NCBI RefSeq assembly: GCF_000422545.1
Contig: NZ_KE383874.1
Span: 181,214-245,213 of the forward strand
DNA from: Desulfocurvibacter africanus subsp. africanus DSM 2603
GTDB taxonomy: Bacteria > Desulfobacterota > Desulfovibrionia > Desulfovibrionales > Desulfovibrionaceae
Length of the DNA stretch: 64,000 bases
Direction of reading: 5' to 3'
A program made the translations under genes and the position numbers. The notes under the pieces were generated by a model that was not told where the DNA came from, did not search any database, and worked only from the letters and a program-made list of their open reading frames with translations. How positions within the stretch are numbered: the first letter of the stretch is position 1; every line of letters begins with the position of its first letter. Of the stretch, positions 1 to 64,000 are shown piece after piece.

Positions 1-282
1 GTAGTTACGGGCTTCCGCCATTTCTCCGGCTTTAAGGTGGATATAGCCAAGTTCGGCATAGATGCCGGGGGGTACGCGCAGGTTACGCTGTTCCGATTTC
101 GCGATAATGTTCTGAAGTTCCTGGACGTGCTTCGCCTGCTCCTCGGGAGTCGGGTTCTTGCGACAGGCATAGAGAGTGGAGGAGTATTCGCCCATGTAGT
201 AGTGCCTGTTCTGGTTTGCACATCCGCCACAAGCAAGCACCATGAGAAGAATGATCGCGGAAAAGAGTTTCAGTTTACTCAT
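1..282 (-). CDS. DUF4810-type lipoprotein (partial, C-terminus beyond window)
   Basis: The ATG at 282-280 opens a frame that stays open to the window edge (94 codons seen). The N-terminus MSKLKLFSAIILLMVLACGG is a lipoprotein signal with a Cys-containing lipobox. The mature part contains YYMGEYSSTLYACRKNPTPE and a later GIYAELGYIHLKAGEMAEAR stretch, which fits the DUF4810 family (small lipoproteins found next to CsgG/HfaB-type proteins). Its start overlaps the stop of the upstream lipoprotein gene (ATGA), so the two are probably translationally coupled. It presumably sits on the periplasmic face of the outer membrane as part of a CsgG-type complex; the exact role is unknown. Family assignment is from memory of the motif pattern and operon context. 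Confidence 0.7.
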   Translation of the reverse strand, partial: MSKLKLFSAIILLMVLACGGCANQNRHYYMGEYSSTLYACRKNPTPEEQAKHVQELQNIIAKSEQRNLRVPPGIYAELGYIHLKAGEMAEARNY

Positions 283-626
283 GGTACAGTGATCTCCTTG
301 GTCATACCGGAGCCTACGAGTACGGTGCGATTTACGACTACGGCACCATCCCGCTCGACGATCACCGTGTAGCGGCCAGGTGCTACCTCATAGATCGTGT
401 CTTTGGTCTTCGGGGTAGTGGTCCAATCCTTTGCTCCGCTCGCCCTGCCGAGTGTGATGGGGGCAAGGTCGTTCAGGCGCGCCACGGCCCCCATGGTATT
501 GCCGGTGAACCAGAAATAGGCCTTGCTATCGACCTGCACCACGCCTTCTCGAGCGGCGCATCCCACGAGTATCGTGAGAAATGCAAAAACAAAGATTATT
601 CGTAACGAGGTTTTGAGCATGCTCAC
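279..626 (-). CDS. Small lipoprotein of the CsgG operon
   Basis: This is a 115-residue protein with a clear lipoprotein signal: hydrophobic segment at residues 8-22 ending in the lipobox LVGC (Cys23). The mature part is predicted beta-rich (AYFWFTGNTMGAVARL, then RYTVIVERDGAVVVNRTVLV) and resembles small DUF2846-like or PEGA-like domains, without a firm match. It lies 3 nt downstream of the CsgG-type gene and overlaps the next lipoprotein gene by 4 nt, so the three form one operon. It probably assists or decorates the CsgG-like pore; no enzymatic motif is visible. Confidence 0.75.
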   Translation of the reverse strand: MSMLKTSLRIIFVFAFLTILVGCAAREGVVQVDSKAYFWFTGNTMGAVARLNDLAPITLGRASGAKDWTTTPKTKDTIYEVAPGRYTVIVERDGAVVVNRTVLVGSGMTKEITVP

Positions 627-629
627 TCC

Positions 630-1634
630 CTAGCGCGCTTCACGTATAAAGAGTTTCTCGTAGTTCTGCGTCGCATCCCACGTCGTCAGCGAGCCATTGA
701 GGAGCTCGCATGCCGAGACTTCGTTCTCTGCTGTCTCGCCAAAGGTCGCGGTCACGCGAAGGCGCCCTATGACTTCGCCGGGCAACGTGATCACTGCATT
801 GGTTTGAGGGTTACGAACCTTCTGGCCTTCGGCCACAACCTCGAATACGTCGCCAGCCTTGATATTTTGGGTCTTGCCTCCTGAAATGAGGTACTGCCCC
901 GCGTTACGGGCGAGGATGTATCCCTTCCAGGGGCGTTCCAGCAGGTTCTCGATGATATTTGAGGCGACATTGGTGATGGCGGCCTCGATAGCTTTATCAT
1001 TTAGGGTCGTATCATATCCGGCACGGGTCCCCACCCCAAATACACTGCCAGCCTCGGAATAGACCTCACCACTGCCTTCCTCGGAGTAGACAATTTGCCC
1101 GGTAGACACTTCGACGAGGCGGATATGAACTTTGGCAAAAGCCATCTGCCGCTTGGTACGACTAAACACGCCTACGTCGCCTACGTCCTTGCGGCCGAAT
1201 TCGGTGACGGATCCGAGGATCAGGTAGTCTGCCATGTTGCGGTACTCACCCTTACCTCCGATCCCAAGCTCCTTCTGAATTTTATCGAGATCAGCGCGCT
1301 CGATGAGAATAAACTTTTCCGTGGCCACCAACTTTGTCGACAGTATGTCCACGGCCTGCTTGCCCAGGCGATCCTTGGACTCCTTATCGAGGAAGAAACT
1401 CTGCCCGTATTTACTCTCGTTGGTGAAACGACCGATGGCCACCTTGCGTTTCACTCCTCTCTTGTCGAATGTGGCGGCCTGCTCCACCGTAGGACTTACA
1501 GCGGCCGGAGCTCCCTCCACACGCTTTGCTTTCGGGCGCTCCGTAGTGGCACACCCGGAGACAAGAAGCATAACTGCAAAGAGTGACACTACTACTCGCA
1601 GCAAAGCACACCTCCGAAGATTATCCATTGTCAT
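630..1634 (-). CDS. CsgG/HfaB-family lipoprotein
   Basis: The product is about 334 residues from the ATG at 1634; alternative starts are at 1628 and 1667. A signal peptide ends in the lipobox LVSGC. The body carries the CsgG signature: KVAIGRFTNESKYG, then VDILSTKLVATEKFILIERADLD, then YLILGSVTEFG, then RLVEVSTGQIVYSEEGSGE, with two large helices after residue 200. Family members form outer-membrane lipoprotein pores or anchors used in curli, holdfast or surface-polysaccharide export. Two small lipoproteins follow in the same operon, an arrangement typical of non-curli CsgG operons. The last 100 residues (GYILARNAGQYLISGG onward) extend beyond the E. coli CsgG length and contain a possible small beta domain. 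No strong Shine-Dalgarno decides the start. Confidence 0.85.
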   Translation of the reverse strand: MTMDNLRRCALLRVVVSLFAVMLLVSGCATTERPKAKRVEGAPAAVSPTVEQAATFDKRGVKRKVAIGRFTNESKYGQSFFLDKESKDRLGKQAVDILSTKLVATEKFILIERADLDKIQKELGIGGKGEYRNMADYLILGSVTEFGRKDVGDVGVFSRTKRQMAFAKVHIRLVEVSTGQIVYSEEGSGEVYSEAGSVFGVGTRAGYDTTLNDKAIEAAITNVASNIIENLLERPWKGYILARNAGQYLISGGKTQNIKAGDVFEVVAEGQKVRNPQTNAVITLPGEVIGRLRVTATFGETAENEVSACELLNGSLTTWDATQNYEKLFIREAR

Positions 1635-1667
1635 ACATTTAAGATAACGTTTATCAATATATAGCAT

Positions 1668-2453
1668 GCTCGCTATATTGCCACTCCCATAATAAAAGCT
1701 TGAAGTCCAACAGCCAAAACTGAACGATTAAGGTTTACAGCTCTGCAGTCTTCTGCTCACTAGCTTAGTGATGTATATTGCTGAAACTTCAACAAGCATT
1801 TGGTTTGTCGCCACCTATCAGGCGAAAAAATCCATGCCGAGTCAAACTAAAGAATAGCCGCAGGATTGATGTCTTGAATGCCTATTCTATAAGCTGATAT
1901 TACATTTTCTACAAGCCTGCACAGTTTTCCGTTAATAGAATGGTATTTTTTAAAAACCGCCTACAGTTTTTGAATAGGTTTGTCAAAGATCTTTCGTGTA
2001 ACCGGTTGATTCTGCGGTCCTTCTAGCTCACCTGGAAATACATAGTCGAAATATGGTTCGCCGCTTATTTGGAGTGAATCCCAATGTCAGGCTCACTCCT
2101 TTATTGGATGCCCGGCTCGCGCCGGGCCTTTGCCCTTATGACCTCACTACATAAAACTGATCCCATATCGAGTTCGGCCACAGGCTGGACCCGCTGTACT
2201 CCGAAATGCAGAGCATCCTCGGCGCCGACATCCAGAGCATTTTCAAAAGCAAAATGCTCTAGTAACCGCCGGCTCATGTGCAACCTGCTCCAGGGACCAC
2301 GTGTGGGGGACGTGGCGAATGCGACGGGGCAATCAATGCGGTTGCTACTTCCTGGCCCGCACACCAGGTAGCGGCCGATGAAACCGCACCTTGAGCAACC
2401 GTGATAACTGAAATTCACATAGATACCCCCGAAGACGTTCGTCGCAATTTGCC
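1668..2453. other. Intergenic region, no supported gene
   Basis: About 790 bases without a convincing gene. It contains an AT-rich half (1680-2000) that probably holds the promoter of the CsgG operon, a possible inverted repeat (GGAGTGA at 2071 with TCACTCC ending at 2099), a terminator-like hairpin GCCCGGC-TCGC-GCCGGGC at 2110-2127 with a weak T-run, and a family 1 element end (2233-2259). A short coding-like stretch just before that end may be a gene remnant but is too short to name. Confidence 0.5.
2233..2259 (+). repeat. Family 1 element, 3' hairpin only
   Basis: Perfect copy of the terminal hairpin of the dispersed family 1 element: AGAGCATTTT, loop CAAAAGC, AAAATGCTCT. The rest of the element is missing here, so this is a solo end or a decayed copy. 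Confidence 0.8.
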
Positions 2454-2478
2454 TTGACATTATTTGCAAGCTTGCAAA
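2454..2478 (+). promoter_or_regulatory. Possible promoter with 16-bp palindrome
   Basis: TTGACA at 2454-2459 matches a sigma-70 -35 box. It is followed at 2463-2478 by the perfect palindrome TTTGCAAGCTTGCAAA, which would lie between the -35 and -10 positions and so could be a repressor site. The -10 box is poor. The nearest gene is the secreted protein at 2516. Confidence 0.4.
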
Positions 2479-2515
2479 AGATGCTGACAATACATAAACC
2501 ACAGGGGGAAATTCT

Positions 2516-3100
2516 ATGCGCCGTTTTGTAGCGTTCTTGTTTTTCGTTGCAATACTCTCTTTCCAGATGACTGCCCATGCCGACATGAAGGCATATTCAG
2601 AAGATGGCAAGACTGTACTCCTGCACAACAACGGCCAATGGTCATATTTATCCACAGAAGGTTCCCCGAAGGCATTTGTTAAAGGAAAGCAAGTCAAGTA
2701 CAAAATGTACTACGATAATGCAAAATGGTACCCAGCAGAGCATACAGCCAACCGTGACCAGGATTATATGTTCAATCATGCCAACGGAAAAGTTTATGCC
2801 TTGATCACTTCTGAGCCAATCCAACTCACGTACGCTGCAGTTAATGATGCTGTTTTATTCTATACTAAAAAAGTTGATGCATCAGCACGAATGACCCAAA
2901 AAGAAATGCGTAAGGTAAATGGGAAAATGTTCGAATTCTTCAGAATTGAAGCAAAAGTACATGACATAGGCTTTACCTACTACTACCACGTCTATATTGA
3001 CAGGGATTCAACAACTCAAATCATTACATATACTTTTAGCCAATATGCAAATGAGTTATCTCCTATACTGCTAGAATTTGTGAATGGATTTGTTAAATAG
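2516..3100 (+). CDS. Secreted protein of unknown function
   Basis: A 194-residue protein with a good signal peptide (basic start, hydrophobic residues 5-17, cleavage likely after AHA, residues 20-22). A GGGGG Shine-Dalgarno precedes the ATG. The mature N-terminus, KAYSEDGKTVLLHNNGQWSY, is a pattern seen in small periplasmic proteins that begin with a 'dG..V.L..nG.W.y' motif. The rest is alpha/beta with no cysteines or catalytic motif that I recognise. It is noticeably more AT-rich than the neighbouring phage genes. It stands alone, with an element immediately downstream, and its function is unknown. Confidence 0.8.
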   Translation: MRRFVAFLFFVAILSFQMTAHADMKAYSEDGKTVLLHNNGQWSYLSTEGSPKAFVKGKQVKYKMYYDNAKWYPAEHTANRDQDYMFNHANGKVYALITSEPIQLTYAAVNDAVLFYTKKVDASARMTQKEMRKVNGKMFEFFRIEAKVHDIGFTYYYHVYIDRDSTTQIITYTFSQYANELSPILLEFVNGFVK

Positions 3101-3120
3101 ATAAAACGAGAAGATTATTA

Positions 3121-3246
3121 GCGCAGATTGCTTTTAAGACGCCCGCTCCGGCGTTAACGGCGCAAGTGAATTGCGCCTACGCCGAAGCTAGCGGCAAGCC
3201 ATGCCGACGCATGGCTTGCAGAGCATTTTCAAAAGCAAAATGCTCT
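3121..3246 (+). repeat. Family 1 element, full copy
   Basis: Full-length copy starting GCGCAGATTGCTTTTAAGAC and ending AAAAGCAAAATGCTCT. It contains the three characteristic hairpins: GGCGCAA/TTGCGCC, GCAAGCCATGC/GCATGGCTTGC and the terminal AGAGCATTTT/AAAATGCTCT. It lies just outside the 3' end of the phage tail block. Confidence 0.9.
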
Positions 3247-3323
3247 AGTTCTGACATGCCGACCGATTTTATCTCTTTTAATGTACAACGAGTGTCCACC
3301 GATTATTAGGAAGAGGACCCGGT

Positions 3324-3470
3324 GTGTTCCGGACCCTCATCGTGATCCGGGGGGCCGCAGTTGAACGGATGCTTCGAAAGGTCGACCTTGAGGCGGCCAA
3401 GGCCCATGCGGAGAAGGTCCTGAACGTGCACATCGTCCCGCAGTCCGCACGCCGAGGCTCAAGTCTATGA
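3324..3470 (+). CDS. Possible small protein (48 aa)
   Basis: A GTG start at 3324 is preceded by AGGAAGAGG. The 48-residue product contains a helical stretch, KVDLEAAKAHAEKVLNVHI, that looks more protein-like than the low-complexity antisense reading. A hairpin AGCCGG-TC-CCGGCT (3470-3483) with a TTTT tail follows the stop directly. It may be a real small gene or the remnant of a larger one. No family recognised. Confidence 0.3.
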   Translation: MFRTLIVIRGAAVERMLRKVDLEAAKAHAEKVLNVHIVPQSARRGSSL

Positions 3471-3540
3471 GCCGGTCCCGGCTGGGCCTTTTGCCACCTG
3501 CGCCCGGGCATGCCGCGACGGAGCCCGCGGCCCGTAACGG

Positions 3541-5100
3541 TCACTCGGCAAACGGGTCATGCTCGACCTGGGTCAGCCTGTAGCCCGCGGGCTGGCGGAC
3601 GGACGGGGAGGGTGCAGGCTGGCCGAGCCGGCCGCCCTGCTCCGCCGGAGCGAGCTCCTGGTTTTGCCTGAACAGGGCATCCACGTCGCTGCGCACGTCC
3701 CGGCGTAAGGCGGACAGCATCTGCTCATGCGTGGGCGCGGGCACGATCCTTGTGCCGGCGAAATCCTTGTATTTTGCCTGCGGGGTCAGGGACGCGCTCG
3801 TTTCGAACGGCGCCGGCCTGGCCGGAAGCGTCTGCGCTTCGGCCTGCCCGGGCCGGACCTGGACCGCCTGCGGCTGCGCCGGCGACTTTTTCCCCGCCTG
3901 CGCCCTGGACCGCCCGGCCCCGCCACTTTCGAAGCTGGCCCTGCCCCAGGTCATTGCGCCAAGGGTTCCCTCGGCCGCGGCTTCGCCCACACCGTCGAAA
4001 ATGTCCTTGTCGGGATCGGCGTATTGGCGCTCGGCCTGATTGAGCATGTACTGCCCGCTGGCGCCCTTGGGCAGCTGCGGAAGCGTTTCCAGGCCGTACC
4101 CGAGGACCTTGCCGCCCGCGCTCTGGCCCGCCTTTCCGGCGGTCAGCCGGGTCGCCGCACTGGTCGCCATGCCGCCCGTCAGGGCCGATATGCCGCCGTT
4201 CAGCAGCCCGACCCGGTTGCCGGCCTTGGTGGCGACGGCTCGCCTGGCGGCCTGCTGCCGCTCGACTTCGGGCAGGTTGCCGAGCCTGGCGTACTCGTCC
4301 CGGTACTCCGGCGTCAGCGACAGATATCCGATGTCTGCGTTCATTATGGTATCCTCGGTCTTCTTCTTGGCCAAAGCGCCGTCCATGACGCCCTCGCCGA
4401 GCGCACTGCCGATCAGGGTGGCCAATCGCGGGCCCAGGCCCCGGGCGATAAGCATCCCCTTGAGCGCCAGGCTGGCGCCCCCGCCAGCCAGGAGCTGCGG
4501 TGCGGATTGCACAATCGCGCCCAGGATCTTCGGTGCGGACGTGGCTCCGGGGCCTGGCCTGTAGCCGAACGGCGCGTCCTCATCCTTCTCCAAAAATTGC
4601 TTGGACATCTCCCTGCGCATGGCCGGGCTCAGCCCGGAGGCGGCCTGCTCCTTGCGCTGGGCATAGAGTTCCTCAACCGCCTGCCCGGCATCCTCAAAGC
4701 CCATCCACTTCAGGTTACGCCCGCCGAACTGAGCTAAATCGTCCAGGCCCATGGCCAACAGGAGTCCGTAGTCTTTCAGGGTCGTGTCGCCCTCGACGAA
4801 CAGGGCAGGGACCACCGGCCTCGGCTTGTGGATCGGAACAGGCTCCGGAGGCGCGGAAAGGAATGCGCCGGGCGGCCTGAGGCCCGAGGGCCTGGGCCCG
4901 GCAAAGGGATTGGAGTTGACGGCCGTGAGCGTGTAGCCGAGCGCGGCCGTGCCGCCGGACTGCGCGGGAACGTCTTCCACGGGCTTGCTGCCGGACAGCA
5001 GAGGGACGTCTTCAATGGGCTTGCCGCCGGACAGCAGAGGGACGTCTTCAATGGGCTTGCCGCCGCGATGCCCGTAAGGCGGCTTGGATGTGCTGCTCAT
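3541..5100 (-). CDS. Phage internal virion-like protein
   Basis: A 519-residue protein, last in the minus-strand phage block. The N-terminus carries three tandem copies of a 12-13-residue unit of type GGKPIEDVPLLSG, encoded by a 36-bp DNA repeat. The motif GYTLTAVNSNPFAG (about residues 54-67) recurs as GYRLTQVEHDPFAE at the very C-terminus. This GY-x-L-x-x-V-x-x-[N/D]-PFA motif is known to me from internal virion and transglycosylase-like proteins of podoviruses. The middle contains a long Ala/Gly-rich, possibly membrane-active segment (about residues 195-320). No lytic catalytic motif is visible, so it is probably an ejection or internal structural protein. A family 1 element lies 20 nt upstream of its start. 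Confidence 0.65.
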   Translation of the reverse strand: MSSTSKPPYGHRGGKPIEDVPLLSGGKPIEDVPLLSGSKPVEDVPAQSGGTAALGYTLTAVNSNPFAGPRPSGLRPPGAFLSAPPEPVPIHKPRPVVPALFVEGDTTLKDYGLLLAMGLDDLAQFGGRNLKWMGFEDAGQAVEELYAQRKEQAASGLSPAMRREMSKQFLEKDEDAPFGYRPGPGATSAPKILGAIVQSAPQLLAGGGASLALKGMLIARGLGPRLATLIGSALGEGVMDGALAKKKTEDTIMNADIGYLSLTPEYRDEYARLGNLPEVERQQAARRAVATKAGNRVGLLNGGISALTGGMATSAATRLTAGKAGQSAGGKVLGYGLETLPQLPKGASGQYMLNQAERQYADPDKDIFDGVGEAAAEGTLGAMTWGRASFESGGAGRSRAQAGKKSPAQPQAVQVRPGQAEAQTLPARPAPFETSASLTPQAKYKDFAGTRIVPAPTHEQMLSALRRDVRSDVDALFRQNQELAPAEQGGRLGQPAPSPSVRQPAGYRLTQVEHDPFAE

Positions 5101-5120
5101 GCTGTTCTCCTCTGGTTCTG

Positions 5121-5242
5121 GAGCAGATTGCTTTTAAGACGCCCGCTCCGGCGCCCGCGGCGCAAGTGAATTGCGCCTGCGCGCGGCGGCAAGCCATGCC
5201 GAGGCATGGCTTGCAGAGCATTTTCAAAAGCAAAATGCTCTA
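5121..5242 (+). repeat. Family 1 element, full copy inside the phage operon
   Basis: GAGCAGATTGCTTTTAAGAC at the left and AAAAGCAAAATGCTCTA at the right, with all three internal hairpins. It separates two phage virion genes. Its right end, read on the minus strand, supplies the TAG stop codon of the upstream phage gene (5240-5242). Confidence 0.92.
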
Positions 5243-6409
5243 ACCCGTGCGGTCGACCCTGAAATACTGCCCCGTGCCTGCATGCTGCACGTACCACTGG
5301 CCATCGGGGGCCTGCTGTGCGCCGGCCGGCATCCAAGCCGGAGGCTGCTTGGCCTGCCCCGATTGCATCGCCGGCTGCACGGGAGGCTGCACTTGGCCCT
5401 GTTCCTGCGACTGCGGAGCCTGCCGGACCTCGCCCGCAAGCTCGACATCTGATACGGGCCGCGAACCGGGGCCGGCGGACCGGGCCTGCTCGACCCTCCA
5501 GCGCTGGAGGGCCTCGTCCTCGGCGACCATGGCGGCCTGCAATTTCTCCATCTGCCCGGCCACGCGCTCGGCGCCCTTCATGGCCTCGGGGTCGCCCCAG
5601 GCAACGTACATGTCGTACTGTTCGCGCAAGGTGGCCATCTGCGCCTTCGGATCGTTCCGCCACTGGCCGACTTTCCGGAGCTGGGCCTCTTTCCTGGCAA
5701 GCTCCTGCTTCAGCTTGGCCGGGTCGCCCCTGCCCTGCGCGATCCTGGCCGAGAGAGTCTGGATCTCGCCTTCCAGCGCCTCTTCCCGGTCACGCACGAC
5801 CTTGTAGGCGCTGGTGTTCGCGGCGATCAGGCGCGTGAGTTGCTCGCGCTTGCCTTCCCGCTCCCTGTGCGTCAGCGGTGCCCCGTCAGGCTTTATGTAT
5901 ATGCCATACGTGGGGCTGCCCTGCCGCGTGTCGAGCTTGGCCCCGTACAGGCTCTCGACCTTGCTGAGCAGCATGGGCTCGATCTTCTGTCCCGGCTGTC
6001 CGCCCGGCACGCCGGGCCAGGCCTGCTCGCCCTCTGCGCCAAAGCCTCCCCGACTGGCCGTGCGGTTTCCCATGGCCCCGGGTGAAGACGTAAAGCTGGT
6101 GTTCTTCATCTTCGCCGCTTCCGGGTCCGGCCGCCATACGAAGTGCTCCTGGGCCCAGGGCGTGGGCGCGTCGTCCGTGAAGCGCACGGGAGCATTCAGC
6201 CGATCAAGCTCGCCCTGCGCCTTCTGGCTCTCAAGCTCCAGCCCTGGGGCGCGTACGTCCCACTCGCGCTTGTCCTTGGCCAGCCCGTAATCGAGCCTGG
6301 TATCTTCCAGGTCCATCACGCTGCGGTTCAGGCGGTCACGGGCTATGGCCCCAATGCCATCGCGCAGGGTTTGGCTGATATTGTTGAGTTGCTGAACGTA
6401 CTCGCTCAT
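5240..6409 (-). CDS. Phage virion-associated coiled-coil protein
   Basis: A 389-residue, highly charged, Gln/Ala-rich protein with long coiled-coil segments (about residues 165-260, e.g. REREGKREQLTRLIAANTSA and EEALEGEIQTLSARIA). The C-terminal 80 residues are Pro/Gln-rich and end in a short beta motif, WMPAGAQQAPDGQWYVQH, resembling host-type DGQWYV repeats. Position and composition fit an internal virion or tail protein of a podovirus. The stop codon TAG is formed by the terminal CTA of the family 1 element, so the original C-terminus may have been changed by the insertion. No enzyme motif. Confidence 0.65.
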   Translation of the reverse strand: MSEYVQQLNNISQTLRDGIGAIARDRLNRSVMDLEDTRLDYGLAKDKREWDVRAPGLELESQKAQGELDRLNAPVRFTDDAPTPWAQEHFVWRPDPEAAKMKNTSFTSSPGAMGNRTASRGGFGAEGEQAWPGVPGGQPGQKIEPMLLSKVESLYGAKLDTRQGSPTYGIYIKPDGAPLTHREREGKREQLTRLIAANTSAYKVVRDREEALEGEIQTLSARIAQGRGDPAKLKQELARKEAQLRKVGQWRNDPKAQMATLREQYDMYVAWGDPEAMKGAERVAGQMEKLQAAMVAEDEALQRWRVEQARSAGPGSRPVSDVELAGEVRQAPQSQEQGQVQPPVQPAMQSGQAKQPPAWMPAGAQQAPDGQWYVQHAGTGQYFRVDRTG

Positions 6410-6471
6410 GAGCGTACCTCTGGATTATCAATTGTTACCATGGTATGCGGCTTGGAAAGGAGCCTAAAGCC

Positions 6472-6891
6472 ATGCGTATCCGCTTCGCCCTGCTGCTCGT
6501 GCTGGTGATGGTTGCTGTGTCGGCGTGCGGGCCGAAGTATGTTGGGCAGATTGTTAAGGTGCGTGGCATAGAGTTCGCGCCCATGTCTCTGACTGTTGGG
6601 CAGGCTGGATATGCCAAAATCTACCTTGAGCACTTCAACTTCAAGTACAATATCACGCGTACCGGCGAGAACACATACTCCATGACTGGGCATGCGGCCC
6701 CGCTTGGGGCTTGGTCCCCCCGTAACGGGAACTTCTGTCTTCTGCTCCTCAAGAATGGGGAGGTCGTGGGCGAGCGCACCTCCTATTTCGGGGCCTGGGT
6801 GCCGGGCGGCTACAAGATCGCAGCCGACTTTGAATCGCCCGAGTTTGACCATATAACGACCGTTTACAGTTTGAAGGTCATAAAAGACTAA
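6472..6891 (+). CDS. Plus-strand lipoprotein inside the phage block
   Basis: The ATG at 6472 is preceded by AAAGGAG with 9-nt spacing; an upstream in-frame ATG at 6445 lacks a ribosome site. The 139-residue product has a classic lipoprotein signal, MRIRFALLLVLVMVAVSAC, and a mature domain rich in beta strands (SLTVGQAGYAKIYLEHF, then GGYKIAADF). It is transcribed against the surrounding minus-strand virion genes and ends 5 nt before the next phage gene's stop. An isolated, oppositely oriented lipoprotein inside a structural module is the classical setting of a lysogenic-conversion (moron) gene, for example superinfection exclusion at the envelope. Function inferred from context only. Confidence 0.75.
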   Translation: MRIRFALLLVLVMVAVSACGPKYVGQIVKVRGIEFAPMSLTVGQAGYAKIYLEHFNFKYNITRTGENTYSMTGHAAPLGAWSPRNGNFCLLLLKNGEVVGERTSYFGAWVPGGYKIAADFESPEFDHITTVYSLKVIKD

Positions 6892-6896
6892 CGGGG

Positions 6897-8312
6897 CTAC
6901 CAGCCCTGGCCGAAGCCTTGCCCGGCGCTGCCGCCGCTGCTTGCCCCAAAGCCGCCAGGGTTCGACCCGCTCCTCGCCCCCTTCTGTGCTCCAAGCCCGT
7001 CGCCGTCTGCGCCTCCTCCGGTGGACATATGGCCCTTGCTGCCAAGGCCTGACATCTCATGCGAGTTCGGCGTTCTGGCTTTGGCCTTTGCCTTTAACTT
7101 ATCTACCTCCTTTTCCTTCTGTTCCCTCTCCTGCGCCTTATCCTCCGTCTCCCTCTCCTGCTGCGCCATGGCCTCCATGTTCTGCTCGCGGCTCATCTGG
7201 GGGTTATAGCTGTAGTCAGACTGTGCAAAGTCCGGTGATCTGCCCGCCTCATCCATGGCAGTCTCGGCGATGCTTTCGGCGGGCCGGTCGAAGCTCATGC
7301 GCTGGTCTTGGGGCGCGTCCATCGGGACATCGAAGCTCATCCGCATGTGCTGGGGCGTGTCCCACGCATCAAAGCTCTGCTGGAGTCCTGGGTCGTCCAT
7401 GGGCTGCGCGAAGCCTAGCGACTGGTTAATTTCGCGCCTGGCCTGGGCCGCCGCCCTGGCGTCCATGGAGTTCCTAACCTTCTGGGAATTCTCTTCATCC
7501 GTGTCCCGCAGGCCTACCGCTTCCAGTGCCGGGTCTATCAGGTACCTGTTCACCGGGTTGATGATCCAGTCTCTTGCAAAGAGCTTGGCGGCCTGCACGG
7601 GAGCGGTTTCGGCAATTTGCTCGGTAAGCGGGCGCTTAAGGTTATTGAACGTCCCCTTAATGCCGGACATTCTGTCTTCTGCCGCCAGCCGCCTTTCTGG
7701 CGACAGTTTTGACGCGTCGAATTCCATATCCGGACCAACTTCCACCCCAAACTCGTCCTCAAATGTGTCGATGTCCCAGGACCTGTTGAGGTGAGCCACG
7801 CCCATTGGCGCGAACTCATTCAGGGCCGGCAGGCCATAGCCGATAGCCAAGCCCATGGGGCTAAGGCTCGTAAGGGCATTTGCCCCAGTGGCCAACCCTG
7901 CGCCGATTGAGACGTTGGACGGGAGTCCGGCCATGGTCGCGGCCGTGCTGACGGTCCCGCCTTGTATTGCCGCGTCCTTGAACCTGTTGCCGACAAAATC
8001 CTTTGCCGCGTCAATCACCTGCTGCTGCGTCTCCGGGCTCAGCATGGCTTCCTTGTCCACATTCGCCGGGGCATAGGTGCTGCCGTCGTCCGCATTCGGG
8101 TCGCGCTCGGGCGTCGTCCTGACCGGAGTCCGCACCGGCGCTGGCTCCTGCAGCGGCGACGAGTCCTGGTAAGCATACGGATCATCATAGGGCGAAATGA
8201 CCTTGGCCGCGCCCTGATTGGCGGCATAGCGGCCGGTCGTGGCAATGCCCTGGGCGGACCTGGTCGTGATGGGGCCGAGGGCCCTTGCTCCGGTTGTGGG
8301 ACGTGGGACCAT
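6897..8312 (-). CDS. Phage structural/internal virion protein
   Basis: A 471-residue protein with a disordered N-terminus, an Ala/Gly-rich middle (about residues 95-160, possibly membrane-interacting), an acidic helical domain containing DTFEDEFGVEVGPDMEFDAS, and a low-complexity C-terminus: Met/Gln repeats (MRMSFDVPMDAPQDQRMSFD), a Lys/Glu coiled coil and a Gly/Ser tail ending GFGQGW. Its ATG overlaps the stop of the upstream gene by 1 nt (TAATG). It belongs to the tight phage operon and is most likely an internal virion or ejection protein. No recognised family. Confidence 0.6.
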   Translation of the reverse strand: MVPRPTTGARALGPITTRSAQGIATTGRYAANQGAAKVISPYDDPYAYQDSSPLQEPAPVRTPVRTTPERDPNADDGSTYAPANVDKEAMLSPETQQQVIDAAKDFVGNRFKDAAIQGGTVSTAATMAGLPSNVSIGAGLATGANALTSLSPMGLAIGYGLPALNEFAPMGVAHLNRSWDIDTFEDEFGVEVGPDMEFDASKLSPERRLAAEDRMSGIKGTFNNLKRPLTEQIAETAPVQAAKLFARDWIINPVNRYLIDPALEAVGLRDTDEENSQKVRNSMDARAAAQARREINQSLGFAQPMDDPGLQQSFDAWDTPQHMRMSFDVPMDAPQDQRMSFDRPAESIAETAMDEAGRSPDFAQSDYSYNPQMSREQNMEAMAQQERETEDKAQEREQKEKEVDKLKAKAKARTPNSHEMSGLGSKGHMSTGGGADGDGLGAQKGARSGSNPGGFGASSGGSAGQGFGQGW

Positions 8313-9013
8313 TAGAAAAGCCCTCCAAGCGAGCTTAAGCCCGCGCTCAGTGCAGTCGTGTAAAGATCTCCGCCGCCGGAAAAGTCGCCTCCGCTGGAAA
8401 GATAACCGGCCACACCGCCCGCCAATGCACCTCCAGCCATGCGCCGCTCACGCTTACCCATGCCCGTACCCTTCAGGGCAGCATCACCCAATTCCGGGCC
8501 GGCCAACGCTCCGAAGGCCGTCGAGGCCCAGGTGTTGCCGCTGGTCAGAGCGTTGCCGGTCTTGCCCCAGAAGCCGGGCTCGCTTGCGGCCCCCTGGCTC
8601 GTGATAGAGTCGGCCAGATTGTTGGCCTGGCTGGTAGCCTCATCGGACGTCAGCGCGCCTGCGTTGATCGGCGTTGAACTGCTCGTCGTTGCGTTGCTCG
8701 CCCCCCCATCATCCGTCAGCCGGCCGATCCCTAGGCCCGTCTCCATGCCCAGTTGCATACGTGCCGCGCGCGCAGCCTTGTCGGCCTGCTTGTTCTGCAT
8801 GTCGGCCTGGTCGCGCTGCAGGTCCAGGCTCTCGCGGGCATGTTGGGCAGTCTGGTCCTGCCCCTGCCGTTGCAGTTCGTAGGTCTTGTCCTGGTAGGCC
8901 TGGTCGCGCTTCTGCTGCTGGTAGTACGGCAGGAGCTGCGCCCTGGCCTGGATGGCCGGAAGTTCGCTTTGATGGATGCGCCGGTTTGTTACGGCTCCGC
9001 CCTGCGTAATCAT
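8312..9013 (-). CDS. Phage internal virion-like protein with glycine-rich C-terminus
   Basis: A 233-residue protein. Residues 20-90 form a Gln-rich coiled coil (QQQKRDQAYQDKTYELQRQG). The C-terminal half has short Gly/Ala-rich hydrophobic segments (GALAGGVAGYLSSGGDFSGG) similar to the small membrane-inserting internal core proteins of T7-like and P22-like particles. It starts directly after the upstream stop (TAA adjoining) and overlaps the next gene. Role in DNA ejection is an inference from composition and operon position. Confidence 0.6.
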   Translation of the reverse strand: MITQGGAVTNRRIHQSELPAIQARAQLLPYYQQQKRDQAYQDKTYELQRQGQDQTAQHARESLDLQRDQADMQNKQADKAARAARMQLGMETGLGIGRLTDDGGASNATTSSSTPINAGALTSDEATSQANNLADSITSQGAASEPGFWGKTGNALTSGNTWASTAFGALAGPELGDAALKGTGMGKRERRMAGGALAGGVAGYLSSGGDFSGGGDLYTTALSAGLSSLGGLF

Positions 9014-9436
9014 TTAGAATCCCTCCATTGCACTGAGCAGTTTCCTGGCCCTGGCCGCCACCCTGGCGTCCTCGGCCTCTGCCCGCTGTTTATCGAGGTA
9101 GCCGAGGCCTCCTGATATGCCCATGTTGGCCAGGCCGAGCAGCTCGGCCCGGCGCAGGTCTTTCTTGCCGGCGCTGAATTGGTCGCGCCCCAAGTCAAGC
9201 TGGCCGCGGCTGATCTCCTGGTTCAGCGCCAGGCTGTCCCGCTGCAGGCCAAGGCCCTGCTCGCGCCCCTGCTCCTGCATGGCCGTCTTGCGGCCCTGCA
9301 GCTCGTTGCGGGCGTCGTCCTCCGCGACTTGACCAGTCAGCTCGTTCTGCGCCGTGGACAGGATGGCGCGCTGCTCGGGCCGGAGCGTGGCCAGACGCTG
9401 CTGCAACCGCTGATAGCGCGGGTTCTCCATGGACAT
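9014..9436 (-). CDS. Small phage coiled-coil virion protein
   Basis: A 140-residue, almost fully helical protein (RYQRLQQRLATLRPEQRAI, then QGREQGLGLQRDSLALNQEI) with a short Gly-rich hydrophobic patch (LLGLANMGISGGLGYL, about residues 100-115). Composition resembles the neighbouring internal virion protein at 8312-9013 and may reflect an ancient duplication. It begins 2 nt after the upstream gene's stop, in the same operon. No known family. Confidence 0.6.
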   Translation of the reverse strand: MSMENPRYQRLQQRLATLRPEQRAILSTAQNELTGQVAEDDARNELQGRKTAMQEQGREQGLGLQRDSLALNQEISRGQLDLGRDQFSAGKKDLRRAELLGLANMGISGGLGYLDKQRAEAEDARVAARARKLLSAMEGF

Positions 9437-9438
9437 GG

Positions 9439-9645
9439 CTACTTCCCCCTTGCGCGCGCAAGGGCGCGCTGCTGGGCTTCGGATACGTGCGGCCGGCGCC
9501 TGGGCTCCGGCCTGCCTCGGTCAGCTTCGTGCGACTCGCAGTCCCCGTCGGACTTGGTGCGGATGGCCGGGGCCACATCGGTCCGGCCCGTGGCCAGAAA
9601 CGTCTGCCAGGCCGAGGCCTTGGGCGTATGGCTGGGCACGGGCAT
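9439..9645 (-). CDS. Small phage protein (68 aa) downstream of the tail fibre
   Basis: The ATG at 9645-9643 overlaps the stop of the fibre gene as TGATG, which favours this start over a longer reading from 9738. The product is short, basic and Arg-rich (RRRPHVSEAQQRALARARGK at the end). Nothing in the sequence gives a function; its place in a continuous operon with 1-5-nt gaps supports it being translated. Confidence 0.5.
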   Translation of the reverse strand: MPVPSHTPKASAWQTFLATGRTDVAPAIRTKSDGDCESHEADRGRPEPRRRPHVSEAQQRALARARGK

Positions 9646-11249
9646 CAGAAGGCCCTCCGGCACTTGATGCGTGCAGGCGCGGAGGTGATGGACGTGCCGT
9701 TGGTGAACGGCGAGCCCGAGTAGACGCCGCCCAGGCACAGCCCCGACAGACCAGCCACCACGAGGATGTTCTGGCGAAAGGAGCTGGCCTTCACGCCGCG
9801 CACGCTCCAGCCGCCTTCATAGTAGACGTTCCAGTGCGGGTCGCCCCAGTCGCCGGCCACATAGATGTCCACGCCTACCTGCACCGGCGCGCCCGCGCCA
9901 AAGGGGTTCTCCTCCACGTAGCGCAGGTTCGCGGCCAGGTTGGCCCCGTTGTTCACGTTGCGCACGGCCAAGTCCCCCAGGGCGTACCCGCGGGCCGTTG
10001 TGACCACGCCTGCCGCGCTCACGTCGGCAAAGCCCAGGTACACGCGCTGGCGCAGGCTCCCGTCCGGGCCGTGCATGGTGTAGTTGTTCAGGTCGAAGAA
10101 ATCCTCGCTGAACAGCGGCACGAACTCGTCGATCTGGGTGTAGGTCGTGTAGCCGGCGTTGGCGGCAATGTTCAGTTCGAAGGACTGGCAGACCAGGGGC
10201 GCAGGCAGCATGAAGGTCCGGTACTCGTTGGCCGTCCAGGCTGTCTGGCCGCTGCGCGTATCCGCCAGCACGTCCGGCACGGCGTCGGCGCCGACCCTGA
10301 CGGTCCAGTCCTTGGGCTCGGAGTTTGCGGCAAGCACGGAGTTGCGACCGCACAGCTTGTAGCCCGCCAGGGGCTTGGGTGTGCCCAGCACGTAACGCAG
10401 CCAGCCCGTGGTCGTGCCGCTGACCGTAATCCAGGCCGTGCCGGAGACGTTGGTCAGCCGGTCCACGGCCTTCCAGGCCGGCCAGGTCGCGTTGTGCTCG
10501 CTGCTCGCGCTGATGGTCCCGTAGGCGCCGGCATAGGTCGTGTGCGCCGTGAGGATGTCCATGCCCTCCCGCTTCCAGTTGTACTCCGGAGGCACGTCGG
10601 TCACGCCGCAGCTCACCGCGCCCGTGTCCGGGTCGCGCTCGGCGAACACGTAGTTGCGCACGCCACGGGCCAGGGCGCTGTTGGCGATGGTCCGGTGGTC
10701 CGTGAGCCTGGCGAAATAGTCGATGCCGCCCTGGGCCTCGAAGCCGGCCGCGAAGCTGAGGATGAGCGGTTCGGCCTCGCTGGCCAGGACCTGCACGTCG
10801 TTGCCCGACACGCTCAGGAAGGCCGGCAGGCCGTCCGCGACCTTGCCGGTCAGGATGGCCTGGCGCGGCAGGCTGGTCTTGCCCGCCACCCAGGAGTCAA
10901 AGGCCGCCTTGGACGCGGCCGGGCTCATGACCTTGTCCGAGGCCTGGCCGGCCCGGCCCTCCTCGCTGCTGGCCATGTCGTTGACCGCGGCCGTGCCCAG
11001 CGTGCTGGCGTCCACAGCCAGCCTGGACAGAATCCAGCGCTTGGCCTCGGCGCCCGAGTCCGGCGCGATGATCTCCGGGGGCGACTCGGCCAAGCCGCTC
11101 TGGGCGTCCAGATGAAAGAACCAGGTCCGGCCCGTATCCTTGATGGTCACGCGGGCCGTGTCGCCGTCGCTCAGCAGCGCGCCGTTGATCTTGTCCAGGG
11201 CGCCGGAGCCGCCGCCGGTCAGACTCGTTGCCGCGTAATGCTTGGCCAT
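9645..11249 (-). CDS. Phage tail fibre with discoidin-like (F5/8 type C) domain
   Basis: A 534-residue protein. The N-terminus (ATSLTGGGSGALDKINGALL, then DTGRTWFFHLDA) resembles virion-attachment regions of tail fibres. Around residues 225-365 lies a pattern typical of F5/8-type carbohydrate-binding domains: ISASSEHNATWPAWKAVDRL, a W-x-TVSG strand, WLRYVLGTPKPLAGYKL, then a C-terminal SFELNIAANAGY strand. The last 120 residues look like a trimerising beta region. The likely role is binding of cell-surface glycans. It is 3 nt downstream of the large structural protein gene and overlaps a small gene at its end. Confidence 0.7.
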   Translation of the reverse strand: MAKHYAATSLTGGGSGALDKINGALLSDGDTARVTIKDTGRTWFFHLDAQSGLAESPPEIIAPDSGAEAKRWILSRLAVDASTLGTAAVNDMASSEEGRAGQASDKVMSPAASKAAFDSWVAGKTSLPRQAILTGKVADGLPAFLSVSGNDVQVLASEAEPLILSFAAGFEAQGGIDYFARLTDHRTIANSALARGVRNYVFAERDPDTGAVSCGVTDVPPEYNWKREGMDILTAHTTYAGAYGTISASSEHNATWPAWKAVDRLTNVSGTAWITVSGTTTGWLRYVLGTPKPLAGYKLCGRNSVLAANSEPKDWTVRVGADAVPDVLADTRSGQTAWTANEYRTFMLPAPLVCQSFELNIAANAGYTTYTQIDEFVPLFSEDFFDLNNYTMHGPDGSLRQRVYLGFADVSAAGVVTTARGYALGDLAVRNVNNGANLAANLRYVEENPFGAGAPVQVGVDIYVAGDWGDPHWNVYYEGGWSVRGVKASSFRQNILVVAGLSGLCLGGVYSGSPFTNGTSITSAPARIKCRRAF

Positions 11250-11252
11250 GGA

Positions 11253-13847
11253 CTAGACTCCTGTCCGCTCGCGGCGGTGCTCTAAGCCCCAGCCGATGGG
11301 CTGGAAGGCCTTGTGTTGGCTCATGGTGGACACCTCGAACCTGAAGCGGTGCGTGCGGCCGAGAAAATTGGTGCTGGTGATGGCCTGCACGATCTCGGCG
11401 CTGGCCTGGCCCAGGGACAGGTCCAGGGCCGGGGTGATGTCGCGCACCCGGGATTCGTCCTCGGTATTGGTCCACTGGTCGTCGTCCGTGTCGGCAAAGG
11501 CCACGTCGATGCCGGTCACCACGGCGTTGGCCAGGTGCGACACGCGCACGGTATGCTGCTCGGTGATGGCGCGGGCAATGAGCTTGAGCCTGCGCACCCG
11601 CGTCTCGTGGAAGATGTTGTCGTCCAGCCAGGCGTCGCCGGTCTCGCAGATCTGGTTCAGCTTTTCACCGTCCCAGCTGGCCCCGTCCTCCAGGCGCATG
11701 AGGCGGCCGTCATGACGGCCCGCGTAGATGCAGCGCACGCCGGCCTGGTCGATGACCTGGAAGCCCGACTGCGGGAATTTCCCGGCCGGCGGCACCTTCT
11801 CGAACCAGCGCTTGCGCTCCAGGTCATGGACCAGCCAGGTGTTGCACTCGGTCACACCGGCACCCACGGGCAAAAGCAGGTTGTATTCGCGGTGCTGCGA
11901 ATCGTACCAGCCGCGGGCATTTTCCAGGGCGCTCCTGTTGACCTGCCAGGGTCCGCTCTTGAAGTAGCGGCCGATGCCCTTGATCTCCAGCAGGGCCGCG
12001 CCGTCGAAGGATACCAGCCCGGCATGGCTGAGCCAGATGGCCACCTGCCTGGTCACGCCTTCCGCGCCCTCGAAACCTATGTCCGCAGTGGCCAGCGTGA
12101 GCGGGGCCACGCAGCCGATGGCAGGGTTGACGTGGTAAATCTTGAAGTCCTCGGGGTTGTCGCCGTGCAGCAGGAAGGTCTCGCCCTTTTTCAGGGCCAG
12201 GAAGATGGAAAAGATGTTCGAGCCGAAGCGGTTGTAGAGCTGGCAGCCGGCCACGAGGTCCGTGGTGCCGCCGAAATAGAGCGACTGCTTGCCGCCCTGG
12301 CTGGACAGCTCGCCGTTGAACACGTCGGCCGCGTTGGGCAGGCTGAAATCGACCCGGTTGCCCTCCTTGCCCTCGGTGTGGCCGCAGAGCATGACCCGCC
12401 CGCCGAACATGGCCGCGAACTTGTAGGCCCGCACCTTGGCCTGGGCCGGAATGCCGGTGACCAGGTCGACCTGGGTTCCGTCGTGCTCCGTGCCGGCCGT
12501 GAGCGTGCTCGACCAGGACAGCCTGTAGGCCCAGCCGGTAACGCCGAACAGCGTGGTGGGGAATTCGCTGCCCTCGTCCGGGGCCTGCCAGGACATGGTG
12601 CCGGACTGGTTCGCGCTTTTGCTGCCGGCGCTGTCCCTGGTTCCGTCGGTCAGGCCGGACACCGCTTGCCAGGCCGAGCCGTCCCAGTATTTGACCGTGA
12701 GCGCCAGGGCCGTGGTGTTGACCTTGCCGGCGATCAGCTTGAACTTGATCGCGCTCATGCGCTCCTCGAACATGATCACTACATGGTCCGTGGCGACCAG
12801 CCCGCCAAGCTTGGCCGCAATGGGGTCGTAGATGTTCGACTCGTAGTTGACCTCGGCCGTGAAGTCCTCGTAGACGCCGGCGCGGCTGGCCTGGAACACG
12901 ACCGGCTCGCGGTACACGCCGTCCCAGATGTCCACCATGGGCTGCATGGGCGCGTCGAGGCTCACGTTGTGGATCTCGGCCGAGCCCGCGGACAGCTCGA
13001 ACAGGTAGGCGTACAGGTACAGGCCCTGGAAATGGTACGGCCGCGCCGTGCTCACGGTCGAATCGAAGCAGACCTTGCCGTCCCGGGCCAGGGCCTTGCC
13101 GTCAGCGGCCGTGTTGTCCACCAGGCCGGACACGGCCGAAAACGCGGCGCCGGTCCAGACCTTGGCCGCCAGCAGGGACGATGTCGGGTTGGTCGTGCGC
13201 AGCTTGACGTTGATGCCCTTGAGCGGGCGCGTGGACATGGCCAGGAAGAAACGCTGCGCGCCGATCGGTGCGAAGTGGCCGGCAGTAGCCAGCGTGTCGT
13301 TGACAGCCTCGCTGTAGTCCTTGGGGTTTGCGCCGGCCGCGTCCGAGACCGTGAAGAAGCCGGCGCAGCGCATCTCCTCGCCGCCCCAGATCAAACTTTC
13401 CTTGCCGTCGCACAGGGCGATGTTGCCGCCCGGAGCCTCGCTGAACCTGGCCAGCCCAGCGCCGTCCGCCTCGCTGTACAGCGCCGCGGCCTCGAACTCG
13501 CCCGGCTCCGGGATGGGCGTGCGGTTGGCGAAGATCCGCTTGCCGCCCGAAGCGTCCTCGGCCTGCACAAGCACCCAGGAAGATACGTCGCGGTCCGTGA
13601 CCAGCTGCACGCCGTTGAGGATCCTGGTGTTGGCCAGGGGAACCGCGTTGATTTTGGTATAGCCCTGCACGCCCTCGATGGATGTGTTCGTGTAGCGCAG
13701 GTTCTGCAGCGTGCGGAAATTCTTCAGCCCGATGAGCGCCGTGTTCTCGTCCGGCATCCACTGGCCGTGAAAGGTGAACTGCGCGGTTTCGAGCTGCCCG
13801 TCAGGCAAGACGGGCCCGCCCGGCCCGCCAGCTAGCTGCTCGGCCAT
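11253..13847 (-). CDS. Large phage virion/tail protein (864 aa)
   Basis: The N-terminus, FHGQWMPDENTALIGLKNFR, and the repeated all-beta body resemble the large tail-tube or stabilisation proteins that follow the adaptor genes in podoviruses. Two internal modules of the type FKLIAGKVNTTALALTVKYW...SAWQAVSGL and VKLRTTNPTSSLLAAKVWTG...FSAVSGL (about residues 212-245 and 362-400) look like duplicated beta domains. A conserved C-terminal segment, TNFLGRTHRFRFEVSTMSQH, precedes the end. It lies 1 nt downstream of an adaptor gene. No enzyme motif seen; exact structural role uncertain. Confidence 0.7.
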   Translation of the reverse strand: MAEQLAGGPGGPVLPDGQLETAQFTFHGQWMPDENTALIGLKNFRTLQNLRYTNTSIEGVQGYTKINAVPLANTRILNGVQLVTDRDVSSWVLVQAEDASGGKRIFANRTPIPEPGEFEAAALYSEADGAGLARFSEAPGGNIALCDGKESLIWGGEEMRCAGFFTVSDAAGANPKDYSEAVNDTLATAGHFAPIGAQRFFLAMSTRPLKGINVKLRTTNPTSSLLAAKVWTGAAFSAVSGLVDNTAADGKALARDGKVCFDSTVSTARPYHFQGLYLYAYLFELSAGSAEIHNVSLDAPMQPMVDIWDGVYREPVVFQASRAGVYEDFTAEVNYESNIYDPIAAKLGGLVATDHVVIMFEERMSAIKFKLIAGKVNTTALALTVKYWDGSAWQAVSGLTDGTRDSAGSKSANQSGTMSWQAPDEGSEFPTTLFGVTGWAYRLSWSSTLTAGTEHDGTQVDLVTGIPAQAKVRAYKFAAMFGGRVMLCGHTEGKEGNRVDFSLPNAADVFNGELSSQGGKQSLYFGGTTDLVAGCQLYNRFGSNIFSIFLALKKGETFLLHGDNPEDFKIYHVNPAIGCVAPLTLATADIGFEGAEGVTRQVAIWLSHAGLVSFDGAALLEIKGIGRYFKSGPWQVNRSALENARGWYDSQHREYNLLLPVGAGVTECNTWLVHDLERKRWFEKVPPAGKFPQSGFQVIDQAGVRCIYAGRHDGRLMRLEDGASWDGEKLNQICETGDAWLDDNIFHETRVRRLKLIARAITEQHTVRVSHLANAVVTGIDVAFADTDDDQWTNTEDESRVRDITPALDLSLGQASAEIVQAITSTNFLGRTHRFRFEVSTMSQHKAFQPIGWGLEHRRERTGV

Positions 13848-13848
13848 G

Positions 13849-14496
13849 CTATTTGCTCCCCAGGTCGGCCGGCCTGTCCCTGCCCCTGTCCCCGAAGTCG
13901 GCCCGGAACTGAGCGATCACGCCCTCATACAGGCTCAGGCGGTAGCTGCCCTTGCCGGCCTTGTCGTCCTTGAACCAGGCCTCGGCGCACACGTAGTTGA
14001 CCAGCGGGCCGTCGAAGATGGCCGGGGTGGGGATAGGGTCCGCAGCCGCGAGCTGGGCCGGCATGTCCACCAGGTAGATCCGCACCCGCCTGCCGATGGC
14101 GGGAGAGCCCCCTGCCGGGACCGGATAGACCCCGACAAAGCCGTCCCAGGGATACCAGTGCACGGGCTCGCCTACGTCGCGCACATGGCCCACCTGGCGC
14201 GGGTCGCCGCGCATGAGGCCCTTGCGGTTGTCGTAGACCGCAGCGATGGCCGTCAGGTGCGGGCTTGTCAGCGCGTACTCAAGCGTGTCGGCCGCCAGCA
14301 TGATCTCTTCGCTTGCGCCCACGCACAGCGTCTTGGCCGCTATGTCCAGGCAGCCCTCGTTGATCCACTGCAACAGCTCCTCGTCGCTCCAGAAGTGGGC
14401 CGAGGATTCGTTGAGCTTCTGGCGCACGCGCCGGATGATGTCCGAGGCCAGGCTGCTGCTCCTGGTCTGCGAGCCGGCAAGGGTGATGACGCTCAT
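13849..14496 (-). CDS. Phage adaptor (DUF6682-like), shorter paralog
   Basis: A 215-residue protein. The N-terminal pattern SDIIRRVRQKLNESSAHFWS followed by DEELLQWINEGCLDIA is characteristic of podovirus head-tail adaptor proteins (DUF6682-type). The C-terminal GPLVNYVCAEAWFKDDKAGK segment also fits the family. It follows the longer adaptor-like gene without a gap, and both share the 'IRRVR..l.e....s.DE.l' opening, so they are probably paralogs. The product should sit under the portal and connect head and tail. Confidence 0.8.
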   Translation of the reverse strand: MSVITLAGSQTRSSSLASDIIRRVRQKLNESSAHFWSDEELLQWINEGCLDIAAKTLCVGASEEIMLAADTLEYALTSPHLTAIAAVYDNRKGLMRGDPRQVGHVRDVGEPVHWYPWDGFVGVYPVPAGGSPAIGRRVRIYLVDMPAQLAAADPIPTPAIFDGPLVNYVCAEAWFKDDKAGKGSYRLSLYEGVIAQFRADFGDRGRDRPADLGSK

Positions 14497-15345
14497 CTAA
14501 ACCGCTCCCCAGCCCATGACGTCGCGGGGCATGTTCGGCTGCGGCGCGGGCCTGAAATGGGTGCGCAGGGTCTCCAGCGCCCTGTTCCAGACCTCGGCGT
14601 TGCGGCTGTAGGAGGCGCTCAGGTCCGCATAGGCCGGGTCGTCCTGGGCCGGGATGACCAGCAGCTCGGATACGCAGTAGCCCGCGATGCCCGGATGGTA
14701 GAGGCCGGGGATGTCGGTAAGGGCCAGGCTCTCCACGGTCGGCAGGTACTCGACGTACAGGTCATGGGCGAACTGGTTCGCATCGAGCACAATCGCGTCG
14801 CCGCGCGGATACCAGCGCCAGCGGCCTGTAGCGGTCGTGTCCTCGATGTGCGCGACCGGCAACAGGTCAATGCGTTTGGGCGAGCGGAAGGCCTTGCCGC
14901 CCACGGTGTAGGCCGCGTTGCCCACGGCCCCGCGCAGGCCGAAGGTGTCCGCTGTCGCGTTCTCGACCTGCCAGGTGCCGTTGGCGGCCGTGTTGCCGCC
15001 CACGTCCTGCACCTCGACTGTCTCGTTGTCCGTAAAGCCGTGCCCCGGAATGGTCAGCGTGATGGGCTCGCCCTCGCCGTTCGCCCCGGCCACGGCCCTG
15101 GCCTTCTCCTGCATGGCCCACACGCGCAGGATGGACTGCGCGTCCGCGGGAAAGACGAACACGTGCGTGTTCGAGGACACGACCCTGGCGCGCGTGAAAT
15201 AACGCCGGTCGATAAACATCATTTCCAGGGCCAGGGAACGCACCGCCTCGGTGATGACCTCGCGGATGTCCTCGTCGCTGACCAGGCGCGGGCTCGGCTC
15301 GCGGATGCCCTTGCGCACGCGGCGGATGATCTCGGCCTCGGTCAT
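14497..15345 (-). CDS. Phage adaptor-like protein with inserted FCCH-like domain
   Basis: A 282-residue protein. It opens with EIIRRVRKGIREPSPRLVSD and DEDIREVITEAVRSLAL, as in the neighbouring adaptor. Residues about 93-155 contain an insertion with the pattern TIPGHGFTDNETVEVQDVGG...NGTWQV, the small beta domain often labelled 'E1 FCCH-like' in phage proteins. The C-terminal part (LYVEYLPTVESLALTDIPGL, then GYCVSELLVIPAQ) returns to the adaptor fold. It is the first gene of the tail block; the region directly upstream is where head genes would be expected, but accessory DNA begins instead. Confidence 0.75.
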   Translation of the reverse strand: MTEAEIIRRVRKGIREPSPRLVSDEDIREVITEAVRSLALEMMFIDRRYFTRARVVSSNTHVFVFPADAQSILRVWAMQEKARAVAGANGEGEPITLTIPGHGFTDNETVEVQDVGGNTAANGTWQVENATADTFGLRGAVGNAAYTVGGKAFRSPKRIDLLPVAHIEDTTATGRWRWYPRGDAIVLDANQFAHDLYVEYLPTVESLALTDIPGLYHPGIAGYCVSELLVIPAQDDPAYADLSASYSRNAEVWNRALETLRTHFRPAPQPNMPRDVMGWGAV

Positions 15346-15816
15346 GGCTGGGGGCTCCGAGGGGAGGAAGAGTCAGGAGAAAGGCAGGAAGAGGAAAGGC
15401 AAATGATGTCGGACATGCTCGCTCCTTGCGGTCCTTACTGGCTGGGAAGGATAGCCGGAGGGAGCGGAGATGATGAGGAGGGGGTGCAGGATATGCGGGG
15501 AATGTGGGGGGCTTTCGCTACTCATTCCCTCGCATGAAAAACCAATCCTCATGGTTAGACAATGCAGCACCCGTGGAGACGATTGGATAGAAATAGATCG
15601 ACCTGGAGAAGGCTGGAAATGTTCAGCCCAGGCTACCGCTATGCCACCATCAATCAAGAACTTGCCGTCAACCCCATAAAAAACTAAGCCAGTCCTGGCG
15701 ATATGCTGCAAAGAGAATTCATGCCAATCGAGCCTAGATCATGGGGATAGAGAGATGCTGACTGCCGGGTATAATGACCAGCCGGCTAAGTATACTCTGG
15801 CAGAAGGATATGCAGT
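15346..15816. other. Junction between phage tail block and accessory island
   Basis: 470 bases with no convincing gene. The first part (to about 15500) is G/A-rich leader of the adaptor operon. An antisense reading at 15600-15711 (start MQHIARTGLVFYGVDGKFLI) looks weakly coding and could be a decayed phage or host gene. A perfect TATAAT at 15770-15775 lies 41 nt upstream of the hsdR start and is a candidate -10 box; no good -35 is visible. No direct repeat or att-like core was found by eye. Confidence 0.45.
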
Positions 15817-18195
15817 GTGAATAAAAAAAAGCTATCCGAACGCGACATCTGCACCAAATTCATCACTCCGGCCCTGGAGCAGGCCGGATGGGATATTGCG
15901 GCTCAGATACGAGAAGAGTTCCCTCTGACCAAAGGTAGAGTCATTGTTCGTGGCAAGCTTCATACTCGCGCCAAGCACAAGCGCGCAGACTATGTCCTGT
16001 TCTATAAGCCGAATATCCCGATCGCCATCATTGAAGCAAAGGATAACAACCATTCTGTAGGCGACGGCATGCAGCAAGGTCTTGATTATGCTGAACTGCT
16101 TCAGGTTCCGTTCGTATTCAGCTCCAATGGTGATGGTTTTCTATTTCATAACAAGATCGCAACGGATGGGATAATCGAACGAGAGCTCCACCTGCATGAA
16201 TTCCCTTGCCCAGAGACTCTTTGGCAAGGGTGGGCAAGGCAACGTGGGCTGAACGAAGAACAGAATAGTCTGGTCACTCAGGATTACTTCAGCGACGGCA
16301 GCGATAAGATGCCGCGCTATTATCAGCTACTGGCCATCAACAAGACTATTGAGGCCATCGCGCGTGGCCAGAATCGCATCCTACTGGTCATGGCCACCGG
16401 GACGGGCAAGACCTTCACCGCCTTTCAAGTCATCTGGAGGCTCTGGAAGGCCAAGGCAAAGAAAAGAATTCTGTTTTTAGCCGATCGCAACATCCTGGTC
16501 GACCAGACCATGACCAATGATTTCAAGCCGTTTGCTTCGGCGATGACCAAGATCCAGAAGCGGCAGGCCAACAAATCCTATGAAATCTACTTATCGCTTT
16601 ACCAGGCTGTCACGGGCACCGAAGAAGAAAGGAACATCTACAAACAATTCAGTCCCAACTTTTTCGATCTGATCATTATTGATGAATGCCACCGAGGCAG
16701 TGCTGCCGCCGATTCAGCTTGGCGTGAAATCCTCGAATACTTTTCCTCGGCCACCCAGATTGGCCTGACCGCCACGCCGAAAGAGACCAAGGAAATTTCC
16801 AATATCGATTACTTTGGCGAGCCCCTCTACACCTATTCGCTCAAACAAGGGATCGATGACGGCTTCCTTGCCCCATACAAAGTGGTACGCATTGATCTGG
16901 ATAAGGACCTGACCGGTTGGCGTCCTGACACAGGTATGCTGGATAAGCACGGTAACGAAATCGAAGATCGCATTTACAACCAGAAGGATTTTGACAGAAC
17001 CCTAGTTTTGGAAAAGCGCACCCGGCTCGTGGCCAAAAAAGTCAGCGAGTTCCTTAGACAAACCAACCGCTTCGATAAGACCATCGTCTTCTGCGAAAAC
17101 ATCGACCACGCTGAGCGCATGCGCCAACAGCTGGTCAACGAGAATAGCGATCTGGCAGCCCAGAATAGCAAGTACGTCATGCGTATTACCGGTGACAACG
17201 ATGAGGGCAAGGCCGAGCTTGATAACTTCATCTTCCCCGAAAGTAAGTACCCGGTCATTGCTACCACCTCCAAGCTGATGACTACGGGCGTCGATGCCCA
17301 AACTTGCAAACTGATCGTGCTGGACCAGCGCATCCAGTCAATGACCGAATTCAAGCAGATCATTGGACGCGGCACCCGTATCAACGAGGATTACGAGAAA
17401 TTCTACTTCACCATCATCGATTTCAAAAAGGCTACCGAACTCTTTGCGGACCCTGATTTCGACGGCGATCCGGTGCAGGTCTACACGCCCGAACACCCCG
17501 ACGATTCACCCGTACCACCGGATATGCGTGAAGACTGCGCCCCCGCAGAAGGCTCCAGTTATCCCGAAGCGGGAGGAGACGGCGGTCAGACGATCATGGC
17601 CGAACCTGGTCCTGATGAAGAGTATGCGGGGGTACGGCGCTACGTTGTCGCCAACGTCGAAGTTAAAGTGGCCTCAGAGCGAGTCCAGTATTTCGACGCC
17701 GACGGCAAGCTGATCACTGAATCCCTAAAGGATTATACCCGCAAGACGCTGGCCAAGGAATTCACCTCGCTGGATGACTTTCTTCGTCGATGGAGCAGCG
17801 CTGAAAAGAAGCAGGCCATCATCGAAGAGCTGGCCAATGAAGGAATCTTCTTCGATGCCTTGGCCGACGAGATCGGCCGCGACTGCGATCCTTTCGATTT
17901 GATCTGTCACATCGCCTGGGATATGCCGCCTCTCACCCGCAAAGAGCGAGCCGAACAGGTCAAGAAGAACAACTACTTCACCCGTTATGGTGAACAGGCC
18001 CGCCGCGTGCTGGAAGCCCTGCTGGATAAGTATGCTGACGAAGGGGTCGAGCACATCGAAGAAACGCAGATCCTGACCATCTCGCCATTCAATGCATTAG
18101 GCACGCCCATGGAAATCATCCGTGCCTTTGGCGGTCTGGGTCAGTATCAGCAGGCCGTGCGCGATCTGGAACAAGCGCTCTACAGCGCATCGTAA
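15817..18195 (+). CDS. hsdR: Type I restriction enzyme, R subunit
   Basis: 792 residues, starting at a GTG preceded by AGAAGGA. It combines an N-terminal PD-(D/E)xK nuclease (Asp58, then IIEAK with Glu73 and Lys75) with a superfamily 2 helicase motor: Walker A MATGTGKT at 192-199, DECH box at 289-292, a TATPKE motif, and motif [10 protein letters not shown] at 514-521. The C-terminal region is the EcoEI-type HsdR domain. It translocates and cleaves unmethylated DNA in complex with HsdM and HsdS, both encoded immediately downstream in the same direction. A TATAAT box at 15770 may drive the operon. All key residues are present, so the enzyme should be active. Confidence 0.95.
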
Positions 18196-18219
18196 TAAGG
18201 AATTGGAGACAACCAGCCC

Positions 18220-19686
18220 ATGTCCATAACAACTTTGATCAAATCCATTCAGGACATCATGCGCAAGGATGTCGGCGTCGATGGCGACGCTCAGCGTATC
18301 AGTCAAATGGTCTGGCTGCTGTTTTTGAAGATATTCGACGACAAAGAGCAGGAATGGCAGCTCACCATGCGGGGGTATAAATCTCCACTGCAGAGCCGTT
18401 TCCGCTGGTCCAACTGGGCCAAGAATCCAGAGGGCATCACTGGCGAGGAACTGATTGACTTCGTCAACAACGACCTGTTCCCAGCCCTGAAGAAACTCGC
18501 CACCGCTGCCGGCATTTCTCCCCAAGGCAAGGTGGTCGGGGCTGTATTTGAAGATGCCTATAACTACATGAAGTCCGGAACCCTGCTGCGTCAGGTAATC
18601 AATATCATTGAAGAGGATGTGGACTTTAACTCCTCCTCGGACCGCCACCTATTCAACGATATTTACGAGAAGATTCTCGCCGATCTGCAATCCGCTGGAA
18701 ACGCAGGCGAATACTTCACCCCTCGGGCCGTTACTCAGTTCATGGTGGATATGCTGAATCCTCAGCTGGGTGAATCCATCCTCGACCCTGCCTGCGGTAC
18801 TGGCGGCTTTCTCACCTGCGCTATCGAACATTTGAAGAAGCAGGTCAAAAATCCTGACGATCTGAGGACCCTGCAAGCCTGCATCCATGGTGTGGAAAAA
18901 AAATCCCTGCCGCATATGTTGGCAGTCACCAATATGATGCTGCACGATATTGATGTCCCTACCAACATACGACACGATAATACCCTTAGCCGTCCCCTCA
19001 AGGATTACGGCCCAAGAGACCGCGTGGACATCATCATCACCAATCCTCCATTCGGCGGCATGGAAGAAGACGGTATCGAAAACAACTTCCCGCGCAAATA
19101 CCAGACCCGTGAGACCGCCGACCTGTTCATGGCGCTGATCATGCATCTTTTGAAGCACAATACTGGCCGCGCTGCCGTGGTGCTGCCTGACGGATTTCTG
19201 TTTGGCGAAGGCACCAAAACCAATATCAAACGTGAGTTGCTGGAAGAATTCAATCTGCACACCATCGTGCGCCTGCCCAAGGGAGTCTTCAGCCCCTATA
19301 CCGGCATTGCCACTAACATTCTGTTCATCGAGAAGGGAGAGCCGACAAAGGACGTCTGGTTCTTCGAACATCCCTATCCTGATGGCTATAAGTCCTACTC
19401 ACGCCGTAACCCGCTGACCATTGGCGAATTTGATCTGGAAAAAAGCTGGTGGGGCGGCGCTGAACGCAAAGGTCGTAAGACCACAGAACACGCCTGGAAA
19501 GGCTCGGCCAAAGAACTGGCCGAGCGCAATTACAATCTCGACTGCAAGAACCCGCACGAAGTGGAGGTCAACCACCGCGACCCGGAAGAGCTAATGACCG
19601 AGTACCAGCAGATCGTCCAACAACTAGAAGCTGCTCAGCAGGCGCTCAAGGCTGAACTGATGGCCTGCCTGGGAGGCAAGAAATGA
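18220..19686 (+). CDS. hsdM: Type I modification methyltransferase, M subunit
   Basis: 488 residues. After an N-terminal helical domain comes the N6-adenine methylase core: motif I DPACGTGGF at residues 189-197 (S-adenosylmethionine binding) and motif IV NPPFGG at 275-280 (catalytic NPPF). Length is typical for HsdM. It begins 24 nt after hsdR and overlaps hsdS by 4 nt (ATGA), so M and S are translationally coupled. It methylates the recognition site chosen by HsdS and is needed for both modification and restriction. Confidence 0.96.
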   Translation: MSITTLIKSIQDIMRKDVGVDGDAQRISQMVWLLFLKIFDDKEQEWQLTMRGYKSPLQSRFRWSNWAKNPEGITGEELIDFVNNDLFPALKKLATAAGISPQGKVVGAVFEDAYNYMKSGTLLRQVINIIEEDVDFNSSSDRHLFNDIYEKILADLQSAGNAGEYFTPRAVTQFMVDMLNPQLGESILDPACGTGGFLTCAIEHLKKQVKNPDDLRTLQACIHGVEKKSLPHMLAVTNMMLHDIDVPTNIRHDNTLSRPLKDYGPRDRVDIIITNPPFGGMEEDGIENNFPRKYQTRETADLFMALIMHLLKHNTGRAAVVLPDGFLFGEGTKTNIKRELLEEFNLHTIVRLPKGVFSPYTGIATNILFIEKGEPTKDVWFFEHPYPDGYKSYSRRNPLTIGEFDLEKSWWGGAERKGRKTTEHAWKGSAKELAERNYNLDCKNPHEVEVNHRDPEELMTEYQQIVQQLEAAQQALKAELMACLGGKK

Positions 19687-21404
19687 CCGAGGCTACCCGC
19701 AACCTGCTGGAACAGCACTTCGACACCGCCTTTGCCGCTCCCGACGGCATCGCCAAGCTGCGCGAGCTGATATTGAAGCTCGCCATCCAGGGCAAGCTGG
19801 TGGAGCAGAACCCCAACGATCCACTAGCCAGCGAACTGCTGAAAGAGATCGAAGCGGAAAAACAGCGGCTGGTGAAGACAGGCAAAATCAAGAAAGCCAC
19901 GCTACTGCCGCCCATAAAGCCGGAGGAATTACCCTATGAGCTGCCGCAGGGGTGGGAGTGGGTACGTATGGGGAACGCGATTTCATATATGGATGCTGGC
20001 TGGAGCCCAAAATGTGAAAACGAACCAGCAAAAGACAGTGAATGGGGTGTACTTAAAACGACAGCTGTGCAGACCTTACAGTTTTGGCCTCATGAAAATA
20101 AGGCCCTTCCCGCCAAGTTAGCCCCTCGCCCTGATGCTCAAGTTGAAGAAGACGACATATTGATTACTCGTGCCGGTCCCAAGAATCGAGTTGGAATCTG
20201 CTGCGTAGCGAAATCTGTCCGCCCACAGCTAATGCTTTCCGATAAAATTATACGACTTAAAATCCATAGAAATCTGATTCTCCCAGTTTATTGCGCCCTT
20301 GCTTTGAACACAGGATACGGAGCTGATCAAATTGAGAGAATGAAGTCGGGCATGGCAGATAGCCAAATGAACATCTCTCAAGACAAAGTGAAGCAAGTAA
20401 CGATTGCCCTCCCCCCTCTCCCCGAGCAACACCGCATTATCGCCAGGATCGATCAGTTGATGGCACGTTGCGACGAGGTGGAAAAGCTGCGCCAAAATAG
20501 GGAAGAGAAGAGGTTGGCCGTCCATGCCACTGCAATCAAGCAACTGCTCGACGCACCGGACGGCTCGACCTGGGGCTTTATCCAACAGCATTTCGGCGAA
20601 CTCTATACCGTCAAGGAGAACGTCGCCGAATTGCGCAAGGCCATTCTCCAACTCGCCGTCATGGGCCGCCTCGTCCCTCAGGACCCCAACGATCCGCCAG
20701 CCAGCGAACTGCTCAAAGAGATCGAAGTTGAAAAACAGCGGCTGGTGAAGGCAGGCAAGATCAAACAGCCCAAGCCCCTGCCGCCGATTAAGGCAGAGGA
20801 AGTGCCCTACCAACTGCCGCAGGGCTGGGAGTGGGTGAGGCTGGGTGAAGCGATGTTAAAAATTACTGACGGAACTCATCATTCACCGCCAAATAAAGAA
20901 ACAGGTGAATTCTTATATATTTCTGCAAAGAACATCAAAGACGATGGCGTGCTTCTTAGCAATGCGACGTATGTAACGAAAGAAATACATGAGGAAATAT
21001 TTTCAAGATGCAATCCTGAATACGGGAATATTTTGTACATTAAAGATGGCGCGACCACGGGGGTTGTCACTATCAACAACCTGAAAGATCCGTTTTCTAT
21101 GCTTTCCAGTGTTGCGCTGCTGAAGCAACCTCAGCAGGTGGACAATCGTTATCTCTTATTCACTCTAAGGTCACCATACTTCTATAAAGAAATGCGTGCT
21201 GAAATGATGGGGGTTGCCATCACCCGTGTTACCTTGAAAAAACTACAAGATGCGATTGTTCCTCTCCCTCCACTCCCCGAACAACACCGCATCGTCGCGA
21301 AGATCGACCAGTTGATGGCCCTGTGCGACTCGCTGGACCAGCAGATCGACGCTGCCACTAGTAAACAGACCGAACTGCTCAATGCCGTAATGGCACAGGT
21401 ATAG
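19683..21404 (+). CDS. hsdS: Type I specificity subunit, S subunit
   Basis: 573 residues with the usual two-target-domain layout and unusually clear internal duplication. Each half starts with a conserved block (LRELILKLAIQGKLVEQNPN and LRKAILQLAVMGRLVPQDPN), continues through NDPxASELLKEIExEKQRLVK and a PQGWEWVR motif, then a variable target-recognition domain (nt about 19970-20400 and 20845-21245), then PPLPEQHRI and a dimerising helix. The recognition domains are more AT-rich than the conserved blocks, as expected for exchangeable segments. The duplicated DNA could allow domain shuffling. It decides the methylation and restriction site. Confidence 0.95.
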   Translation: MTEATRNLLEQHFDTAFAAPDGIAKLRELILKLAIQGKLVEQNPNDPLASELLKEIEAEKQRLVKTGKIKKATLLPPIKPEELPYELPQGWEWVRMGNAISYMDAGWSPKCENEPAKDSEWGVLKTTAVQTLQFWPHENKALPAKLAPRPDAQVEEDDILITRAGPKNRVGICCVAKSVRPQLMLSDKIIRLKIHRNLILPVYCALALNTGYGADQIERMKSGMADSQMNISQDKVKQVTIALPPLPEQHRIIARIDQLMARCDEVEKLRQNREEKRLAVHATAIKQLLDAPDGSTWGFIQQHFGELYTVKENVAELRKAILQLAVMGRLVPQDPNDPPASELLKEIEVEKQRLVKAGKIKQPKPLPPIKAEEVPYQLPQGWEWVRLGEAMLKITDGTHHSPPNKETGEFLYISAKNIKDDGVLLSNATYVTKEIHEEIFSRCNPEYGNILYIKDGATTGVVTINNLKDPFSMLSSVALLKQPQQVDNRYLLFTLRSPYFYKEMRAEMMGVAITRVTLKKLQDAIVPLPPLPEQHRIVAKIDQLMALCDSLDQQIDAATSKQTELLNAVMAQV

Positions 21405-21413
21405 GAAGATGCC

Positions 21414-23291
21414 ATGCGTCTGAAATCATTATACATCAGCCAGTATAAAAACCTGACGGATTTCACTCTAAATTTTGACAGCAACAGCTTCATTGATGTC
21501 TTTGTTGGAAAAAATGGAACCGGTAAATCTAACCTATTTGAAGCTATTATCAAAATTTTTCAGCATCTATATGAATTTGATAACGGTAAAACAACCATCG
21601 ATTTCAATTATACTCTTAGCTACACAATCAACGACATAGAGACTAGTTTAGAATGGACTAATGGCGGATTAACAATCAATGGCAACGAACGTAAAACTAT
21701 CGGCAACACGCCACTACCAGACAACGTCTTAATCTACTACTCTGGGCATAATGATACAATAACAGAATTAGTGAAAAGATATGAAGAAGAATTCAGAAAG
21801 CGAATAAAAGATGCTGAATTCAGCGAAAGCCGCCCTTTCATCGGAATTAGTCGAGAATATAAAGATATGCTTTTATCTTTTTTTCTGATGCAACCAGGAA
21901 CAAATATAGCAAGAGAGTGCCTTTGCAAAAAACTGGGCATTGAGAATGTATCGTCTAATGTTATTATGGTACTTCAGCGGCCAATTTTTGCAAAAAAGAA
22001 CCGCAAAATCGAAGACTTCGATCCTACAACGCATTTCTGGGGCGCCGCAGGCATTACTCGCCACTTTTTGGACAAATTAGTCAATTGCGTTAAAGGTGAG
22101 TTTAATCATAGTACTTTATACGACAAAGCAAAAGGATTCTATCAAATACCAATAAACCTTGAGCTCTTTCGAAAACAATTTGCCAAGGATAATCTAATAG
22201 ATGTTTTTCGCCAGTTCGACAATTTGAAAACCTTAGGCATGCTGACACTGATTTCAGTACCAGTCCGACTAACCAATGGTCTAGATGCATCTATAGTTCA
22301 CTTTAGTGATGGACAATTTCAATCCGTTTACATCTATTCAATTATCGAATTATTTAAGAACAGTAATTGCATTACACTGCTAGATGAACCAGATGCATTT
22401 TTGCATCCTGAATGGCAGTTTGAGTTCCTAACACAGATATTTAGCATTACGGAGGCAGCCGCTAAAAGCAACCACGTGCTGATGACTAGCCACAGCGCTG
22501 CGACTCTTTGCTGTTTTGAGACACTTCACCTTAATCTTTTTCAAATTGAAAACTCCAAAGTATGTTGTTCCAAACGCTCAAAGAAGGAAGTTATCAATGA
22601 GCTTTCAAATAGCTTTATTCAGTACGCAGAGGACGAAAGTAAATTACTCATCGATAACGTGATCAGATCTTCTCAAAAACCAATATTATTTGTTGAGGGA
22701 CTATCTGATGTTTTTATTCTAAACACAGCCTACATGAAGCTCTTTCCTAGAGAAGATATACCGATACTGGTTCAAGATGCTTTTAGCCGAGGCTTCCTTA
22801 AATCACTATTTGGCCGTAGAGATATTTTTGATACATATCCTCATAAACATTTCTTTGCGCTTTTTGATTTTGACGATGCTTATGACGACTGGAGAGGACT
22901 AGGAGGGGAATATATAACAACAGAAATTGAAATGGGACTTTGCAAAAAACTCACGGATAAGAATGCTCATACGCTTCTTCTGCCAATTCCAAACAATCAA
23001 TTACGAGCTCAGGTCTGGGATGAAGCTAACCCAATTGAAAAGATAAAACCTAAGCCTTACTTTTGTATAGAGCACATTTTTTGGAGCGTTAGTAAACTAC
23101 ATCAATGGTTTTATGTTGATACTAAAACAGGTCTTGTGAAATTCAAAGGAGATAAGCACAAAGTAAAGTTTGCCAAAGATGTTGTACCAACGCTTGACGC
23201 AAATTCTTTTGAGCCATTTCGCCCAATGTTCAATCTTATCTTGGAAAAGTCAGGATTAATGACTCAACACATCACCAGCCCGACAAAATAA
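21414..23291 (+). CDS. OLD-like AAA ATPase with C-terminal TOPRIM-type nuclease domain
   Basis: 625 residues, starting 9 nt after hsdS. The N-terminus has MRLKSLYISQYKNLTDFTLN followed by Walker A GKNGTGKS (32-39). The ABC-type Walker B, LLDEPDAFLHPEW, places Asp324-Glu325, followed by a switch His in LMTSHSA. The C-terminal third has TOPRIM-like motifs: EGLSD (Glu428, Asp432) and DFDD (Asp485, Asp487). This ATPase-TOPRIM plan is that of OLD-family nucleases, used in several anti-phage systems. The gene is visibly more AT-rich than hsdRMS, suggesting separate acquisition. No UvrD-like helicase partner (as in Gabija) or separate TOPRIM partner (as in PARIS) follows, so it may be a class 1 OLD protein or an accessory of the type I system. 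Confidence 0.8.
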   Translation: MRLKSLYISQYKNLTDFTLNFDSNSFIDVFVGKNGTGKSNLFEAIIKIFQHLYEFDNGKTTIDFNYTLSYTINDIETSLEWTNGGLTINGNERKTIGNTPLPDNVLIYYSGHNDTITELVKRYEEEFRKRIKDAEFSESRPFIGISREYKDMLLSFFLMQPGTNIARECLCKKLGIENVSSNVIMVLQRPIFAKKNRKIEDFDPTTHFWGAAGITRHFLDKLVNCVKGEFNHSTLYDKAKGFYQIPINLELFRKQFAKDNLIDVFRQFDNLKTLGMLTLISVPVRLTNGLDASIVHFSDGQFQSVYIYSIIELFKNSNCITLLDEPDAFLHPEWQFEFLTQIFSITEAAAKSNHVLMTSHSAATLCCFETLHLNLFQIENSKVCCSKRSKKEVINELSNSFIQYAEDESKLLIDNVIRSSQKPILFVEGLSDVFILNTAYMKLFPREDIPILVQDAFSRGFLKSLFGRRDIFDTYPHKHFFALFDFDDAYDDWRGLGGEYITTEIEMGLCKKLTDKNAHTLLLPIPNNQLRAQVWDEANPIEKIKPKPYFCIEHIFWSVSKLHQWFYVDTKTGLVKFKGDKHKVKFAKDVVPTLDANSFEPFRPMFNLILEKSGLMTQHITSPTK

Positions 23292-23458
23292 TGCAGTTTT
23301 GTTTTACCCATCCCATCAACATTATTTCATAATATAAATAAGGCGTACATGATATAATAACCTTGGATTATGAAGCTGGGGCTAGATACCAATCCATCTT
23401 CGCTCTTGGCCTTAGCCTTTTTGCCCACCAGCCAAGCACACCTCGTCGTTCCCCCCCC

Positions 23459-23685
23459 CTATTCCTCATTAAAGTAATCACTATCAATCCGCTTCACCTG
23501 ATACGTGGCCCGTGTCGACACGCCCACATCGAACTCGATCATCAGCTCCGCAAGGCGCTTGCCGTCGATGAGCACCACCTTGGAATCAATGCCGGCGGCA
23601 TACTCTACAGCACCTTGGGCAAACGTGCCTGTGGTGATGAACACGCCCTTGCGGGCATGCTTGCCTTGCAGGGCGCCGACGAACT
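23459..23685. repeat. 227-bp direct repeat, copy 1
   Basis: Matches 25104-25330 with about 11 mismatches by eye and an offset of exactly 1645 bases. It covers the 3' end of mrr. It flanks the DUF1016 gene together with copy 2. Confidence 0.9.
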
Positions 23686-23908
23686 CCGCCACGGCGAGCT
23701 TGCGCTGATACGCACGGCGGCGGCCGAAGAACACATCGCCCTTTTTGAAGGCCAATTTTTGCCCGGTGACATCGGAGGGGTGACCCCACTGGCGCAGGTG
23801 CAGCGAGCTTGGATCGAGATGCTCCAACCCGACATAGACGTCGGTTTTGGCATCGGCGGGGTCCACCCGCACAGCAACGTTCTGCGCGATGTCGCCGAAC
23901 GTGACCAT
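23459..23908 (-). pseudogene. Chimera: HsdS N-terminus fused to Mrr C-terminus
   Basis: This 149-codon frame is a fusion of two genes. Residues 1-75 (MVTFGDIAQNVAVRVDPADA, then KKGDVFFGRRRAYQRKLAVA) are the start of a type I specificity subunit, first target domain. From VGALQGKHARKGVFITTGTF to the end it is nearly identical to the C-terminus of the Mrr protein encoded at 25104-26003. The shared DNA is a 227-bp direct repeat (about 11 mismatches). The fusion lacks Mrr catalytic residues and most of HsdS, so it is best seen as the scar of a recombination. It follows the DUF1016 gene by about 30 nt, the usual place for an hsdS in such loci. Confidence 0.8.
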
Positions 23909-23937
23909 CTTCCAGCCGGGCTCCAGGGATTGCGTGC

Positions 23938-24972
23938 TCAGTCTTCAATCCCCTCCAGCAAGGCTGCGATCTCTTCCGGCTGGGGCAGTTGTCCTTTCAG
24001 TTCCTTGGGCAGCGTCTTGGTGATTTCATAAGTCGCCACGCCGATGGGCTTGCGGGCATCGTGCAGGGCATATTCAACAATGGTGCGGCTCTTTTCCTTG
24101 CAGAGAATGATGCCGATGGAGGAGTTCTCGTCCTCCTGCCGGACCTGCCGGTCCAGCGCGGTCAGGTAAAACTGCATCTTTCCGACGAACTCCGGCCTGA
24201 ATTTGCCTATTTTCAGCTCGATGGCCACCAGGCAGCGCAACCGCCGATGAAACAGCAGCAGGTCGATAAAGAACTCTTCGCCATCGACCTCCAGCCGGTA
24301 CTGACTGCCCATGAAGGCGAACATGCCTCCCATGGCCCGCAGGAAGCCTTCGATCCGGGCGATGAGCGCCTGCTCCAGCTCCCGTTCGCCGTGCTCCTCG
24401 CCCAGTTCCAGGAAATCGAAAGTGTACTCGTCCTTCACCGCCAGCTTGGCCTGGGCGCGCAGCTCGGGCGTCAGCGCCTGGTCGAAATTGGTCTGGCCGA
24501 GCAGGGATTTTTCGTAGCTCTGGTTGTCGATCTGGTGAATAAGGACATTCTTGGACCAGCCGAATTTGCGGGTCATGCGGATGTAGAATTCACGTTCCAG
24601 GGGGTCCTTGCAGCGCTGGAAAATCACCAGGTTATGAGTCCATCCGATTTGTGCAACCAGTGGTTGCACTCGCTTGTCGTCGCGGTAAAGAAGGTAAAAC
24701 TCCCGCATGTAGAAGACATTGCGCCGGGAAAAACCGCTGATTCCCGGAAACTCCGTCCGCAGGTCATTGGACAACTGTTCGGCGATGGCTGTGCCATGTT
24801 CGGCATCCCTCTGCCGTTCCACGATCATGCGCCCGATATCCCAGTACAACCCGACCAGCTCGGTATTGACCGCTTTCAGCGCCGCGTACTGCGCCGAACG
24901 GACGCGTTCTTTCACCTCGGCGAGAAGGTGCGCGTAATCCGGGCCGGGATTGTTTTTTTTCAATTCGCTCAT
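23938..24972 (-). CDS. DUF1016/YhcG-family PD-(D/E)xK nuclease
   Basis: 344 residues from the ATG at 24972 (GGAG six bases upstream; an alternative ATG lies at 24990). The N-terminal DUF1016 domain is helical (GLYWDIGRMIVERQ, then GFSRRNVFYMREFYLLY). The C-terminal half holds a PD-(D/E)xK-type core: DGEEFFIDLLLFHR followed by LVAIELKIGKF, with the E-x-K pair. Members are found in and beside restriction loci and probably act on DNA, but their role is not settled. Here the gene sits between mrr and an hsdS/mrr chimera, inside a defence cluster, and is flanked by a 227-bp direct repeat. Confidence 0.88.
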   Translation of the reverse strand: MSELKKNNPGPDYAHLLAEVKERVRSAQYAALKAVNTELVGLYWDIGRMIVERQRDAEHGTAIAEQLSNDLRTEFPGISGFSRRNVFYMREFYLLYRDDKRVQPLVAQIGWTHNLVIFQRCKDPLEREFYIRMTRKFGWSKNVLIHQIDNQSYEKSLLGQTNFDQALTPELRAQAKLAVKDEYTFDFLELGEEHGERELEQALIARIEGFLRAMGGMFAFMGSQYRLEVDGEEFFIDLLLFHRRLRCLVAIELKIGKFRPEFVGKMQFYLTALDRQVRQEDENSSIGIILCKEKSRTIVEYALHDARKPIGVATYEITKTLPKELKGQLPQPEEIAALLEGIED

Positions 24973-25103
24973 TCCTTTCTCCGCTTTCATGATCCTGGCC
25001 CGTTTCCGCCGAAGGCCCCGATCAATTTCCCGGCGTCGGGAAATTGATCCCGGACCATGTTCGTGCTGCCACGAAAATGGTCTGCCTGTTGCTCCCTCCT
25101 TCC

Positions 25104-25330
25104 CTACTCCCCATTAAAATAATCCCCGTCAATCCGCTTCACCTGATACGTGGCCCGTGTCGACACGCCCACATTGAACTCGATCATCAGCTCCGCAAGG
25201 CGCTTGCCATCGATGAGCACCACCTTGGAATCGATGCCGGCGGCATACTCGACAGCACCTTGGGCAAACGTGCCTGTGGTGATGAACACGCCCTTGCGGG
25301 CATGCTTGCCGTGCAGGGCGCCGACGAACT
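25104..25330. repeat. 227-bp direct repeat, copy 2 (parent copy in mrr)
   Basis: The intact 3' part of mrr. Compare copy 1 at 23459-23685. Identity ends abruptly after GCGCCGACGAACT, where copy 1 switches to hsdS sequence. Confidence 0.9.
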
Positions 25331-26003
25331 TCTGGACCTCCGGCCTGCCCACGGTGCCCTCCCAGCGTTTGGCCTGCAGGTAGATCAGGTCCAGGCCGAG
25401 CCGGTCCTCCTTGATGATGCCGTCGATGCCCTCGTCACCGCTTTTGCCCACGGCCATGCCCGCATCATGCATGGTGCCGCCGTAGCCCATGCCGACCAGC
25501 AGCTCGACCACCAGTCGCTCGAAGAACTGCGGCGTGCATGATTTGACCTGCTCAAGAATCTCCAGGGCCAACCCGCCCCGCATCTGCTGAAAGGCAGTCT
25601 CCAGGGTCTCTTCCGGGGTTTCGCCTGTCCGGGTTTCCTCCACTGGCTTCTTGTCCGTGGTTTTCTCGCGGAAGGCATTGAATTCCGGGTATTGCTGGAG
25701 AAACTCTATGTTGATGCGCTGGGGCTTGGTCCGGAGGGCTTCCCGGCCGCGCTCGGTGATCTGGTAGTGGCCCCTCCGGGGCCGTGTAAGCAGCCCGGCC
25801 CGCTGCAGGTAGACACTGGCCCAGGCCACGCGGTTGTTAAAGACCTGTTGTGTCCCGCTGGGCAGGAGTTCCTCGCGCTCTGCTGGCGTGAGGTTGAAAC
25901 GCTCGGCAAGGGCTTCGCGGTGCTCAGCCATGGAGCGAACCTTGCCGTCACTGGCCAGTTCGAGCAGTGGCAGCATGATGGTTTGGAAGTCTGGGATCGG
26001 CAA
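25104..26003 (-). CDS. mrr: Mrr-type restriction endonuclease
   Basis: 299 residues starting at TTG (26003), chosen because AGGAG lies six bases upstream and because the protein then opens with the family-typical PIPDFQTIMLPLLELASDGK. The N-terminal winged-helix Mrr_N domain spans about residues 1-95. The C-terminal Mrr_cat nuclease has GKSGDEGIDGIIKEDRLGLD followed by IYLQAKRW (Asp plus Q-x-K active site). It cleaves methylated DNA in characterised relatives. Its 3' end is duplicated at 23459-23685. Neighbours are DUF1016 downstream and RhuM upstream. Confidence 0.9.
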   Translation of the reverse strand: MPIPDFQTIMLPLLELASDGKVRSMAEHREALAERFNLTPAEREELLPSGTQQVFNNRVAWASVYLQRAGLLTRPRRGHYQITERGREALRTKPQRINIEFLQQYPEFNAFREKTTDKKPVEETRTGETPEETLETAFQQMRGGLALEILEQVKSCTPQFFERLVVELLVGMGYGGTMHDAGMAVGKSGDEGIDGIIKEDRLGLDLIYLQAKRWEGTVGRPEVQKFVGALHGKHARKGVFITTGTFAQGAVEYAAGIDSKVVLIDGKRLAELMIEFNVGVSTRATYQVKRIDGDYFNGE

Positions 26004-26473
26004 GGCGTTCTCCTGGGTACGATTCAAAGCGTGGCCCGCATACGGGTTGCCTTGTGGGCATATCGGAGCACACGCAAGATGCATCGTGGGATGGATAAGG
26101 TCAATATGCAGTGTAGGGGCGGGTTTGAAACCCGCCCGTACAACCCACCTACGTCATACCATCCACGTCTCGGTGGCGTATTCGGCAGGCGTTTCGCGAA
26201 TCTCCGTAGAGGCAGGTCCATGTATCTGCCCGCTTCCACGGCAAGTGCCGGATGGGCTTAAATCAGCCTGCCAATGTACCATGCGGCCCCAGGCTTGCCC
26301 TGTGTCGATCCGTACGGTAGGCCATTAACTCTGCAAACAAGGACAAGGGTTCTCAGGTGATATCGATCCGGCGCATGTGCATTGGGCAATTACGATCTGG
26401 TCGTCACCGGCGAATTCCATAATTTCCGCACCCAAAGGGCACCACGGCTGACAAACATCCGGAGCCTGTAATC
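26004..26473. other. Intergenic region between mrr and rhuM
   Basis: About 470 bases between divergent genes, so it should hold both promoters. The only structure seen is the near-perfect inverted repeat GGGCGGGTTT-G-AAACCCGCCC at 26117-26137, which looks like a dispersed palindrome rather than an operator. A second short GGCAGGTCC...TCTGCCCGC pairing follows at about 26212. No gene supported. Confidence 0.45.
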
Positions 26474-27520
26474 ATGACCGAAAGCACCCCTGTTCCAAAC
26501 GGCGAGTTCCTGCTCTACGAGACCGAGGACGGCAAGGCCCGCGTGGAGTGCCGGTTCGAGGATGACACGCTGTGGTTGACCCAAGCCCTGATGGCGGAAC
26601 TCTTTCAGGTCAAGGTGCCCACCATCAATGAGCATCTGAAAACTCTTTATTCGGACGAGGAGTTGCGTCCCGAGGCAACTATTAGGAAATTCCTAATAGT
26701 TCGACAGGAGGGCAGTCGTCAGGTCACCCGCAACCTTGATCACTATAGCCTGGAAGCTATCCTTGCCGTTGGCTACCGCGTGCGTTCCCTTCGCGGAACC
26801 CAGTTCCGCCGCTGGGCCACCGAGCGATTGAAAGAGTATCTGGTCAAAGGCTTCACCCTCGATGACGAGCGCCTGAAGAATCCCCCGAGGCCCGGCTCCG
26901 GCGTGCCGGACTACTTCGATGAGCTGCTCGAGCGCATCCGCGACATTCGCGCCAGCGAGCGTCGCATGTATCTGCGGGTGAAGGAAATCTTTGCTCTGGC
27001 CGGCGACTACGTGCCCTCGAGCGCGGAAACGGAGGTTTTCTTCAGGACTATCCAGAACAAGTTGCATCACGCCGCGACAGGCCGGACCGCCGCGGAGCTG
27101 ATTGTCGAGCGCGCCGCCCACGCGCAACCCAACATGGGCCTGACCACCTGGAAGGGCAGCAGGGTCTGCAAGGCCGACGTCACCGTGGCCAAGAACTACC
27201 TGCACGAAGACGAAATCTCCGAGCTGAACCGCATCGTGGTCATGTGGCTGGACTTTGCCGAGGGCCAGGCAAAGCGCCGCAAGCAGGTCTTCCTGAAGGA
27301 CTGGGAAATCAAGCTCGATGAGTTCCTGAAGTTCAACGAATACGACGTGCTGCGCAATGCCGGGAAGATCAGCAAGGAGGAGGCGGATTTCCACGCGCAT
27401 CACGAGTACGAGCAGTTCGCTGCCCGCCGCCGGGCGCAGCTTGAAGCCCAGGGCGAAGAGGATTCCCTGAAGATGCTCGAGGAGGTTGCGAAGCGGCTGC
27501 CGGTAACAAAGAGCAAATGA
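26474..27520 (+). CDS. rhuM: RhuM-family protein
   Basis: 348 residues. The family pattern is clear: an N-terminal winged-helix-like region with LWLTQALMAELFQVKVPTIN and EHLKTLYSDEEL, then the HYSLEAILAVGYRVRSLRGT and QFRRWATERLKEYLVKGF blocks, and a helical C-terminus. RhuM proteins were first noted in a Salmonella pathogenicity island and are often located beside type I restriction and Mrr genes; their biochemical role is not established. The context here, directly next to mrr and a type I system, supports a defence-associated role. Confidence 0.88.
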   Translation: MTESTPVPNGEFLLYETEDGKARVECRFEDDTLWLTQALMAELFQVKVPTINEHLKTLYSDEELRPEATIRKFLIVRQEGSRQVTRNLDHYSLEAILAVGYRVRSLRGTQFRRWATERLKEYLVKGFTLDDERLKNPPRPGSGVPDYFDELLERIRDIRASERRMYLRVKEIFALAGDYVPSSAETEVFFRTIQNKLHHAATGRTAAELIVERAAHAQPNMGLTTWKGSRVCKADVTVAKNYLHEDEISELNRIVVMWLDFAEGQAKRRKQVFLKDWEIKLDEFLKFNEYDVLRNAGKISKEEADFHAHHEYEQFAARRRAQLEAQGEEDSLKMLEEVAKRLPVTKSK

Positions 27521-27689
27521 AACGCACTTCGAGCATGGATGGCGACACGGGGTATTTCGTCTCCTCGCCCCTTTCATGCGCCCTCCCTCCTGCTGCCTGC
27601 CACTGCGAATGCCCTTCCTGCCCATGATGCCGATAGCGGGGTGCGAGGCATGCGGAGCGTGGGGGAAGGCGGCATGAGTCTGGCGGGCG

Positions 27690-27723
27690 AGGGAAAAAAG
27701 AAAGGCCCGACACTGTCGGGCCT
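27690..27723 (-). terminator. Rho-independent terminator of the OMP gene
   Basis: Perfect hairpin AGGCCCGACA-C-TGTCGGGCCT at 27703-27723. On the minus strand it is followed by TTCTTTTTTCCC, giving a good T-tract 27 bases after the stop of the outer-membrane protein gene. Confidence 0.85.
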
Positions 27724-27749
27724 AGGCTGTGTCGCAATCCGGAGTCGGG

Positions 27750-28451
27750 CTAGAACGCATATCTGAGTCCAAGCAGCATGTCGTGGCGCCAGACGTCGGC
27801 TTCAACCTTGTAAAAAGCTATTTCAACATCCACGCCTGCAGGGCCGAGGTAGGCGAAGCGGTAGGACGCATCCAGGGTCAGCTGCTCCGTCAGGGCGAAG
27901 CCCACGCCCGCGCCTATGTCGGCCGTGAAGTTGACGTTCGTGTCCTTTTCGGTACCTGCATCAAAGCCGTCTGTGATCCTTTTGACGTCCGTCTTTAGGA
28001 TGGCCAGCCCGAGTCCGGCCTGTACGAAGGGCGTGAACCTGGACCGATTGCGGAAGTCGTAATAGCCGTTGAGCATGAGTACGTCCGCGCTCACCTCGGC
28101 CTCAAACCTCTCGTTGGTGGTAAACCCGAGCACGGTAACGTCGCCCTGCCATGAGAAGTCGGCGTCGTTCATGTGCGTGTACTCCAGCTCCACACGCACC
28201 GGAAGTTCAGACGACTTGTAGAAGTCCCATCCCAAAGCCAGACCCACGACAGGAACCACGTCAGATTCATCATCGACATCTACAGTATTACTGGTATCCA
28301 TAACTTCGAGATCCAGATCGTCCGCCTGCGCGACGCCCGCACCGGCCTTTACCGAGGCATAGAAGCCCAGCTGTTGTGTTTCGGCCAGGGCTGATTCATG
28401 CAAAGCAAAGCACAAGGCCATAGATGTGACCAGCAGCACATATCGTTTCAT
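27750..28451 (-). CDS. Outer-membrane beta-barrel protein (Opa/OmpW-like)
   Basis: 233 residues from the ATG at 28451, which has GGGAG at proper spacing (an upstream ATG at 28457 lies almost on top of the ribosome site). Signal peptide ends ESALA. The mature protein shows alternating amphipathic strands typical of an eight-strand barrel: VPVVGLALGWDFY, VRVELEYTHMNDADF, FVQAGLGLAIL, GAGVGFALTEQLTLDASYRF, and the C-terminal phenylalanine motif LLGLRYAF. It belongs to the opacity-type porin-like superfamily. It has its own promoter and terminator and is therefore monocistronic. Confidence 0.85.
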   Translation of the reverse strand: MKRYVLLVTSMALCFALHESALAETQQLGFYASVKAGAGVAQADDLDLEVMDTSNTVDVDDESDVVPVVGLALGWDFYKSSELPVRVELEYTHMNDADFSWQGDVTVLGFTTNERFEAEVSADVLMLNGYYDFRNRSRFTPFVQAGLGLAILKTDVKRITDGFDAGTEKDTNVNFTADIGAGVGFALTEQLTLDASYRFAYLGPAGVDVEIAFYKVEADVWRHDMLLGLRYAF

Positions 28452-28474
28452 AGCCATTCTCCCTGTTTGATCTG

Positions 28475-28503
28475 GATATATCGACTGTTAAATTTATTGT
28501 CAA
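28475..28503 (-). promoter_or_regulatory. Sigma-70 promoter of the OMP gene
   Basis: On the minus strand TTGACA (28503-28498), a 17-nt spacer, then TATATC (28480-28475), with the start codon 24 bases downstream of the -10. Confidence 0.75.
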
Positions 28504-29101
28504 AGCAGATCATTGTTTAGTTAACAATTCCAGATGCTTTACCAAGCTAAGCAACGCCCGTACGACAGCTGCTGCACACTTTTACTCGCGCCACAATACA
28601 GCGCATTGACCAGCCGAATGCAGTGCAGAGACATCAGTTCAACATTGCACATGCACCAGACAGACCCGACAGCCCAATGCCGTCTACCATGTCCCTCCAC
28701 GTGGGCGCGGAAACCAATTGGCGATCTTGCTGGGAGATTTGCCGCCCATGGATGCAGCCAAGACCATCCGGCCTTGCAGCCTGAAGAGGCTTGCCCGGCT
28801 GTTTTTCGATCCACCTGTTGCCCAATACGCCAGCTGTCGCTTGCCTCCTGAATGCCGTTCACCACTCCCCTGGCAGGCAATGCTAACACTGTACATGCAG
28901 CCCAAGCCATGCGGCCACCCGATATGCTGACTCCGTGCGGACTTATACGCAGAAGAAGTGCCCGGAATCGAAAACACGTTTCCGAATGCCGCGCCTGACG
29001 CGGCTGACGCGGGACTGACTTGAGGCGCTGCCGAGCATTGGCATTCCACTGTCATTCAACTGTCAAATCGTCTGACAATTCGTCTGACAATTTCACCCTG
29101 C
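28504..29101. other. Intergenic region, probably decayed
   Basis: About 600 bases with no supported gene. A direct repeat of TCGTCTGACAAT occurs twice in a row near 29068-29092. Short open frames on both strands have no coding character. Confidence 0.4.
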
Positions 29102-29296
29102 GTCCACGGCATCCTCGGGGTGTGCGAGACGAAAAGGGTGGACCTCCTGCGGGATGTGTTCGCCTGGGCCTACGGGCGGTCCTGCGGCTACTACGCCGCT
29201 CAGCGCCAGGAGTTGAAGGTGTCCGAGAAGGCGCGGCTCACCTACCGCCAGGATCGGACCAGGGCCACCAGGCAGGTGGTCGAACAGCTGGTCAGT
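29102..29296 (+). pseudogene. C-terminal fragment of a probable Fic-family protein
   Basis: The frame reads VHGILGVCETKRVDLLRDVF and AWAYGRSCGYYAAQRQ, a pattern I associate with the C-terminal helices of Fic (AMP-transferase) proteins. The catalytic HPFxxGNGR region is absent and there is no start codon with a ribosome site, so only the 3' end survives. A family 1 element abuts it directly and provides the present stop. Family assignment is tentative. Confidence 0.45.
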
Positions 29297-29401
29297 AGAG
29301 CAGATTGCCTTTAAGACGCCCGCTCCGGCATTGACGGCGCAGGTGAATTGCGCCTACGCCGACGCACGGCTTGCAGAGCATTTTCAAAAGCAGAATGCTC
29401 T
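29297..29401 (+). repeat. Family 1 element, internally shortened
   Basis: Starts AGAGCAGATTGCCTTTAAGA and ends AAAAGCAGAATGCTCT. About 20 bases of the central hairpin arm are missing (the GCAAGCCATGC arm), but the ends and the GGCGCAG/TTGCGCC hairpin remain. Confidence 0.88.
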
Positions 29402-29477
29402 ATTGTACCTCACGCCTTGCCGCCCGCAGTGGGCGTCACTGCGTATAGACAGACAAAGCGCTTTGGGAGGGACCAGC

Positions 29478-30113
29478 GTGGAAAGCATCCTTGCCTTGGC
29501 AGGCATTCTGTTGGCCGTGCTGCTTGCAGCCATGAGCCCAGGACCTAGCTTCCTGGCCGTGGCGCGCATCTCGATCTCCGAGTCGCGCGCAAATGGCATC
29601 GCCGCCGCAGTCGGCATGGGCCTTGGCGCCGTCACCTTGGCCATACTGGCCCTGCTCGGCCTGACCGCCCTGTTCAAGAGCGTTCCCTGGCTGTACGTGG
29701 CCCTGAAGCTCGCCGGCGGAACCTACCTGGTCTACATCGGCATCTCGATCTGGCGCGGGGCCAAAAAGCCCCTGTGCCTGCAGCCCACGGGAGCCGCCAA
29801 TAACAGATCATGGTGGAGCGCCCTGCGCACGGCCCTGTGCATACAGCTCAGCAATCCCAAGGCGGCAGTGTTCTACGGCAGCATCTTCGCCACCCTGCTG
29901 CCCAAGCATCCGTCCCTCACGGTCACGCTCATGCTGCCGCTGCTCGTCCTGCTGATCGAAATCAGCTGGTACTTCGTGGTGGCCCTGCTCTTGTCCGCAA
30001 GCGGCCCGCGCTGCGCCTACCTGCGCGCAAAGCTCTGGATCGACCGCCTGGCCGGCGGAGTCATGGGGCTGCTGGGCGTGAAGCTCATCGCTTCGACGGA
30101 TGGGCTGGCGTAG
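29478..30113 (+). CDS. LysE/RhtB-family amino-acid exporter
   Basis: 211 residues. The GTG at 29478 is chosen because GGGAGG lies seven bases upstream. Six predicted membrane segments follow the family layout. The N-terminal signature AMSPGPSFLAVARISISESR is the LysE G-x-x-P-G-P motif, followed by GIAAAVGMGLGA. The middle LKLAGGTYLVYIGI and QLSNPKAAVFYGSIF motifs are also conserved. It should export amino acids or related metabolites across the inner membrane. No regulator gene is adjacent. Confidence 0.9.
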   Translation: MESILALAGILLAVLLAAMSPGPSFLAVARISISESRANGIAAAVGMGLGAVTLAILALLGLTALFKSVPWLYVALKLAGGTYLVYIGISIWRGAKKPLCLQPTGAANNRSWWSALRTALCIQLSNPKAAVFYGSIFATLLPKHPSLTVTLMLPLLVLLIEISWYFVVALLLSASGPRCAYLRAKLWIDRLAGGVMGLLGVKLIASTDGLA

Positions 30114-30240
30114 GGCACAACCAGTTCACGCCCGACAATGTGGTCGAGTTCAGGAACTGCGCCTTTATCCACGAGGACGACCTCAGCGAAGAGCAGCGCA
30201 TGGCCCTGGCCCGAGAGACCAGGAAAACCGCTGCCTGGCC
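30114..30240 (+). pseudogene. Possible gene remnant downstream of lysE
   Basis: A frame without its own start reads HNQFTPDNVVEFRNCAF and IHEDDLSEEQRMALARETRK, which has the look of a real protein tail. It runs straight into the family 3 repeat. Probably the 3' end of a lost gene; no family recognised. Confidence 0.25.
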
Positions 30241-30342
30241 TAGCCCCGGCCGGACCTGGAGAGCGCTTCCCCGATCAGCAAAGACGAGCAGAGACGAGCA
30301 AAGCCGCCCGAGAGGCGGCTTTTTTGTTGCCGCGGGCGCGTG
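30232..30342 (+). repeat. Family 3 element with terminator hairpin
   Basis: Repeat of the type CCCCGGCCGGACCTGGAGAG, GATCAGCAAAGACGAGCAGA, then a terminator hairpin GCCGCC-CGAGA-GGCGGC (30303-30319) with TTTTTT. Other copies lie at 38655-38898 (interrupted), 43375-43484 and 48065-48196. Confidence 0.88.
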
Positions 30343-30375
30343 GGCAGCGCCGTTGGGAACTGCTGATCTCCAGGT

Positions 30376-30411
30376 TTGACGCACCTGTGTGCCATGTGTA
30401 CATTGCATACA
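30376..30411 (+). promoter_or_regulatory. Promoter and operator of the ParDE module
   Basis: TTGACG (30376-30381), exactly 17 bases, then TACATT (30399-30404). The -10 overlaps an inverted repeat TGTA-n7-TACA, a plausible autoregulatory site for the ribbon-helix-helix antitoxin that starts 19 bases further on. Confidence 0.7.
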
Positions 30412-30422
30412 TAGAGGTGCTT

Positions 30423-30662
30423 ATGCCCACAGTGACGACCAGGCTGGATAACGAAACCCAAGCCAAGCTCGAGGCCTTGGCCAAGGCTACGGACCGCTCC
30501 CGCTCGTGGCTGGTGGCCGACGCGATCCGGCGCTATGTCGAGGAGGAAAGCTGGCAGGTTGCCGCCATAGAAGAAGGAGTCCGGCAGGCCGATGCCGGGG
30601 ATTTCGCTTCGGACGAAGAGGTGAAGCAGGCCTTTGCCAAGTGGGACGTGAATGCCGGCTAG
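30423..30662 (+). CDS. ParD/CopG-type ribbon-helix-helix antitoxin
   Basis: 79 residues. The N-terminus, TVTTRLDNETQAKLEALAKA followed by TDRSRSWLVADAIRRYV, is a textbook ribbon-helix-helix DNA-binding domain (beta strand residues 3-7, two helices). The C-terminal acidic helix, VRQADAGDFASDEEVKQAF, would bind the toxin. It overlaps the downstream ParE-like gene by 11 bases. The product should neutralise the toxin and repress the shared promoter. Confidence 0.9.
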   Translation: MPTVTTRLDNETQAKLEALAKATDRSRSWLVADAIRRYVEEESWQVAAIEEGVRQADAGDFASDEEVKQAFAKWDVNAG

Positions 30663-30936
30663 GCCGGTGCGCTGGCTGCGTCAGGCCTTGCGCGACATGG
30701 ACGAAATTGCCACCTTCATCGCCATGGATGATCCGCGCACGGCCCGTGATGTGGCCGGCCGCATCTGGGGGGCGGCCGGAACGCTTGGCCAATCGCCGGA
30801 ACGGGGGAGGATCGGGCGAGTGCCCGGAACCAGGGAACTGGTCCTGCCCAGCTTGCCGTATTTTCTGGCCTACCGCGTGCGAGAGGGCGAGGTGCAGATC
30901 CTGCGTGTCATCCATCAGCGTCGGCAGCGGGAATAA
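30652..30936 (+). CDS. ParE/RelE-superfamily toxin
   Basis: 94 residues. Family pattern RWLRQALRDMDEIATFIAMD, then LGQSPERGRIGRVPGTRELV, then PYFLAYRVREGEVQILRVIH, ending with basic residues, as in ParE toxins. The start codon lies inside the antitoxin gene, so translation is coupled. ParE members poison DNA gyrase; the RelE-fold mRNA-cleaving alternative cannot be excluded from sequence. Complete and likely functional. Confidence 0.9.
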   Translation: MPARPVRWLRQALRDMDEIATFIAMDDPRTARDVAGRIWGAAGTLGQSPERGRIGRVPGTRELVLPSLPYFLAYRVREGEVQILRVIHQRRQRE

Positions 30937-31024
30937 AACGGTCGTTTCACCCCACGCCGGTCACCTCAATGGCCGTCACGCCCCACGCCGGCCGTCTCGC
31001 CCTACCCCCGTTATCTCAAAGGAA

Positions 31025-31097
31025 TTGACGCCCCTGGCCCAAGGGGATATGTCTGCGCAATAAAAATGACCGTCGGTCACTGAGTGACCAGCGGTCA
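31025..31097 (+). promoter_or_regulatory. Promoter and palindromic operator of the tetR-dctPQM operon
   Basis: TTGACG (31025-31030), 17 bases, TATGTC (31048-31053). Downstream at 31067-31097 is a long imperfect palindrome, TGACCGTCGGTCACT then AGTGACCAGCGGTCA (13 of 15 positions pair). It lies just before the TetR start, as expected of a self-repressed TetR operator. Confidence 0.75.
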
Positions 31098-31109
31098 CCG
31101 GGCGGATGC

Positions 31110-31751
31110 ATGCGCATGGGCTCAAAGCAGCAGGAAAAATCTCACCAGACCATGGTCGAGCTCATGGACGCGGCCATGGAGCTCTTCGCGCGCAAGGGCT
31201 TTCGCGAAACGTCGGTAGCCGAGATCACCCGCCACGCCGGCTATGCCAAAGGCAGCTTCTATCGCCACTGGCCGAGCAAGGACCAGCTCTTCCTGCAGAT
31301 CGTGGAACGCAAACTGGCCCAGTACCGCGCCAGCCGGGACGAGCGCATCGCCACGGCCGGCGACCTGGAAGGGGCCATGCGCATCATCTGGGATTTTCTG
31401 CAGGACATGGTCGCGGACCGCAACTGGGCCAAGGTCTTTCTGGAGTTCACCGTGCACGCGGCGCGCGATCCCGAACTGCGCCGCATCATGCGCCTGGACC
31501 AGCACCGTTTGTCCGAGGATCTCTTCGCGCGCCTGATCAGGCCGTTTGCCCCGCCCGGCTTTCCCGTAGAGAAGCTCGGGGCGCTCAATACCGCGCTGTT
31601 CGAGGGCTTCATGGTCCACAATGCCCTTGAGACCGGGGTCCTCGACCTGCACGACGTGCGCGAGGCCGCCGTGGCCCTGGCCCTGGACATGGTACGCCGC
31701 CTTGCGCCGACTCAGGCTCCCATCTCTCAACCGACCGGAGGACCGGCATGA
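31110..31751 (+). CDS. TetR-family transcriptional regulator
   Basis: 213 residues. The N-terminal HTH is canonical: LMDAAMELFARKGFRETSVA, then EITRHAGYAKGSFYRHWPSK, then DQLFLQIVE (about residues 16-65). The remainder is the helical ligand-binding domain. It overlaps dctP by 4 nt (ATGA), so the regulator and transporter share a transcript. A palindrome upstream is its likely operator. It probably senses the transported acid or a derivative. Confidence 0.92.
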   Translation: MRMGSKQQEKSHQTMVELMDAAMELFARKGFRETSVAEITRHAGYAKGSFYRHWPSKDQLFLQIVERKLAQYRASRDERIATAGDLEGAMRIIWDFLQDMVADRNWAKVFLEFTVHAARDPELRRIMRLDQHRLSEDLFARLIRPFAPPGFPVEKLGALNTALFEGFMVHNALETGVLDLHDVREAAVALALDMVRRLAPTQAPISQPTGGPA

Positions 31752-32794
31752 AACGAACCAGCCCGACCGCCCTGGCCACCCTGGCCGCCCTGGCCGCCCT
31801 GGGCGTTCTTTGCGTCATGGCGCTCTGCGCCGCGCTGCCCCCTGTTGCCCAGGCCGGGACGCGCCTGACCTATTCCTGTTTCTTCCCGCCCACGCACGTG
31901 CAGTCGCAGCTTGCCGAGGCGTGGTGCAAGGAGGTCGAGAAGCGCACGAACGGCGAGGTGGCCGTCGACTTCTTCCCCGGCGGCACCCTGACCAAGGCCG
32001 AAGAGGCCTACGACGGCGTGGTCCAGGGCATGTCGGACCTCGGCTTCTCCGTCCTGGGCTATTCCCGCGGGCGCTTCCCGGTCATGGCCGCCGTGGACCT
32101 GCCCCTGGGCTACAGGTCCGGCTGGGCCGCCACCCAGGTCGCCAATCAAGTCTACGCGCACTTCAAGCCCGCCGAGTTCAATGACGTGCAGCCCATGTAT
32201 TTCCACGCCCATGGGCCGGGACTGCTGCACACGGCGAAAAAGGAAGTCCGCAAGCTCGAGGACCTGCAGGGGCTCAAGCTGCGCGCCACCGGCAATTCCG
32301 GGCAGTTGGTCAAGGCCCTGGGCGGCACGCCCGTGGCCATGTCCATGCCCGACTCCTACCAGGCCATCCAGAAGGGCGTGGTCAACGGCGGCATGTACCC
32401 GGTGGAGACCAACAAGGGCTGGAACATGGCCGAGGTCGTGCACTTCATGACCGAGACCCAGCCCGTGGCCTACACCACGACCTTCTTCGTGGTCATGAAC
32501 AAGGCACGCTGGGAATCCCTTTCGCCCAAGGCCCGGCAGGCCATCGCCGCGATCAACGTCGAGTGGGCCGAAAAGCACGCCCAGGCCTGGGACGCGAGCG
32601 ACGTGGTCGGCATGGAGTTCTTCAAGTCCAAGGGCGGCAAGGTCCTGCCCCTGAACAACGGCGAGGCCGAGCGCTGGATCAAGGCCACCGAGCCGCTGCT
32701 GGCCCAGTATGTCCAGGAGGCCAAGGCCAAGGGCCTCGACGGCCAGGCCGTGCTCAACTTCGCCAGGCAGGCCTTGCGCAAGGCGCAGCAGTAG
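31748..32794 (+). CDS. dctP: TRAP transporter substrate-binding protein (DctP)
   Basis: 348 residues with a Sec signal peptide (cleavage near VAQAG). DctP-family landmarks are present: GGTLTKAEEAYDGVVQGMSD, and the substrate-carboxylate arginine in LKLRATGNSGQLVKALGGTP, then YQAIQKGVVNGGMYPVETNK. It captures an organic acid in the periplasm and delivers it to DctQM. An inverted repeat 22 bases after the stop may reduce readthrough so that DctP is made in excess. Confidence 0.92.
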   Translation: MKRTSPTALATLAALAALGVLCVMALCAALPPVAQAGTRLTYSCFFPPTHVQSQLAEAWCKEVEKRTNGEVAVDFFPGGTLTKAEEAYDGVVQGMSDLGFSVLGYSRGRFPVMAAVDLPLGYRSGWAATQVANQVYAHFKPAEFNDVQPMYFHAHGPGLLHTAKKEVRKLEDLQGLKLRATGNSGQLVKALGGTPVAMSMPDSYQAIQKGVVNGGMYPVETNKGWNMAEVVHFMTETQPVAYTTTFFVVMNKARWESLSPKARQAIAAINVEWAEKHAQAWDASDVVGMEFFKSKGGKVLPLNNGEAERWIKATEPLLAQYVQEAKAKGLDGQAVLNFARQALRKAQQ

Positions 32795-32816
32795 CCGCTC
32801 CGTAACAAACGCTTGC

Positions 32817-32846
32817 GAGGCCGGGCGGCGCCAGCTCCCCGGCCTC
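32817..32846 (+). terminator. Stem-loop between dctP and dctQ
   Basis: GAGGCCGGG (32817-32825) pairs with CCCGGCCTC (32838-32846) around an 11-12-base loop. The T-tract is weak (TGGTTT), so an attenuating or mRNA-stabilising hairpin is more likely than a full terminator. Confidence 0.5.
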
Positions 32847-32853
32847 TGGTTTG

Positions 32854-32964
32854 AAGCAGATTGCATTTGAAATGGGGGGTCCAGGGGCATCATTTCCCTG
32901 GTGGGAGGGTCTGGGAGGGCAAAGCCCTGCCCAGTTTCTGCCAGCTCTTGTGCACCATGCTCGT
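32854..32964 (+). repeat. Family 2 element inside the TRAP operon
   Basis: AAGCAGATTGCATTTGAAAT at the left, a hairpin-rich core (CCAGGG...CCCTGG and GGGCAAAGCCC), and a degenerate right end TTGTGCACCATGCTCG. A close copy is at 34818-34927, so the two copies bracket dctQ-dctM. Confidence 0.85.
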
Positions 32965-32995
32965 AACTTCGACCACGCATCAAGGACGATTCCCG

Positions 32996-33502
32996 ATGAC
33001 TGAGCATGTTCCGAACCCCGGCCGGCCCTCGGCCCGGCTCTTTTCCGGCCTTGAGGGCGGCATGAAGGTCGTGGCCGCGGCATGCCTCATGGGCATGGCC
33101 GTGGTCACCGGCCTCGATGTGGCGGGCCGGGCGGCAATGAACACGCCGCTGTTCGGCTCCGAGGAGATCACCTCCATCCTGGCCGCCCTGGTCGTGGGCT
33201 TCTCCCTGCCCTACGCCCACAGCCAGGGCAGCCACATAGGAGTGGAGGTCGTGTACCAGCGGCTGGGACGGCGCGCCCGCAGGATGCTCGATTTCTGCAC
33301 GCGTCTTGTCTCGGCAGCCCTGTTCGGCGAGATCGCGCGGCAGATGTGGGCCTACGGCCTGGACAAGCGGGCGGTCGGCCAGGTGTCCATGAACCTGGGC
33401 CTGCCCACTTATTATGTGCTTTTCGCCCTGGCGGGCTGCTTCGCGGTGTTCGCCCTGTTCCAGCTGCGCGACGCGCTGCGGGCGCTCAAGGGGGACCGCT
33501 AG
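32996..33502 (+). CDS. dctQ: TRAP transporter small membrane subunit (DctQ)
   Basis: 168 residues from the ATG at 32996 (AAGGACG upstream). Four predicted membrane helices, with the family patterns LFGSEEITSILAALVVGFSL, then GSHIGVEVVYQRLGRRARRM, then LGLPTYYVLFALAG. It forms the integral membrane complex with DctM and docks DctP. dctM follows immediately after the stop. Confidence 0.9.
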   Translation: MTEHVPNPGRPSARLFSGLEGGMKVVAAACLMGMAVVTGLDVAGRAAMNTPLFGSEEITSILAALVVGFSLPYAHSQGSHIGVEVVYQRLGRRARRMLDFCTRLVSAALFGEIARQMWAYGLDKRAVGQVSMNLGLPTYYVLFALAGCFAVFALFQLRDALRALKGDR

Positions 33503-34816
33503 ATGGAACCCACCCTGGCCGGCATTGTCGGCATCGTGGCCATGCTGGCCCTGTTCACGACGCGCATGCCCGTGGCCTACGTCATGACCCTGGTCGGCTT
33601 CGCGGGCTTCGCCCTGCTCATCTCGCCCCAGGGCGCACTGAGCATGCTGTCGCGCACCTACTACGACACCTTCTCGTCCTATGCCCTGTCGACCATCCCG
33701 CTGTTCATCCTCATGGGCCAGCTGGCCTTCAACTCCGGCATCAGCAAGCGGCTCTACGAGTGCGCGTACCAGTTCCTGGGCCATATCCGGGGCGGCCTGG
33801 CCATGGCCACGGTGGCGGCCTGCACCGCCTTCGGCGCGGTCTGCGGCTCCAGCCCGGCCACGGCCGCGACCATGGCCATGGTCGCCATTCCCGAAATGAA
33901 GCGCTACGGCTATGCCGATTCCCTGGCGGCCGGCTCGGTTGCCGCGGGCGGCAGCATGGGCATGATCATGCCGCCCAGTGTCGTGCTCATCATCTACGGC
34001 GTGCTCACCGGCCAATCCATCGGAGCCCTGTTCGTGGCCGGCATCCTGCCCGCCATCGTGCTCACGCTGCTGTTCATCGTGGCCATCGCCATCCAGTGCC
34101 GCCTGCGGCCGAACCTGGGCCGGGGCGGCGAGCGCGGCGATGCTGCGGCGCGCCTGCGCTCCCTGCTGGGCCTGGCCGACACCCTGGCCATCTTCCTGCT
34201 GGTCATCGGCGGCATGTTCTTCGGGCTGTTCACGCCCACGGAGGCCGCCAGCGTCGGCGTGCTGGGCATCATCGCCCTGTCGCTGCTCAAGCGGCAGCTG
34301 AGCTGGAAGGCCTTTGCCGACTCGCTCTACGAGACCCTGCGCACATCGGCCATGGTGCTCTTCCTGGTTGCCGGCGCCTCGGTCTTCGGCAAGTTCCTGG
34401 CCGTGACGCGCATCCCCTTCGACGTGGCCGGCTGGGTCGCGGCCATGGATCTCCCGAACGTGCTCATCATGGCCCTGATCCTGGGCATCTATATGATCGG
34501 CGGCTGCTTCATGGACGCCCTGGCCCTGGTCATGCTGACCATCCCGGTTTTCTATCCCGTGGTGCAGCACCTGGGCTACGACCCCATCTGGTTCGGCGTG
34601 ATCATCGTGCTCGTGACCCAGATCGGCGTCATCACCCCGCCGGTCGGCATCAACGCATACGTGGTCTACGGCATGTGCCAGAAAATCGCGCCGTCGGTCA
34701 CTTTGGAGGCCGTCTTCAAGGGCATCACGCCCTTCCTGCTGGCCATCATCTCCGGCATCGCGCTCATGATGCTCTTCCCGCAGATCGTGCTGCTGCTGCC
34801 GGGCCTGATGTATTAA
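33503..34816 (+). CDS. dctM: TRAP transporter large membrane subunit (DctM)
   Basis: 437 residues, about 12 membrane helices. Conserved blocks include MPVAYVMTLVGFAGFALLI, then IPLFILMGQLAFNSGISKRL, then GAVCGSSPATAATMAMVAIP, then GGSMGMIMPPSVVLIIYGVL, and near the end TQIGVITPPVGINAYVVYGM. It is the sodium-coupled transport channel of the complex. Start adjoins the dctQ stop. A family 2 element begins 2 bases after its stop codon. Confidence 0.94.
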   Translation: MEPTLAGIVGIVAMLALFTTRMPVAYVMTLVGFAGFALLISPQGALSMLSRTYYDTFSSYALSTIPLFILMGQLAFNSGISKRLYECAYQFLGHIRGGLAMATVAACTAFGAVCGSSPATAATMAMVAIPEMKRYGYADSLAAGSVAAGGSMGMIMPPSVVLIIYGVLTGQSIGALFVAGILPAIVLTLLFIVAIAIQCRLRPNLGRGGERGDAAARLRSLLGLADTLAIFLLVIGGMFFGLFTPTEAASVGVLGIIALSLLKRQLSWKAFADSLYETLRTSAMVLFLVAGASVFGKFLAVTRIPFDVAGWVAAMDLPNVLIMALILGIYMIGGCFMDALALVMLTIPVFYPVVQHLGYDPIWFGVIIVLVTQIGVITPPVGINAYVVYGMCQKIAPSVTLEAVFKGITPFLLAIISGIALMMLFPQIVLLLPGLMY

Positions 34817-34817
34817 T

Positions 34818-34927
34818 GCAGATTGCATTTGAAATGGGGGGTCCAGGGGAATCATTTCCCTGGTGGGAGGGTCTGGGAGGGCAAAGCCCTGCCCAGTTTA
34901 TGCCAGTTCTTGTGCAAAACGCCCTAA
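34818..34927 (+). repeat. Family 2 element downstream of dctM
   Basis: GCAGATTGCATTTGAAATGG, then the same core as 32854-32964 with few changes, and a right end TTGTGCAAAACGCCCTAAA that is an imperfect inverse of the left end. Confidence 0.85.
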
Positions 34928-35023
34928 ACCTTTCGCAGATATGCGGGCGGGGAGATCAGGTTGCGGCCATCTACGGCTTGCACTACACTTGAACATCCCC
35001 GCCTTTCTCTTCACGCTGCAATT

Positions 35024-35067
35024 TGGAGCAGATTGCTTTTAGAGCATTTTGCTTTTGAAAATGCTCT
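35024..35067. repeat. Family 1 remnant: two ends joined
   Basis: Left end GGAGCAGATTGCTTTT is joined directly to AGAGCATTTTGCTTTTGAAA ending ATGCTCT. The whole hairpin core is gone. The terminal hairpin is inverted relative to full copies (loop GCTTTTG instead of CAAAAGC). Confidence 0.75.
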
Positions 35068-35082
35068 GAACCCGGAGACGCA

Positions 35083-35958
35083 ATGAGATATCCTGATGCA
35101 AGCCGGTTGCCGCTGAACTCCTCCGTGCTCGGCAACCGCTTCCAGCCCGCTGCGCCAGTCCCTGACTCGGGCGAGGCGGGCTGCTGGCTCCTGTTTAGCG
35201 GGGAGGCCCTTGTGCTGGGCAGCGCGCCGGGACAGGCATCCCCCCTGTTCGAGCAGTTCCCGGATGACCTCGGGGCGCCCTGCAGGACCATCCGCATGGG
35301 CACATGGGACGGCAAACCCCTGCGCATCGCCGAACTCGGCAGGCAACCACTGCCTTCCGGCTACCGTGCAGCGCCCCTGCTGCACTTCTTTGCCAGGGAA
35401 GCCCTGGCCGACGATGTCCTGACCCTTGCCGGACGCGCCCAGCAGATCCTGGGCTGGGAACGCAACAGCAACGTGTGCCCGCATTGCGGCGGGCAGCCGG
35501 AAAGGCTTGCCGGGACCTGGGGCAAGCGCTGCACGGCCTGCGGGTACGAGCGCTACCCGCCCATCTTTCCCTGCACCCTGGTCCTGGTGCGCCGCGCCGA
35601 TGAACTGCTCCTGGTGCGCAAACGGGAATGGCCGCAGGGCTACTACAGCCTTCCGTCAGGTTTCTGCGACTTCGCGGAGAGCCTGGAAGAGTGCGCCTGC
35701 CGGGAGGTCCTGGAAGAGACAGGCATCCGGATCACGAATCTTTGCTATGCCGGGAGCCAGAGCTGGCCGTTCCCGTCCCAGCTCATGGTCGGATTCACGG
35801 CGCAGTACGCAGCCGGTGAGCTCAGCATCGATCATGACGAGCTGGAGCATGCAGCCTGGTTTGCCCTGGACGCCCTGCCCCTGACGTTCTCCGCCAGGTC
35901 CATTGCCGGCTGGCTCATCCAGCGCGAACTCGCCCGCCATAGATCAGATTGCTTTTAA
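35083..35958 (+). CDS. nudC: NADH pyrophosphatase / RNA-decapping Nudix hydrolase
   Basis: 291 residues. A zinc ribbon (Cys132, Cys135, Cys150, Cys153: CPHCGG and CTACGY) precedes the Nudix box GFCDFAESLEECACREVLEE from Gly193. It carries the NudC-specific SQSWPFPSQLM motif (consensus SQPWPFPxS). It hydrolyses NADH/NAD and, in characterised homologues, removes NAD caps from RNA. Start has GGAG at good spacing. The last residues (SDCF) and the TAA stop come from the family 1 element at 35942, so its natural C-terminus has been slightly altered. Confidence 0.92.
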   Translation: MRYPDASRLPLNSSVLGNRFQPAAPVPDSGEAGCWLLFSGEALVLGSAPGQASPLFEQFPDDLGAPCRTIRMGTWDGKPLRIAELGRQPLPSGYRAAPLLHFFAREALADDVLTLAGRAQQILGWERNSNVCPHCGGQPERLAGTWGKRCTACGYERYPPIFPCTLVLVRRADELLLVRKREWPQGYYSLPSGFCDFAESLEECACREVLEETGIRITNLCYAGSQSWPFPSQLMVGFTAQYAAGELSIDHDELEHAAWFALDALPLTFSARSIAGWLIQRELARHRSDCF

Positions 35959-36026
35959 GACGCCTGCGCGGCGGCAAGCCATGCCGACACATGGCTTGCA
36001 GAGTATTTTCAAAAGCAAATGCTCTA
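35942..36026 (+). repeat. Family 1 element, internally deleted, overlapping nudC end
   Basis: Begins GATCAGATTGCTTTTAAGAC and ends AAAAGCAAATGCTCTA. The first hairpin is deleted, the second (GCAAGCCATGC/CATGGCTTGC) remains. It supplies the stop codon of nudC. Confidence 0.85.
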
Positions 36027-36238
36027 GCCTGGAGAACAGCCGCAGGTAGGCCTTGCGTCCCTTGTGCCTGGTTCGAGATCCGGGGAACCACAACTCGCCG
36101 GCGGCTTCAACTTTCGATTGGCACTAAGCGTGGGAGGTTTTCGAGCCCCTAAGCTCAACAAGATTTGACATGGGGCATTAGTGAGGTAGAGTGGCATTCG
36201 CAATTCGCGAACAAAGAACAGGACGTCCAGGAGGTCCT

Positions 36239-36757
36239 ATGCTGAAGCCCCAGGACATCGTCGTTCTGCTCAAGCTCACCACTTCTGATGCGAAAATCAT
36301 AGCTGACTGGTCGTTTACCTCTCTTTCGGGCGAGCTGTTCATGAGCAGGTCCGAGGTGCATGCCAGCTTGAAGCGCGCCGAGAAATCCAAGCTGTACAGC
36401 AGCTCTCTGCGCAGGCCGAACAAGCTAAGATTATTGGAGTTCTTAAAGCATGGCCTGAAGTATGCGTTTCCCCTGGAGATCGAGGGGAAACCGCAACGGG
36501 GCATTCCGACAGCTGTCTCGGCTGAGCCCATGAGCAATCAGATGGGCCATGCTGGTACTTCCTACGTCTGGCCGGACCCGGAAGGTTCCATGGAGGGTGT
36601 AAGCGTGAAGCCGCTCTACAAGAGCGTCCCGGCCGCTGCCAAAAAGGACCCGAAGCTGTACGAGGTCCTGGCTCTCGTGGATAGCCTGCGCAGCGGCAGC
36701 GCACGTGAGTTCGAGGTCGCCTCCAAGGAGCTTGAGCGCAGGTTTGGCGCCGCATGA
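36239..36757 (+). CDS. Winged-helix protein paired with a nucleotidyltransferase
   Basis: 172 residues from the ATG at 36239, which has AGGAGG upstream. The N-terminal part, LKPQDIVVLLKLTTSDAKII, then ADWSFTSLSGELFMSRSEVH and ASLKRAEKSKLY, reads as a winged-helix DNA-binding domain. The C-terminus (YEVLALVDSLRSGSAREFEV) is helical. It overlaps the nucleotidyltransferase gene by 4 nt. In AbiE-like type IV toxin-antitoxin modules an HTH antitoxin precedes the nucleotidyltransferase toxin, which fits this order. Function by analogy. Confidence 0.75.
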   Translation: MLKPQDIVVLLKLTTSDAKIIADWSFTSLSGELFMSRSEVHASLKRAEKSKLYSSSLRRPNKLRLLEFLKHGLKYAFPLEIEGKPQRGIPTAVSAEPMSNQMGHAGTSYVWPDPEGSMEGVSVKPLYKSVPAAAKKDPKLYEVLALVDSLRSGSAREFEVASKELERRFGAA

Positions 36758-37506
36758 TCGTCCGCAAAAACCTCGATCGAATCAGGGCGCAGATCGAGAC
36801 ATCCGCCCAGAGGCTTGGCCCTGTCCTGCCTGAAGTCGTCTATCTGGGAGGGGCAATTACGCCCCTCCTGCTCACGGAAGATACCCCCAAGGACGTGCGG
36901 TACACCCATGACCTCGATGTGATCATCGAGATCCTGACCAGAAAGGATTTCTACACTCTTCAGCACCAGCTCGCTGATTTGGGATTTCGGCAGCCGCCAC
37001 CCGAAGAATGGGAGGAGGGAAAGCAGGCTCCCCTCTGCAGGTGGGTGCTCCCCCCGAGCCAGAGCTATCCCGACAAGATCATCATGGATATCATGCCGAC
37101 CAGTCCGGATATCCTGGGACACACCAACAAGTGGTATGGGATGATCATCCAGCAAGGGCATACTTCATTGGCCCTGGAATGCGGGCTGGAGATCAGGCAC
37201 GCGAGGGCTCCGTTTTTCCTGGCATCGAAGTTCGAGGCCTTTTTCGACCGGGGGATCGTTGACCCGACCATAAGCAAGGACCTTGAGGACATCGTGGAGC
37301 TGTTCAACGGGCGAAAGGAGCTACTGGATGAAGTAAGCCAAAGCCCTCAAGTGCTGCAGCAGGGCCTTGGCGACTACTGCAGACGTTTTCTGGCCGATCC
37401 GACCCTCGAAGAGGAACTTGCCGCCCACCTCATGGGCTCGTCCGCTTATCAGCGGGAGCGCTTGCCGAAGATTCAGGCCATCATCCAGGCAATCGCAGCG
37501 CTTTGA
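36754..37506 (+). CDS. AbiEii-like nucleotidyltransferase (putative toxin)
   Basis: 250 residues. The nucleotidyltransferase core is seen in VVYLGGAITPLLLTEDTPKD, then HDLDVIIEI (metal-binding D-x-D), and a third acidic strand, KIIMDIMP. The FFLASKFEAFFDRG segment with following helices matches AbiEii/AbiGii toxin-family proteins. Paired in a 4-nt overlapping operon with an HTH protein, it is a candidate type IV toxin-antitoxin or abortive-infection module. The order (HTH first, transferase second) is consistent; substrate unknown. Confidence 0.75.
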   Translation: MIVRKNLDRIRAQIETSAQRLGPVLPEVVYLGGAITPLLLTEDTPKDVRYTHDLDVIIEILTRKDFYTLQHQLADLGFRQPPPEEWEEGKQAPLCRWVLPPSQSYPDKIIMDIMPTSPDILGHTNKWYGMIIQQGHTSLALECGLEIRHARAPFFLASKFEAFFDRGIVDPTISKDLEDIVELFNGRKELLDEVSQSPQVLQQGLGDYCRRFLADPTLEEELAAHLMGSSAYQRERLPKIQAIIQAIAAL

Positions 37507-37774
37507 TAAGGAATCGGCAGATACGGGAATTTCCCGCCTTCGGCAGCGGGCTCCCTGATCCTCCACGTCTTGTGCGTGGCTTAAATTTCCAGGGCAGCGG
37601 TACACTGTATCGAGCCCTGCGCCTGCGGGATGATCCGCCCTTGCAGGCAACCTGCAGCAATACCTTGCTTGCCAACAAGCCGCTAGTATATCAGAGTTCT
37701 TTTCAGTGCCGGCCTGCATGAGCATGTTTCCGAAGCAATGCACGCAAGGACTGACGCCTAATGGAGTAGATGCA

Positions 37775-38575
37775 ATGAACATGGAATCCGTGAAACTGGT
37801 TTATTTCTCACCGACCGGAACGACACAGGCGGTTGCCCGCTCCATTGCGCAGGGCATGAATCCGGGCAGCCTGGAAGCGATCGACATCACCAGGCCGGAG
37901 GCACGCAGGCAGCCGCTGCTGACCTCGGAAAACGAACTGCTCGTGGTCGCGGTCCCCGTGTACATGGGCAGGGTGCCGGCCCTGGTGACGGAATGGCTGA
38001 ATGCACTCCAGGCCCACGATACCCCCACGGTCTGCGTAGTGGTCTACGGCAATCGCGCCTATGAGGACGCCCTGCTCGAACTGAAAACCATCCTGACGCA
38101 ATGCGGGTGCATTCCCATTGCCTGCGCGGCATACATCGGGGAGCACTCGTTCTCCAGTTCCGAGACGCCGGTGGCCCAAGGCCGTCCCGACAAGGCTGAC
38201 TTGAGCCATGCACAGGCGTTCGGGCAGCGGATACGTGAGAAGCTGCAAGCCATTGCCTCGATTTCGCAAATCCCTGATGTACACGTGCCCGGCATTTATC
38301 CCTACACAAGAGATTCGAAGCTGTGGACCGTCGATTTCATCGCCGTGAATGATCAGTGCACGCACTGCGGCCTGTGCGCGGAGGTCTGCCCCACGGGCGC
38401 CGTCGACCCGCACGACAGTTCGCTGATCCAGCAGGAAATCTGCATCACCTGTTGCGCCTGCATCAAGAGCTGCCCCCAGAGCGCCCGAAGCATGAAGCCA
38501 AGCCCGGTGAAAGATGCCTCGATACGGCTGACTACCCTTTTCAAGGAACCCAAGCAGTCGGAATGCTTTTTATAG
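37775..38575 (+). CDS. Flavodoxin-ferredoxin fusion (EFR1 family)
   Basis: 266 residues. The N-terminal flavodoxin domain has the phosphate-binding loop FSPTGTTQAVARSIAQG (about residues 9-25) and VVAVPVYMGRVPALV. The C-terminus holds two 4Fe-4S clusters: CTHCGLCAEVCP from Cys195 and CITCCACIKSCP from Cys223. Known as EFR1 (EFhand-less ferrodoxin) type oxidoreductases of anaerobes. It should transfer electrons between an FMN and two iron-sulfur centres in the cytoplasm. It stands alone, flanked by elements; partner unknown. Confidence 0.9.
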   Translation: MNMESVKLVYFSPTGTTQAVARSIAQGMNPGSLEAIDITRPEARRQPLLTSENELLVVAVPVYMGRVPALVTEWLNALQAHDTPTVCVVVYGNRAYEDALLELKTILTQCGCIPIACAAYIGEHSFSSSETPVAQGRPDKADLSHAQAFGQRIREKLQAIASISQIPDVHVPGIYPYTRDSKLWTVDFIAVNDQCTHCGLCAEVCPTGAVDPHDSSLIQQEICITCCACIKSCPQSARSMKPSPVKDASIRLTTLFKEPKQSECFL

Positions 38576-38654
38576 CGCATTTTGCTTTTGAACATGCTTT
38601 TGACAGGCCAGGGACTCCAACCTGGCCAACAGGATCAGCCGGGTGGTCAGGCCA

Positions 38655-38898
38655 AGGCAGCAGCACTGCGCCTGGGCCCGGCCGGACCTAGAGCAGATTG
38701 CTTTTAAGACGCCCGCTCCGGCGTTGACGGCGCAAGTGAATTGCGCCTACGCCTACGCGGCGGCAAGCCATGCCGACGCATGGCTTTTAGAGCATTTTCA
38801 AAAGCAAAATGCTCTAAAAGCGCTGCCCAGATCTGCAAAGATCAGCCAAGACAAGCAAAACGAGCAAAGCCGCCCCTGAGGGCGGCTTTTTTGTTGCC
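38655..38898 (+). repeat. Family 3 element interrupted by a family 1 element
   Basis: Left part 38655-38689 (GCAGCAGCACTGCGCCTGGG, GGCCGGACC) and right part 38816-38898 (GCGCTGCCCAGATCTGCAAA and terminator GCCGCCC-CTGA-GGGCGGC plus TTTTTT) together make a family 3 copy. A full family 1 copy lies between them. Confidence 0.88.
38690..38815 (+). repeat. Family 1 element, full copy, nested
   Basis: AGAGCAGATTGCTTTTAAGA to AAAAGCAAAATGCTCT, with a TA at each flank (CTA before, TAAA-like after). All three hairpins intact. Inserted within a family 3 repeat. Confidence 0.93.
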
Positions 38899-39026
38899 GT
38901 GGGGCTGCTTTTGCCGGGAATCTCAACTTATGACTGGTCCTATTCCAGGCGAGGGTTACAATTCCATTCCTCACCGGCGGATGAGCACGGAGGGACATTC
39001 TATATGGCACCGCGCGCGCATGGCCT

Positions 39027-39151
39027 GGAACAGATTGCTTTTATGACGCCCGCTCCGGCGCCCGCGGCGCAAGTGGATTGCGCCTGCGCCGAAGCTAGCG
39101 GCAAGCCCTGCGACGCTTGGCTTCAGAGCATTTTCAAAAGCAAAATGCTCT
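39027..39151 (+). repeat. Family 1 element, full copy with decayed central hairpin
   Basis: GGAACAGATTGCTTTTATGA to AAAAGCAAAATGCTCT. The second hairpin is degraded (GCAAGCCCTGCGACGCTTGG). Confidence 0.9.
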
Positions 39152-39200
39152 GAATTACTGAATGGAACCGGCCTCTGAGAAGACCGGTGAGGAGGAGACG

Positions 39201-40358
39201 ATGAGGCCGGAAACAGACAGTTTCTCCCGCTTCGGCGGCGGCCCCTTCCAGGTCGTCCTGCGGAAAGTCGGCGCGTCCGGCGTCGGAGCCCGGATCGTGC
39301 TGATCCTGGCCTTCTGCTGGCTGCCGCTTGCCCTGCTGACGGCCTTGCAGGGCACGCTTCTCGGCGAATCCGTGCGGGTGGCATTCCTGGAGGACATAGT
39401 GGTCCAGACCCGGTTCCTCCTGGTCATGCCCCTGCTGCTGGCAGCCGAGGCGGTCATCGTGCCGCGGCTCAAGGGTACGGCGGACCAGTTCGCGCACTAC
39501 AACCTGATCGCGGCGGCGGACGAGCCGGCTTTCGATGCCGCGGTGTCCGAGACCAGGCGCCGCAGGGAAAACCTGCTGGCCGAGGTTCTGGCCCTGCTGG
39601 CTCTCGCCCTCCTCGGGCTGTTCGAACCGCGCACCGAGCTATACGGGCCGCTGTCCACCTGGAAAATGCTGCTGATGCCAAGCGGGCTTGAGCACACGCC
39701 CGCAGGCTGGTGGCACAGCCTGCTCAGCCTGCCGGTCTACCGTTTTCTTCTGCTGCGCTGGCTCTGGCGCTATCTGCTCTGGGCGAGGTTTCTATGGCGT
39801 TTGTCCCGGCTTGGCCTGCGGCTGGAGCCAATCCATCCCGACCGCATGGGCGGGCTGGGCTTCCTGCCCAAGGGCCAGGCCGCGTTTGCTTCGATCGTCT
39901 TCGCCTTTTCCTGTTCCTTCGCAGGAGGCGTCGCCGGGCGCATACTTCATGCCGGCGAGAGCTTCAGGGCCTACTGGACAGTCGGCAGCGTGTTTATGAT
40001 CTTGAATGCCGCCCTGGTCCTGTTGCCGCTGTTCGTCTTCATTTCGCGGCTTGCCTCGGTCAAGCGCCGGGGGCTGCAGGAGTATGGCGCCCTGTCCAGC
40101 CAATATGCCCTGAGTTTCGAAGGGAAATGGCTCCGGGGGCAACCACTCCGGGAGGATTTGTTGGGAACCGGGGACATCCAATCCCTGGCCGACCTCGACG
40201 CCACCTTCCAGAACATCCGGACCATGCGAGTCGTGCCTCTGGACCTGGCCCTGATCAAGGTCCTCGTCCTGGCCGCCTTTCTCCCGCTCCTGCCGCTTTT
40301 GCTGACAGAGCTTCCCCTGGTGGAGATTCTCAAACGCCTGGCGGGTGTACTGCTATGA
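39201..40358 (+). CDS. Multispanning inner-membrane protein of unknown function
   Basis: 385 residues from the ATG at 39201 (GAGGAGG upstream). About six hydrophobic segments: residues near 30-55 (IVLILAFCWLPLALLTAL), 70-90 (FLLVMPLLLAAEAVIV), 130-150 (LAEVLALLALALLGLF), 185-205, 225-245 and 270-290, plus a C-terminal one (VLVLAAFLPLLPLLL). A cytoplasmic-looking LDATFQNIRTMRVVPLDLAL motif precedes the last helix. No transporter or enzyme signature known to me. Both sides carry elements, so it is a single-gene unit. Confidence 0.75.
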   Translation: MRPETDSFSRFGGGPFQVVLRKVGASGVGARIVLILAFCWLPLALLTALQGTLLGESVRVAFLEDIVVQTRFLLVMPLLLAAEAVIVPRLKGTADQFAHYNLIAAADEPAFDAAVSETRRRRENLLAEVLALLALALLGLFEPRTELYGPLSTWKMLLMPSGLEHTPAGWWHSLLSLPVYRFLLLRWLWRYLLWARFLWRLSRLGLRLEPIHPDRMGGLGFLPKGQAAFASIVFAFSCSFAGGVAGRILHAGESFRAYWTVGSVFMILNAALVLLPLFVFISRLASVKRRGLQEYGALSSQYALSFEGKWLRGQPLREDLLGTGDIQSLADLDATFQNIRTMRVVPLDLALIKVLVLAAFLPLLPLLLTELPLVEILKRLAGVLL

Positions 40359-40623
40359 GCGGGAGGGGCCGATCCTGCGGATTTCGCTGCACATCCGTCG
40401 TGCAGGCGAAAGCGTGTACGGGCGCGCATGCGGGAAAACAGTAACCAGCCTGCACCAGCCGGTAGGGCTTGATAGCGCAACGGGAGGCCGACGTCCCAGC
40501 CCGTGTTCCCCCTGAGCAAGCAGAAAGTCGGCCTCGCCGCTACGGCCGGCGTGCCGGCCTTTGCGGAGTCAGGGAAAAGGCTGGACCAATTCGGGCGAGC
40601 AGAACAGGATTTAATCCTACTTT

Positions 40624-40744
40624 AGGGCATCTTGAAAATGCTCTAAAGCCATGCCTCGGCATGGCTTGCCGTTTGCTTCGGTGCAGGCGCAATTCACTTG
40701 CGCCGTCAACGCCGGAGCGGGCGTCTTAAAAGCAATCCGCTCTA
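40624..40744 (-). repeat. Family 1 element, inverted copy
   Basis: Reverse orientation: starts AGGGCATCTTGAAAATGCTCT-like (terminal hairpin partly decayed), continues through CATGCCTCGGCATGG and GGCGCAATTCACTTGCGCC, and ends GCAATCCGCTCTAA. Confidence 0.88.
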
Positions 40745-40788
40745 AGAGAAGGCAGCGCCCTGTCTCAGTTCAAAAGCAAATTGCCCTA
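40745..40788 (-). repeat. Truncated family 2-like end adjoining the autotransporter
   Basis: The minus strand reads TAGGGCAATTTGCTTTTGAA then CTGAGACAGGGCGC, matching the left end of the element at 55132. Its leading TAG is the stop codon of the autotransporter. Confidence 0.6.
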
Positions 40789-42996
40789 GAATTCAAAGCG
40801 CAGGTTGACGAGCAGGCCGTGGGACTCGGTGTGCTCGCTGGTCTCGTTTGCGTAGATCAGCTCCAGGCGCCGGCCCTCACGGGACAGGACCAGGCCCAGG
40901 CGGCCGGCCAGGCGCGTGTCGTCCTCGTCCTGGACCACCTCGGCATCCGTTGTCGCGATGGTCTGGCGGACGCGCAGGTCGTTGTCGGTCAGGGCCTGGA
41001 CTACGGCCAGGCTCGCGTAGGGCGTCAGCAGGGCCTCTTGCACCTGCCAGGAGCGCTGCAGGCGCAGGCCCGCGGAGCCGTCCAGGAACCACTCATCATA
41101 GTCCGCGTACGTAAGCGCGTTGGTCGCGCCCTGCTCGCTGTAGCCCGGCCGGTCCAGGTACAGGGCCGACAGCCCGGCCTCCGGGGTCAACTGCCAGGCG
41201 CCGAGGTACAAAGGATAGGCCAGGTTCGCGTCAACGCTTGCGGCCCAGCTGTCGTAGTCGGCCCTGGCCCGTTCATTCAGGCCCGCGTTGCGCTCTGTCT
41301 CGTGGTCGGTGCCTGCGGCCATGAGCGTGCCGGACAGGACCCAGCCGCTTAAGTCCTGGCCCGCGTAGAGGCCGGCGAACAGCGTGCGCTGGTCCTCGCG
41401 GTCCGTCTCGGAGAAGCTTGGGCCGGTCAGGTCGATGTCCGTCGTGGCATAGCCCGCGAAGCCGCCCACGAGCGTGCCGCCGGGTAGGAAGGTGTCGGCG
41501 CCAAGCTCCAGCCCGCCCGTGTCCGCCGTGTAGCCCGGGCTGTCGTCATAGGCCTCGCGCCGCGCGTGGCTGTACACTGGCTGCAGGTAGAAGCCGCCCT
41601 CTTGCACGCGCGAGCCGCCATACAAAAGGCCGCTCAGGGAGCCGTTGGCGGCCACCAGCACGGGCTCGCCGGTTCCGGTATTGCCCGAGTCGTCGGCCTG
41701 GGCCAGCAGGGTGCGCGTGCGCGCCGCGGGCAGCAGGGTGAATGTGCGGCCCGCAGCCAGGGTCGAGGCCAGGCCCAGGGCCGCGGAGTCGTACTGCGGG
41801 TCGTACTCGACGCGGGCCCGCAGCTGCGTGCCCGTGGTGGAGGTCGTCAGCCGGAAGTGCGGGTTGTATGAGCCCACGCTGCCGAAGCCGCTGCTGCCCA
41901 GAGTGGCCGCACTGACCAGGCTGACTGTGTTGCCGATGTCCTCGGCCGAGGGGTCCACCAGCAGGTTCCCCCCGAAGTTCGCCGTGCCCGCCACGCTCAG
42001 GGCGGGCGTTACGCCGCCGGGCAGGACCAGGCTCGTCCCGGCAGCCTGCGTGTAGTTCCCGCCAACGCTCAAGGCCGTGCCCCGGGTTACAACCAGCGAG
42101 CCCTGCGCAAGCTCGAAGTCGTTCGGCGCGCTCACGTTCCGGGCCAGGCTCCAGGCGCCTCCGCCGGTCTTGCGGATCATCGCCCAGGCCCCGGTGATGT
42201 TGAAGTCGACCTCCCCGCTGCCGTCCAGGATCAGGGAGGAGCTATTGTCCCCGGACACGTCCCCGTTCAGGATGCGTGTGCCTGTGGTCAGAATGGCGGT
42301 GGAATTATTATCCGCATAGACGGCGTAGGCACTCGTGCCCGTGGTCGAGATGCTGCCGGAATTGCTCACCGTGCTGTTGTCGTTTGCGTATAGGCCGTGG
42401 GCATCCGTGCCCGAGGTCGTGATGCTGCCGGAATTGCTCGCCGTGCTGTAGTATGAGAATAGGCCGGAGGCATTTTCGCCCGAGGTCGTGATGCTGCCGG
42501 AGTTGCGGGCCTCGCTGTTGGATACGTATAGGCCGAAGGCACCTTCGCCCGAGGTCGTGATGCTGCCGGAATTGCTCGCCGTGCTGTCTTGGCCTGCTAA
42601 TAGGCCGTGGGAATCAAGGCCCGTGGTGGAGATGCTGCCGGAATTGCTCGCCGTGCTGTGGCTTCTTACGCGTATGCCGTAGGCATAGGAGCCAGTGGTG
42701 GAGATGCTGCCGGAATTGCTCGCCGTGCTGTAGCTTTGTGCCCATATGCCGTAGGCCTGCATGCCCGTGGTGGAGACGCTGCCTGCGGCGGCATTGACCG
42801 CGCTCTGTCCGCTCGCGACCAGCATGCCATTTTCATCGTTGCCCGCGGTGGCGATGGTCCCGTAGTTGACGGCATTGCCGGACAGGGTGGTCGTCCTGTA
42901 GCCGTGGTTGTCCTCGGCCGCGGCCCATCGGGGCGGCAACACGGCCCACAGGATTAACACGGCGAGGCATAGGCTGCGAATCGATGCATGCTGCAT
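40786..42996 (-). CDS. Autotransporter with repeat passenger and beta-barrel domain
   Basis: 736 residues from the ATG at 42996 (GAGGG upstream); signal peptide ends RWAAAE. The passenger (about residues 40-260) consists of some eight 20-23-residue repeats of the type NSTASNSGSISTTG-x-xAxGLYA, a beta-helix-like pattern with hot spots at nt 42330-42790. A linker follows, then a C-terminal autotransporter beta-domain (about 470-736): QEGGFYLQPVYSHARREAY, GGLELGADTFLPGGTLVGGF, and the final strand HGLLVNLRFEF ending in Phe. It should present the repeat passenger on the cell surface. Its TAG stop is supplied by a repeat element. Confidence 0.88.
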   Translation of the reverse strand: MQHASIRSLCLAVLILWAVLPPRWAAAEDNHGYRTTTLSGNAVNYGTIATAGNDENGMLVASGQSAVNAAAGSVSTTGMQAYGIWAQSYSTASNSGSISTTGSYAYGIRVRSHSTASNSGSISTTGLDSHGLLAGQDSTASNSGSITTSGEGAFGLYVSNSEARNSGSITTSGENASGLFSYYSTASNSGSITTSGTDAHGLYANDNSTVSNSGSISTTGTSAYAVYADNNSTAILTTGTRILNGDVSGDNSSSLILDGSGEVDFNITGAWAMIRKTGGGAWSLARNVSAPNDFELAQGSLVVTRGTALSVGGNYTQAAGTSLVLPGGVTPALSVAGTANFGGNLLVDPSAEDIGNTVSLVSAATLGSSGFGSVGSYNPHFRLTTSTTGTQLRARVEYDPQYDSAALGLASTLAAGRTFTLLPAARTRTLLAQADDSGNTGTGEPVLVAANGSLSGLLYGGSRVQEGGFYLQPVYSHARREAYDDSPGYTADTGGLELGADTFLPGGTLVGGFAGYATTDIDLTGPSFSETDREDQRTLFAGLYAGQDLSGWVLSGTLMAAGTDHETERNAGLNERARADYDSWAASVDANLAYPLYLGAWQLTPEAGLSALYLDRPGYSEQGATNALTYADYDEWFLDGSAGLRLQRSWQVQEALLTPYASLAVVQALTDNDLRVRQTIATTDAEVVQDEDDTRLAGRLGLVLSREGRRLELIYANETSEHTESHGLLVNLRFEF

Positions 42997-43374
42997 GCGT
43001 TTTACCCTCTCTTGTTCGCGCGACCGGGCCGCTCCGCGTCGGAAGGACGCGTGCTGCAGGGGCATGAAGAGCCCTCCCCTGCCGGAATGGCCGCAAGGGT
43101 TCGTAGTGGCGAAGCGATGCCCGCCCATGCACCGCACGAAGAGAGGACCGAGTCGTGCACCGATCCACACGCTACGGCTTTTCCGATATGCAGCGCAGAC
43201 TTATGAGGCTTACCAGTAACGGAAAAACGCCTAACACCCTTCCAGATAAAAATATACCGACATTTGTCCTACAGGATAAGGCTTGGCCCTCCCGCTCTTC
43301 CGCACGTGAGGCCGATACCAGGCGCAAGGAGGCAGGCCGGGTCGCTTCGGAGCCTGAGCGCCCGGCCAGGGAAG
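42997..43374. other. Upstream region of the autotransporter
   Basis: About 380 bases with no gene supported. Contains the ribosome site of the autotransporter and an AT-rich patch at 43215-43270 suitable for a promoter. Confidence 0.4.
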
Positions 43375-43484
43375 CCGGCCCAGGCCCGGCCGGACCTGAC
43401 GGGCGCTGCCCAGATCAGCCAAGACGAGCAGAGATCAGCAAAGACGAGCAAAGCCGCCCCTAAAGGCGGCTTTTTTGTTGCCGG
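43375..43484 (+). repeat. Family 3 element with terminator hairpin
   Basis: CCGGCCCAGGCCCGGCCGGA, CCAGATCAGCCAAGACGAGC, and the terminator GCCGCC-CCTAAA-GGCGGC (43453-43470) with TTTTTT. Confidence 0.88.
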
Positions 43485-43696
43485 AGTGCGTCAAGTCGGT
43501 TCGCTGACCATTTGCCCATAGCGACTACGGCCCACCCAGGAGCGCCGGTCCGGCTACCCGGAGGAGCAGCGGATGGCCTCGGGGGAAGGCGCTCCAGGGG
43601 CAGCACCCTGCGCAGGCACAGGCAGCTCGGCATTCTGTCCCATTCTGTCCGATAATCTCTTTTCAACTTGACGAATTCCGTGGAATCGAAGAGTCT

Positions 43697-43725
43697 CCTT
43701 AATAGGATAAATTCCTATCAAGGAG
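43697..43725 (+). promoter_or_regulatory. 29-bp palindrome upstream of the Fur/PerR gene
   Basis: TCCTTAATAGGAT, centre, TTCCTATCAAGGA: only one or two non-pairing positions in 29 bases. It lies 11 bases before the likely TTG start and overlaps the ribosome site AAGGAG. A candidate autoregulatory operator; the arms ATAGGA/TCCTAT differ from the classical Fur box. Confidence 0.7.
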
Positions 43726-43736
43726 CTGATTACAAT

Positions 43737-44222
43737 TTGGACAAGAACGTAATCGAAGAGCGAATGCACGCCTTGCTGCAAGCCTGCAGGGACGCCGGGG
43801 CAAGGTTGACGCCCCAGCGGATCGAGATATTCCGCGAGGTTGCCGGAAGCGAAGAGCATCCGGATGCGGAAATGATCTACCAGAGGGTCCGCGAGAGGCT
43901 TACGACGGTTTCACTGGACACCGTCTACAGGACGTTGTGGTGGCTGGCCGGATTGGGCCTGGTTGCGACAGTCGGACCGGCCAAGGAGAGCACGCGCTTT
44001 GATGCGAACCTGACCCGCCACCATCATTTCGTGTGTGTCCGCTGCGGCCTGACCCGCGATTTCTACAGCCCGGAGCTGGACAACCTGCAACTGCCCGCAT
44101 CCGTGGCAGCCATAGGCTCCATTGAAAGGACCCAGGTCGAGGTCAAGGGGATCTGCCATGCCTGCGCCGGAAAACGGGAAACCGGTGTGTCCCTGTCCGA
44201 GGGGGAACCCGGCCAGGCCTGA
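43737..44222 (+). CDS. perR: Fur-family peroxide-type regulator (PerR-like)
   Basis: 161 residues if the TTG at 43737 (AAGGAG eleven bases upstream) is used; an ATG at 43764 is the alternative. The winged helix has ARLTPQRIEIFREVAGSEEH, then VSLDTVYRTLWWLAGLGLVA. The metal site HHHFVCVRCGLTRDF contains the C-x-x-C pair with the second C-x-x-C in CHACAG, giving the structural zinc. The katG gene begins about 120 bases downstream in the same direction, which points to a peroxide-responsive PerR rather than iron-responsive Fur. Confidence 0.85.
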   Translation: MDKNVIEERMHALLQACRDAGARLTPQRIEIFREVAGSEEHPDAEMIYQRVRERLTTVSLDTVYRTLWWLAGLGLVATVGPAKESTRFDANLTRHHHFVCVRCGLTRDFYSPELDNLQLPASVAAIGSIERTQVEVKGICHACAGKRETGVSLSEGEPGQA

Positions 44223-44330
44223 CCCCGGCCGAAAAGGCTTGCTACCCCTGGAGCAGGCAACAGATTTGAACAGCCGTAGCATGGCCAGTGCCCATGGAAA
44301 TACTGAACAAAACATAAAGAATCATAATAA

Positions 44331-46556
<2,226 letters not shown>

Positions 46557-46559
46557 GGC

Positions 46560-46666
46560 TAAAGCAGTTTGCATCTGGCCTGAAAGAGGGCGCGACCCTC
46601 TCTCAGACTCTCTCCCGCCAGGGAAATGATTTCCCTGGCCCCTCATTTGATTTGCAAAATGCTCTA
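46560..46666 (+). repeat. Family 2-like element downstream of katG
   Basis: TAAAGCAGTTTGCATCTGGC at the left, TTTGCAAAATGCTCTA at the right, with an internal GAGAG/CTCTC hairpin and CCAGGGAAAT/ATTTCCCTGG. It starts 4 bases after the katG stop. The core differs from the copies at 32854 and 34818 but resembles 55132-55276. Confidence 0.8.
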
Positions 46667-46678
46667 TAATTCAGCACA

Positions 46679-46708
46679 GGGCGGGGCCATGGGGTCCCGC
46701 CCTTCTTC
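46679..46708 (+). terminator. Likely katG terminator
   Basis: GGGCGGG (46679-46685), ten-base loop, CCCGCCC (46696-46702), then TTCTTC. A nearly identical hairpin, on the other strand, ends the phage head operon at 52290-52318. Confidence 0.6.
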
Positions 46709-46844
46709 ATTCCTGTTGCCTTCCTGACCACTCGCCCTGCCTGGCCGATCAGCAGACACACCGGCCCGTTTCCATCTGGACAAGAGAAGCAGCTTGTGCG
46801 CACGTTGTGTTGACGCACATGATTGCGCGGTTTATAGTTGTGTC

Positions 46845-46971
46845 AGAGCATTTTGCTTTTGAAAATGCTCTGCAAGCCATGCGCCGACATGGCTTGCCGC
46901 CAGCTTCGGCGCAGGCGCAATTCACTTGCGCCGTAAACGCCGGAGCGGGCGTCTTAAAAGTAATCTGCTCC
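46845..46971 (-). repeat. Family 1 element, inverted full copy
   Basis: AGAGCATTTTGCTTTTGAAA at the left and GTAATCTGCTCC at the right, with all hairpins. It ends 16 bases before the DUF1778 antitoxin start, so it forms the leader of that module. Confidence 0.92.
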
Positions 46972-46986
46972 AAATTGGAGGCGACC

Positions 46987-47271
46987 ATGCCGCAAGAGAA
47001 TCACGTCAGCCGAAGCACGAACATCAATATCCGGGTGGCGCCGGAGCAGCGCAGCCTGATCGACCGGGCGGCCGCGCTCGCCCTCAAGACCCGCACCGAC
47101 TTCATCCTCGACGCGGTCACGCGCGCGGCCGAGGAGACGATCCTTGACCAGCGGCTCTTCCAGGTCTCCCCTGAAGAGTTCCAGGCCTTCCAGGAGGCGC
47201 TGGACAGGCCGGCCGCGTCCAATGACCGCCTGCGCGCGCTTCTGTCCCGCAAGCCGGGTTGGGAAAAGTGA
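46987..47271 (+). CDS. DUF1778 (TacA-type) antitoxin
   Basis: 94 residues. The ribbon-helix-helix N-terminus has STNINIRVAPEQRSLIDRAA followed by LALKTRTDFILDAVTRAAEE, then the DUF1778 tail LFQVSPEEFQAFQEALDRPA that wraps the toxin. GGAG precedes the ATG. The stop overlaps the GTG start of the GNAT gene (GTGA). It should neutralise the acetyltransferase toxin and repress the module. Confidence 0.92.
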   Translation: MPQENHVSRSTNINIRVAPEQRSLIDRAAALALKTRTDFILDAVTRAAEETILDQRLFQVSPEEFQAFQEALDRPAASNDRLRALLSRKPGWEK

Positions 47272-47765
47272 TCAGCGCGCCGGAGCCCCTGGCAGAGGCG
47301 CATGACGTGGCCTCTTTCCAATCCGGGGAGCCCGCGCTCGACGAGTGGCTCCGCCGGCGTGCGCTCGCAAACCAGCGTAGCGGAGCTTCGCGGACCTATG
47401 TCGTCACGGACAATGTCCGCGTTGCCGGGTATTATGCCCTGGCTGTCGGAGCCGTTGTGGCGGCGGAAGCTCCGGGCAAGGTGCGCCGCAACATGCCGGA
47501 TATCATTCCCGTCATGGTCCTTGGCCGCCTGGCCGTGGATCAGACCTTCCAGGGCCGGGGGCTCGGCCTGGATCTCCTGCGCGACGCCGTGCTCAGAACG
47601 CTCCAGGCCGCGGACATCGCCGGCATCCGGGCGCTTCTGGTGCATGCCCTACATGAAAAAGCCGCCGGGTTCTATGCCCGCGCAGGCTTCCAGCCCTCCC
47701 CGCTCCGTCCGCTGACCTGCATGCTGCTCCTTGCCGACGCTCGCAAGGCTTTGGGGTTGATGTAG
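47268..47765 (+). CDS. GNAT toxin (TacT-type)
   Basis: 165 residues, GTG start overlapping the antitoxin stop. The GNAT fold carries the TacT landmarks FQSGEPALDEWLRRRALANQ, VVTDNVRVAGYYALAVGAVV, the acetyl-CoA loop QTFQGRGLGLDLLRDAV (R/Q-G-x-G-x-G/L), and the catalytic-type Tyr in AAGFYARAGFQPSP. TacT toxins acetylate aminoacyl-tRNA and stop translation. Complete. The second module of this type lies about 600 bases away, convergent. Confidence 0.9.
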   Translation: MISAPEPLAEAHDVASFQSGEPALDEWLRRRALANQRSGASRTYVVTDNVRVAGYYALAVGAVVAAEAPGKVRRNMPDIIPVMVLGRLAVDQTFQGRGLGLDLLRDAVLRTLQAADIAGIRALLVHALHEKAAGFYARAGFQPSPLRPLTCMLLLADARKALGLM

Positions 47766-47787
47766 GACTACCATCAGGAAGGAAACC

Positions 47788-48096
47788 ATGCATGACAGTA
47801 CCTCCCCCATTCATCCTGGTGAGATTCTGAGCGAAGAGTTTTTGAAGCCCTTGAGCATCAGCATGAACCAGCTCAGCCGGGATCTGAACATCTCGGTCCA
47901 GCGCGTAAGCCAGATCGTACGCGGCAGGCGCGCCATCACGACTGATACAGCCATGCGCCTTGCTGCCTACTTCAAGACCAGTCCGGAATTCTGGCTCAAC
48001 CTCCAGATGCGCTACGACCTTGAACAGGCCAAGGACTCCAACCTGGCCGATAAGATCCGCACGGAAGTCAGGCCCAGGCAGCAGCACTGCGCCTAG
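47788..48096 (+). CDS. HigA/VapI-type XRE antitoxin, orphan
   Basis: 102 residues. HigA signature PIHPGEILSEEFLKPLSISM, the HTH NQLSRDLNISVQRVSQIVRG, then RAITTDTAMRLAAYFKTSPE and FWLNLQMRYDLE. In complete modules a HigB toxin precedes it; here a GNAT toxin gene does, 23 bases upstream. The C-terminus (RPRQQHCA) and stop are read from the family 3 repeat, so the native end may be replaced. It may be orphan, or part of the neighbouring operon as a regulator. Confidence 0.85.
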   Translation: MHDSTSPIHPGEILSEEFLKPLSISMNQLSRDLNISVQRVSQIVRGRRAITTDTAMRLAAYFKTSPEFWLNLQMRYDLEQAKDSNLADKIRTEVRPRQQHCA

Positions 48097-48196
48097 GCCC
48101 GGCCGGAGCTGCAGAGCGCTCCCCCTAGATCTGCAAAGATGAGTAAAGACGAGCAGAGACGAGCAAAGCCGCCCAAGAGGCGGCTTTTTGTTGCGT
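48065..48196 (+). repeat. Family 3 element with terminator hairpin
   Basis: GGCAGCAGCACTGCGCCTAG, GGCCGGAGCTGCAGAGCGC, GACGAGCAGAGACGAGC, and hairpin GCCGCC-CAAGA-GGCGGC (48168-48184) plus TTTTT. It overlaps the 3' end of the HigA-like gene and would terminate it. Confidence 0.88.
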
Positions 48197-48345
48197 GGGC
48201 TCGTCGGCGCAGAACATGACAAACGGTAAGATCTATGCATGCGGGATGTCCCCAATGAATCCGCATCCGTGTGGTTTCATCGCCGCACGAAAGACTCGCC
48301 CCCCCGCCAGTTACATGCGGCGACGCATTCCCGAGCGCCCCTGCA

Positions 48346-49148
<803 letters not shown>

Positions 49149-49163
49149 GGCTTTTCTCCTCGT

Positions 49164-49204
49164 TGTACGCCTTCAAAACGTACATATTCCGGCTACTTTG
49201 TCAA
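49164..49204 (-). promoter_or_regulatory. Promoter and operator of the second DUF1778-GNAT module
   Basis: On the minus strand TTGACA (49204-49199), then a palindrome TGTACG-n9-CGTACA at 49184-49164 covering the expected -10 (TATGTA). The arrangement is typical of antitoxin autorepression. Confidence 0.65.
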
Positions 49205-49911
49205 CTCCTGCGGAGGGTATAGAGTGCAAGAAATGGAGATCACAGAGTTATTCCTATCAGGCGAAAAGGGAACTCTCTCCTCCGCTCCTTCTCGCCCGCT
49301 CTCACAACCTAAGGCCGTTCAATCATCCACGGCATCCTTACCACTTGGCTGCAGGTGCCGATCTTCACACGCAGGCTGCCAAATACAGTTTCGCCGCCGT
49401 GAATGCTTTAAAAGCCGAATGATCACCTTTCAAGACAAAGGACTGGCCCCACGGCCTTGCCCCTCTCCCTTCCTAAGTAATCATGAGATATACCGACCCA
49501 AGCTTGAAAGTTTTTTAAAAACGAGGGAATATATTTCAAAAGCTTCAACATGGACTTGGTCACAATTAAGCGCAGTATTAATCAGTCTTTATGTTCTTTA
49601 AATCGTGCAGGACTCAATAATTAAAAATTATAATTGTTTCGCTTGATACAATTTCCGTAGCTTCGCTATAGCAATAATTGAAAAACTCCTTAGATGGAAT
49701 GAGCAATTGGCACATTAATTTACTCATACAAGCCATAGACGTACTGAATCATATGAAGCCTTTCAGTAAGACATAGGTATATTTGAACGGGCAGTGGCCC
49801 ATTCAGTAGATATACAATCATAAGTCGTCTTTGAAGGGATAAATATAGCATTAGCAAGTGGCAGTGTTTTAATTTTTTATAGACAGTCTTTTTCTATTGA
49901 AAGAGAAGGCA
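49205..49911. other. Upstream region of the STAS-GHKL operon
   Basis: About 700 bases, strongly AT-rich from 49500 on, with no supported gene. At about 49435-49500 a stretch resembles the end of the phage decoration gene at 52294-52380 (shared CCCCACGGCC and GCCCCTCTCCC, then AATCAT-n-A-n-ATA-n-ACCG). The AT-rich part presumably holds the operon promoter; several TATA-like boxes make the choice uncertain. Confidence 0.45.
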
Positions 49912-51084
49912 ATGAAGAAGATATCGGAAGACAAAGTACTATACTATAAGAGACGTCAAGTTGCCAAGAAAAAGAAGGAGTCTATTGCCTCATCACGGAT
50001 AAAGCACAGAAAATACATGGACCGCGTTGTATACAGAGGCAACTTAAAACTTATAGAACTAAAACGAAAAAGAGATGATTTTATTGATAGACATTACAGT
50101 ACAAAAGTTTTTGATCAAAAAGAGATTACAATTCCAGTAGTTGGTGAATTTGGAATAGAAGAGAGCCAGCTGGCGTCATCTTTTTTTAACTATGCTGAGC
50201 AATTCATATCGAAACGTCCAGCGAAAATCGTTTTTGATCTTTCAAAGTGTACGCGTATGTGGCCATCAGCAATAACTTTGATATGCTCTTATGTGCAATG
50301 GGTAGAGTTGGTGACACGCAGGGCACAATCAGGACCAGAGATAGGCCAGATAGATTCATATGTTGCATCAGTCAACTCGTATCTACTGCATTGCGGCTTC
50401 TTTGATTATGTAGACTGCGACAGAAGAAACCTCCCAGAGGAAGGATTATATAAAGATTGTGATGTTGTCAAAATTCAAAGAGAGACGTCTAAATCCAACA
50501 TTAACAAAAAGAAAGATGAGATATCAAGTTTATTAAAGCTAAGTTCATCTTACACAAATGATGAGATAGAATTGTTTGGCGCAGTGTTAACAGAGGTAAT
50601 TAATAATGTCACTGAACATGGCATATCTCATAAAGATAAGGGCTGGTGGTTGTTGGCACAGCACCATCCAAAGCATCATATAATTTCTTTGTGCGTCGCC
50701 GACAATGGCATTGGAATAAAGAACTCTTTAGTTACTGGTCCACAAGGAGAGTATATAAAAACTAAATTGGCAGACACTAAGAACTGCGATTCTGATTACA
50801 TTGACTTTGCTATGGATGCAAATGTTAGTGGTGCTCTTGATGCTGCTACAAAAAAAAGAGGATGGGTGCGCAGACAGTTTCCTCGGGGTGCAAAACGGGG
50901 ACACGGATTGCAGACTATCCTTGAGTTTTGCACTATGTTAGGAATCCAATTGACTATTATCTCTGGCAACGGGTATATAATGTTCTCAGGTGTGGGCAAA
51001 AAAATTGCATGTGAAAGTTACGCTGGGAAAATTTTTGCTGGAACAATGTATCACCTAAGTATACCCACGAGCAGAGTTCAATAA
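49912..51084 (+). CDS. STAS-like domain fused to a GHKL (histidine-kinase-type) ATPase
   Basis: 390 residues from the ATG at 49912 (AGAGAAGG upstream; a TTG 15 bases earlier is possible). A basic N-terminus is followed by a STAS-like region (about 95-145: AKIVFDLSKCTRMWPSAITL). The C-terminal half is a GHKL ATPase: N-box LTEVINNVTEHG (Glu228, Asn232), G1 box DNGIGI (264-269), G2 box KRGHGLQTI (Gly330, Gly332). There is no phosphoacceptor His, so it resembles anti-sigma-factor kinases rather than a sensor kinase. First of three tightly packed, AT-rich genes. Function not known to me; context suggests defence. Confidence 0.8.
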   Translation: MKKISEDKVLYYKRRQVAKKKKESIASSRIKHRKYMDRVVYRGNLKLIELKRKRDDFIDRHYSTKVFDQKEITIPVVGEFGIEESQLASSFFNYAEQFISKRPAKIVFDLSKCTRMWPSAITLICSYVQWVELVTRRAQSGPEIGQIDSYVASVNSYLLHCGFFDYVDCDRRNLPEEGLYKDCDVVKIQRETSKSNINKKKDEISSLLKLSSSYTNDEIELFGAVLTEVINNVTEHGISHKDKGWWLLAQHHPKHHIISLCVADNGIGIKNSLVTGPQGEYIKTKLADTKNCDSDYIDFAMDANVSGALDAATKKRGWVRRQFPRGAKRGHGLQTILEFCTMLGIQLTIISGNGYIMFSGVGKKIACESYAGKIFAGTMYHLSIPTSRVQ

Positions 51085-51420
51085 ATGCGCACTATCAATG
51101 TCGCGAGCGACTTTTCATCCCGGCTAGATAATAGAAATGAACGCCAAGGTGATGGTCAGCATACGGCCATCGATTTTAGAAGACGTTATCTTGAACCTTT
51201 GGACAATGCAGAAGCCTGGAAAAATCTGAATGTTTTTATTGCATTGGACTTTAATGATGTCCTATCGTTGGGACCATCATTTGCGAACGAGGCTTTTGCA
51301 TACTTTACGAAGTACGCTAGACCAGAGTCCATAAGGAAAAAGATTCGATTTCTTAACATGTCTATTGTCAAGGCGATGATTCTCAACCAGGAATTGGAAA
51401 AGGGATATTCTAAGCGCTGA
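51085..51420 (+). CDS. STAS-like DUF4325 protein
   Basis: 111 residues. The start directly adjoins the previous stop (TAA ATG). The pattern VFIALDFNDVLSLGPSFANE followed by AFAYFTKY is the DUF4325 hallmark (conserved G-P/S-S-F-A/x-E-x-F). DUF4325 proteins are STAS-like and usually partner a GHKL ATPase, reminiscent of anti-anti-sigma factors. Here it should be the substrate or regulator of the STAS-GHKL protein encoded just upstream. Confidence 0.82.
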   Translation: MRTINVASDFSSRLDNRNERQGDGQHTAIDFRRRYLEPLDNAEAWKNLNVFIALDFNDVLSLGPSFANEAFAYFTKYARPESIRKKIRFLNMSIVKAMILNQELEKGYSKR

Positions 51421-51421
51421 C

Positions 51422-52084
51422 ATGAAATACAAGAGACCGATCGCTTTTTTGTTAGCTGGCTTTCTCTTGAGCATAGTTATCATTTACTTTATTGTACACC
51501 CGTTTTTCTTTGAGACATTTAGAAAAATATGCGTTCATAACCTATCCTCTCTTGAAGATGCTCGAAACTACTATGCAGTATTGGCATCTATTAGTAGCAC
51601 GGCCTTTTCTTTTTTTGGATTACTGCTTGGATATTACTATTTTGTATACAGACAGCGATATGATGAAAGAAAATGGATGAAGGAGAAATATAATAACAAT
51701 GTCGATGCATTAATATCTCTCATTGACAAAATTGATGACTCCGTTGACGAGTTGCTGGGGTTGATGGATAGCAAAAACCAAGATGCTATACGCCACAAGA
51801 TTAGACAGTCATTTGAAATCGCATCTGCCATACTTGAAAATTATCCAGGAAAAGGTAGTTTAGATAATCAACCTCTATTCGAAGCATATATTGCATTCTA
51901 TTCTTTTGTGGATAAGAACGTATATATTATGGAAGAGGATCTAAAGATGGGGTTTTCGAGAGATGTAATTGAGGATATCAAAGGATCTTTGAGGCCTCTT
52001 GTGACTAATGTTAGGCGTAATATATACCTTCATAGGCAGCAAAATGTAGAGTCGGTAAACGAAAAAATACCAATCTTATGGTAG
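51422..52084 (+). CDS. Two-helix membrane protein, third gene of the STAS-GHKL operon
   Basis: 220 residues, beginning 1 base after the DUF4325 stop. Two N-terminal membrane helices (about residues 7-29, PIAFLLAGFLLSIVIIYFIV, and 55-77, SISSTAFSFFGLLLGYYYFV) leave a long helical cytoplasmic domain (VDALISLIDKIDDSVDELLG). No enzyme motif. In candidate defence operons such a protein often acts as a membrane effector; here that is only inferred from position. AT-rich like its partners. Confidence 0.78.
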   Translation: MKYKRPIAFLLAGFLLSIVIIYFIVHPFFFETFRKICVHNLSSLEDARNYYAVLASISSTAFSFFGLLLGYYYFVYRQRYDERKWMKEKYNNNVDALISLIDKIDDSVDELLGLMDSKNQDAIRHKIRQSFEIASAILENYPGKGSLDNQPLFEAYIAFYSFVDKNVYIMEEDLKMGFSRDVIEDIKGSLRPLVTNVRRNIYLHRQQNVESVNEKIPILW

Positions 52085-52243
52085 GCTGTCTTTATTAAAT
52101 ATTTTATATAGTTTGATGCGTTGTTCCAAACCTGACTTCAAGAAGCCAAGGACGGCCATTTCGCTACAGAGAAGGAGCATGCCGCCTTCAAAGCCCGTGA
52201 GGGTATTTCCGCTTATGCCGACTAGAACCAATGTGCGCTGGCT

Positions 52244-52272
52244 CTCCACCCCGCGCCCGCGGGGATGGTCCG
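52244..52272 (+). repeat. Single type I-E CRISPR-repeat-like unit
   Basis: The core CCCCGCGCCCGCGGGGATGG followed by TCCG matches the palindromic plan of type I-E repeats (CCCCGCGC-n-CGCGGGGAT). Only one unit exists, with no second copy at spacer distance and no cas genes, so this is not an array. It may be a relic repeat or a chance GC palindrome. Confidence 0.3.
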
Positions 52273-52289
52273 CACCTGTCAGCCAAGTG

Positions 52290-52318
52290 CAAAAGGGCGG
52301 GACCCCACGGCCCCGCCC
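52290..52318 (-). terminator. Terminator of the phage head operon
   Basis: On the minus strand GGGCGGG (52318-52312), loop, CCCGCCC (52301-52295), then TTTT. It lies 34 bases after the decoration-like gene's stop. Near-identical to the katG terminator at 46679-46708. Confidence 0.65.
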
Positions 52319-52351
52319 CTCTCCCCTCCCTACTCAATCCCCTCCCCTCTT

Positions 52352-53092
52352 CTAATCAATCATCAAATACACCGCCCCACACTCCCCATCCACTCCAGCC
52401 GCAGCGTACTGCTTGCCCACGACAGGCATGGCCTGGGCGTAGTCGGCGGCTGCGTCGGCGTTGATCATGAGTGCGGCCAGGGCGCCGGGCACAGCCGCGA
52501 AGGTCAGCAGCGTGCCCACGGCTGGGGTTCCGGACGTGAGGCAGTTGGCTACGCCGGCGGTCTGCAGCCAGCAGTAGCAGTTGGCCGGGACGTCCACGAG
52601 CGGGACGCCTGCGGGCACGTTCTCTTGCACGCCCGAGGCGGCCACGTTGGCCCAGGGGCTCAGGATGAGGCTGGCCTTGGTCGCGCCGCCGGCTGCCAGG
52701 GCGACCGTGAGCGGCTCCTCCAGGGTCAGCATGGTCGTGCCGCTGGCCGGGCAGGCCGTGTTGCCGGCGATGACGTAGGCCTGGCCTGCGCCTGTGCCGG
52801 CGCTGACCATGAGCAGGCCGCCCTCGTACTGGTTTTCGGCCACGGGCGTGTTGCCCACGGTAAGGTTGACGTGCATGTCGCCGACAGCCGTGGCTGCCAC
52901 GGGCCTGCCCAGGTGGTCGACCACGGCGAGCGGGGCCTGGGCCATGTAGCCAGCGGTCAAAGCCGCGCCGGCCCTGGCATAGCGGAATGTGCGGCCCAAG
53001 GCGTCGATGCGCATGGCGCCGACCCGTTCGCGGGCGGTTTTGGAGGCCTCGCGCAGGCCCTGCGAGAAGGCGGTCTTGAGATTGCCGATCAT
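52352..53092 (-). CDS. Phage head decoration-like protein
   Basis: 246 residues, Ala/Gly-rich, predicted all-beta after a short helix (NLKTAFSQGLREASKTARER). Strand-rich repeats such as YEGGLLMVSAGTGAGQAYVI and TTMLTLEEPLTVALAAGG suit a capsid-surface or accessory head protein. It directly follows the major capsid gene (about 20 bases) and is the last gene of the head block. Family not firmly recognised; role from position. Confidence 0.65.
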   Translation of the reverse strand: MIGNLKTAFSQGLREASKTARERVGAMRIDALGRTFRYARAGAALTAGYMAQAPLAVVDHLGRPVAATAVGDMHVNLTVGNTPVAENQYEGGLLMVSAGTGAGQAYVIAGNTACPASGTTMLTLEEPLTVALAAGGATKASLILSPWANVAASGVQENVPAGVPLVDVPANCYCWLQTAGVANCLTSGTPAVGTLLTFAAVPGALAALMINADAAADYAQAMPVVGKQYAAAGVDGECGAVYLMID

Positions 53093-53113
53093 GTTGTGCT
53101 CCTTGCCTGCGCC

Positions 53114-54085
53114 TTAGGCCGCGCTCAGGTTGCTGCGGCCGATGTGGGCCTTGCGGTTGTTGCTGATCAGGTTGCCGTCCCACAGGATCTTCATGGAGCG
53201 GCCCTGGGCGCCGCTGGTCAGGTCCTTCCAGGGCGTGCGCGCAAAGTAGCCCTTGCGGTGAACGGCAAAGCCCACGTGCTTGGAGTTCAGGCAGAACAGG
53301 TGGCCGCTCGGCATGTAGTCGTCCACCGTGAGGGTCATGCCCTCGATGACCAGGTTCTGGAAACCGGCCTCGGCCGTGGGCTTGTCGCTGGTGAACCTTT
53401 GCTGGACCTGCAAGATACCGGCGATTTTGTCCCACAGAAGGTCCGTGGTCACGCCGATGTCCGGCTTCTTGCCCTTGACCTTGGCCGTGCGGCGCATCTC
53501 GCGGATGGTGTCCAGGCTGATGACGGCCGGCGTGGTCAGCAGCTTGCCCTCCCAGGGCTTGCTGCCGTCCTTGGCCACCACGCCGTTCTCGGTAAGCTCG
53601 CCGTAGGCCAGGTCCGCGTTCTCGTTGCACAAGGAAAGCAGGCCGGTCAGGTAGGGCGAGTTGTCGCCGCCCGCGGCATACAGCTGCTTGGCCACGGTGT
53701 CGCGGCAGGACTCCATGGCGTCCTCGATCTTGCTCTGCACGAGTTCGACCTCGGCCTCCTCGCCCGCGTTCTGCAGCTCGTCGGCGCGGTAGATGGTCGC
53801 GTTGCCAAAGGCGTGGCGCAGCTCGAAGTAGGCCGCGGTGATGTTCTGGCGCTCGTCCTCGCTCAACGTGTCGTTGCGCTGGTAGAAGCCGGCTTCGGCG
53901 CCGTCGTACTTGAGCGGCACCTTGACCTTGCGCCCGCCGCCGAACAGCTTCCACAAGCCCTTCTGCTGCTTCATGAGATACTGCATGAGCCAGGAGGTTT
54001 CGAAGTAGATGTCCGTGGCCTGCTTGCCGTCGGCAAGCAGGTAGTCGCGGGTGACGATTTCAAGTTCAGCATTGGAAAGAGGCAT
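53114..54085 (-). CDS. Phage major capsid protein
   Basis: 323 residues. The N-terminus (AELEIVTRDYLLADGKQATD, then YFETSWLMQYLMKQQKGLWK) is followed by a long helix with E-loop-like VKVPLKYDGAEAGFYQRNDT. The core has the HK97-fold look with TTPAVISLDTIREMRRTAKV and a C-terminal MKILWDGNLISNNRKAHIGR strand. It sits between the scaffold and decoration genes, where podoviruses encode their coat protein. I assign it by position and size rather than by a specific family. Confidence 0.8.
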   Translation of the reverse strand: MPLSNAELEIVTRDYLLADGKQATDIYFETSWLMQYLMKQQKGLWKLFGGGRKVKVPLKYDGAEAGFYQRNDTLSEDERQNITAAYFELRHAFGNATIYRADELQNAGEEAEVELVQSKIEDAMESCRDTVAKQLYAAGGDNSPYLTGLLSLCNENADLAYGELTENGVVAKDGSKPWEGKLLTTPAVISLDTIREMRRTAKVKGKKPDIGVTTDLLWDKIAGILQVQQRFTSDKPTAEAGFQNLVIEGMTLTVDDYMPSGHLFCLNSKHVGFAVHRKGYFARTPWKDLTSGAQGRSMKILWDGNLISNNRKAHIGRSNLSAA

Positions 54086-54103
54086 GCGTGCCCTCCGGGT
54101 TGG

Positions 54104-55063
54104 TTAGCCGCCGGCCTGGGCCCTCATGGCCCGCAGCCGCGCCGCGCCGACCGCGACCCGCCCGCCGTGCCGGGATGTATCCTGCAGCATGGCGTCCGGG
54201 TCGTAGCCGCTGCCGCGCGGCCCGGCGCCTAGGCTGGCCGCGGTCCGCTTGGCTTGGTTGTTCTTGGTGATGCGTTCCTCGGTTTCCCTGATGGCCTTGG
54301 CCACGGCCTGCTTGACGGCCTGCTCGGTCCCGGCCACGGCGCGAGCGTACTTGGTCGCGTAGTAGGCCGAGAGGGTGTCGTGCATGGGGTTGGCCTTGAA
54401 GGCCTGCTTGAAGTCGTCGGACCTGGCGATCTCGGCGAAGTCGGGGTTCTGGGACTTGAAGGACTGGTGGAGTTCGCCGACCCTGGCCTTCACGGCAATC
54501 TCCTGCTCCGCGACCTGCGCGCGCTCGCGCTCCTCATGTGCGCGGACCTCGCGCTCTGCTTGCCGCGCCTGGGCCAGGCTGATCTGGCCGGCTTCGAGCC
54601 TGCGGTCGATCTCGGCGTACCTGGCCGCGTAGTCCGGCGCCTGCCGGTTGCCCTGGCTTGCGCTCCGGCCGGCCTGGGCCTGCTGGTTCAGGTAGCTGAC
54701 CACCTTGTGATGCTCGTCCCGCAGGACTTTCAGTTCATCGCGCAGGGTGTTCTTCTCCCTGACCAGCTCCTGAAAGCGCGGGTGCCTGTCCAAACGGTCG
54801 AGCTTGTCCTGCTCCTCGGCCCCGGCCTTGGCTTGCGCCTCGGCCTTGTCCCCTGCAGCCTTGTCCCCGGCCTTGGCGTTGTCCCTGGCCTGCACGTCCT
54901 TGCCGTCACTTTCGGCCGCGCTATCCGCACCCTGGGTGTTTTGCGCCCCCTCGGGCGATGCGCCGTCGTCCTGGCCATCAGTGACTCCGGCAGGGTCGAT
55001 CACGGGAGACGAATCCGTGCCGTCGAACTCGGCGGGGCTTAGCGTCTGGGTATCCAAAGTCAT
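54104..55063 (-). CDS. Phage scaffolding-like protein
   Basis: 319 residues. An acidic, disordered N-terminus (Asp/Gly/Ala-rich, residues 1-85) leads into a long coiled coil (FQELVREKNTLRDELKVLRD, about 98-220) and a C-terminal basic helical end (TKNNQAKRTAASLGAG). This composition and its place immediately before the capsid gene are typical of scaffolding proteins that template procapsids. No protease motif. A 210-base gap with an element separates it from the upstream gene. Confidence 0.75.
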   Translation of the reverse strand: MTLDTQTLSPAEFDGTDSSPVIDPAGVTDGQDDGASPEGAQNTQGADSAAESDGKDVQARDNAKAGDKAAGDKAEAQAKAGAEEQDKLDRLDRHPRFQELVREKNTLRDELKVLRDEHHKVVSYLNQQAQAGRSASQGNRQAPDYAARYAEIDRRLEAGQISLAQARQAEREVRAHEERERAQVAEQEIAVKARVGELHQSFKSQNPDFAEIARSDDFKQAFKANPMHDTLSAYYATKYARAVAGTEQAVKQAVAKAIRETEERITKNNQAKRTAASLGAGPRGSGYDPDAMLQDTSRHGGRVAVGAARLRAMRAQAGG

Positions 55064-55131
55064 CGAAATGCTCCTGTGGTTAAGAGTTGGCCGGCAGGCC
55101 GCATGAATCGCGGCCGCAGAACTCCTGCTGC

Positions 55132-55276
55132 TAGGGCAGCTTGCGTTTGAACTGAGAGAGGGCGCTGCCTGCCAGGGCGGCTCGCCCCTCTCTCAGACTC
55201 TCTCCCGGCAGGGGCCCTGTCCGAGCAAGGGCTCCCTGCACCCCCATTTTTTCATTTTATTTGCAAGGTGCTGCTA
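55132..55276. repeat. Family 2-like element between two phage genes
   Basis: Left TAGGGCAGCTTGCGTTTGAA, right TTATTTGCAAGGTGCTGCTA, with GAGAGAGGGCG/CCCCTCTCTC pairing inside. Its right end supplies the TAG stop of the zinc-ribbon gene (55274-55276). Confidence 0.8.
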
Positions 55277-55666
55277 GAGCCTGCCGCTACGGCACTGCTC
55301 GAAGAACCTGCGCTTGCCTGCTTCCCTGAGCCTGGCCCGGTCGACTTTGGGCCTGCCCGGCTTCTCGCCGGACTCCACGGGCCGCAGCCCTTCGCCCTGC
55401 AGCCAGGCCTTGTAGTTGCCGCGCGTGGGGTCCTGGAGGAACTGGCGCACGTGCGGCGCGTTGCTGTCCTTGTCCACGACGTGCAGCACGTCGCGCAGCC
55501 AGGGCGCTTCCTCGCGCAGGATGCCTGCGCGGCCGAGGCTGATGACCTTGCGCAGCGTGCCGCCTTGGCACTCCTCGCAGGGCATGGACTCGGGGCAGGC
55601 GGAGATCGGAAAGAGCAGCTCGGCCTGGTGGCCGCAGGTTTGGCAGTGAAAATCGTACAGGGGCAT
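55274..55666 (-). CDS. FmdB-like zinc-ribbon protein in the phage operon
   Basis: 130 residues. MPLYDFHCQTCGHQAELLFP followed by MPCEECQGG gives the C-x-x-C...C-x-x-C zinc ribbon of FmdB-type regulatory proteins (Cys9, Cys12 and the CEEC pair near 33). The C-terminal half is unrelated and basic. It lies between portal and scaffold genes, an order I know from several podoviruses. Probably a small structural or regulatory protein. Stop codon is from an adjacent repeat element. Confidence 0.75.
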   Translation of the reverse strand: MPLYDFHCQTCGHQAELLFPISACPESMPCEECQGGTLRKVISLGRAGILREEAPWLRDVLHVVDKDSNAPHVRQFLQDPTRGNYKAWLQGEGLRPVESGEKPGRPKVDRARLREAGKRRFFEQCRSGRL

Positions 55667-55668
55667 GG

Positions 55669-58131
55669 CTATTTCACCCTCGGGATCTCGGGAGTCTGGT
55701 TGTTCGAGCGCAGGCCGCGCTCGCTGTACGGTCCTGCCTGGCCTGTCTGCTGGGCTTGATGGGCCTGCCGGGACTGGCCGGCCTTTTTGGTGACGGCCGC
55801 GATGGAGCGGTCCACCTCCGCGTCCAGGCTGGCCAGCAGCTCGGTTTTCCTGATGCCGATCATCTCCTCGTCGTAGCCGATTCCGGCCACCATGACGGCC
55901 CGCCTGGCCTGCTCGGTCTTGGCCTGAGACAGCTTGAACAGCGTCTCGGCGCGGGTCTGCTCGACTTCGGCAGCCTTGGCCTCCAGCTCGATTTGCCCAA
56001 GCGCGTCAGCCTGGACCTGGGCCTGGGCTTGGGCCGGGTCAGGCTGCTGCTCCTGGCCCTGCTGCTCGCCGGACATAGCGGCCATGGCCTGGCCGACAAG
56101 CGCGCTCACGTCGCCCGCCTTGACGGCCTGGGCAAAGGCCTTGTCGTCGAGGCCGGCCAGGCCCTGCACGATCTGCAGGACGGGCTCGGGCAGGCCGGCA
56201 GCGGCCAGGCGCTCCATGAGCGCGGCCAGGGGGCCTGCCTGCATCCTCTTCAGCACCTCGCCGCGGCTGGGCCAGTCGAAGACGCGCAGGATCTCGGCCT
56301 GGTCGATGACCCCGGCCTTGAACAGCTCGGCGGCCTCCTCGCGCTCCACGGTCCTGGAGCGCGGCAGGGTCGAGCCGTTGACCACGGACAGCTTGAGCGG
56401 GGCGATCATCTCGCTGCCGCGGATTGCCTTGGTGACCTGCTCGCCGTTCTGCTCGAAGCAGATCCAGCGATCCTCGGTGTAGAAGTTCATCAGGTGCGAC
56501 ACGAACATGCGCCCGCGCTCGCGCACCAGGCGATGGTAGTTGCGGATCTTGCCGGCCAGGGACAGCGAGACCTGCTCCAGGAGTTCGGTGATGGCCTTGT
56601 GCGCGATGACCTGCTTGCCCGGTGTCGAGGCCTGCTCCAGGTCGAAGGTCGCGCTTACCAGGAAGAACAGGTCCTTGATGACGCCCATGAGCCGCTCGAT
56701 GTCCACGGGGATGTGCGGGAACTCCAGGTAGCGAATGCCGGCGGACACGGCCGAGCCGGCCGGGTTGAGGATGCCCAGGTCGTTGCTGAACTCGGCGTTG
56801 TCCACGCCGCTGTCGCGCGGGTTGACGATCTTGGGCCGCACGCTCCTGTCCTTGAAGTATTCGAGCTGGGACAGGCACTTGTTGAAGGCGCGCTGCAGGT
56901 CTTCGAGCTGCTCGAAGTCGCCCATGCCCCAGATGGTCGAGGTGTCCGTATTAGAGGGCACCAGGCTGAAGGGAAATTTGTCGTACAGGTAGGTGTGCCT
57001 GGCCATGTCGCTGGCCAGCAGCTCGGGGTTGATGTTCGGGTTGGGGTCATCCCCCAGCACGACCTTGCCGCCGCAGCAGGCCGTGACGCGGCGGATGAAG
57101 CCGGGGTACCTGGCCTGCGCGACCTTGCCGGGCACCATGAGCGGCTGGTTGTCCTCGCCGAGCACGATGTTGCCGGCCGCGTCCCTGGCCTCGACCAGCG
57201 CGTCCGCCTCGATCTGCGAGAAGTCCTTGACCCAGGCCTCGACGATGAGGACCTGGTCATTGGCCTGGCCCCGGCCCGAGGAGTCGCCCGAGTAGCCGAA
57301 CAGGCTGCCCATGAACGAGCCGATGCGCGCCAGGACGTTCTGGTCCCTGCCCTCGCCGCCGATGAGCCGACGCGTGTCGCCCAATTCTTTCAGCAGGTCG
57401 GCGTCGGGCCGGATCAGCGGGGCCTGGTCCGGCCACTTGCGCCGGGCCTGGCGCACGGACATTGGGTAGAAGTGCAGGATGCCCTCGGCGTCCTGCAACT
57501 TTTTGCAGTCCACCGGGTAGACGCCGAAGTGGAACGGATCCACCACGACCGTGCGCACCTCGCCCAGGCCCACTTCCAGGTCAGGATCGAAGATGACCTT
57601 CTCGATGGCGCAGCCGTAAGTCTCGCCGTTGATGACACTCTGCTCGAAGACGTGCTGCTGCTCCTGCTCCTGCCACCAGTACTGGGTGGCGCGGTGCACG
57701 TCGTCCAGCACCCCGGCGCGCTTGTCATCGATCTCGCCGGCGCGGGCCACGTTGAAGGTCGGCTGGCTGTTGGTCAGCGTGTTGACCACCTTGGTGCGGT
57801 GGCGGTGCAGCAGGTTGGCCGACAGAAGCGGCACGCCCGGCTTCTTGGACGCGCGCCAGGGCTGGTTGCGCGACAGGCGGTAAAACGTCTCCCACTTGGC
57901 GTGCAGGCCCTGCGCGTCCTTGTCGGCCAGGATCTCGGCCAGCAGCTCGAACACGCGGTAGCCGAGCTTGCCGCTTTCCTCGGGCGGCAGCAGCTCGCTG
58001 CGCTCCTCTTCCGCAAGCTCGGGCAGCTCTGGCGATTCGGGCAGTTCGGCCAGTCCGGCCAGTCCGGCCAGTCCCGTAAGGCCCGCAGCGGCCGCGTTAT
58101 TAGCTATCGTATCCCGGCGCACTTCGGGCAT
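55669..58131 (-). CDS. Phage portal protein
   Basis: 820 residues. The N-terminus is disordered (LAGLAGLAELPESPELPELA). The portal core follows: WETFYRLSRNQPWRASKKPG, then SANLLHRHRTKVVNTLTNSQ, PTFNVARAGE, and VVVDPFHFGVYPVDCKKLQD. The C-terminal third is a long Gln/Ala/Glu-rich coiled coil (MSGEQQGQEQQPDPAQAQAQ), the barrel or tail of large P22-like portals. It forms the DNA entry vertex. A terminase gene is expected upstream but is not present. Confidence 0.9.
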   Translation of the reverse strand: MPEVRRDTIANNAAAAGLTGLAGLAGLAELPESPELPELAEEERSELLPPEESGKLGYRVFELLAEILADKDAQGLHAKWETFYRLSRNQPWRASKKPGVPLLSANLLHRHRTKVVNTLTNSQPTFNVARAGEIDDKRAGVLDDVHRATQYWWQEQEQQHVFEQSVINGETYGCAIEKVIFDPDLEVGLGEVRTVVVDPFHFGVYPVDCKKLQDAEGILHFYPMSVRQARRKWPDQAPLIRPDADLLKELGDTRRLIGGEGRDQNVLARIGSFMGSLFGYSGDSSGRGQANDQVLIVEAWVKDFSQIEADALVEARDAAGNIVLGEDNQPLMVPGKVAQARYPGFIRRVTACCGGKVVLGDDPNPNINPELLASDMARHTYLYDKFPFSLVPSNTDTSTIWGMGDFEQLEDLQRAFNKCLSQLEYFKDRSVRPKIVNPRDSGVDNAEFSNDLGILNPAGSAVSAGIRYLEFPHIPVDIERLMGVIKDLFFLVSATFDLEQASTPGKQVIAHKAITELLEQVSLSLAGKIRNYHRLVRERGRMFVSHLMNFYTEDRWICFEQNGEQVTKAIRGSEMIAPLKLSVVNGSTLPRSRTVEREEAAELFKAGVIDQAEILRVFDWPSRGEVLKRMQAGPLAALMERLAAAGLPEPVLQIVQGLAGLDDKAFAQAVKAGDVSALVGQAMAAMSGEQQGQEQQPDPAQAQAQVQADALGQIELEAKAAEVEQTRAETLFKLSQAKTEQARRAVMVAGIGYDEEMIGIRKTELLASLDAEVDRSIAAVTKKAGQSRQAHQAQQTGQAGPYSERGLRSNNQTPEIPRVK

Positions 58132-58134
58132 GGG

Positions 58135-58500
58135 CTAGTTCTCCTTTGCGCGCTGGCGGCGCTTGCCGCGCTTGGCCTGGGGCTGCAAAGGCGCTTCGGC
58201 GTCTTCGGGCCCGCCCTGCTCCTCGGGCTCCATCGGCTCAGCGTTGGCGCTCAGGTCCAGCACCGGCCTGTTCCCCGGCGTGGCCGGGCCGACCTGCAGC
58301 AGGTGCTCCTCGATGAACGGGCGGTGCGGGCCGAAGGGGCAGCGCATGAACTCCCATGTCGCCTCGTCCGGTATGGGATGGGGAAAGCCGGCCTCGCGCG
58401 GCTGGAACATGGCGCCCATGAGCGGCAGACGCAGGGCGTCCTGCTCGGCATTGGCGATGTGTTCACAGCAGATGTCGCAGTAGATGGGGATCAGGCTCAC
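58135..58500 (-). CDS. Small phage protein with cysteine cluster
   Basis: 121 residues. The N-terminus, IPIYCDICCEHIANAEQDAL, has a C-x-x-C-C motif, and the middle contains CPFGPHRPFIEEHLL. The C-terminus is disordered and basic (KRGKRRQRAKEN). It overlaps the membrane-protein gene by 4 nt and lies 3 bases before the portal gene. No family recognised; probably a small phage-specific protein. Confidence 0.65.
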   Translation of the reverse strand: MSLIPIYCDICCEHIANAEQDALRLPLMGAMFQPREAGFPHPIPDEATWEFMRCPFGPHRPFIEEHLLQVGPATPGNRPVLDLSANAEPMEPEEQGGPEDAEAPLQPQAKRGKRRQRAKEN

Positions 58501-58808
58501 AGGGTCTCCTCGCGCCGTTCAGGGTCTTGGTCAGGGTCCCGGTCAGGGCCTTGGTCAGGGCCCCGGTCTTGGTAAGCCGGCTCGCCCCGGTCCTGGGCCG
58601 CGCTCCAGGGATCGTCGTGTGCCGGCCAGGCTTTATCCCCTGGCTCGGCCTTGCGCCTCGACCTGGGGGTCTCGGGCAGGACCGGCAACAGGCTCTTGCG
58701 GCCCATGGTCCAGCCGGCGAACAGGCCCGCGCCGGCCACGGCCAGTATGATCAGGATGGCCAGGACGGCGGCCAGCAGCGCCCAGGGATCAGTCAGGCTT
58801 ACAGTCAT
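58497..58808 (-). CDS. Single-helix phage membrane protein
   Basis: 103 residues. One strong membrane helix (residues 9-33, ALLAAVLAILIILAVAGAGL) is followed by a basic stretch and a long acidic, Asp/Pro/Gly-rich tail with DPDQ/DRGP repeats. It could be a holin- or spanin-like lysis factor, but neither the Rz pattern nor an Rz1 partner is visible. First gene of the visible head block. Confidence 0.6.
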   Translation of the reverse strand: MTVSLTDPWALLAAVLAILIILAVAGAGLFAGWTMGRKSLLPVLPETPRSRRKAEPGDKAWPAHDDPWSAAQDRGEPAYQDRGPDQGPDRDPDQDPERREETL

Positions 58809-59227
58809 GGATTACCTCGCCAGTTCGGCGCGCCCCCCTCTGTCCGCACAGTCCGCACGGTCCGGCAGGATTCGCCAGGATCCGGGAGTCGCGGCCACAG
58901 CTCTTGGCCATTGCAGTTTCACGGCTCGCCCACGCAGGGCGTGCCGGATGCACACTCGTGGAATGTTCGCTCTGTCGGGCGTTTACGGCAACGACGGGAT
59001 TCCCGTGGGCAGGAAGGCTACCAGCGCTGGAAAGACTCCAGGGGTGGAAAGGATGTTCGTCCGAGCCATGGGCAACAGGTGGCCGTTGCCGTGCGGCAAC
59101 AGGCTGCCGTGGCCGGGCGCGTGTGCTGTGCGGGAACACCCGGATGATGGGCGTGGACAAGAGGGGCTGTATGGAAAACGGAGCGGCAGCGGCGGAGGCC
59201 TCGCCGGTCCCGGCGTGTCAGCCTGTT
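58809..59227. other. Region upstream of the phage head block
   Basis: About 420 bases. No terminase or other gene can be supported; small open frames lack coding character. It ends at a family 1 element, so the phage block is delimited here. Confidence 0.45.
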
Positions 59228-59355
59228 AGAGCATTTTGCTTTTGAAAATGCTCTACAAGCCATGCGGCGGCATGGCTTGCCGCTAGCTTCGGCGTAGGCG
59301 CAATTCACTTGCGCCGTCAACGCCGGAGCGGGCGTCATAAAAGCAATCTGCTCTA
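59228..59355 (-). repeat. Family 1 element, inverted full copy
   Basis: AGAGCATTTTGCTTTTGAAA at the left and AAAAGCAATCTGCTCTA at the right, all hairpins present. It marks the right boundary of the phage head block. Confidence 0.93.
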
Positions 59356-59554
59356 AAAAAGGGCTGTGCGGGCCGGGAAGGCCCGCCGGGGGCGAAGCAA
59401 CTGTCCGTACTAGTGGAGCGTTGCCAGGCTGTTACGGAGTTGAAAAAGTCCGGGACGGGCTTTTTCGACTGTCTGCCCTGGGCCGGCTCATGAAGGCGGC
59501 CGGCACGGTTTATCAGCACGGTGTGGCCGGCCCTCGGCGCCCGGCAGGCTGCGG

Positions 59555-60076
59555 CTATACGCTGCGCTGCGTGCCGAGGTCCCGGCTTGCGCGATCATCC
59601 CGGCCCTCGTTCTCTTCCATGGCCAGTAACTCGGTGGGGTGCGTTCGGTCCGCGGCCTTGGCCTTCCAGTCGGCCAGGCAGGCTGCGTACTTGTCCTGCA
59701 AGCCGAGCAGGAAGAGGACATGCAGGCAGATATCGAGGCTGGCCAGATCGCCCGGAGCCTCGTCATGCAGCTGCCCGGCCACGTGCGCCGCCTCGTCCAG
59801 CAGGCCCTGGCGCAGCAGGGACATGGCATAGTTGCGGCGGAACCGCCTGTAACCGCAGGAAAGCCTGATCGCCTGCCGGTGGTGACGGAGCATGGCCCCG
59901 ATATCACCCGCCAGGCAGCTGACCTGCCCCAGGACATCGTTCGCCCCGGCAGGGTCGTGCGGCTTGAAGGCTTGCGCCGCGCGGCGGATTCTGGCCAGGG
60001 CCAGTTCGTCGGGACACGCCCCGAGCGCATTTATCTGCGCGCAGAGACTGCTGTATTTTGGTTGAGGCTTCATCAT
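59555..60076 (-). CDS. TPR-like helical protein, unknown function
   Basis: 173 residues from the ATG pair at 60076/60073. The pattern NDVLGQVSCLAGDIGAMLRH, then RRNYAMSLLRQGLLDEAAHV, then HDEAPGDLASLDICLHVLFL, followed by GLQDKYAACLADWKAKA, has the helix pairs and small-residue spacing of tetratricopeptide repeats, though below a formal match. Residues 1-30 (QPKYSSLCAQINALGACPDE) are helical. No neighbours in an obvious operon. Real gene likely, role unknown. Confidence 0.5.
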   Translation of the reverse strand: MMKPQPKYSSLCAQINALGACPDELALARIRRAAQAFKPHDPAGANDVLGQVSCLAGDIGAMLRHHRQAIRLSCGYRRFRRNYAMSLLRQGLLDEAAHVAGQLHDEAPGDLASLDICLHVLFLLGLQDKYAACLADWKAKAADRTHPTELLAMEENEGRDDRASRDLGTQRSV

Positions 60077-60396
60077 GTGTTGTGCACAGGAGGCGCCCTG
60101 CGCACGGGCAATGTCGCACATTTCCAGCTGCGAGTAAAACAGTCTCTTGTGCGGCACACCAGCAGCGCACCATCTCGTTGAACTTACGCCACATATCGGC
60201 AGGTATGCAACGCCATGAGCATGCACCAGAGATAGTACGAACCCAGAAACAATATTGCGATTGTGCACAATTGTGTTTCATTATAGATGCTTATTTCTTC
60301 TCGCCTCTGTCTGATGCGCATCATGCCTGTAGCCGCAAGCCTGCTGGGGGGGCAGGAAGGGCTGCACGGCGAACCGACAACATCCGGGGGAATTTC
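60077..60396. other. Intergenic region between divergent genes
   Basis: 320 bases containing the promoters of the divergent genes at 59555-60076 and 60397-61737. An AT-rich centre near 60250-60300 is the likeliest place. No further gene supported. Confidence 0.4.
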
Positions 60397-61737
60397 ATGC
60401 CTTTGCACTTGCGTCCGACCATGGTCGCCCTTGGCCTGCTGCTGTTTCCTGCAGCCGGGCTTGAGGCCGCGACCACCACCTTCAGCCCAGCCAAGGTCAT
60501 CAGCTCCACCACGGGCGGCGCCAGGTGCGTGTATGCGGCCGACCTGGACAACGACGGCAAACCGGACGTGCTCGCGGCATCGGAATTCAACCGCACGATC
60601 GCCTGGTACAGGAACACGGGCAGCGCATTCGACCCGCAGCCGTTCATCAGCAACGGCATATACATCCCGTCCGCGCTGTACGCGGCCGACCTGGACAAGG
60701 ACGGCAAACTGGACGTGCTCGCGGCCTTGTCATCCCATGACATGATCGTCTGGTACAAGAACACGGGCGGCGCATTCGGCCCGCAGCAGATCATCAGCGA
60801 CAGCGCATACAATGCCTCCGCGGTGTACGCGGCCGACCTGGACGGCGACCCGGCCCTGGACCTGGACGTGCTCGCGGCCGTGCCACCCTTCGACAGGATC
60901 GTCTGGTACGAGAACGATCCCTTCAAGTATCCCCCGAGCCGTTTCGGCTCGGAACTGGTCATCAGCAACAGCGCAGAGCACGCTTCCGCCGTGTTCGCGG
61001 CCGACCTGGACAACGACGGCGACCCGGACGTGCTCTCGGCCTCGGCCGGCCTGCCCGGCAAAATCAGCTGGTACAAGAACATGGACGGCCTGGGCGCCTT
61101 CAGCCTGCCACTGGACATCAGCACCGACGTCCTCGGCTTCAGTTCCGTGTTCGCGGCCGACCTGGACGCCGACGGCGCCCTGGACGTGCTCGCGGCATCG
61201 GCCGACTTGGGCGGCTCGCACGGCAAGCTCGCCTGGCACAGGAACAACGGCTCGGGCTCGTTCGTCTCGCAGCCGGACATCAGCACCACTGTCGACGCCA
61301 GGTCGGTCCTCGCGGCCGACCTGGATGACGATGGCGACCTGGACGTACTTGTGGCCTCGTCTGCCGACGACACGATCGCCTGGTACGAGAACACGAACGG
61401 CCAGGGCCTGTTCGGCCCGCGACAGGTCATCAACGCCAATGCCTTGGGCGCGGTCTCGGTGTTCGCGGCCGACCTGGACAACGACGGCGACCTGGACGTG
61501 CTCTCGGCTTCTTATGCCGACCACACCATCGCCTGGTACGAGAACCACCTCTACTCGCCGCCAGCCCCTGATACGGGCGGCAACTCGGGCGGAAGCGGCG
61601 GAGGCGGCGGCTGCAGCCTGGCTCCCACAGCCGGCCCGGCCGGCCCCATCGGCCTGGACTGGCTGCTGCTCCTGGCGGCCGCGATTCTTGTCCGCCTGCG
61701 CAGGCCTGCTCTGCGCAATTCACGACGCGCGAACTGA
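60397..61737 (+). CDS. Secreted VCBS/FG-GAP-repeat protein with C-terminal sorting tail
   Basis: 446 residues; signal peptide ends GLEAA. It carries about seven repeats of the form VYAADLDNDGKPDVLAAS...IAWYRNTGSAF. The D-x-D-x-D-G-x-x-D calcium-binding loop and the IAWYxN strand define FG-GAP/VCBS beta-propeller blades. The C-terminus is a Gly-rich linker with one Cys (GGSGGGGGCSLAP), a membrane helix (IGLDWLLLLAAAILV) and Arg-rich end, the plan of MYXO-CTERM/JDVT-CTERM type sorting signals. Surface-anchored adhesin or propeller scaffold. A strong terminator follows. Confidence 0.85.
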   Translation: MPLHLRPTMVALGLLLFPAAGLEAATTTFSPAKVISSTTGGARCVYAADLDNDGKPDVLAASEFNRTIAWYRNTGSAFDPQPFISNGIYIPSALYAADLDKDGKLDVLAALSSHDMIVWYKNTGGAFGPQQIISDSAYNASAVYAADLDGDPALDLDVLAAVPPFDRIVWYENDPFKYPPSRFGSELVISNSAEHASAVFAADLDNDGDPDVLSASAGLPGKISWYKNMDGLGAFSLPLDISTDVLGFSSVFAADLDADGALDVLAASADLGGSHGKLAWHRNNGSGSFVSQPDISTTVDARSVLAADLDDDGDLDVLVASSADDTIAWYENTNGQGLFGPRQVINANALGAVSVFAADLDNDGDLDVLSASYADHTIAWYENHLYSPPAPDTGGNSGGSGGGGGCSLAPTAGPAGPIGLDWLLLLAAAILVRLRRPALRNSRRAN

Positions 61738-61760
61738 ATCCGTCCCGATACAAAACGCAC

Positions 61761-61797
61761 AGCGGCCCGGCAGACTTCTGCCGGGCCGCTGTTGTTG
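61761..61797 (+). terminator. Terminator of the VCBS-repeat gene
   Basis: Perfect 13-bp stem AGCGGCCCGGCAG-ACTT-CTGCCGGGCCGCT (61761-61790) followed by GTTGTTGT. Confidence 0.85.
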
Positions 61798-61887
61798 TAT
61801 ACCGACCGGGGGCGCGCGACTGCGGGAACAGAAACAAACCCGTTAATGACCAGACACACTACTGTTTCCCGTTTTCGAGCCAGGTCA

Positions 61888-61905
61888 GTAAAAGCAATCT
61901 GCTCG
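61888..61905 (-). repeat. Family 1 element, single end
   Basis: GTAAAAGCAATCTGCTCG matches the left terminal repeat in reverse orientation. No other part of the element is adjacent. Confidence 0.6.
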
Positions 61906-62163
61906 AATTAAATGATGTTTTCTCCGGACGACATGCACAAGACTTCCGCCCCGTGCGTCCAGGCCTGCCGCACAGTTTCATGCTCCCATATGCATGCCAG
62001 GCTGCCAGACCGCAAAGCTATAAAAAGCCTCCTGCATTCATGCAAAATATCGAGCCGCCCACAGTTCGAACAGGATGCATATCCATTGCCTGGTTGTAAA
62101 ATCTTATTGAACGTTTCTTGCTTTCTTTCTCCATCCTTTATACACAAGTCATAACTATTCACT

Positions 62164-62284
62164 AGAGCATTCTGCTCTTGAAAATGCTCTGCAAGCCATT
62201 CGTCGGCATGGCTTGCCGCCGCGCGCAGGCGCAATTCACTTGCGCCGTCAACGCCGGAGCAGGCGTCTTAAAACAATCTGCTCC
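62164..62284 (-). repeat. Family 1 element, inverted full copy
   Basis: AGAGCATTCTGCTCTTGAAA at the left and AAACAATCTGCTCC at the right, with all hairpins (second slightly shortened). It lies upstream of the propeller gene at 62406. Confidence 0.92.
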
Positions 62285-62405
62285 AAAAGAGCTTTCGTTG
62301 GCTATGCAGTTCCGCAAGCAGATGTGCGTTGCACACACGACCCCGCCCTGGCCCAAGGCCTGGCCATTGTCCCCTTTGTCCCCCAGGCCTGCCGGGAAGG
62401 AGATC

Positions 62406-64000
62406 ATGCGGCGCTGTCTCGCCCTTATCGCCCTTATCGCCCTGGCCCTGCTCCCGGCGCCGGCCAAGGCCTGGGACCTTGTTCAACCCAACGGGCTTTC
62501 CACCAGCACCATCAATGCCGTCTGGGGCAACTCGGGCAGCGACGTCTTTGCCGTAGGTTATAACGGCACCATCCTGCACTACGACGGCCTGTCCTGGTCG
62601 GCCATGAACTCCGGCACGAGCCAGCCTCTCTATGGCGTCTGGGGCAGCTCGGCCAGCAGCGTCTTTGCCGTCGGTTCCGGCGGCACCATCCTGCGCTACA
62701 ATGGCAGGGGCTGGTCGGCCATGACCTCGGGCACGAGCCAGACTCTCTACGGCGTCTGGGGCAGCTCGGGCAGCAACGTCTTTGCCGTAGGTTCCAGCGG
62801 CACCATCCTGCGCTGCAATGGCACTGCCTGGTCGGCCATGACCTCCGGCACGACTGAGACTCTCAAAGGCATCTGGGGCAGTTCGGGCAGCGACGTTTTT
62901 GCCGTGGGCAACAGCGGCACCATCCGGCGCTACAACGGCAGCACGTGGTCTGGCATGGCTTCCGGCACGACCTCGACTCTTAGAAGCATCTGGGGCAGCT
63001 CGGGCAACGACGTCTTCGTCTGCGTTGAAATGAGCGGCACCCTCCGGCACTACAACGGCAGCACGTGGTCTGGCATGGCTTCCGGCACGGGCTCATGGCT
63101 CTACGGCGTCTGGGCAAGCCCGGGAGGCGACGTCTTCGCCGTGGGAGGGGGCTCTTCCACCAGCACCATCCTGCGCTACAAAGATGGCACATGGTCCGAC
63201 ATGTCCCCCGGCACGGGCAAGCATCTCTATGGCGTCTGGGGCAGCGCGGAAAACGACATATTCGCCGTGGGCGCCGACGGCATCATCCTGCACTGGGACG
63301 GCAGCGACTGGCAGGCCATGAGCCCCGGCATGGTTGGGCTTATGCAGGGCGTCTGGGGCAGTTCGGGCAGCAACGTCCTTGCCGTTAGTTCTCGCGGCAC
63401 CATCCTGCGCTACGATGGCAGCGCCTGGTCTTCCCAGGCCATCAGCGGGAGCCCTAGGCTTGGTGAAATATGGGGCAGCTCGGAAGACGACGTTTTCGCC
63501 GTAGGCCATAACGGCTACATCGCGCACTACGGCGGCTCTTCCTGGGACACCTACACCACGGGCACGGGCGAGCAGTTTGAGGGCGTCTGGGGCAGCTCGG
63601 CAAACAATATCTACGCCGTTGGAATCAAATCCTCCAAGGGCTCAATCTGGCGCTATGATGGCACCACCTGGTCGGACACGGCCTTCGGGGTGAGTGCGTC
63701 TCTGTGGGGCGTCTGGGGCAGCGCGGCCAACGACGTCTTCGCCGTTGGCAGTTCCGGCACCATCCTGCGCTACAACGGCGCTGCCTGGTCTGCCATGACC
63801 TCCGGCACGAGCTATTTGCTCATTGGCGTCTGGGGCAGCTCGGCCAGCGATGTCTTCGCCGTGGGCCATAGCGGCACCATCCTGCACTACGACGGCACTG
63901 CCTGGTCTCCCATGATCTCCGGCACGAGCGACAATCTCTACGGCGTCTGGGGCAGCTCGGGCAGCGACGTCTTCGCCGTCGGTGATGACGGCACCATCCT
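62406..64000 (+). CDS. Secreted repeat-propeller protein (partial, continues beyond window)
   Basis: The ATG at 62406 has GGAAGGAG upstream. 531 codons are open to the window end. Signal peptide ends PAKAW. The rest is a run of 13 repeats of about 38-40 residues of type LYGVWGSSGSDVFAVG...GTILHYDG...WSAMTSGT. This G-V-W-G-S-x-x-x-D-V-F-A-V-G pattern is a beta-propeller-like blade (WD40/Kelch-like, seen in secreted proteins of myxobacteria and deltaproteobacteria). DNA repeats are about 114-120 bp, offering scope for slippage. Probably a cell-surface or secreted adhesin-type protein; the C-terminus, possibly with a sorting tail as in the neighbour, is outside the window. Confidence 0.88.
   Translation, partial: MRRCLALIALIALALLPAPAKAWDLVQPNGLSTSTINAVWGNSGSDVFAVGYNGTILHYDGLSWSAMNSGTSQPLYGVWGSSASSVFAVGSGGTILRYNGRGWSAMTSGTSQTLYGVWGSSGSNVFAVGSSGTILRCNGTAWSAMTSGTTETLKGIWGSSGSDVFAVGNSGTIRRYNGSTWSGMASGTTSTLRSIWGSSGNDVFVCVEMSGTLRHYNGSTWSGMASGTGSWLYGVWASPGGDVFAVGGGSSTSTILRYKDGTWSDMSPGTGKHLYGVWGSAENDIFAVGADGIILHWDGSDWQAMSPGMVGLMQGVWGSSGSNVLAVSSRGTILRYDGSAWSSQAISGSPRLGEIWGSSEDDVFAVGHNGYIAHYGGSSWDTYTTGTGEQFEGVWGSSANNIYAVGIKSSKGSIWRYDGTTWSDTAFGVSASLWGVWGSAANDVFAVGSSGTILRYNGAAWSAMTSGTSYLLIGVWGSSASDVFAVGHSGTILHYDGTAWSPMISGTSDNLYGVWGSSGSDVFAVGDDGTI

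Follow-up and report, generated by a model that had tools for sequence, protein, structure and literature searches.

The window analysed here, a 64,000-nucleotide stretch of the Desulfocurvibacter africanus subsp. africanus DSM 2603 genome, carries an intact gene for a HigA-type antitoxin on the + strand (47788-48096, Pfam HTH_3), whose product shares up to 56% identity with annotated HigA antitoxins on plasmids. The 3′ end of this gene belongs to a short repeat, family 3, of which alignment gave three uninterrupted copies on the + strand, at 30237-30332, 43377-43483 and 48024-48194, the last being continuous with the higA 3′ end. Each family 3 copy has three to four imperfect 10-base repeats followed by an intrinsic terminator. 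A further copy at 38 kb is split in two. Its left half (38602-38690, + strand) matches 48024-48112 without gaps and consists of family 3 together with a higA relic, 89 bp of the gene end, which is truncated upstream beside a decayed end of another repeat, family 1 (38570-38598), and whose stop codon has changed from TAG to TGG. The right half (38815-38899, + strand), assigned by alignment to the paralogs, contains GCGCTGCCC, four units of the repeat GAYSAGCAAA (38830-38868, + strand; three or four in the paralogs) and the terminator GCCGCCC-CTGA-GGGCGGC-TTTTTT (38869-38892, + strand), the last two read directly from the sequence; the terminator is intact despite the insertion. Elsewhere in the window, at 18220-23291, a gene for an AAA ATPase with an AbiEii-like domain comes after type I restriction-modification genes (HsdM, HsdS).

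The two halves are separated by a full family 1 copy of 124 bp (38691-38814, + strand), delimited by a TA on either side and by the loss of conservation outside YTA...TAR among 45 copies. The left TA (38689-38690) and the right TA (38815-38816) are the two target-site copies, and TA occupies the same positions in 37 and 38 of the 45 family 1 copies, respectively. The flanks of the inserted copy read GGCCCGGCCGGACC on the left and AAAGCGCTGCCCAGATC on the right. The initial annotation had proposed that a family 1 copy splits family 3 at 38690-38815 with the outer halves in register, and this was borne out, since the halves are contiguous in all three of the other copies (30237, 43377 and 48091), with a single-base gap. 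When the 38 kb site was aligned with and without the insert, removal of the insert together with one TA raised the local score against every paralog, from 64 to 109 for 48024-48194, from 57 to 69 for 43377-43483, and from 45 to 54 for 30237-30332. One gap base was left in the emptied-site alignment, inside a 5-nt linker, making the restored site 1 base shorter than the paralogs; this linker also varies between the uninterrupted family 3 copies (GGAGA, GACGG and GCAGA). A TA borders the junction on either side, which is what a target duplication should leave. In the family 3 copy at 48100, the letters are GGAGCT and not GGACCT.

Family 1 has terminal inverted repeats at both ends. The left one, GAGCAGATTGCTTTTAAG (38691-38708, + strand), shares 16 of 20 positions with the right end, TA included, and the right one (38797-38814) reads GAGCATTTTGCTTTTGAA on the - strand. 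The right end also forms a palindrome, AGAGCATTTT-CAAAAGC-AAAATGCTCT (38789-38815), as read from the sequence, and predicted folds gave a second internal hairpin, AAGCCATGC-CGAC-GCATGGCTT (38765-38786, + strand), which persists in other genera with a different sequence. The right-end palindrome was also observed alone, with the rest of the element missing, at 2234-2261, 35036-35070 and 38570-38598 of the window; the last of these is a degenerate second family 1 right end on the - strand (90% over 29 nt), immediately 5′ of the higA relic.

The pattern of the family 1 core (at most 2 mismatches) had 301 matches in the 4.4-Mb genome, compared to 4 for a reversed control pattern. Other copy statistics were taken from a 454-kb sample of the genome that includes the window, which contains 46 full copies in both orientations; a crude gene call based on ORFs and GC3 placed 44 of these between genes. 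When 45 copies were aligned, conservation extended to YTA at the left end and TAR at the right end, with random outer flanks, and the base to the left of TA was C or T in 44 of them. Identity to the family consensus is 94-100% for most copies and falls to 74% for older ones. At 124 bp the element is too short for a transposase gene; short, non-coding and bounded by terminal inverted repeats, it has the make-up of a MITE that targets TA. Rfam, searched at gathering and relaxed thresholds, contained no family matching family 1 or its core, and no description of the repeat was found in open-access literature searched under Desulfovibrio, the guessed lineage.

Among 67 joined flank pairs of family 1 copies that were checked for uninterrupted counterparts, two more insertions in the same genome (L011 and L053) had a clear empty counterpart. 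At L011, family 1 lies within another dispersed repeat, empty copies of which are found at L097:18807-18895 (85%), at 46562-46648 of the window (83%) and at other places; where the empty copies have TCTGAGAG, the rejoined site has TCTAAGAG at exactly the same length, and TCTRAGAG is kept at exact length against L097:18807-18895. At L053, family 1 sits inside the right-end loop of another family 1 copy, and the loop length is restored when the insert and one TA are taken out. The restoration of a site with a single TA is therefore exact in length at these two loci and differs by one base at 38690. Insertion of family 1 into older DNA, as claimed in the initial annotation, is accordingly supported by the emptied-site alignment, the TA flanks and these two further filled and empty pairs. 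The dispersed repeat hit at L011 (GGGAAATCATTTCCCTGGCGGGAGAGAGTCTGAGAG...) also occurs at L016:1517-1628 and L087:14395-14482, and its window copy lies directly 3′ of a catalase-peroxidase-like gene (44340-46556).

Alternatively, recombination among family 1 copies, involving either the 38570-38598 end or a copy elsewhere, could have brought together family 3 halves that stem from different events. The decayed second end lies just 90 bp upstream, precisely at the start of the higA homology, which counts for such an origin, as do seven flanking bases common to the inserted copy and a sister copy. C1:10427-10561 in the same genome shares 99% identity with the inserted copy, most of the remaining top matches in the list share 96-98%, and window 38687-38820 and C1:10427-10561 make up a two-member subfamily, GGCTTTTAGAGC. 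Outside the TA, this pair has 3 bases in common on the left (the ACC side) and 4 on the right (the AAAG side), a level reached in 7 of 2,211 family 1 copy pairs. The sharing is thus odd for that pair, yet inside the range over all pairs, and may reflect either chance or a moved flank. Against recombination, each family 3 half keeps its register with the three paralogs that lack an insert, the inserted copy is complete to both ends and flanked by TA like most other copies, and recombination would not restore a contiguous site. We therefore consider this origin very improbable.

The insertion can also be placed in relative time. Identity between the family 3 copy taken as query and its three counterparts is 80-86%, and the inserted family 1 copy is about 98.5% identical to its family consensus. 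Since the family 1 copy is much less diverged than the family 3 copies, the degree of divergence indicates that the insertion is later than the family 3 duplications.

Transposition of IS630 elements into TA with duplication of the TA is established (PMC2170065). In three relatives (G008, G025 and G015), we found IS630-family elements (DDE_3) of 988-1000 bp with TAGAGCATTTTAAYTTTKAA-like terminal repeats. The six ends of these elements match the family 1 right end at 15-17 of 20 positions and the left end at 12-15 of 20, with TAGAGCA ends in common, and a match of at least 15 of 20 to the family 1 right end was seen at only 2 of 15,925 control TA sites in the sampled own genome. Among the four DDE_3 matches of the own genome, no IS630 with matching ends was found. 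Only one of the four, L034, has recognisable ends; these are TAAAGCACTTTGCAATT and match family 1 at 12-15 of 20, and no delimited ends were obtained for the others (L035-L037). In L034 (contig C35, 1-987), an A8 run divides the transposase between two frames. L034 was rejected as the parent of family 1, because this IS630 occupies a TA within the left end of a family 1 copy, which makes family 1 a target as well. Since the ends of the own-genome IS630 are weaker, the acting transposase is a matter that we infer, as is the cut-and-paste chemistry; the enzyme that moved family 1 may be that of L034, may since have disappeared from the genome, or may be encoded in a repeat that was not assembled.

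That no matching IS630 was found in the own genome leaves some room for a transposase of another family. Family 1 might also be a palindrome of the REP type, mobilised by an enzyme of the RAYT type, and in either case the TA would just be part of a conserved end. The right end of family 1 is indeed a self-complementary hairpin, and solo copies of it are present. REP elements handled by RAYT enzymes are simple hairpins with neither terminal repeats nor target duplication; family 1 is two-ended and TA-flanked, with terminal inverted repeats at both ends, a single TA is restored at the two other loci with an empty counterpart, and relatives have IS630 ends that are closely similar, all of which leaves this explanation hardly likely. 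Just as little probability falls to the idea that family 3 is itself mobile and the locus a true nest of transposon in transposon. In its favour, the four copies resemble one another and each has variable repeats. Against it, searching the whole genome with the 43 kb copy gave four places only, all in the window, within 18 kb and on the + strand, the copies at 38 kb and 48 kb continue into higA coding sequence, and neither terminal repeats nor target duplication were seen. With four local copies, two of them attached to higA sequence, family 3 is a locally repeated gene-end and terminator segment rather than a mobile family. The initial description of an element nested in an element thus holds for family 1 as the mobile insert and fails for family 3.

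We consider, with a probability of roughly 90%, that family 1 is a non-autonomous MITE of the IS630/Tc1-mariner type which was mobilised in trans and joined to a TA in the decayed higA 3′ end, with duplication of that TA. What is observed is the insertion with its flanking TAs, the number of copies, the empty sites found independently and the similarity of the ends to IS630. Three observations count against this reading, namely that no IS630 with matching ends was found in the own genome, that the restored site falls one base short of the paralogs, and that C1:10427 has seven flanking bases in common with the inserted copy. As to the mechanism, an IS630-family transposase acting in trans would recognise the terminal inverted repeats of about 20 bp (TAGAGCA...), and a family 1 copy would be taken from another location in the genome. 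It would then be joined to a TA (consensus YTAR) that has the GGCCGGACC segment on one side and the GCGCT segment on the other in the decayed higA 3′ end, upstream of the intrinsic terminator of the relic, and gap repair would duplicate the TA.

The insertion event itself is of an ordinary kind, and family 1 belongs to the IS630-type MITE class of RUP and the Correia elements. RUP, the repeat unit of pneumococcus, is 107 bp long, has 108 copies and is thought to be mobilised by IS630-Spn1 (PMC2229807). It resembles family 1 in size, high copy number, intergenic sites, TA target, IS630-like ends and insertions into other repeats (PMC2229807). The partner IS of RUP resides in the same species, whereas the best-matching IS630 ends for family 1 are in related genera, and a covarying internal core is a feature of family 1 that differs from RUP; the two are of the same kind by description, with no claim of the same sequence family. 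The Correia/NEMIS elements of Neisseria share with family 1 the TA termini, the filled and empty sites and the stable stem-loops, and have terminal repeats of 24 bp, similar in length to those of family 1 (PMC2229807); they belong to a different lineage and are likened by description. The IS630 family, as represented by ISY100, likewise duplicates a TA target and has terminal repeats of about 24 bp (PMC2170065), but family 1, unlike it, has no transposase gene.

The inside of family 1 contains a structured core that is common to several genera (38707-38767, + strand; model R1, 83.8 bits, E 1e-16). Alignment of family 1 relatives from six genomes outlined an internal segment of about 62 nt with three nested helices, in which 94% of cells have standard pairs, compared to 22-43% with slid partners, and both sides have changed in 44 cells, compared to a shuffle mean of 15. 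Examples of covarying helices are GGCGCAA/TTGCGCC, GGCGGGA/TCCCGCC and GGCGGCA/TGCCGCC, and further ones are GGCGT/ACGCC and GGCAT/ATGCC as well as CCGC/GCGG and CCAC/GTGG. Of 199 genomes from the same bacterial family, 49 gave a match to a covariance model of the core, and these represent 13 of 44 genera. Most of the copies displayed were framed by family 1-like ends of the TAGAGCA type, and in the sampled own sequence every core match lay within family 1 copies or remnants. In seven genomes (G008, G075, G181, G203, G168, G061 and G189), the core is found in a different element.

These other elements include type B, which is about 125 bp long and combines the family 1 core with other ends (TGATGACAAA... 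and ...TTTGTCAACRGCCTC). Type B elements are flanked by exact or near-exact duplicates of a whole terminator-like palindrome of 18-33 nt, which is a different one at each site; such duplicates were observed in G008 (L125, L157, L063, L124 and L159), G075 (L161), G181 (L134) and G203 (L132 and L163), and are missing in some copies, e.g. L042 and L158. From the sequences, it looks as if the host terminator hairpin were duplicated on insertion. In addition, the same element of about 1.35 kb, an IS110-family (DEDD) element with its transposase (Pfam PF01548 and PF02371), lies within the second hairpin of three type B elements of G008 (L212, L213 and L214), and at L212 the terminator duplicates are still present outside.

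We tentatively regard the core as a structure-conserved module, with compensatory changes in at least 13 genera, that has travelled with two or more unrelated kinds of small mobile element, the TA-inserted IS630-type MITEs and the type B elements, a proposal whose chances we place slightly short of even. A strand test comparing G-U and A-C mispairs gave no clear bias when one doubtful pair was left out, and the core could therefore act as RNA or as DNA. Because the symmetry of palindromes may be kept by template switching, the covariation falls short of proof of a selected function.

The insertion at 38 kb is in itself of modest interest; it offers an example of MITE insertion at junction level with relative dating, and the mobility of family 1 accounts for the origin of many dispersed repeats in the window. 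The leads worth pursuing are the core, which has the wider reach, and the type B elements. If the proposal is true, the core would not be passive filler but would serve the elements or the host, and a structured motif riding different mobile elements across the bacterial family may have a role in mobility or in transcript stability.

Follow-up and report, generated by a model that had tools for sequence, protein, structure and literature searches.

An AT-rich operon of three genes, lying in a 64,000-nucleotide stretch of Desulfocurvibacter africanus DNA (the whole of which is referred to here as the window), raises the question of what a kinase, a STAS protein and a membrane protein accomplish together. 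The first-pass annotation read it as a probable partner-switching module connected to a membrane effector. This is supported by the homology of the first two genes to VapK and VapS, a pair shown or modelled to let go of a bound toxin upon phosphorylation (PMC13373217). A VapKS-type kinase-STAS switch is well supported in this operon, and the three genes together probably form a phosphorylation-released, three-part toxin module, in other words a membrane-effector version of VapKSC.

The operon and its three proteins

The operon occupies positions 49912-52084 of the window and consists of three plus-strand genes, referred to as gene 1 (kinase), gene 2 (DUF4325 protein) and gene 3 (membrane protein). 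Two of its general features had been noticed at first reading and were borne out. The genes are tightly packed, with gaps of 0 bases between genes 1 and 2 and 1 base between genes 2 and 3, and their base composition is unlike that of the surroundings, with a GC content of 0.38-0.39 over 50-52 kb versus 0.60-0.68 in the flanks (roughly 65%). Promoter and terminator scans of the operon gave nothing above chance level, and PADLOC models returned zero matches to genes 1, 2 and 3.

Gene 1 (49912..51084, + strand) encodes a VapK-like STAS-GHKL kinase of 390 amino acids, assigned from its ATP-site motifs, fold matches and position in a kinase tree. It starts at the ATG at 49912, while an in-frame TTG at 49897 is also open. 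The protein comprises a basic helix (residues 6-63), a STAS-like domain (about 68-170) and a GHKL domain (about 197-385). The N, G1 and G2 boxes, initially read as intact, together form the full signature of a Bergerat fold: E228-N232-H236 (N box), D264-N-G-I-G268 (G1, DNGIG) and R329-G-H-G-L333 (G2, RGHGL), along with G377-T378. These motifs are invariant or nearly so in an alignment of relatives. Pfam gave nothing above cut-off (HATPase_c, E=0.034), PHROG 3364 was matched at 1.7e-35, and a Foldseek search with the AF2 model (pTM 0.72) matched CheA P4, SpoIIAB and SpoIIAA.

In the same model, the N-terminus of gene 1 is one long helix spanning residues 6-63. The corresponding basic extension (49912..50100, + strand) contains 22 Lys/Arg in its first 60 residues. 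Similar Lys/Arg-rich N-termini were found in 10/10 kinases linked to membrane proteins (14-27 K/R of the first 60; the truncated L117 counted) and in 0/28 other kinases (2-9 K/R), so that the helix is limited to the membrane-linked branch among the kinases compared.

Gene 2 (51085..51420, + strand) encodes a VapS-like STAS protein of 111 amino acids. Its earlier assignment to DUF4325 holds, as PF14213 is matched at E=1.1e-8, exceeding the curated Pfam cut-off. The protein is a single STAS domain lacking a DNA-binding part, and it is therefore expected to act by letting go of a bound protein and not by derepression. Its putative phosphoacceptor, Ser65, is kept in all copies linked to a two-helix (2TM) membrane protein. 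More broadly, a Ser or Thr occupies the phosphosite in 36/36 aligned STAS proteins, in two registers: [S/T]-x-F in 16/16 PIN-linked proteins, and x-S-[F/W] in 9/9 membrane-linked proteins and likewise in the remaining 11/11. In a sequence-based alignment of the registers, Ser65 lies one residue after the position of VapS S48.

Gene 3 (51422..52084, + strand) encodes a membrane protein of 220 amino acids, proposed as the effector from its place in the operon, which is that of VapC. The predicted membrane protein with a helical part was confirmed: transmembrane helices lie near residues 7-25 and 52-70, close to the N-terminus, and the remainder is helical in an all-helical AF2 model of moderate confidence (pLDDT 72). 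Gene 3 has no family match, no PIN match and no informative fold match, the Foldseek hits being weak ones to four-helix sensor domains of membrane receptors. A Pfam hit to DUF3810 (E=0.002) fell below cut-off and was taken as compositional.

Relation to VapKSC and other kinase-STAS systems

The description of VapKSC dates from June 2026 (Chambers et al., EMBO J 2026, PMC13373217), and the structure of VapS2VapC2 is available as PDB 9z7o. In this system, VapS binds and neutralises the PIN-domain toxin VapC, whereas VapS with a phosphomimic at S48 does neither, and E. coli carrying the operon is protected from phage Bas42 (PMC13373217). VapK is proposed to be activated by ssDNA and then to phosphorylate VapS, which frees VapC; for the related CapK, both activation by ssDNA and phosphorylation of CapS have been shown (PMC13373217). 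An aromatic residue of VapK, F54 (W68 in CapK), has been proposed to stack on ssDNA (PMC13373217).

By sequence, genes 1 and 2 are homologous to the VapK and VapS families. A profile of kinase-linked DUF4325 proteins matches 'Escherichia VapS' of 9z7o at E=5.8e-19, and in a sister triad with a PIN toxin (L054), gene three matches VapC of 9z7o at 7e-53. A solved complex thus exists for proteins encoded at these gene positions. The operon shares with VapKSC its order (kinase, DUF4325 STAS protein, third gene) and tight packing, a STAS-GHKL kinase with an intact ATP site and no HTH, a Ser/Thr at the STAS phosphosite, and a location on islands and near defence genes. Unlike in VapKSC, the third gene of the window encodes a two-helix membrane protein rather than the PIN nuclease VapC, the kinase starts with a basic helix some 60 residues long and falls in a separate clade, and the putative phosphoacceptor Ser is shifted by one residue. 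The equivalent of VapK F54 also appears to be non-aromatic: a Leu takes its place in gene 1 in an alignment in which L054 served as a proxy for the published VapK sequence. The ssDNA trigger may consequently not carry over.

As in CapK-CapS, a STAS-GHKL kinase adjoins the gene of a STAS substrate, with linkage to immune operons and restriction-modification (R-M). CapK, however, begins with an HTH and CapS ends in a wHTH repressor domain, whereas gene 1 begins with a basic helix and gene 2 is STAS only. SpoIIAB-SpoIIAA and RsbW-RsbV likewise pair a GHKL Ser kinase with a STAS substrate; unlike these, the window operon includes no sigma factor gene, its kinase also contains a STAS-like domain, and its third partner is a membrane protein. 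Among type III CRISPR effectors in phage defence, Cap1 is reported to have a transmembrane helix pair and Csx23 to be a membrane protein (PMC12642688, PMC11014256). They resemble gene 3 as membrane proteins with a cytoplasmic control part, but are switched by cyclic nucleotides, whereas control of gene 3 is proposed to act via a bound STAS protein. A sequence match between gene 3 and these effectors was not found.

The initial remark that no described system of this composition was known is therefore correct in part. In the system published in June 2026, a PIN toxin accompanies the kinase-STAS core, while the version with a two-helix membrane protein is undescribed in the literature searched; the term 'transmembrane' is absent from the text of PMC13373217, and no other paper naming VapKSC was found in that literature. 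The finding is thus not categorically new, since its core has already been described with another effector. Nevertheless, the membrane-linked branch is distinct and recurring, with an effector type, N-terminal helix and phosphosite register of its own, and is apparently undescribed.

Recurrence and genomic setting

Profile searches and inspection of gene neighbourhoods, as advised in the first-pass annotation, showed that the three genes are not scattered without co-occurrence. Complete kinase-DUF4325-2TM triads recur in eight genomes beyond the window (L065, L066, L067, L069, L050/L068, L059, L090 and L092, in the last of which only one clear transmembrane helix was scored in the third protein), belonging to classes of Desulfobacterota and to Patescibacteria/Peregrinibacteria. 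An operon order common to nine genomes rules out a chance arrangement. A profile scan of GTDB contigs found full-length relatives of gene 1 with 40% identity in a Desulfobacteraceae (L065) and a Desulfuromonadales genome (L066), along with three more distant ones, and all five carry the kinase-DUF4325-two-TM operon. A further copy, L117, is cut by a contig end, beyond which its downstream part lies. Two fused HTH-GHKL-STAS proteins of about 345 amino acids followed by a two-TM gene (L027, L033) proved on inspection to be a different gene family.

The distribution is sporadic. Gene 1 is present once in its own genome, gave distant matches only against 394 other genomes of its phylum, and is missing from the genomes of its own family that were searched. 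In plasmids, gene 1 gave distant matches only and gene 3 none. Among viral sequences, a single-protein scan of IMG/VR with gene 1 found zero relatives, and alignment scans found one phage contig.

In a tree of 38 kinases, which included the truncated L117, the PIN-linked kinases (16/16) form their own clade with support of 100/99, and the window kinase lies outside it. All nine membrane-linked kinases and truncated L117 fall in another clade of moderate support (89/74), in which the window sub-branch is supported at 100/100. A single change of state suffices to separate PIN-linked from membrane-linked kinases on this tree. Leave-one-out profiles detect homology among third genes within the window sub-branch (window, L065, L066, L090) at 1e-25 to 1e-38, and, more weakly, within a second sub-branch (L050, L059, L067, L069) at 1e-7 to 1e-8, with L092 at 0.002. 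Compared by profile, the third genes of the two sub-branches have no detectable homology to each other. For the second sub-branch, the layout is thus common to both, while the ancestry of its membrane protein is unproven.

The predicted conservation near defence genes was found at several loci, and the following counts are purely descriptive. The triad lies downstream of hsdR-hsdM-hsdS and an AAA ATPase gene in L116, and downstream of hsdM-hsdS, RhuM and hsdR in L117. L069 has a 5mC methyltransferase nearby (Pfam) and, by reading of translations, a restriction-type gene and a serine recombinase; a serine recombinase read in the same way lies upstream of the triad in L067. Integrases were found directly upstream at tRNA-Met in L066 and beside the triad at tRNA-Arg in L118. 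No defence, integrase or recombinase neighbours were seen in L065, L050 and L059.

In the window itself, phage genes do adjoin the operon, as reported initially, with head genes encoding a major head protein (3.7e-26) and a portal (4.1e-21). Its placement at the end of an island crowded with restriction and toxin-antitoxin genes was loose, however. Of such genes, just two small GNAT/DUF1778-like toxin-antitoxin pairs adjoin the operon, while the type I R-M and RhuM genes are separated from it by 22-34 kb on the upstream side, a distance that includes a catalase-peroxidase gene among others. Genes for a PtuA-like ATPase and PDC-M21 also lie further upstream.

Several loci deserve mention in their own right. 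Within the window, an AT-rich gene for the PtuA-like AAA ATPase directly follows the type I R-M operon as another low-GC insert (21414-23291), and a gene pair without a Pfam family matches the candidate defence models PDC-M21A and PDC-M21B (36191-37506). In L116 (29-10233), type I R-M, the AAA ATPase, a 322-aa gene and the kinase-STAS-2TM triad are arranged head-to-tail as a compact defence cluster. In L112 (515-3399), a vapKSC operon of the PIN type is flanked, in an annotation by eye, by an HsdS-like gene on one side and a P-loop ATPase gene on the other, so the PIN version too nests inside R-M loci. Kinase-DUF4325 pairs without a recognised third gene occur in a Streptococcus phage (L012, 3734-4932) and a Bacteroides phage (L014, 3515-4806), the streptococcal prophage pair adjoining holin and paratox genes. 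In L045 (5519-7541), such a pair is followed by two short genes that appear by eye to be a nucleotidyltransferase/HEPN toxin-antitoxin pair, a possible third type of partner. Lastly, the IMG/VR phage contig L070 (266-1188) carries an intact DUF4325 gene (51% to gene 2) together with a window-type kinase whose reading frame is broken. It has no membrane gene, and a RecT-like gene and an exonuclease lie nearby. This may be a copy in decay or, alternatively, a decoy of the STAS protein used by the phage.

Proposed mechanism, alternatives and implications

By analogy with VapKSC, the gene 2 protein would at rest bind the cytoplasmic helical part of gene 3 and keep it inactive. Phage infection or DNA damage would give rise to a signal, ssDNA if homology is a guide, and this would activate gene 1, which would phosphorylate gene 2 at Ser65. 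Phosphorylated gene 2 would release gene 3, and the freed protein would assemble in or perturb the inner membrane, leading to a growth stop (abortive infection). The basic helix of gene 1 may tether the kinase to the membrane near its target or aid nucleic acid binding. While the homology of genes 1 and 2, the conserved motifs, the gene order and the separate clade are observed, we infer the binding of gene 2 to gene 3, the phosphorylation, the trigger and the defence role, as well as toxicity of gene 3 and membrane damage; the trigger and the toxicity of gene 3 are the least secure parts of this model, which is the most economical one.

Other explanations assign the same genes different roles. 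Gene 3 could be a sensor or anchor for envelope stress or phage entry that controls the kinase-STAS pair, with the output elsewhere, as in a stressosome. Its weak Foldseek matches to receptor sensor domains point this way, though helical bundles match each other easily, and the kinase's own basic helix could bring it to the membrane. This is unlikely, as gene 3 occupies the exact position of VapC, an effector bound by VapS, and no other output gene (sigma factor, regulator or nuclease) recurs beside the triads. Far less probable still is that the triad serves housekeeping as an ordinary sigma-factor partner switch of the RsbW/RsbV type, its membrane protein being a linked sensor. A GHKL kinase and a STAS substrate are indeed the classical anti-sigma/anti-anti-sigma pair, and there is a weak match to an anti-sigma F model (E=0.008). 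Against this stand the lack of a sigma factor gene in any 2TM triad seen, the sporadic distribution with absence from the same-family genomes searched, the foreign base composition, the mobile or restriction context, and VapK/VapS as nearest characterised relatives.

The triad could also be a DNA-damage-responsive toxin-antitoxin cargo that stabilises its carrier mobile element or prophage, with phage resistance, if any, as a side effect. The integrases at tRNA genes in L066 and L118, the serine recombinase in L067, the phage head genes next to the operon and the partly broken copy near RecT on the IMG/VR phage contig would fit such a role; against it, the triads of L116 and L117 are linked directly to type I R-M, and VapKSC protects against Bas42 (PMC13373217). 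We consider cargo rather doubtful, if somewhat more plausible than the sensor role, and it is compatible with a membrane-effector VapKSC.

The membrane-effector version of VapKSC thus remains the preferred reading, within which a more specific proposal can be made tentatively, at well below even confidence. The membrane-tethered branch may not sense ssDNA as VapK does, the basic helix may be a new sensor or anchor, and the STAS protein may gate a pore-forming protein of a new family. If true, unrelated membrane families in the two sub-branches would reflect repeated effector capture by one phospho-switch.

If the module works as proposed, the kinase-STAS pair would be a release switch of general use, open to connection with effectors that are unrelated to one another, with outputs including an RNA-cutting nuclease (VapKSC), a transcriptional repressor (CapKS) and a membrane protein (the window). 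The modularity of CBASS, Thoeris and type III CRISPR would then extend to phospho-controlled toxins. The module would also provide a searchable signature for undescribed defence loci missed by PADLOC.
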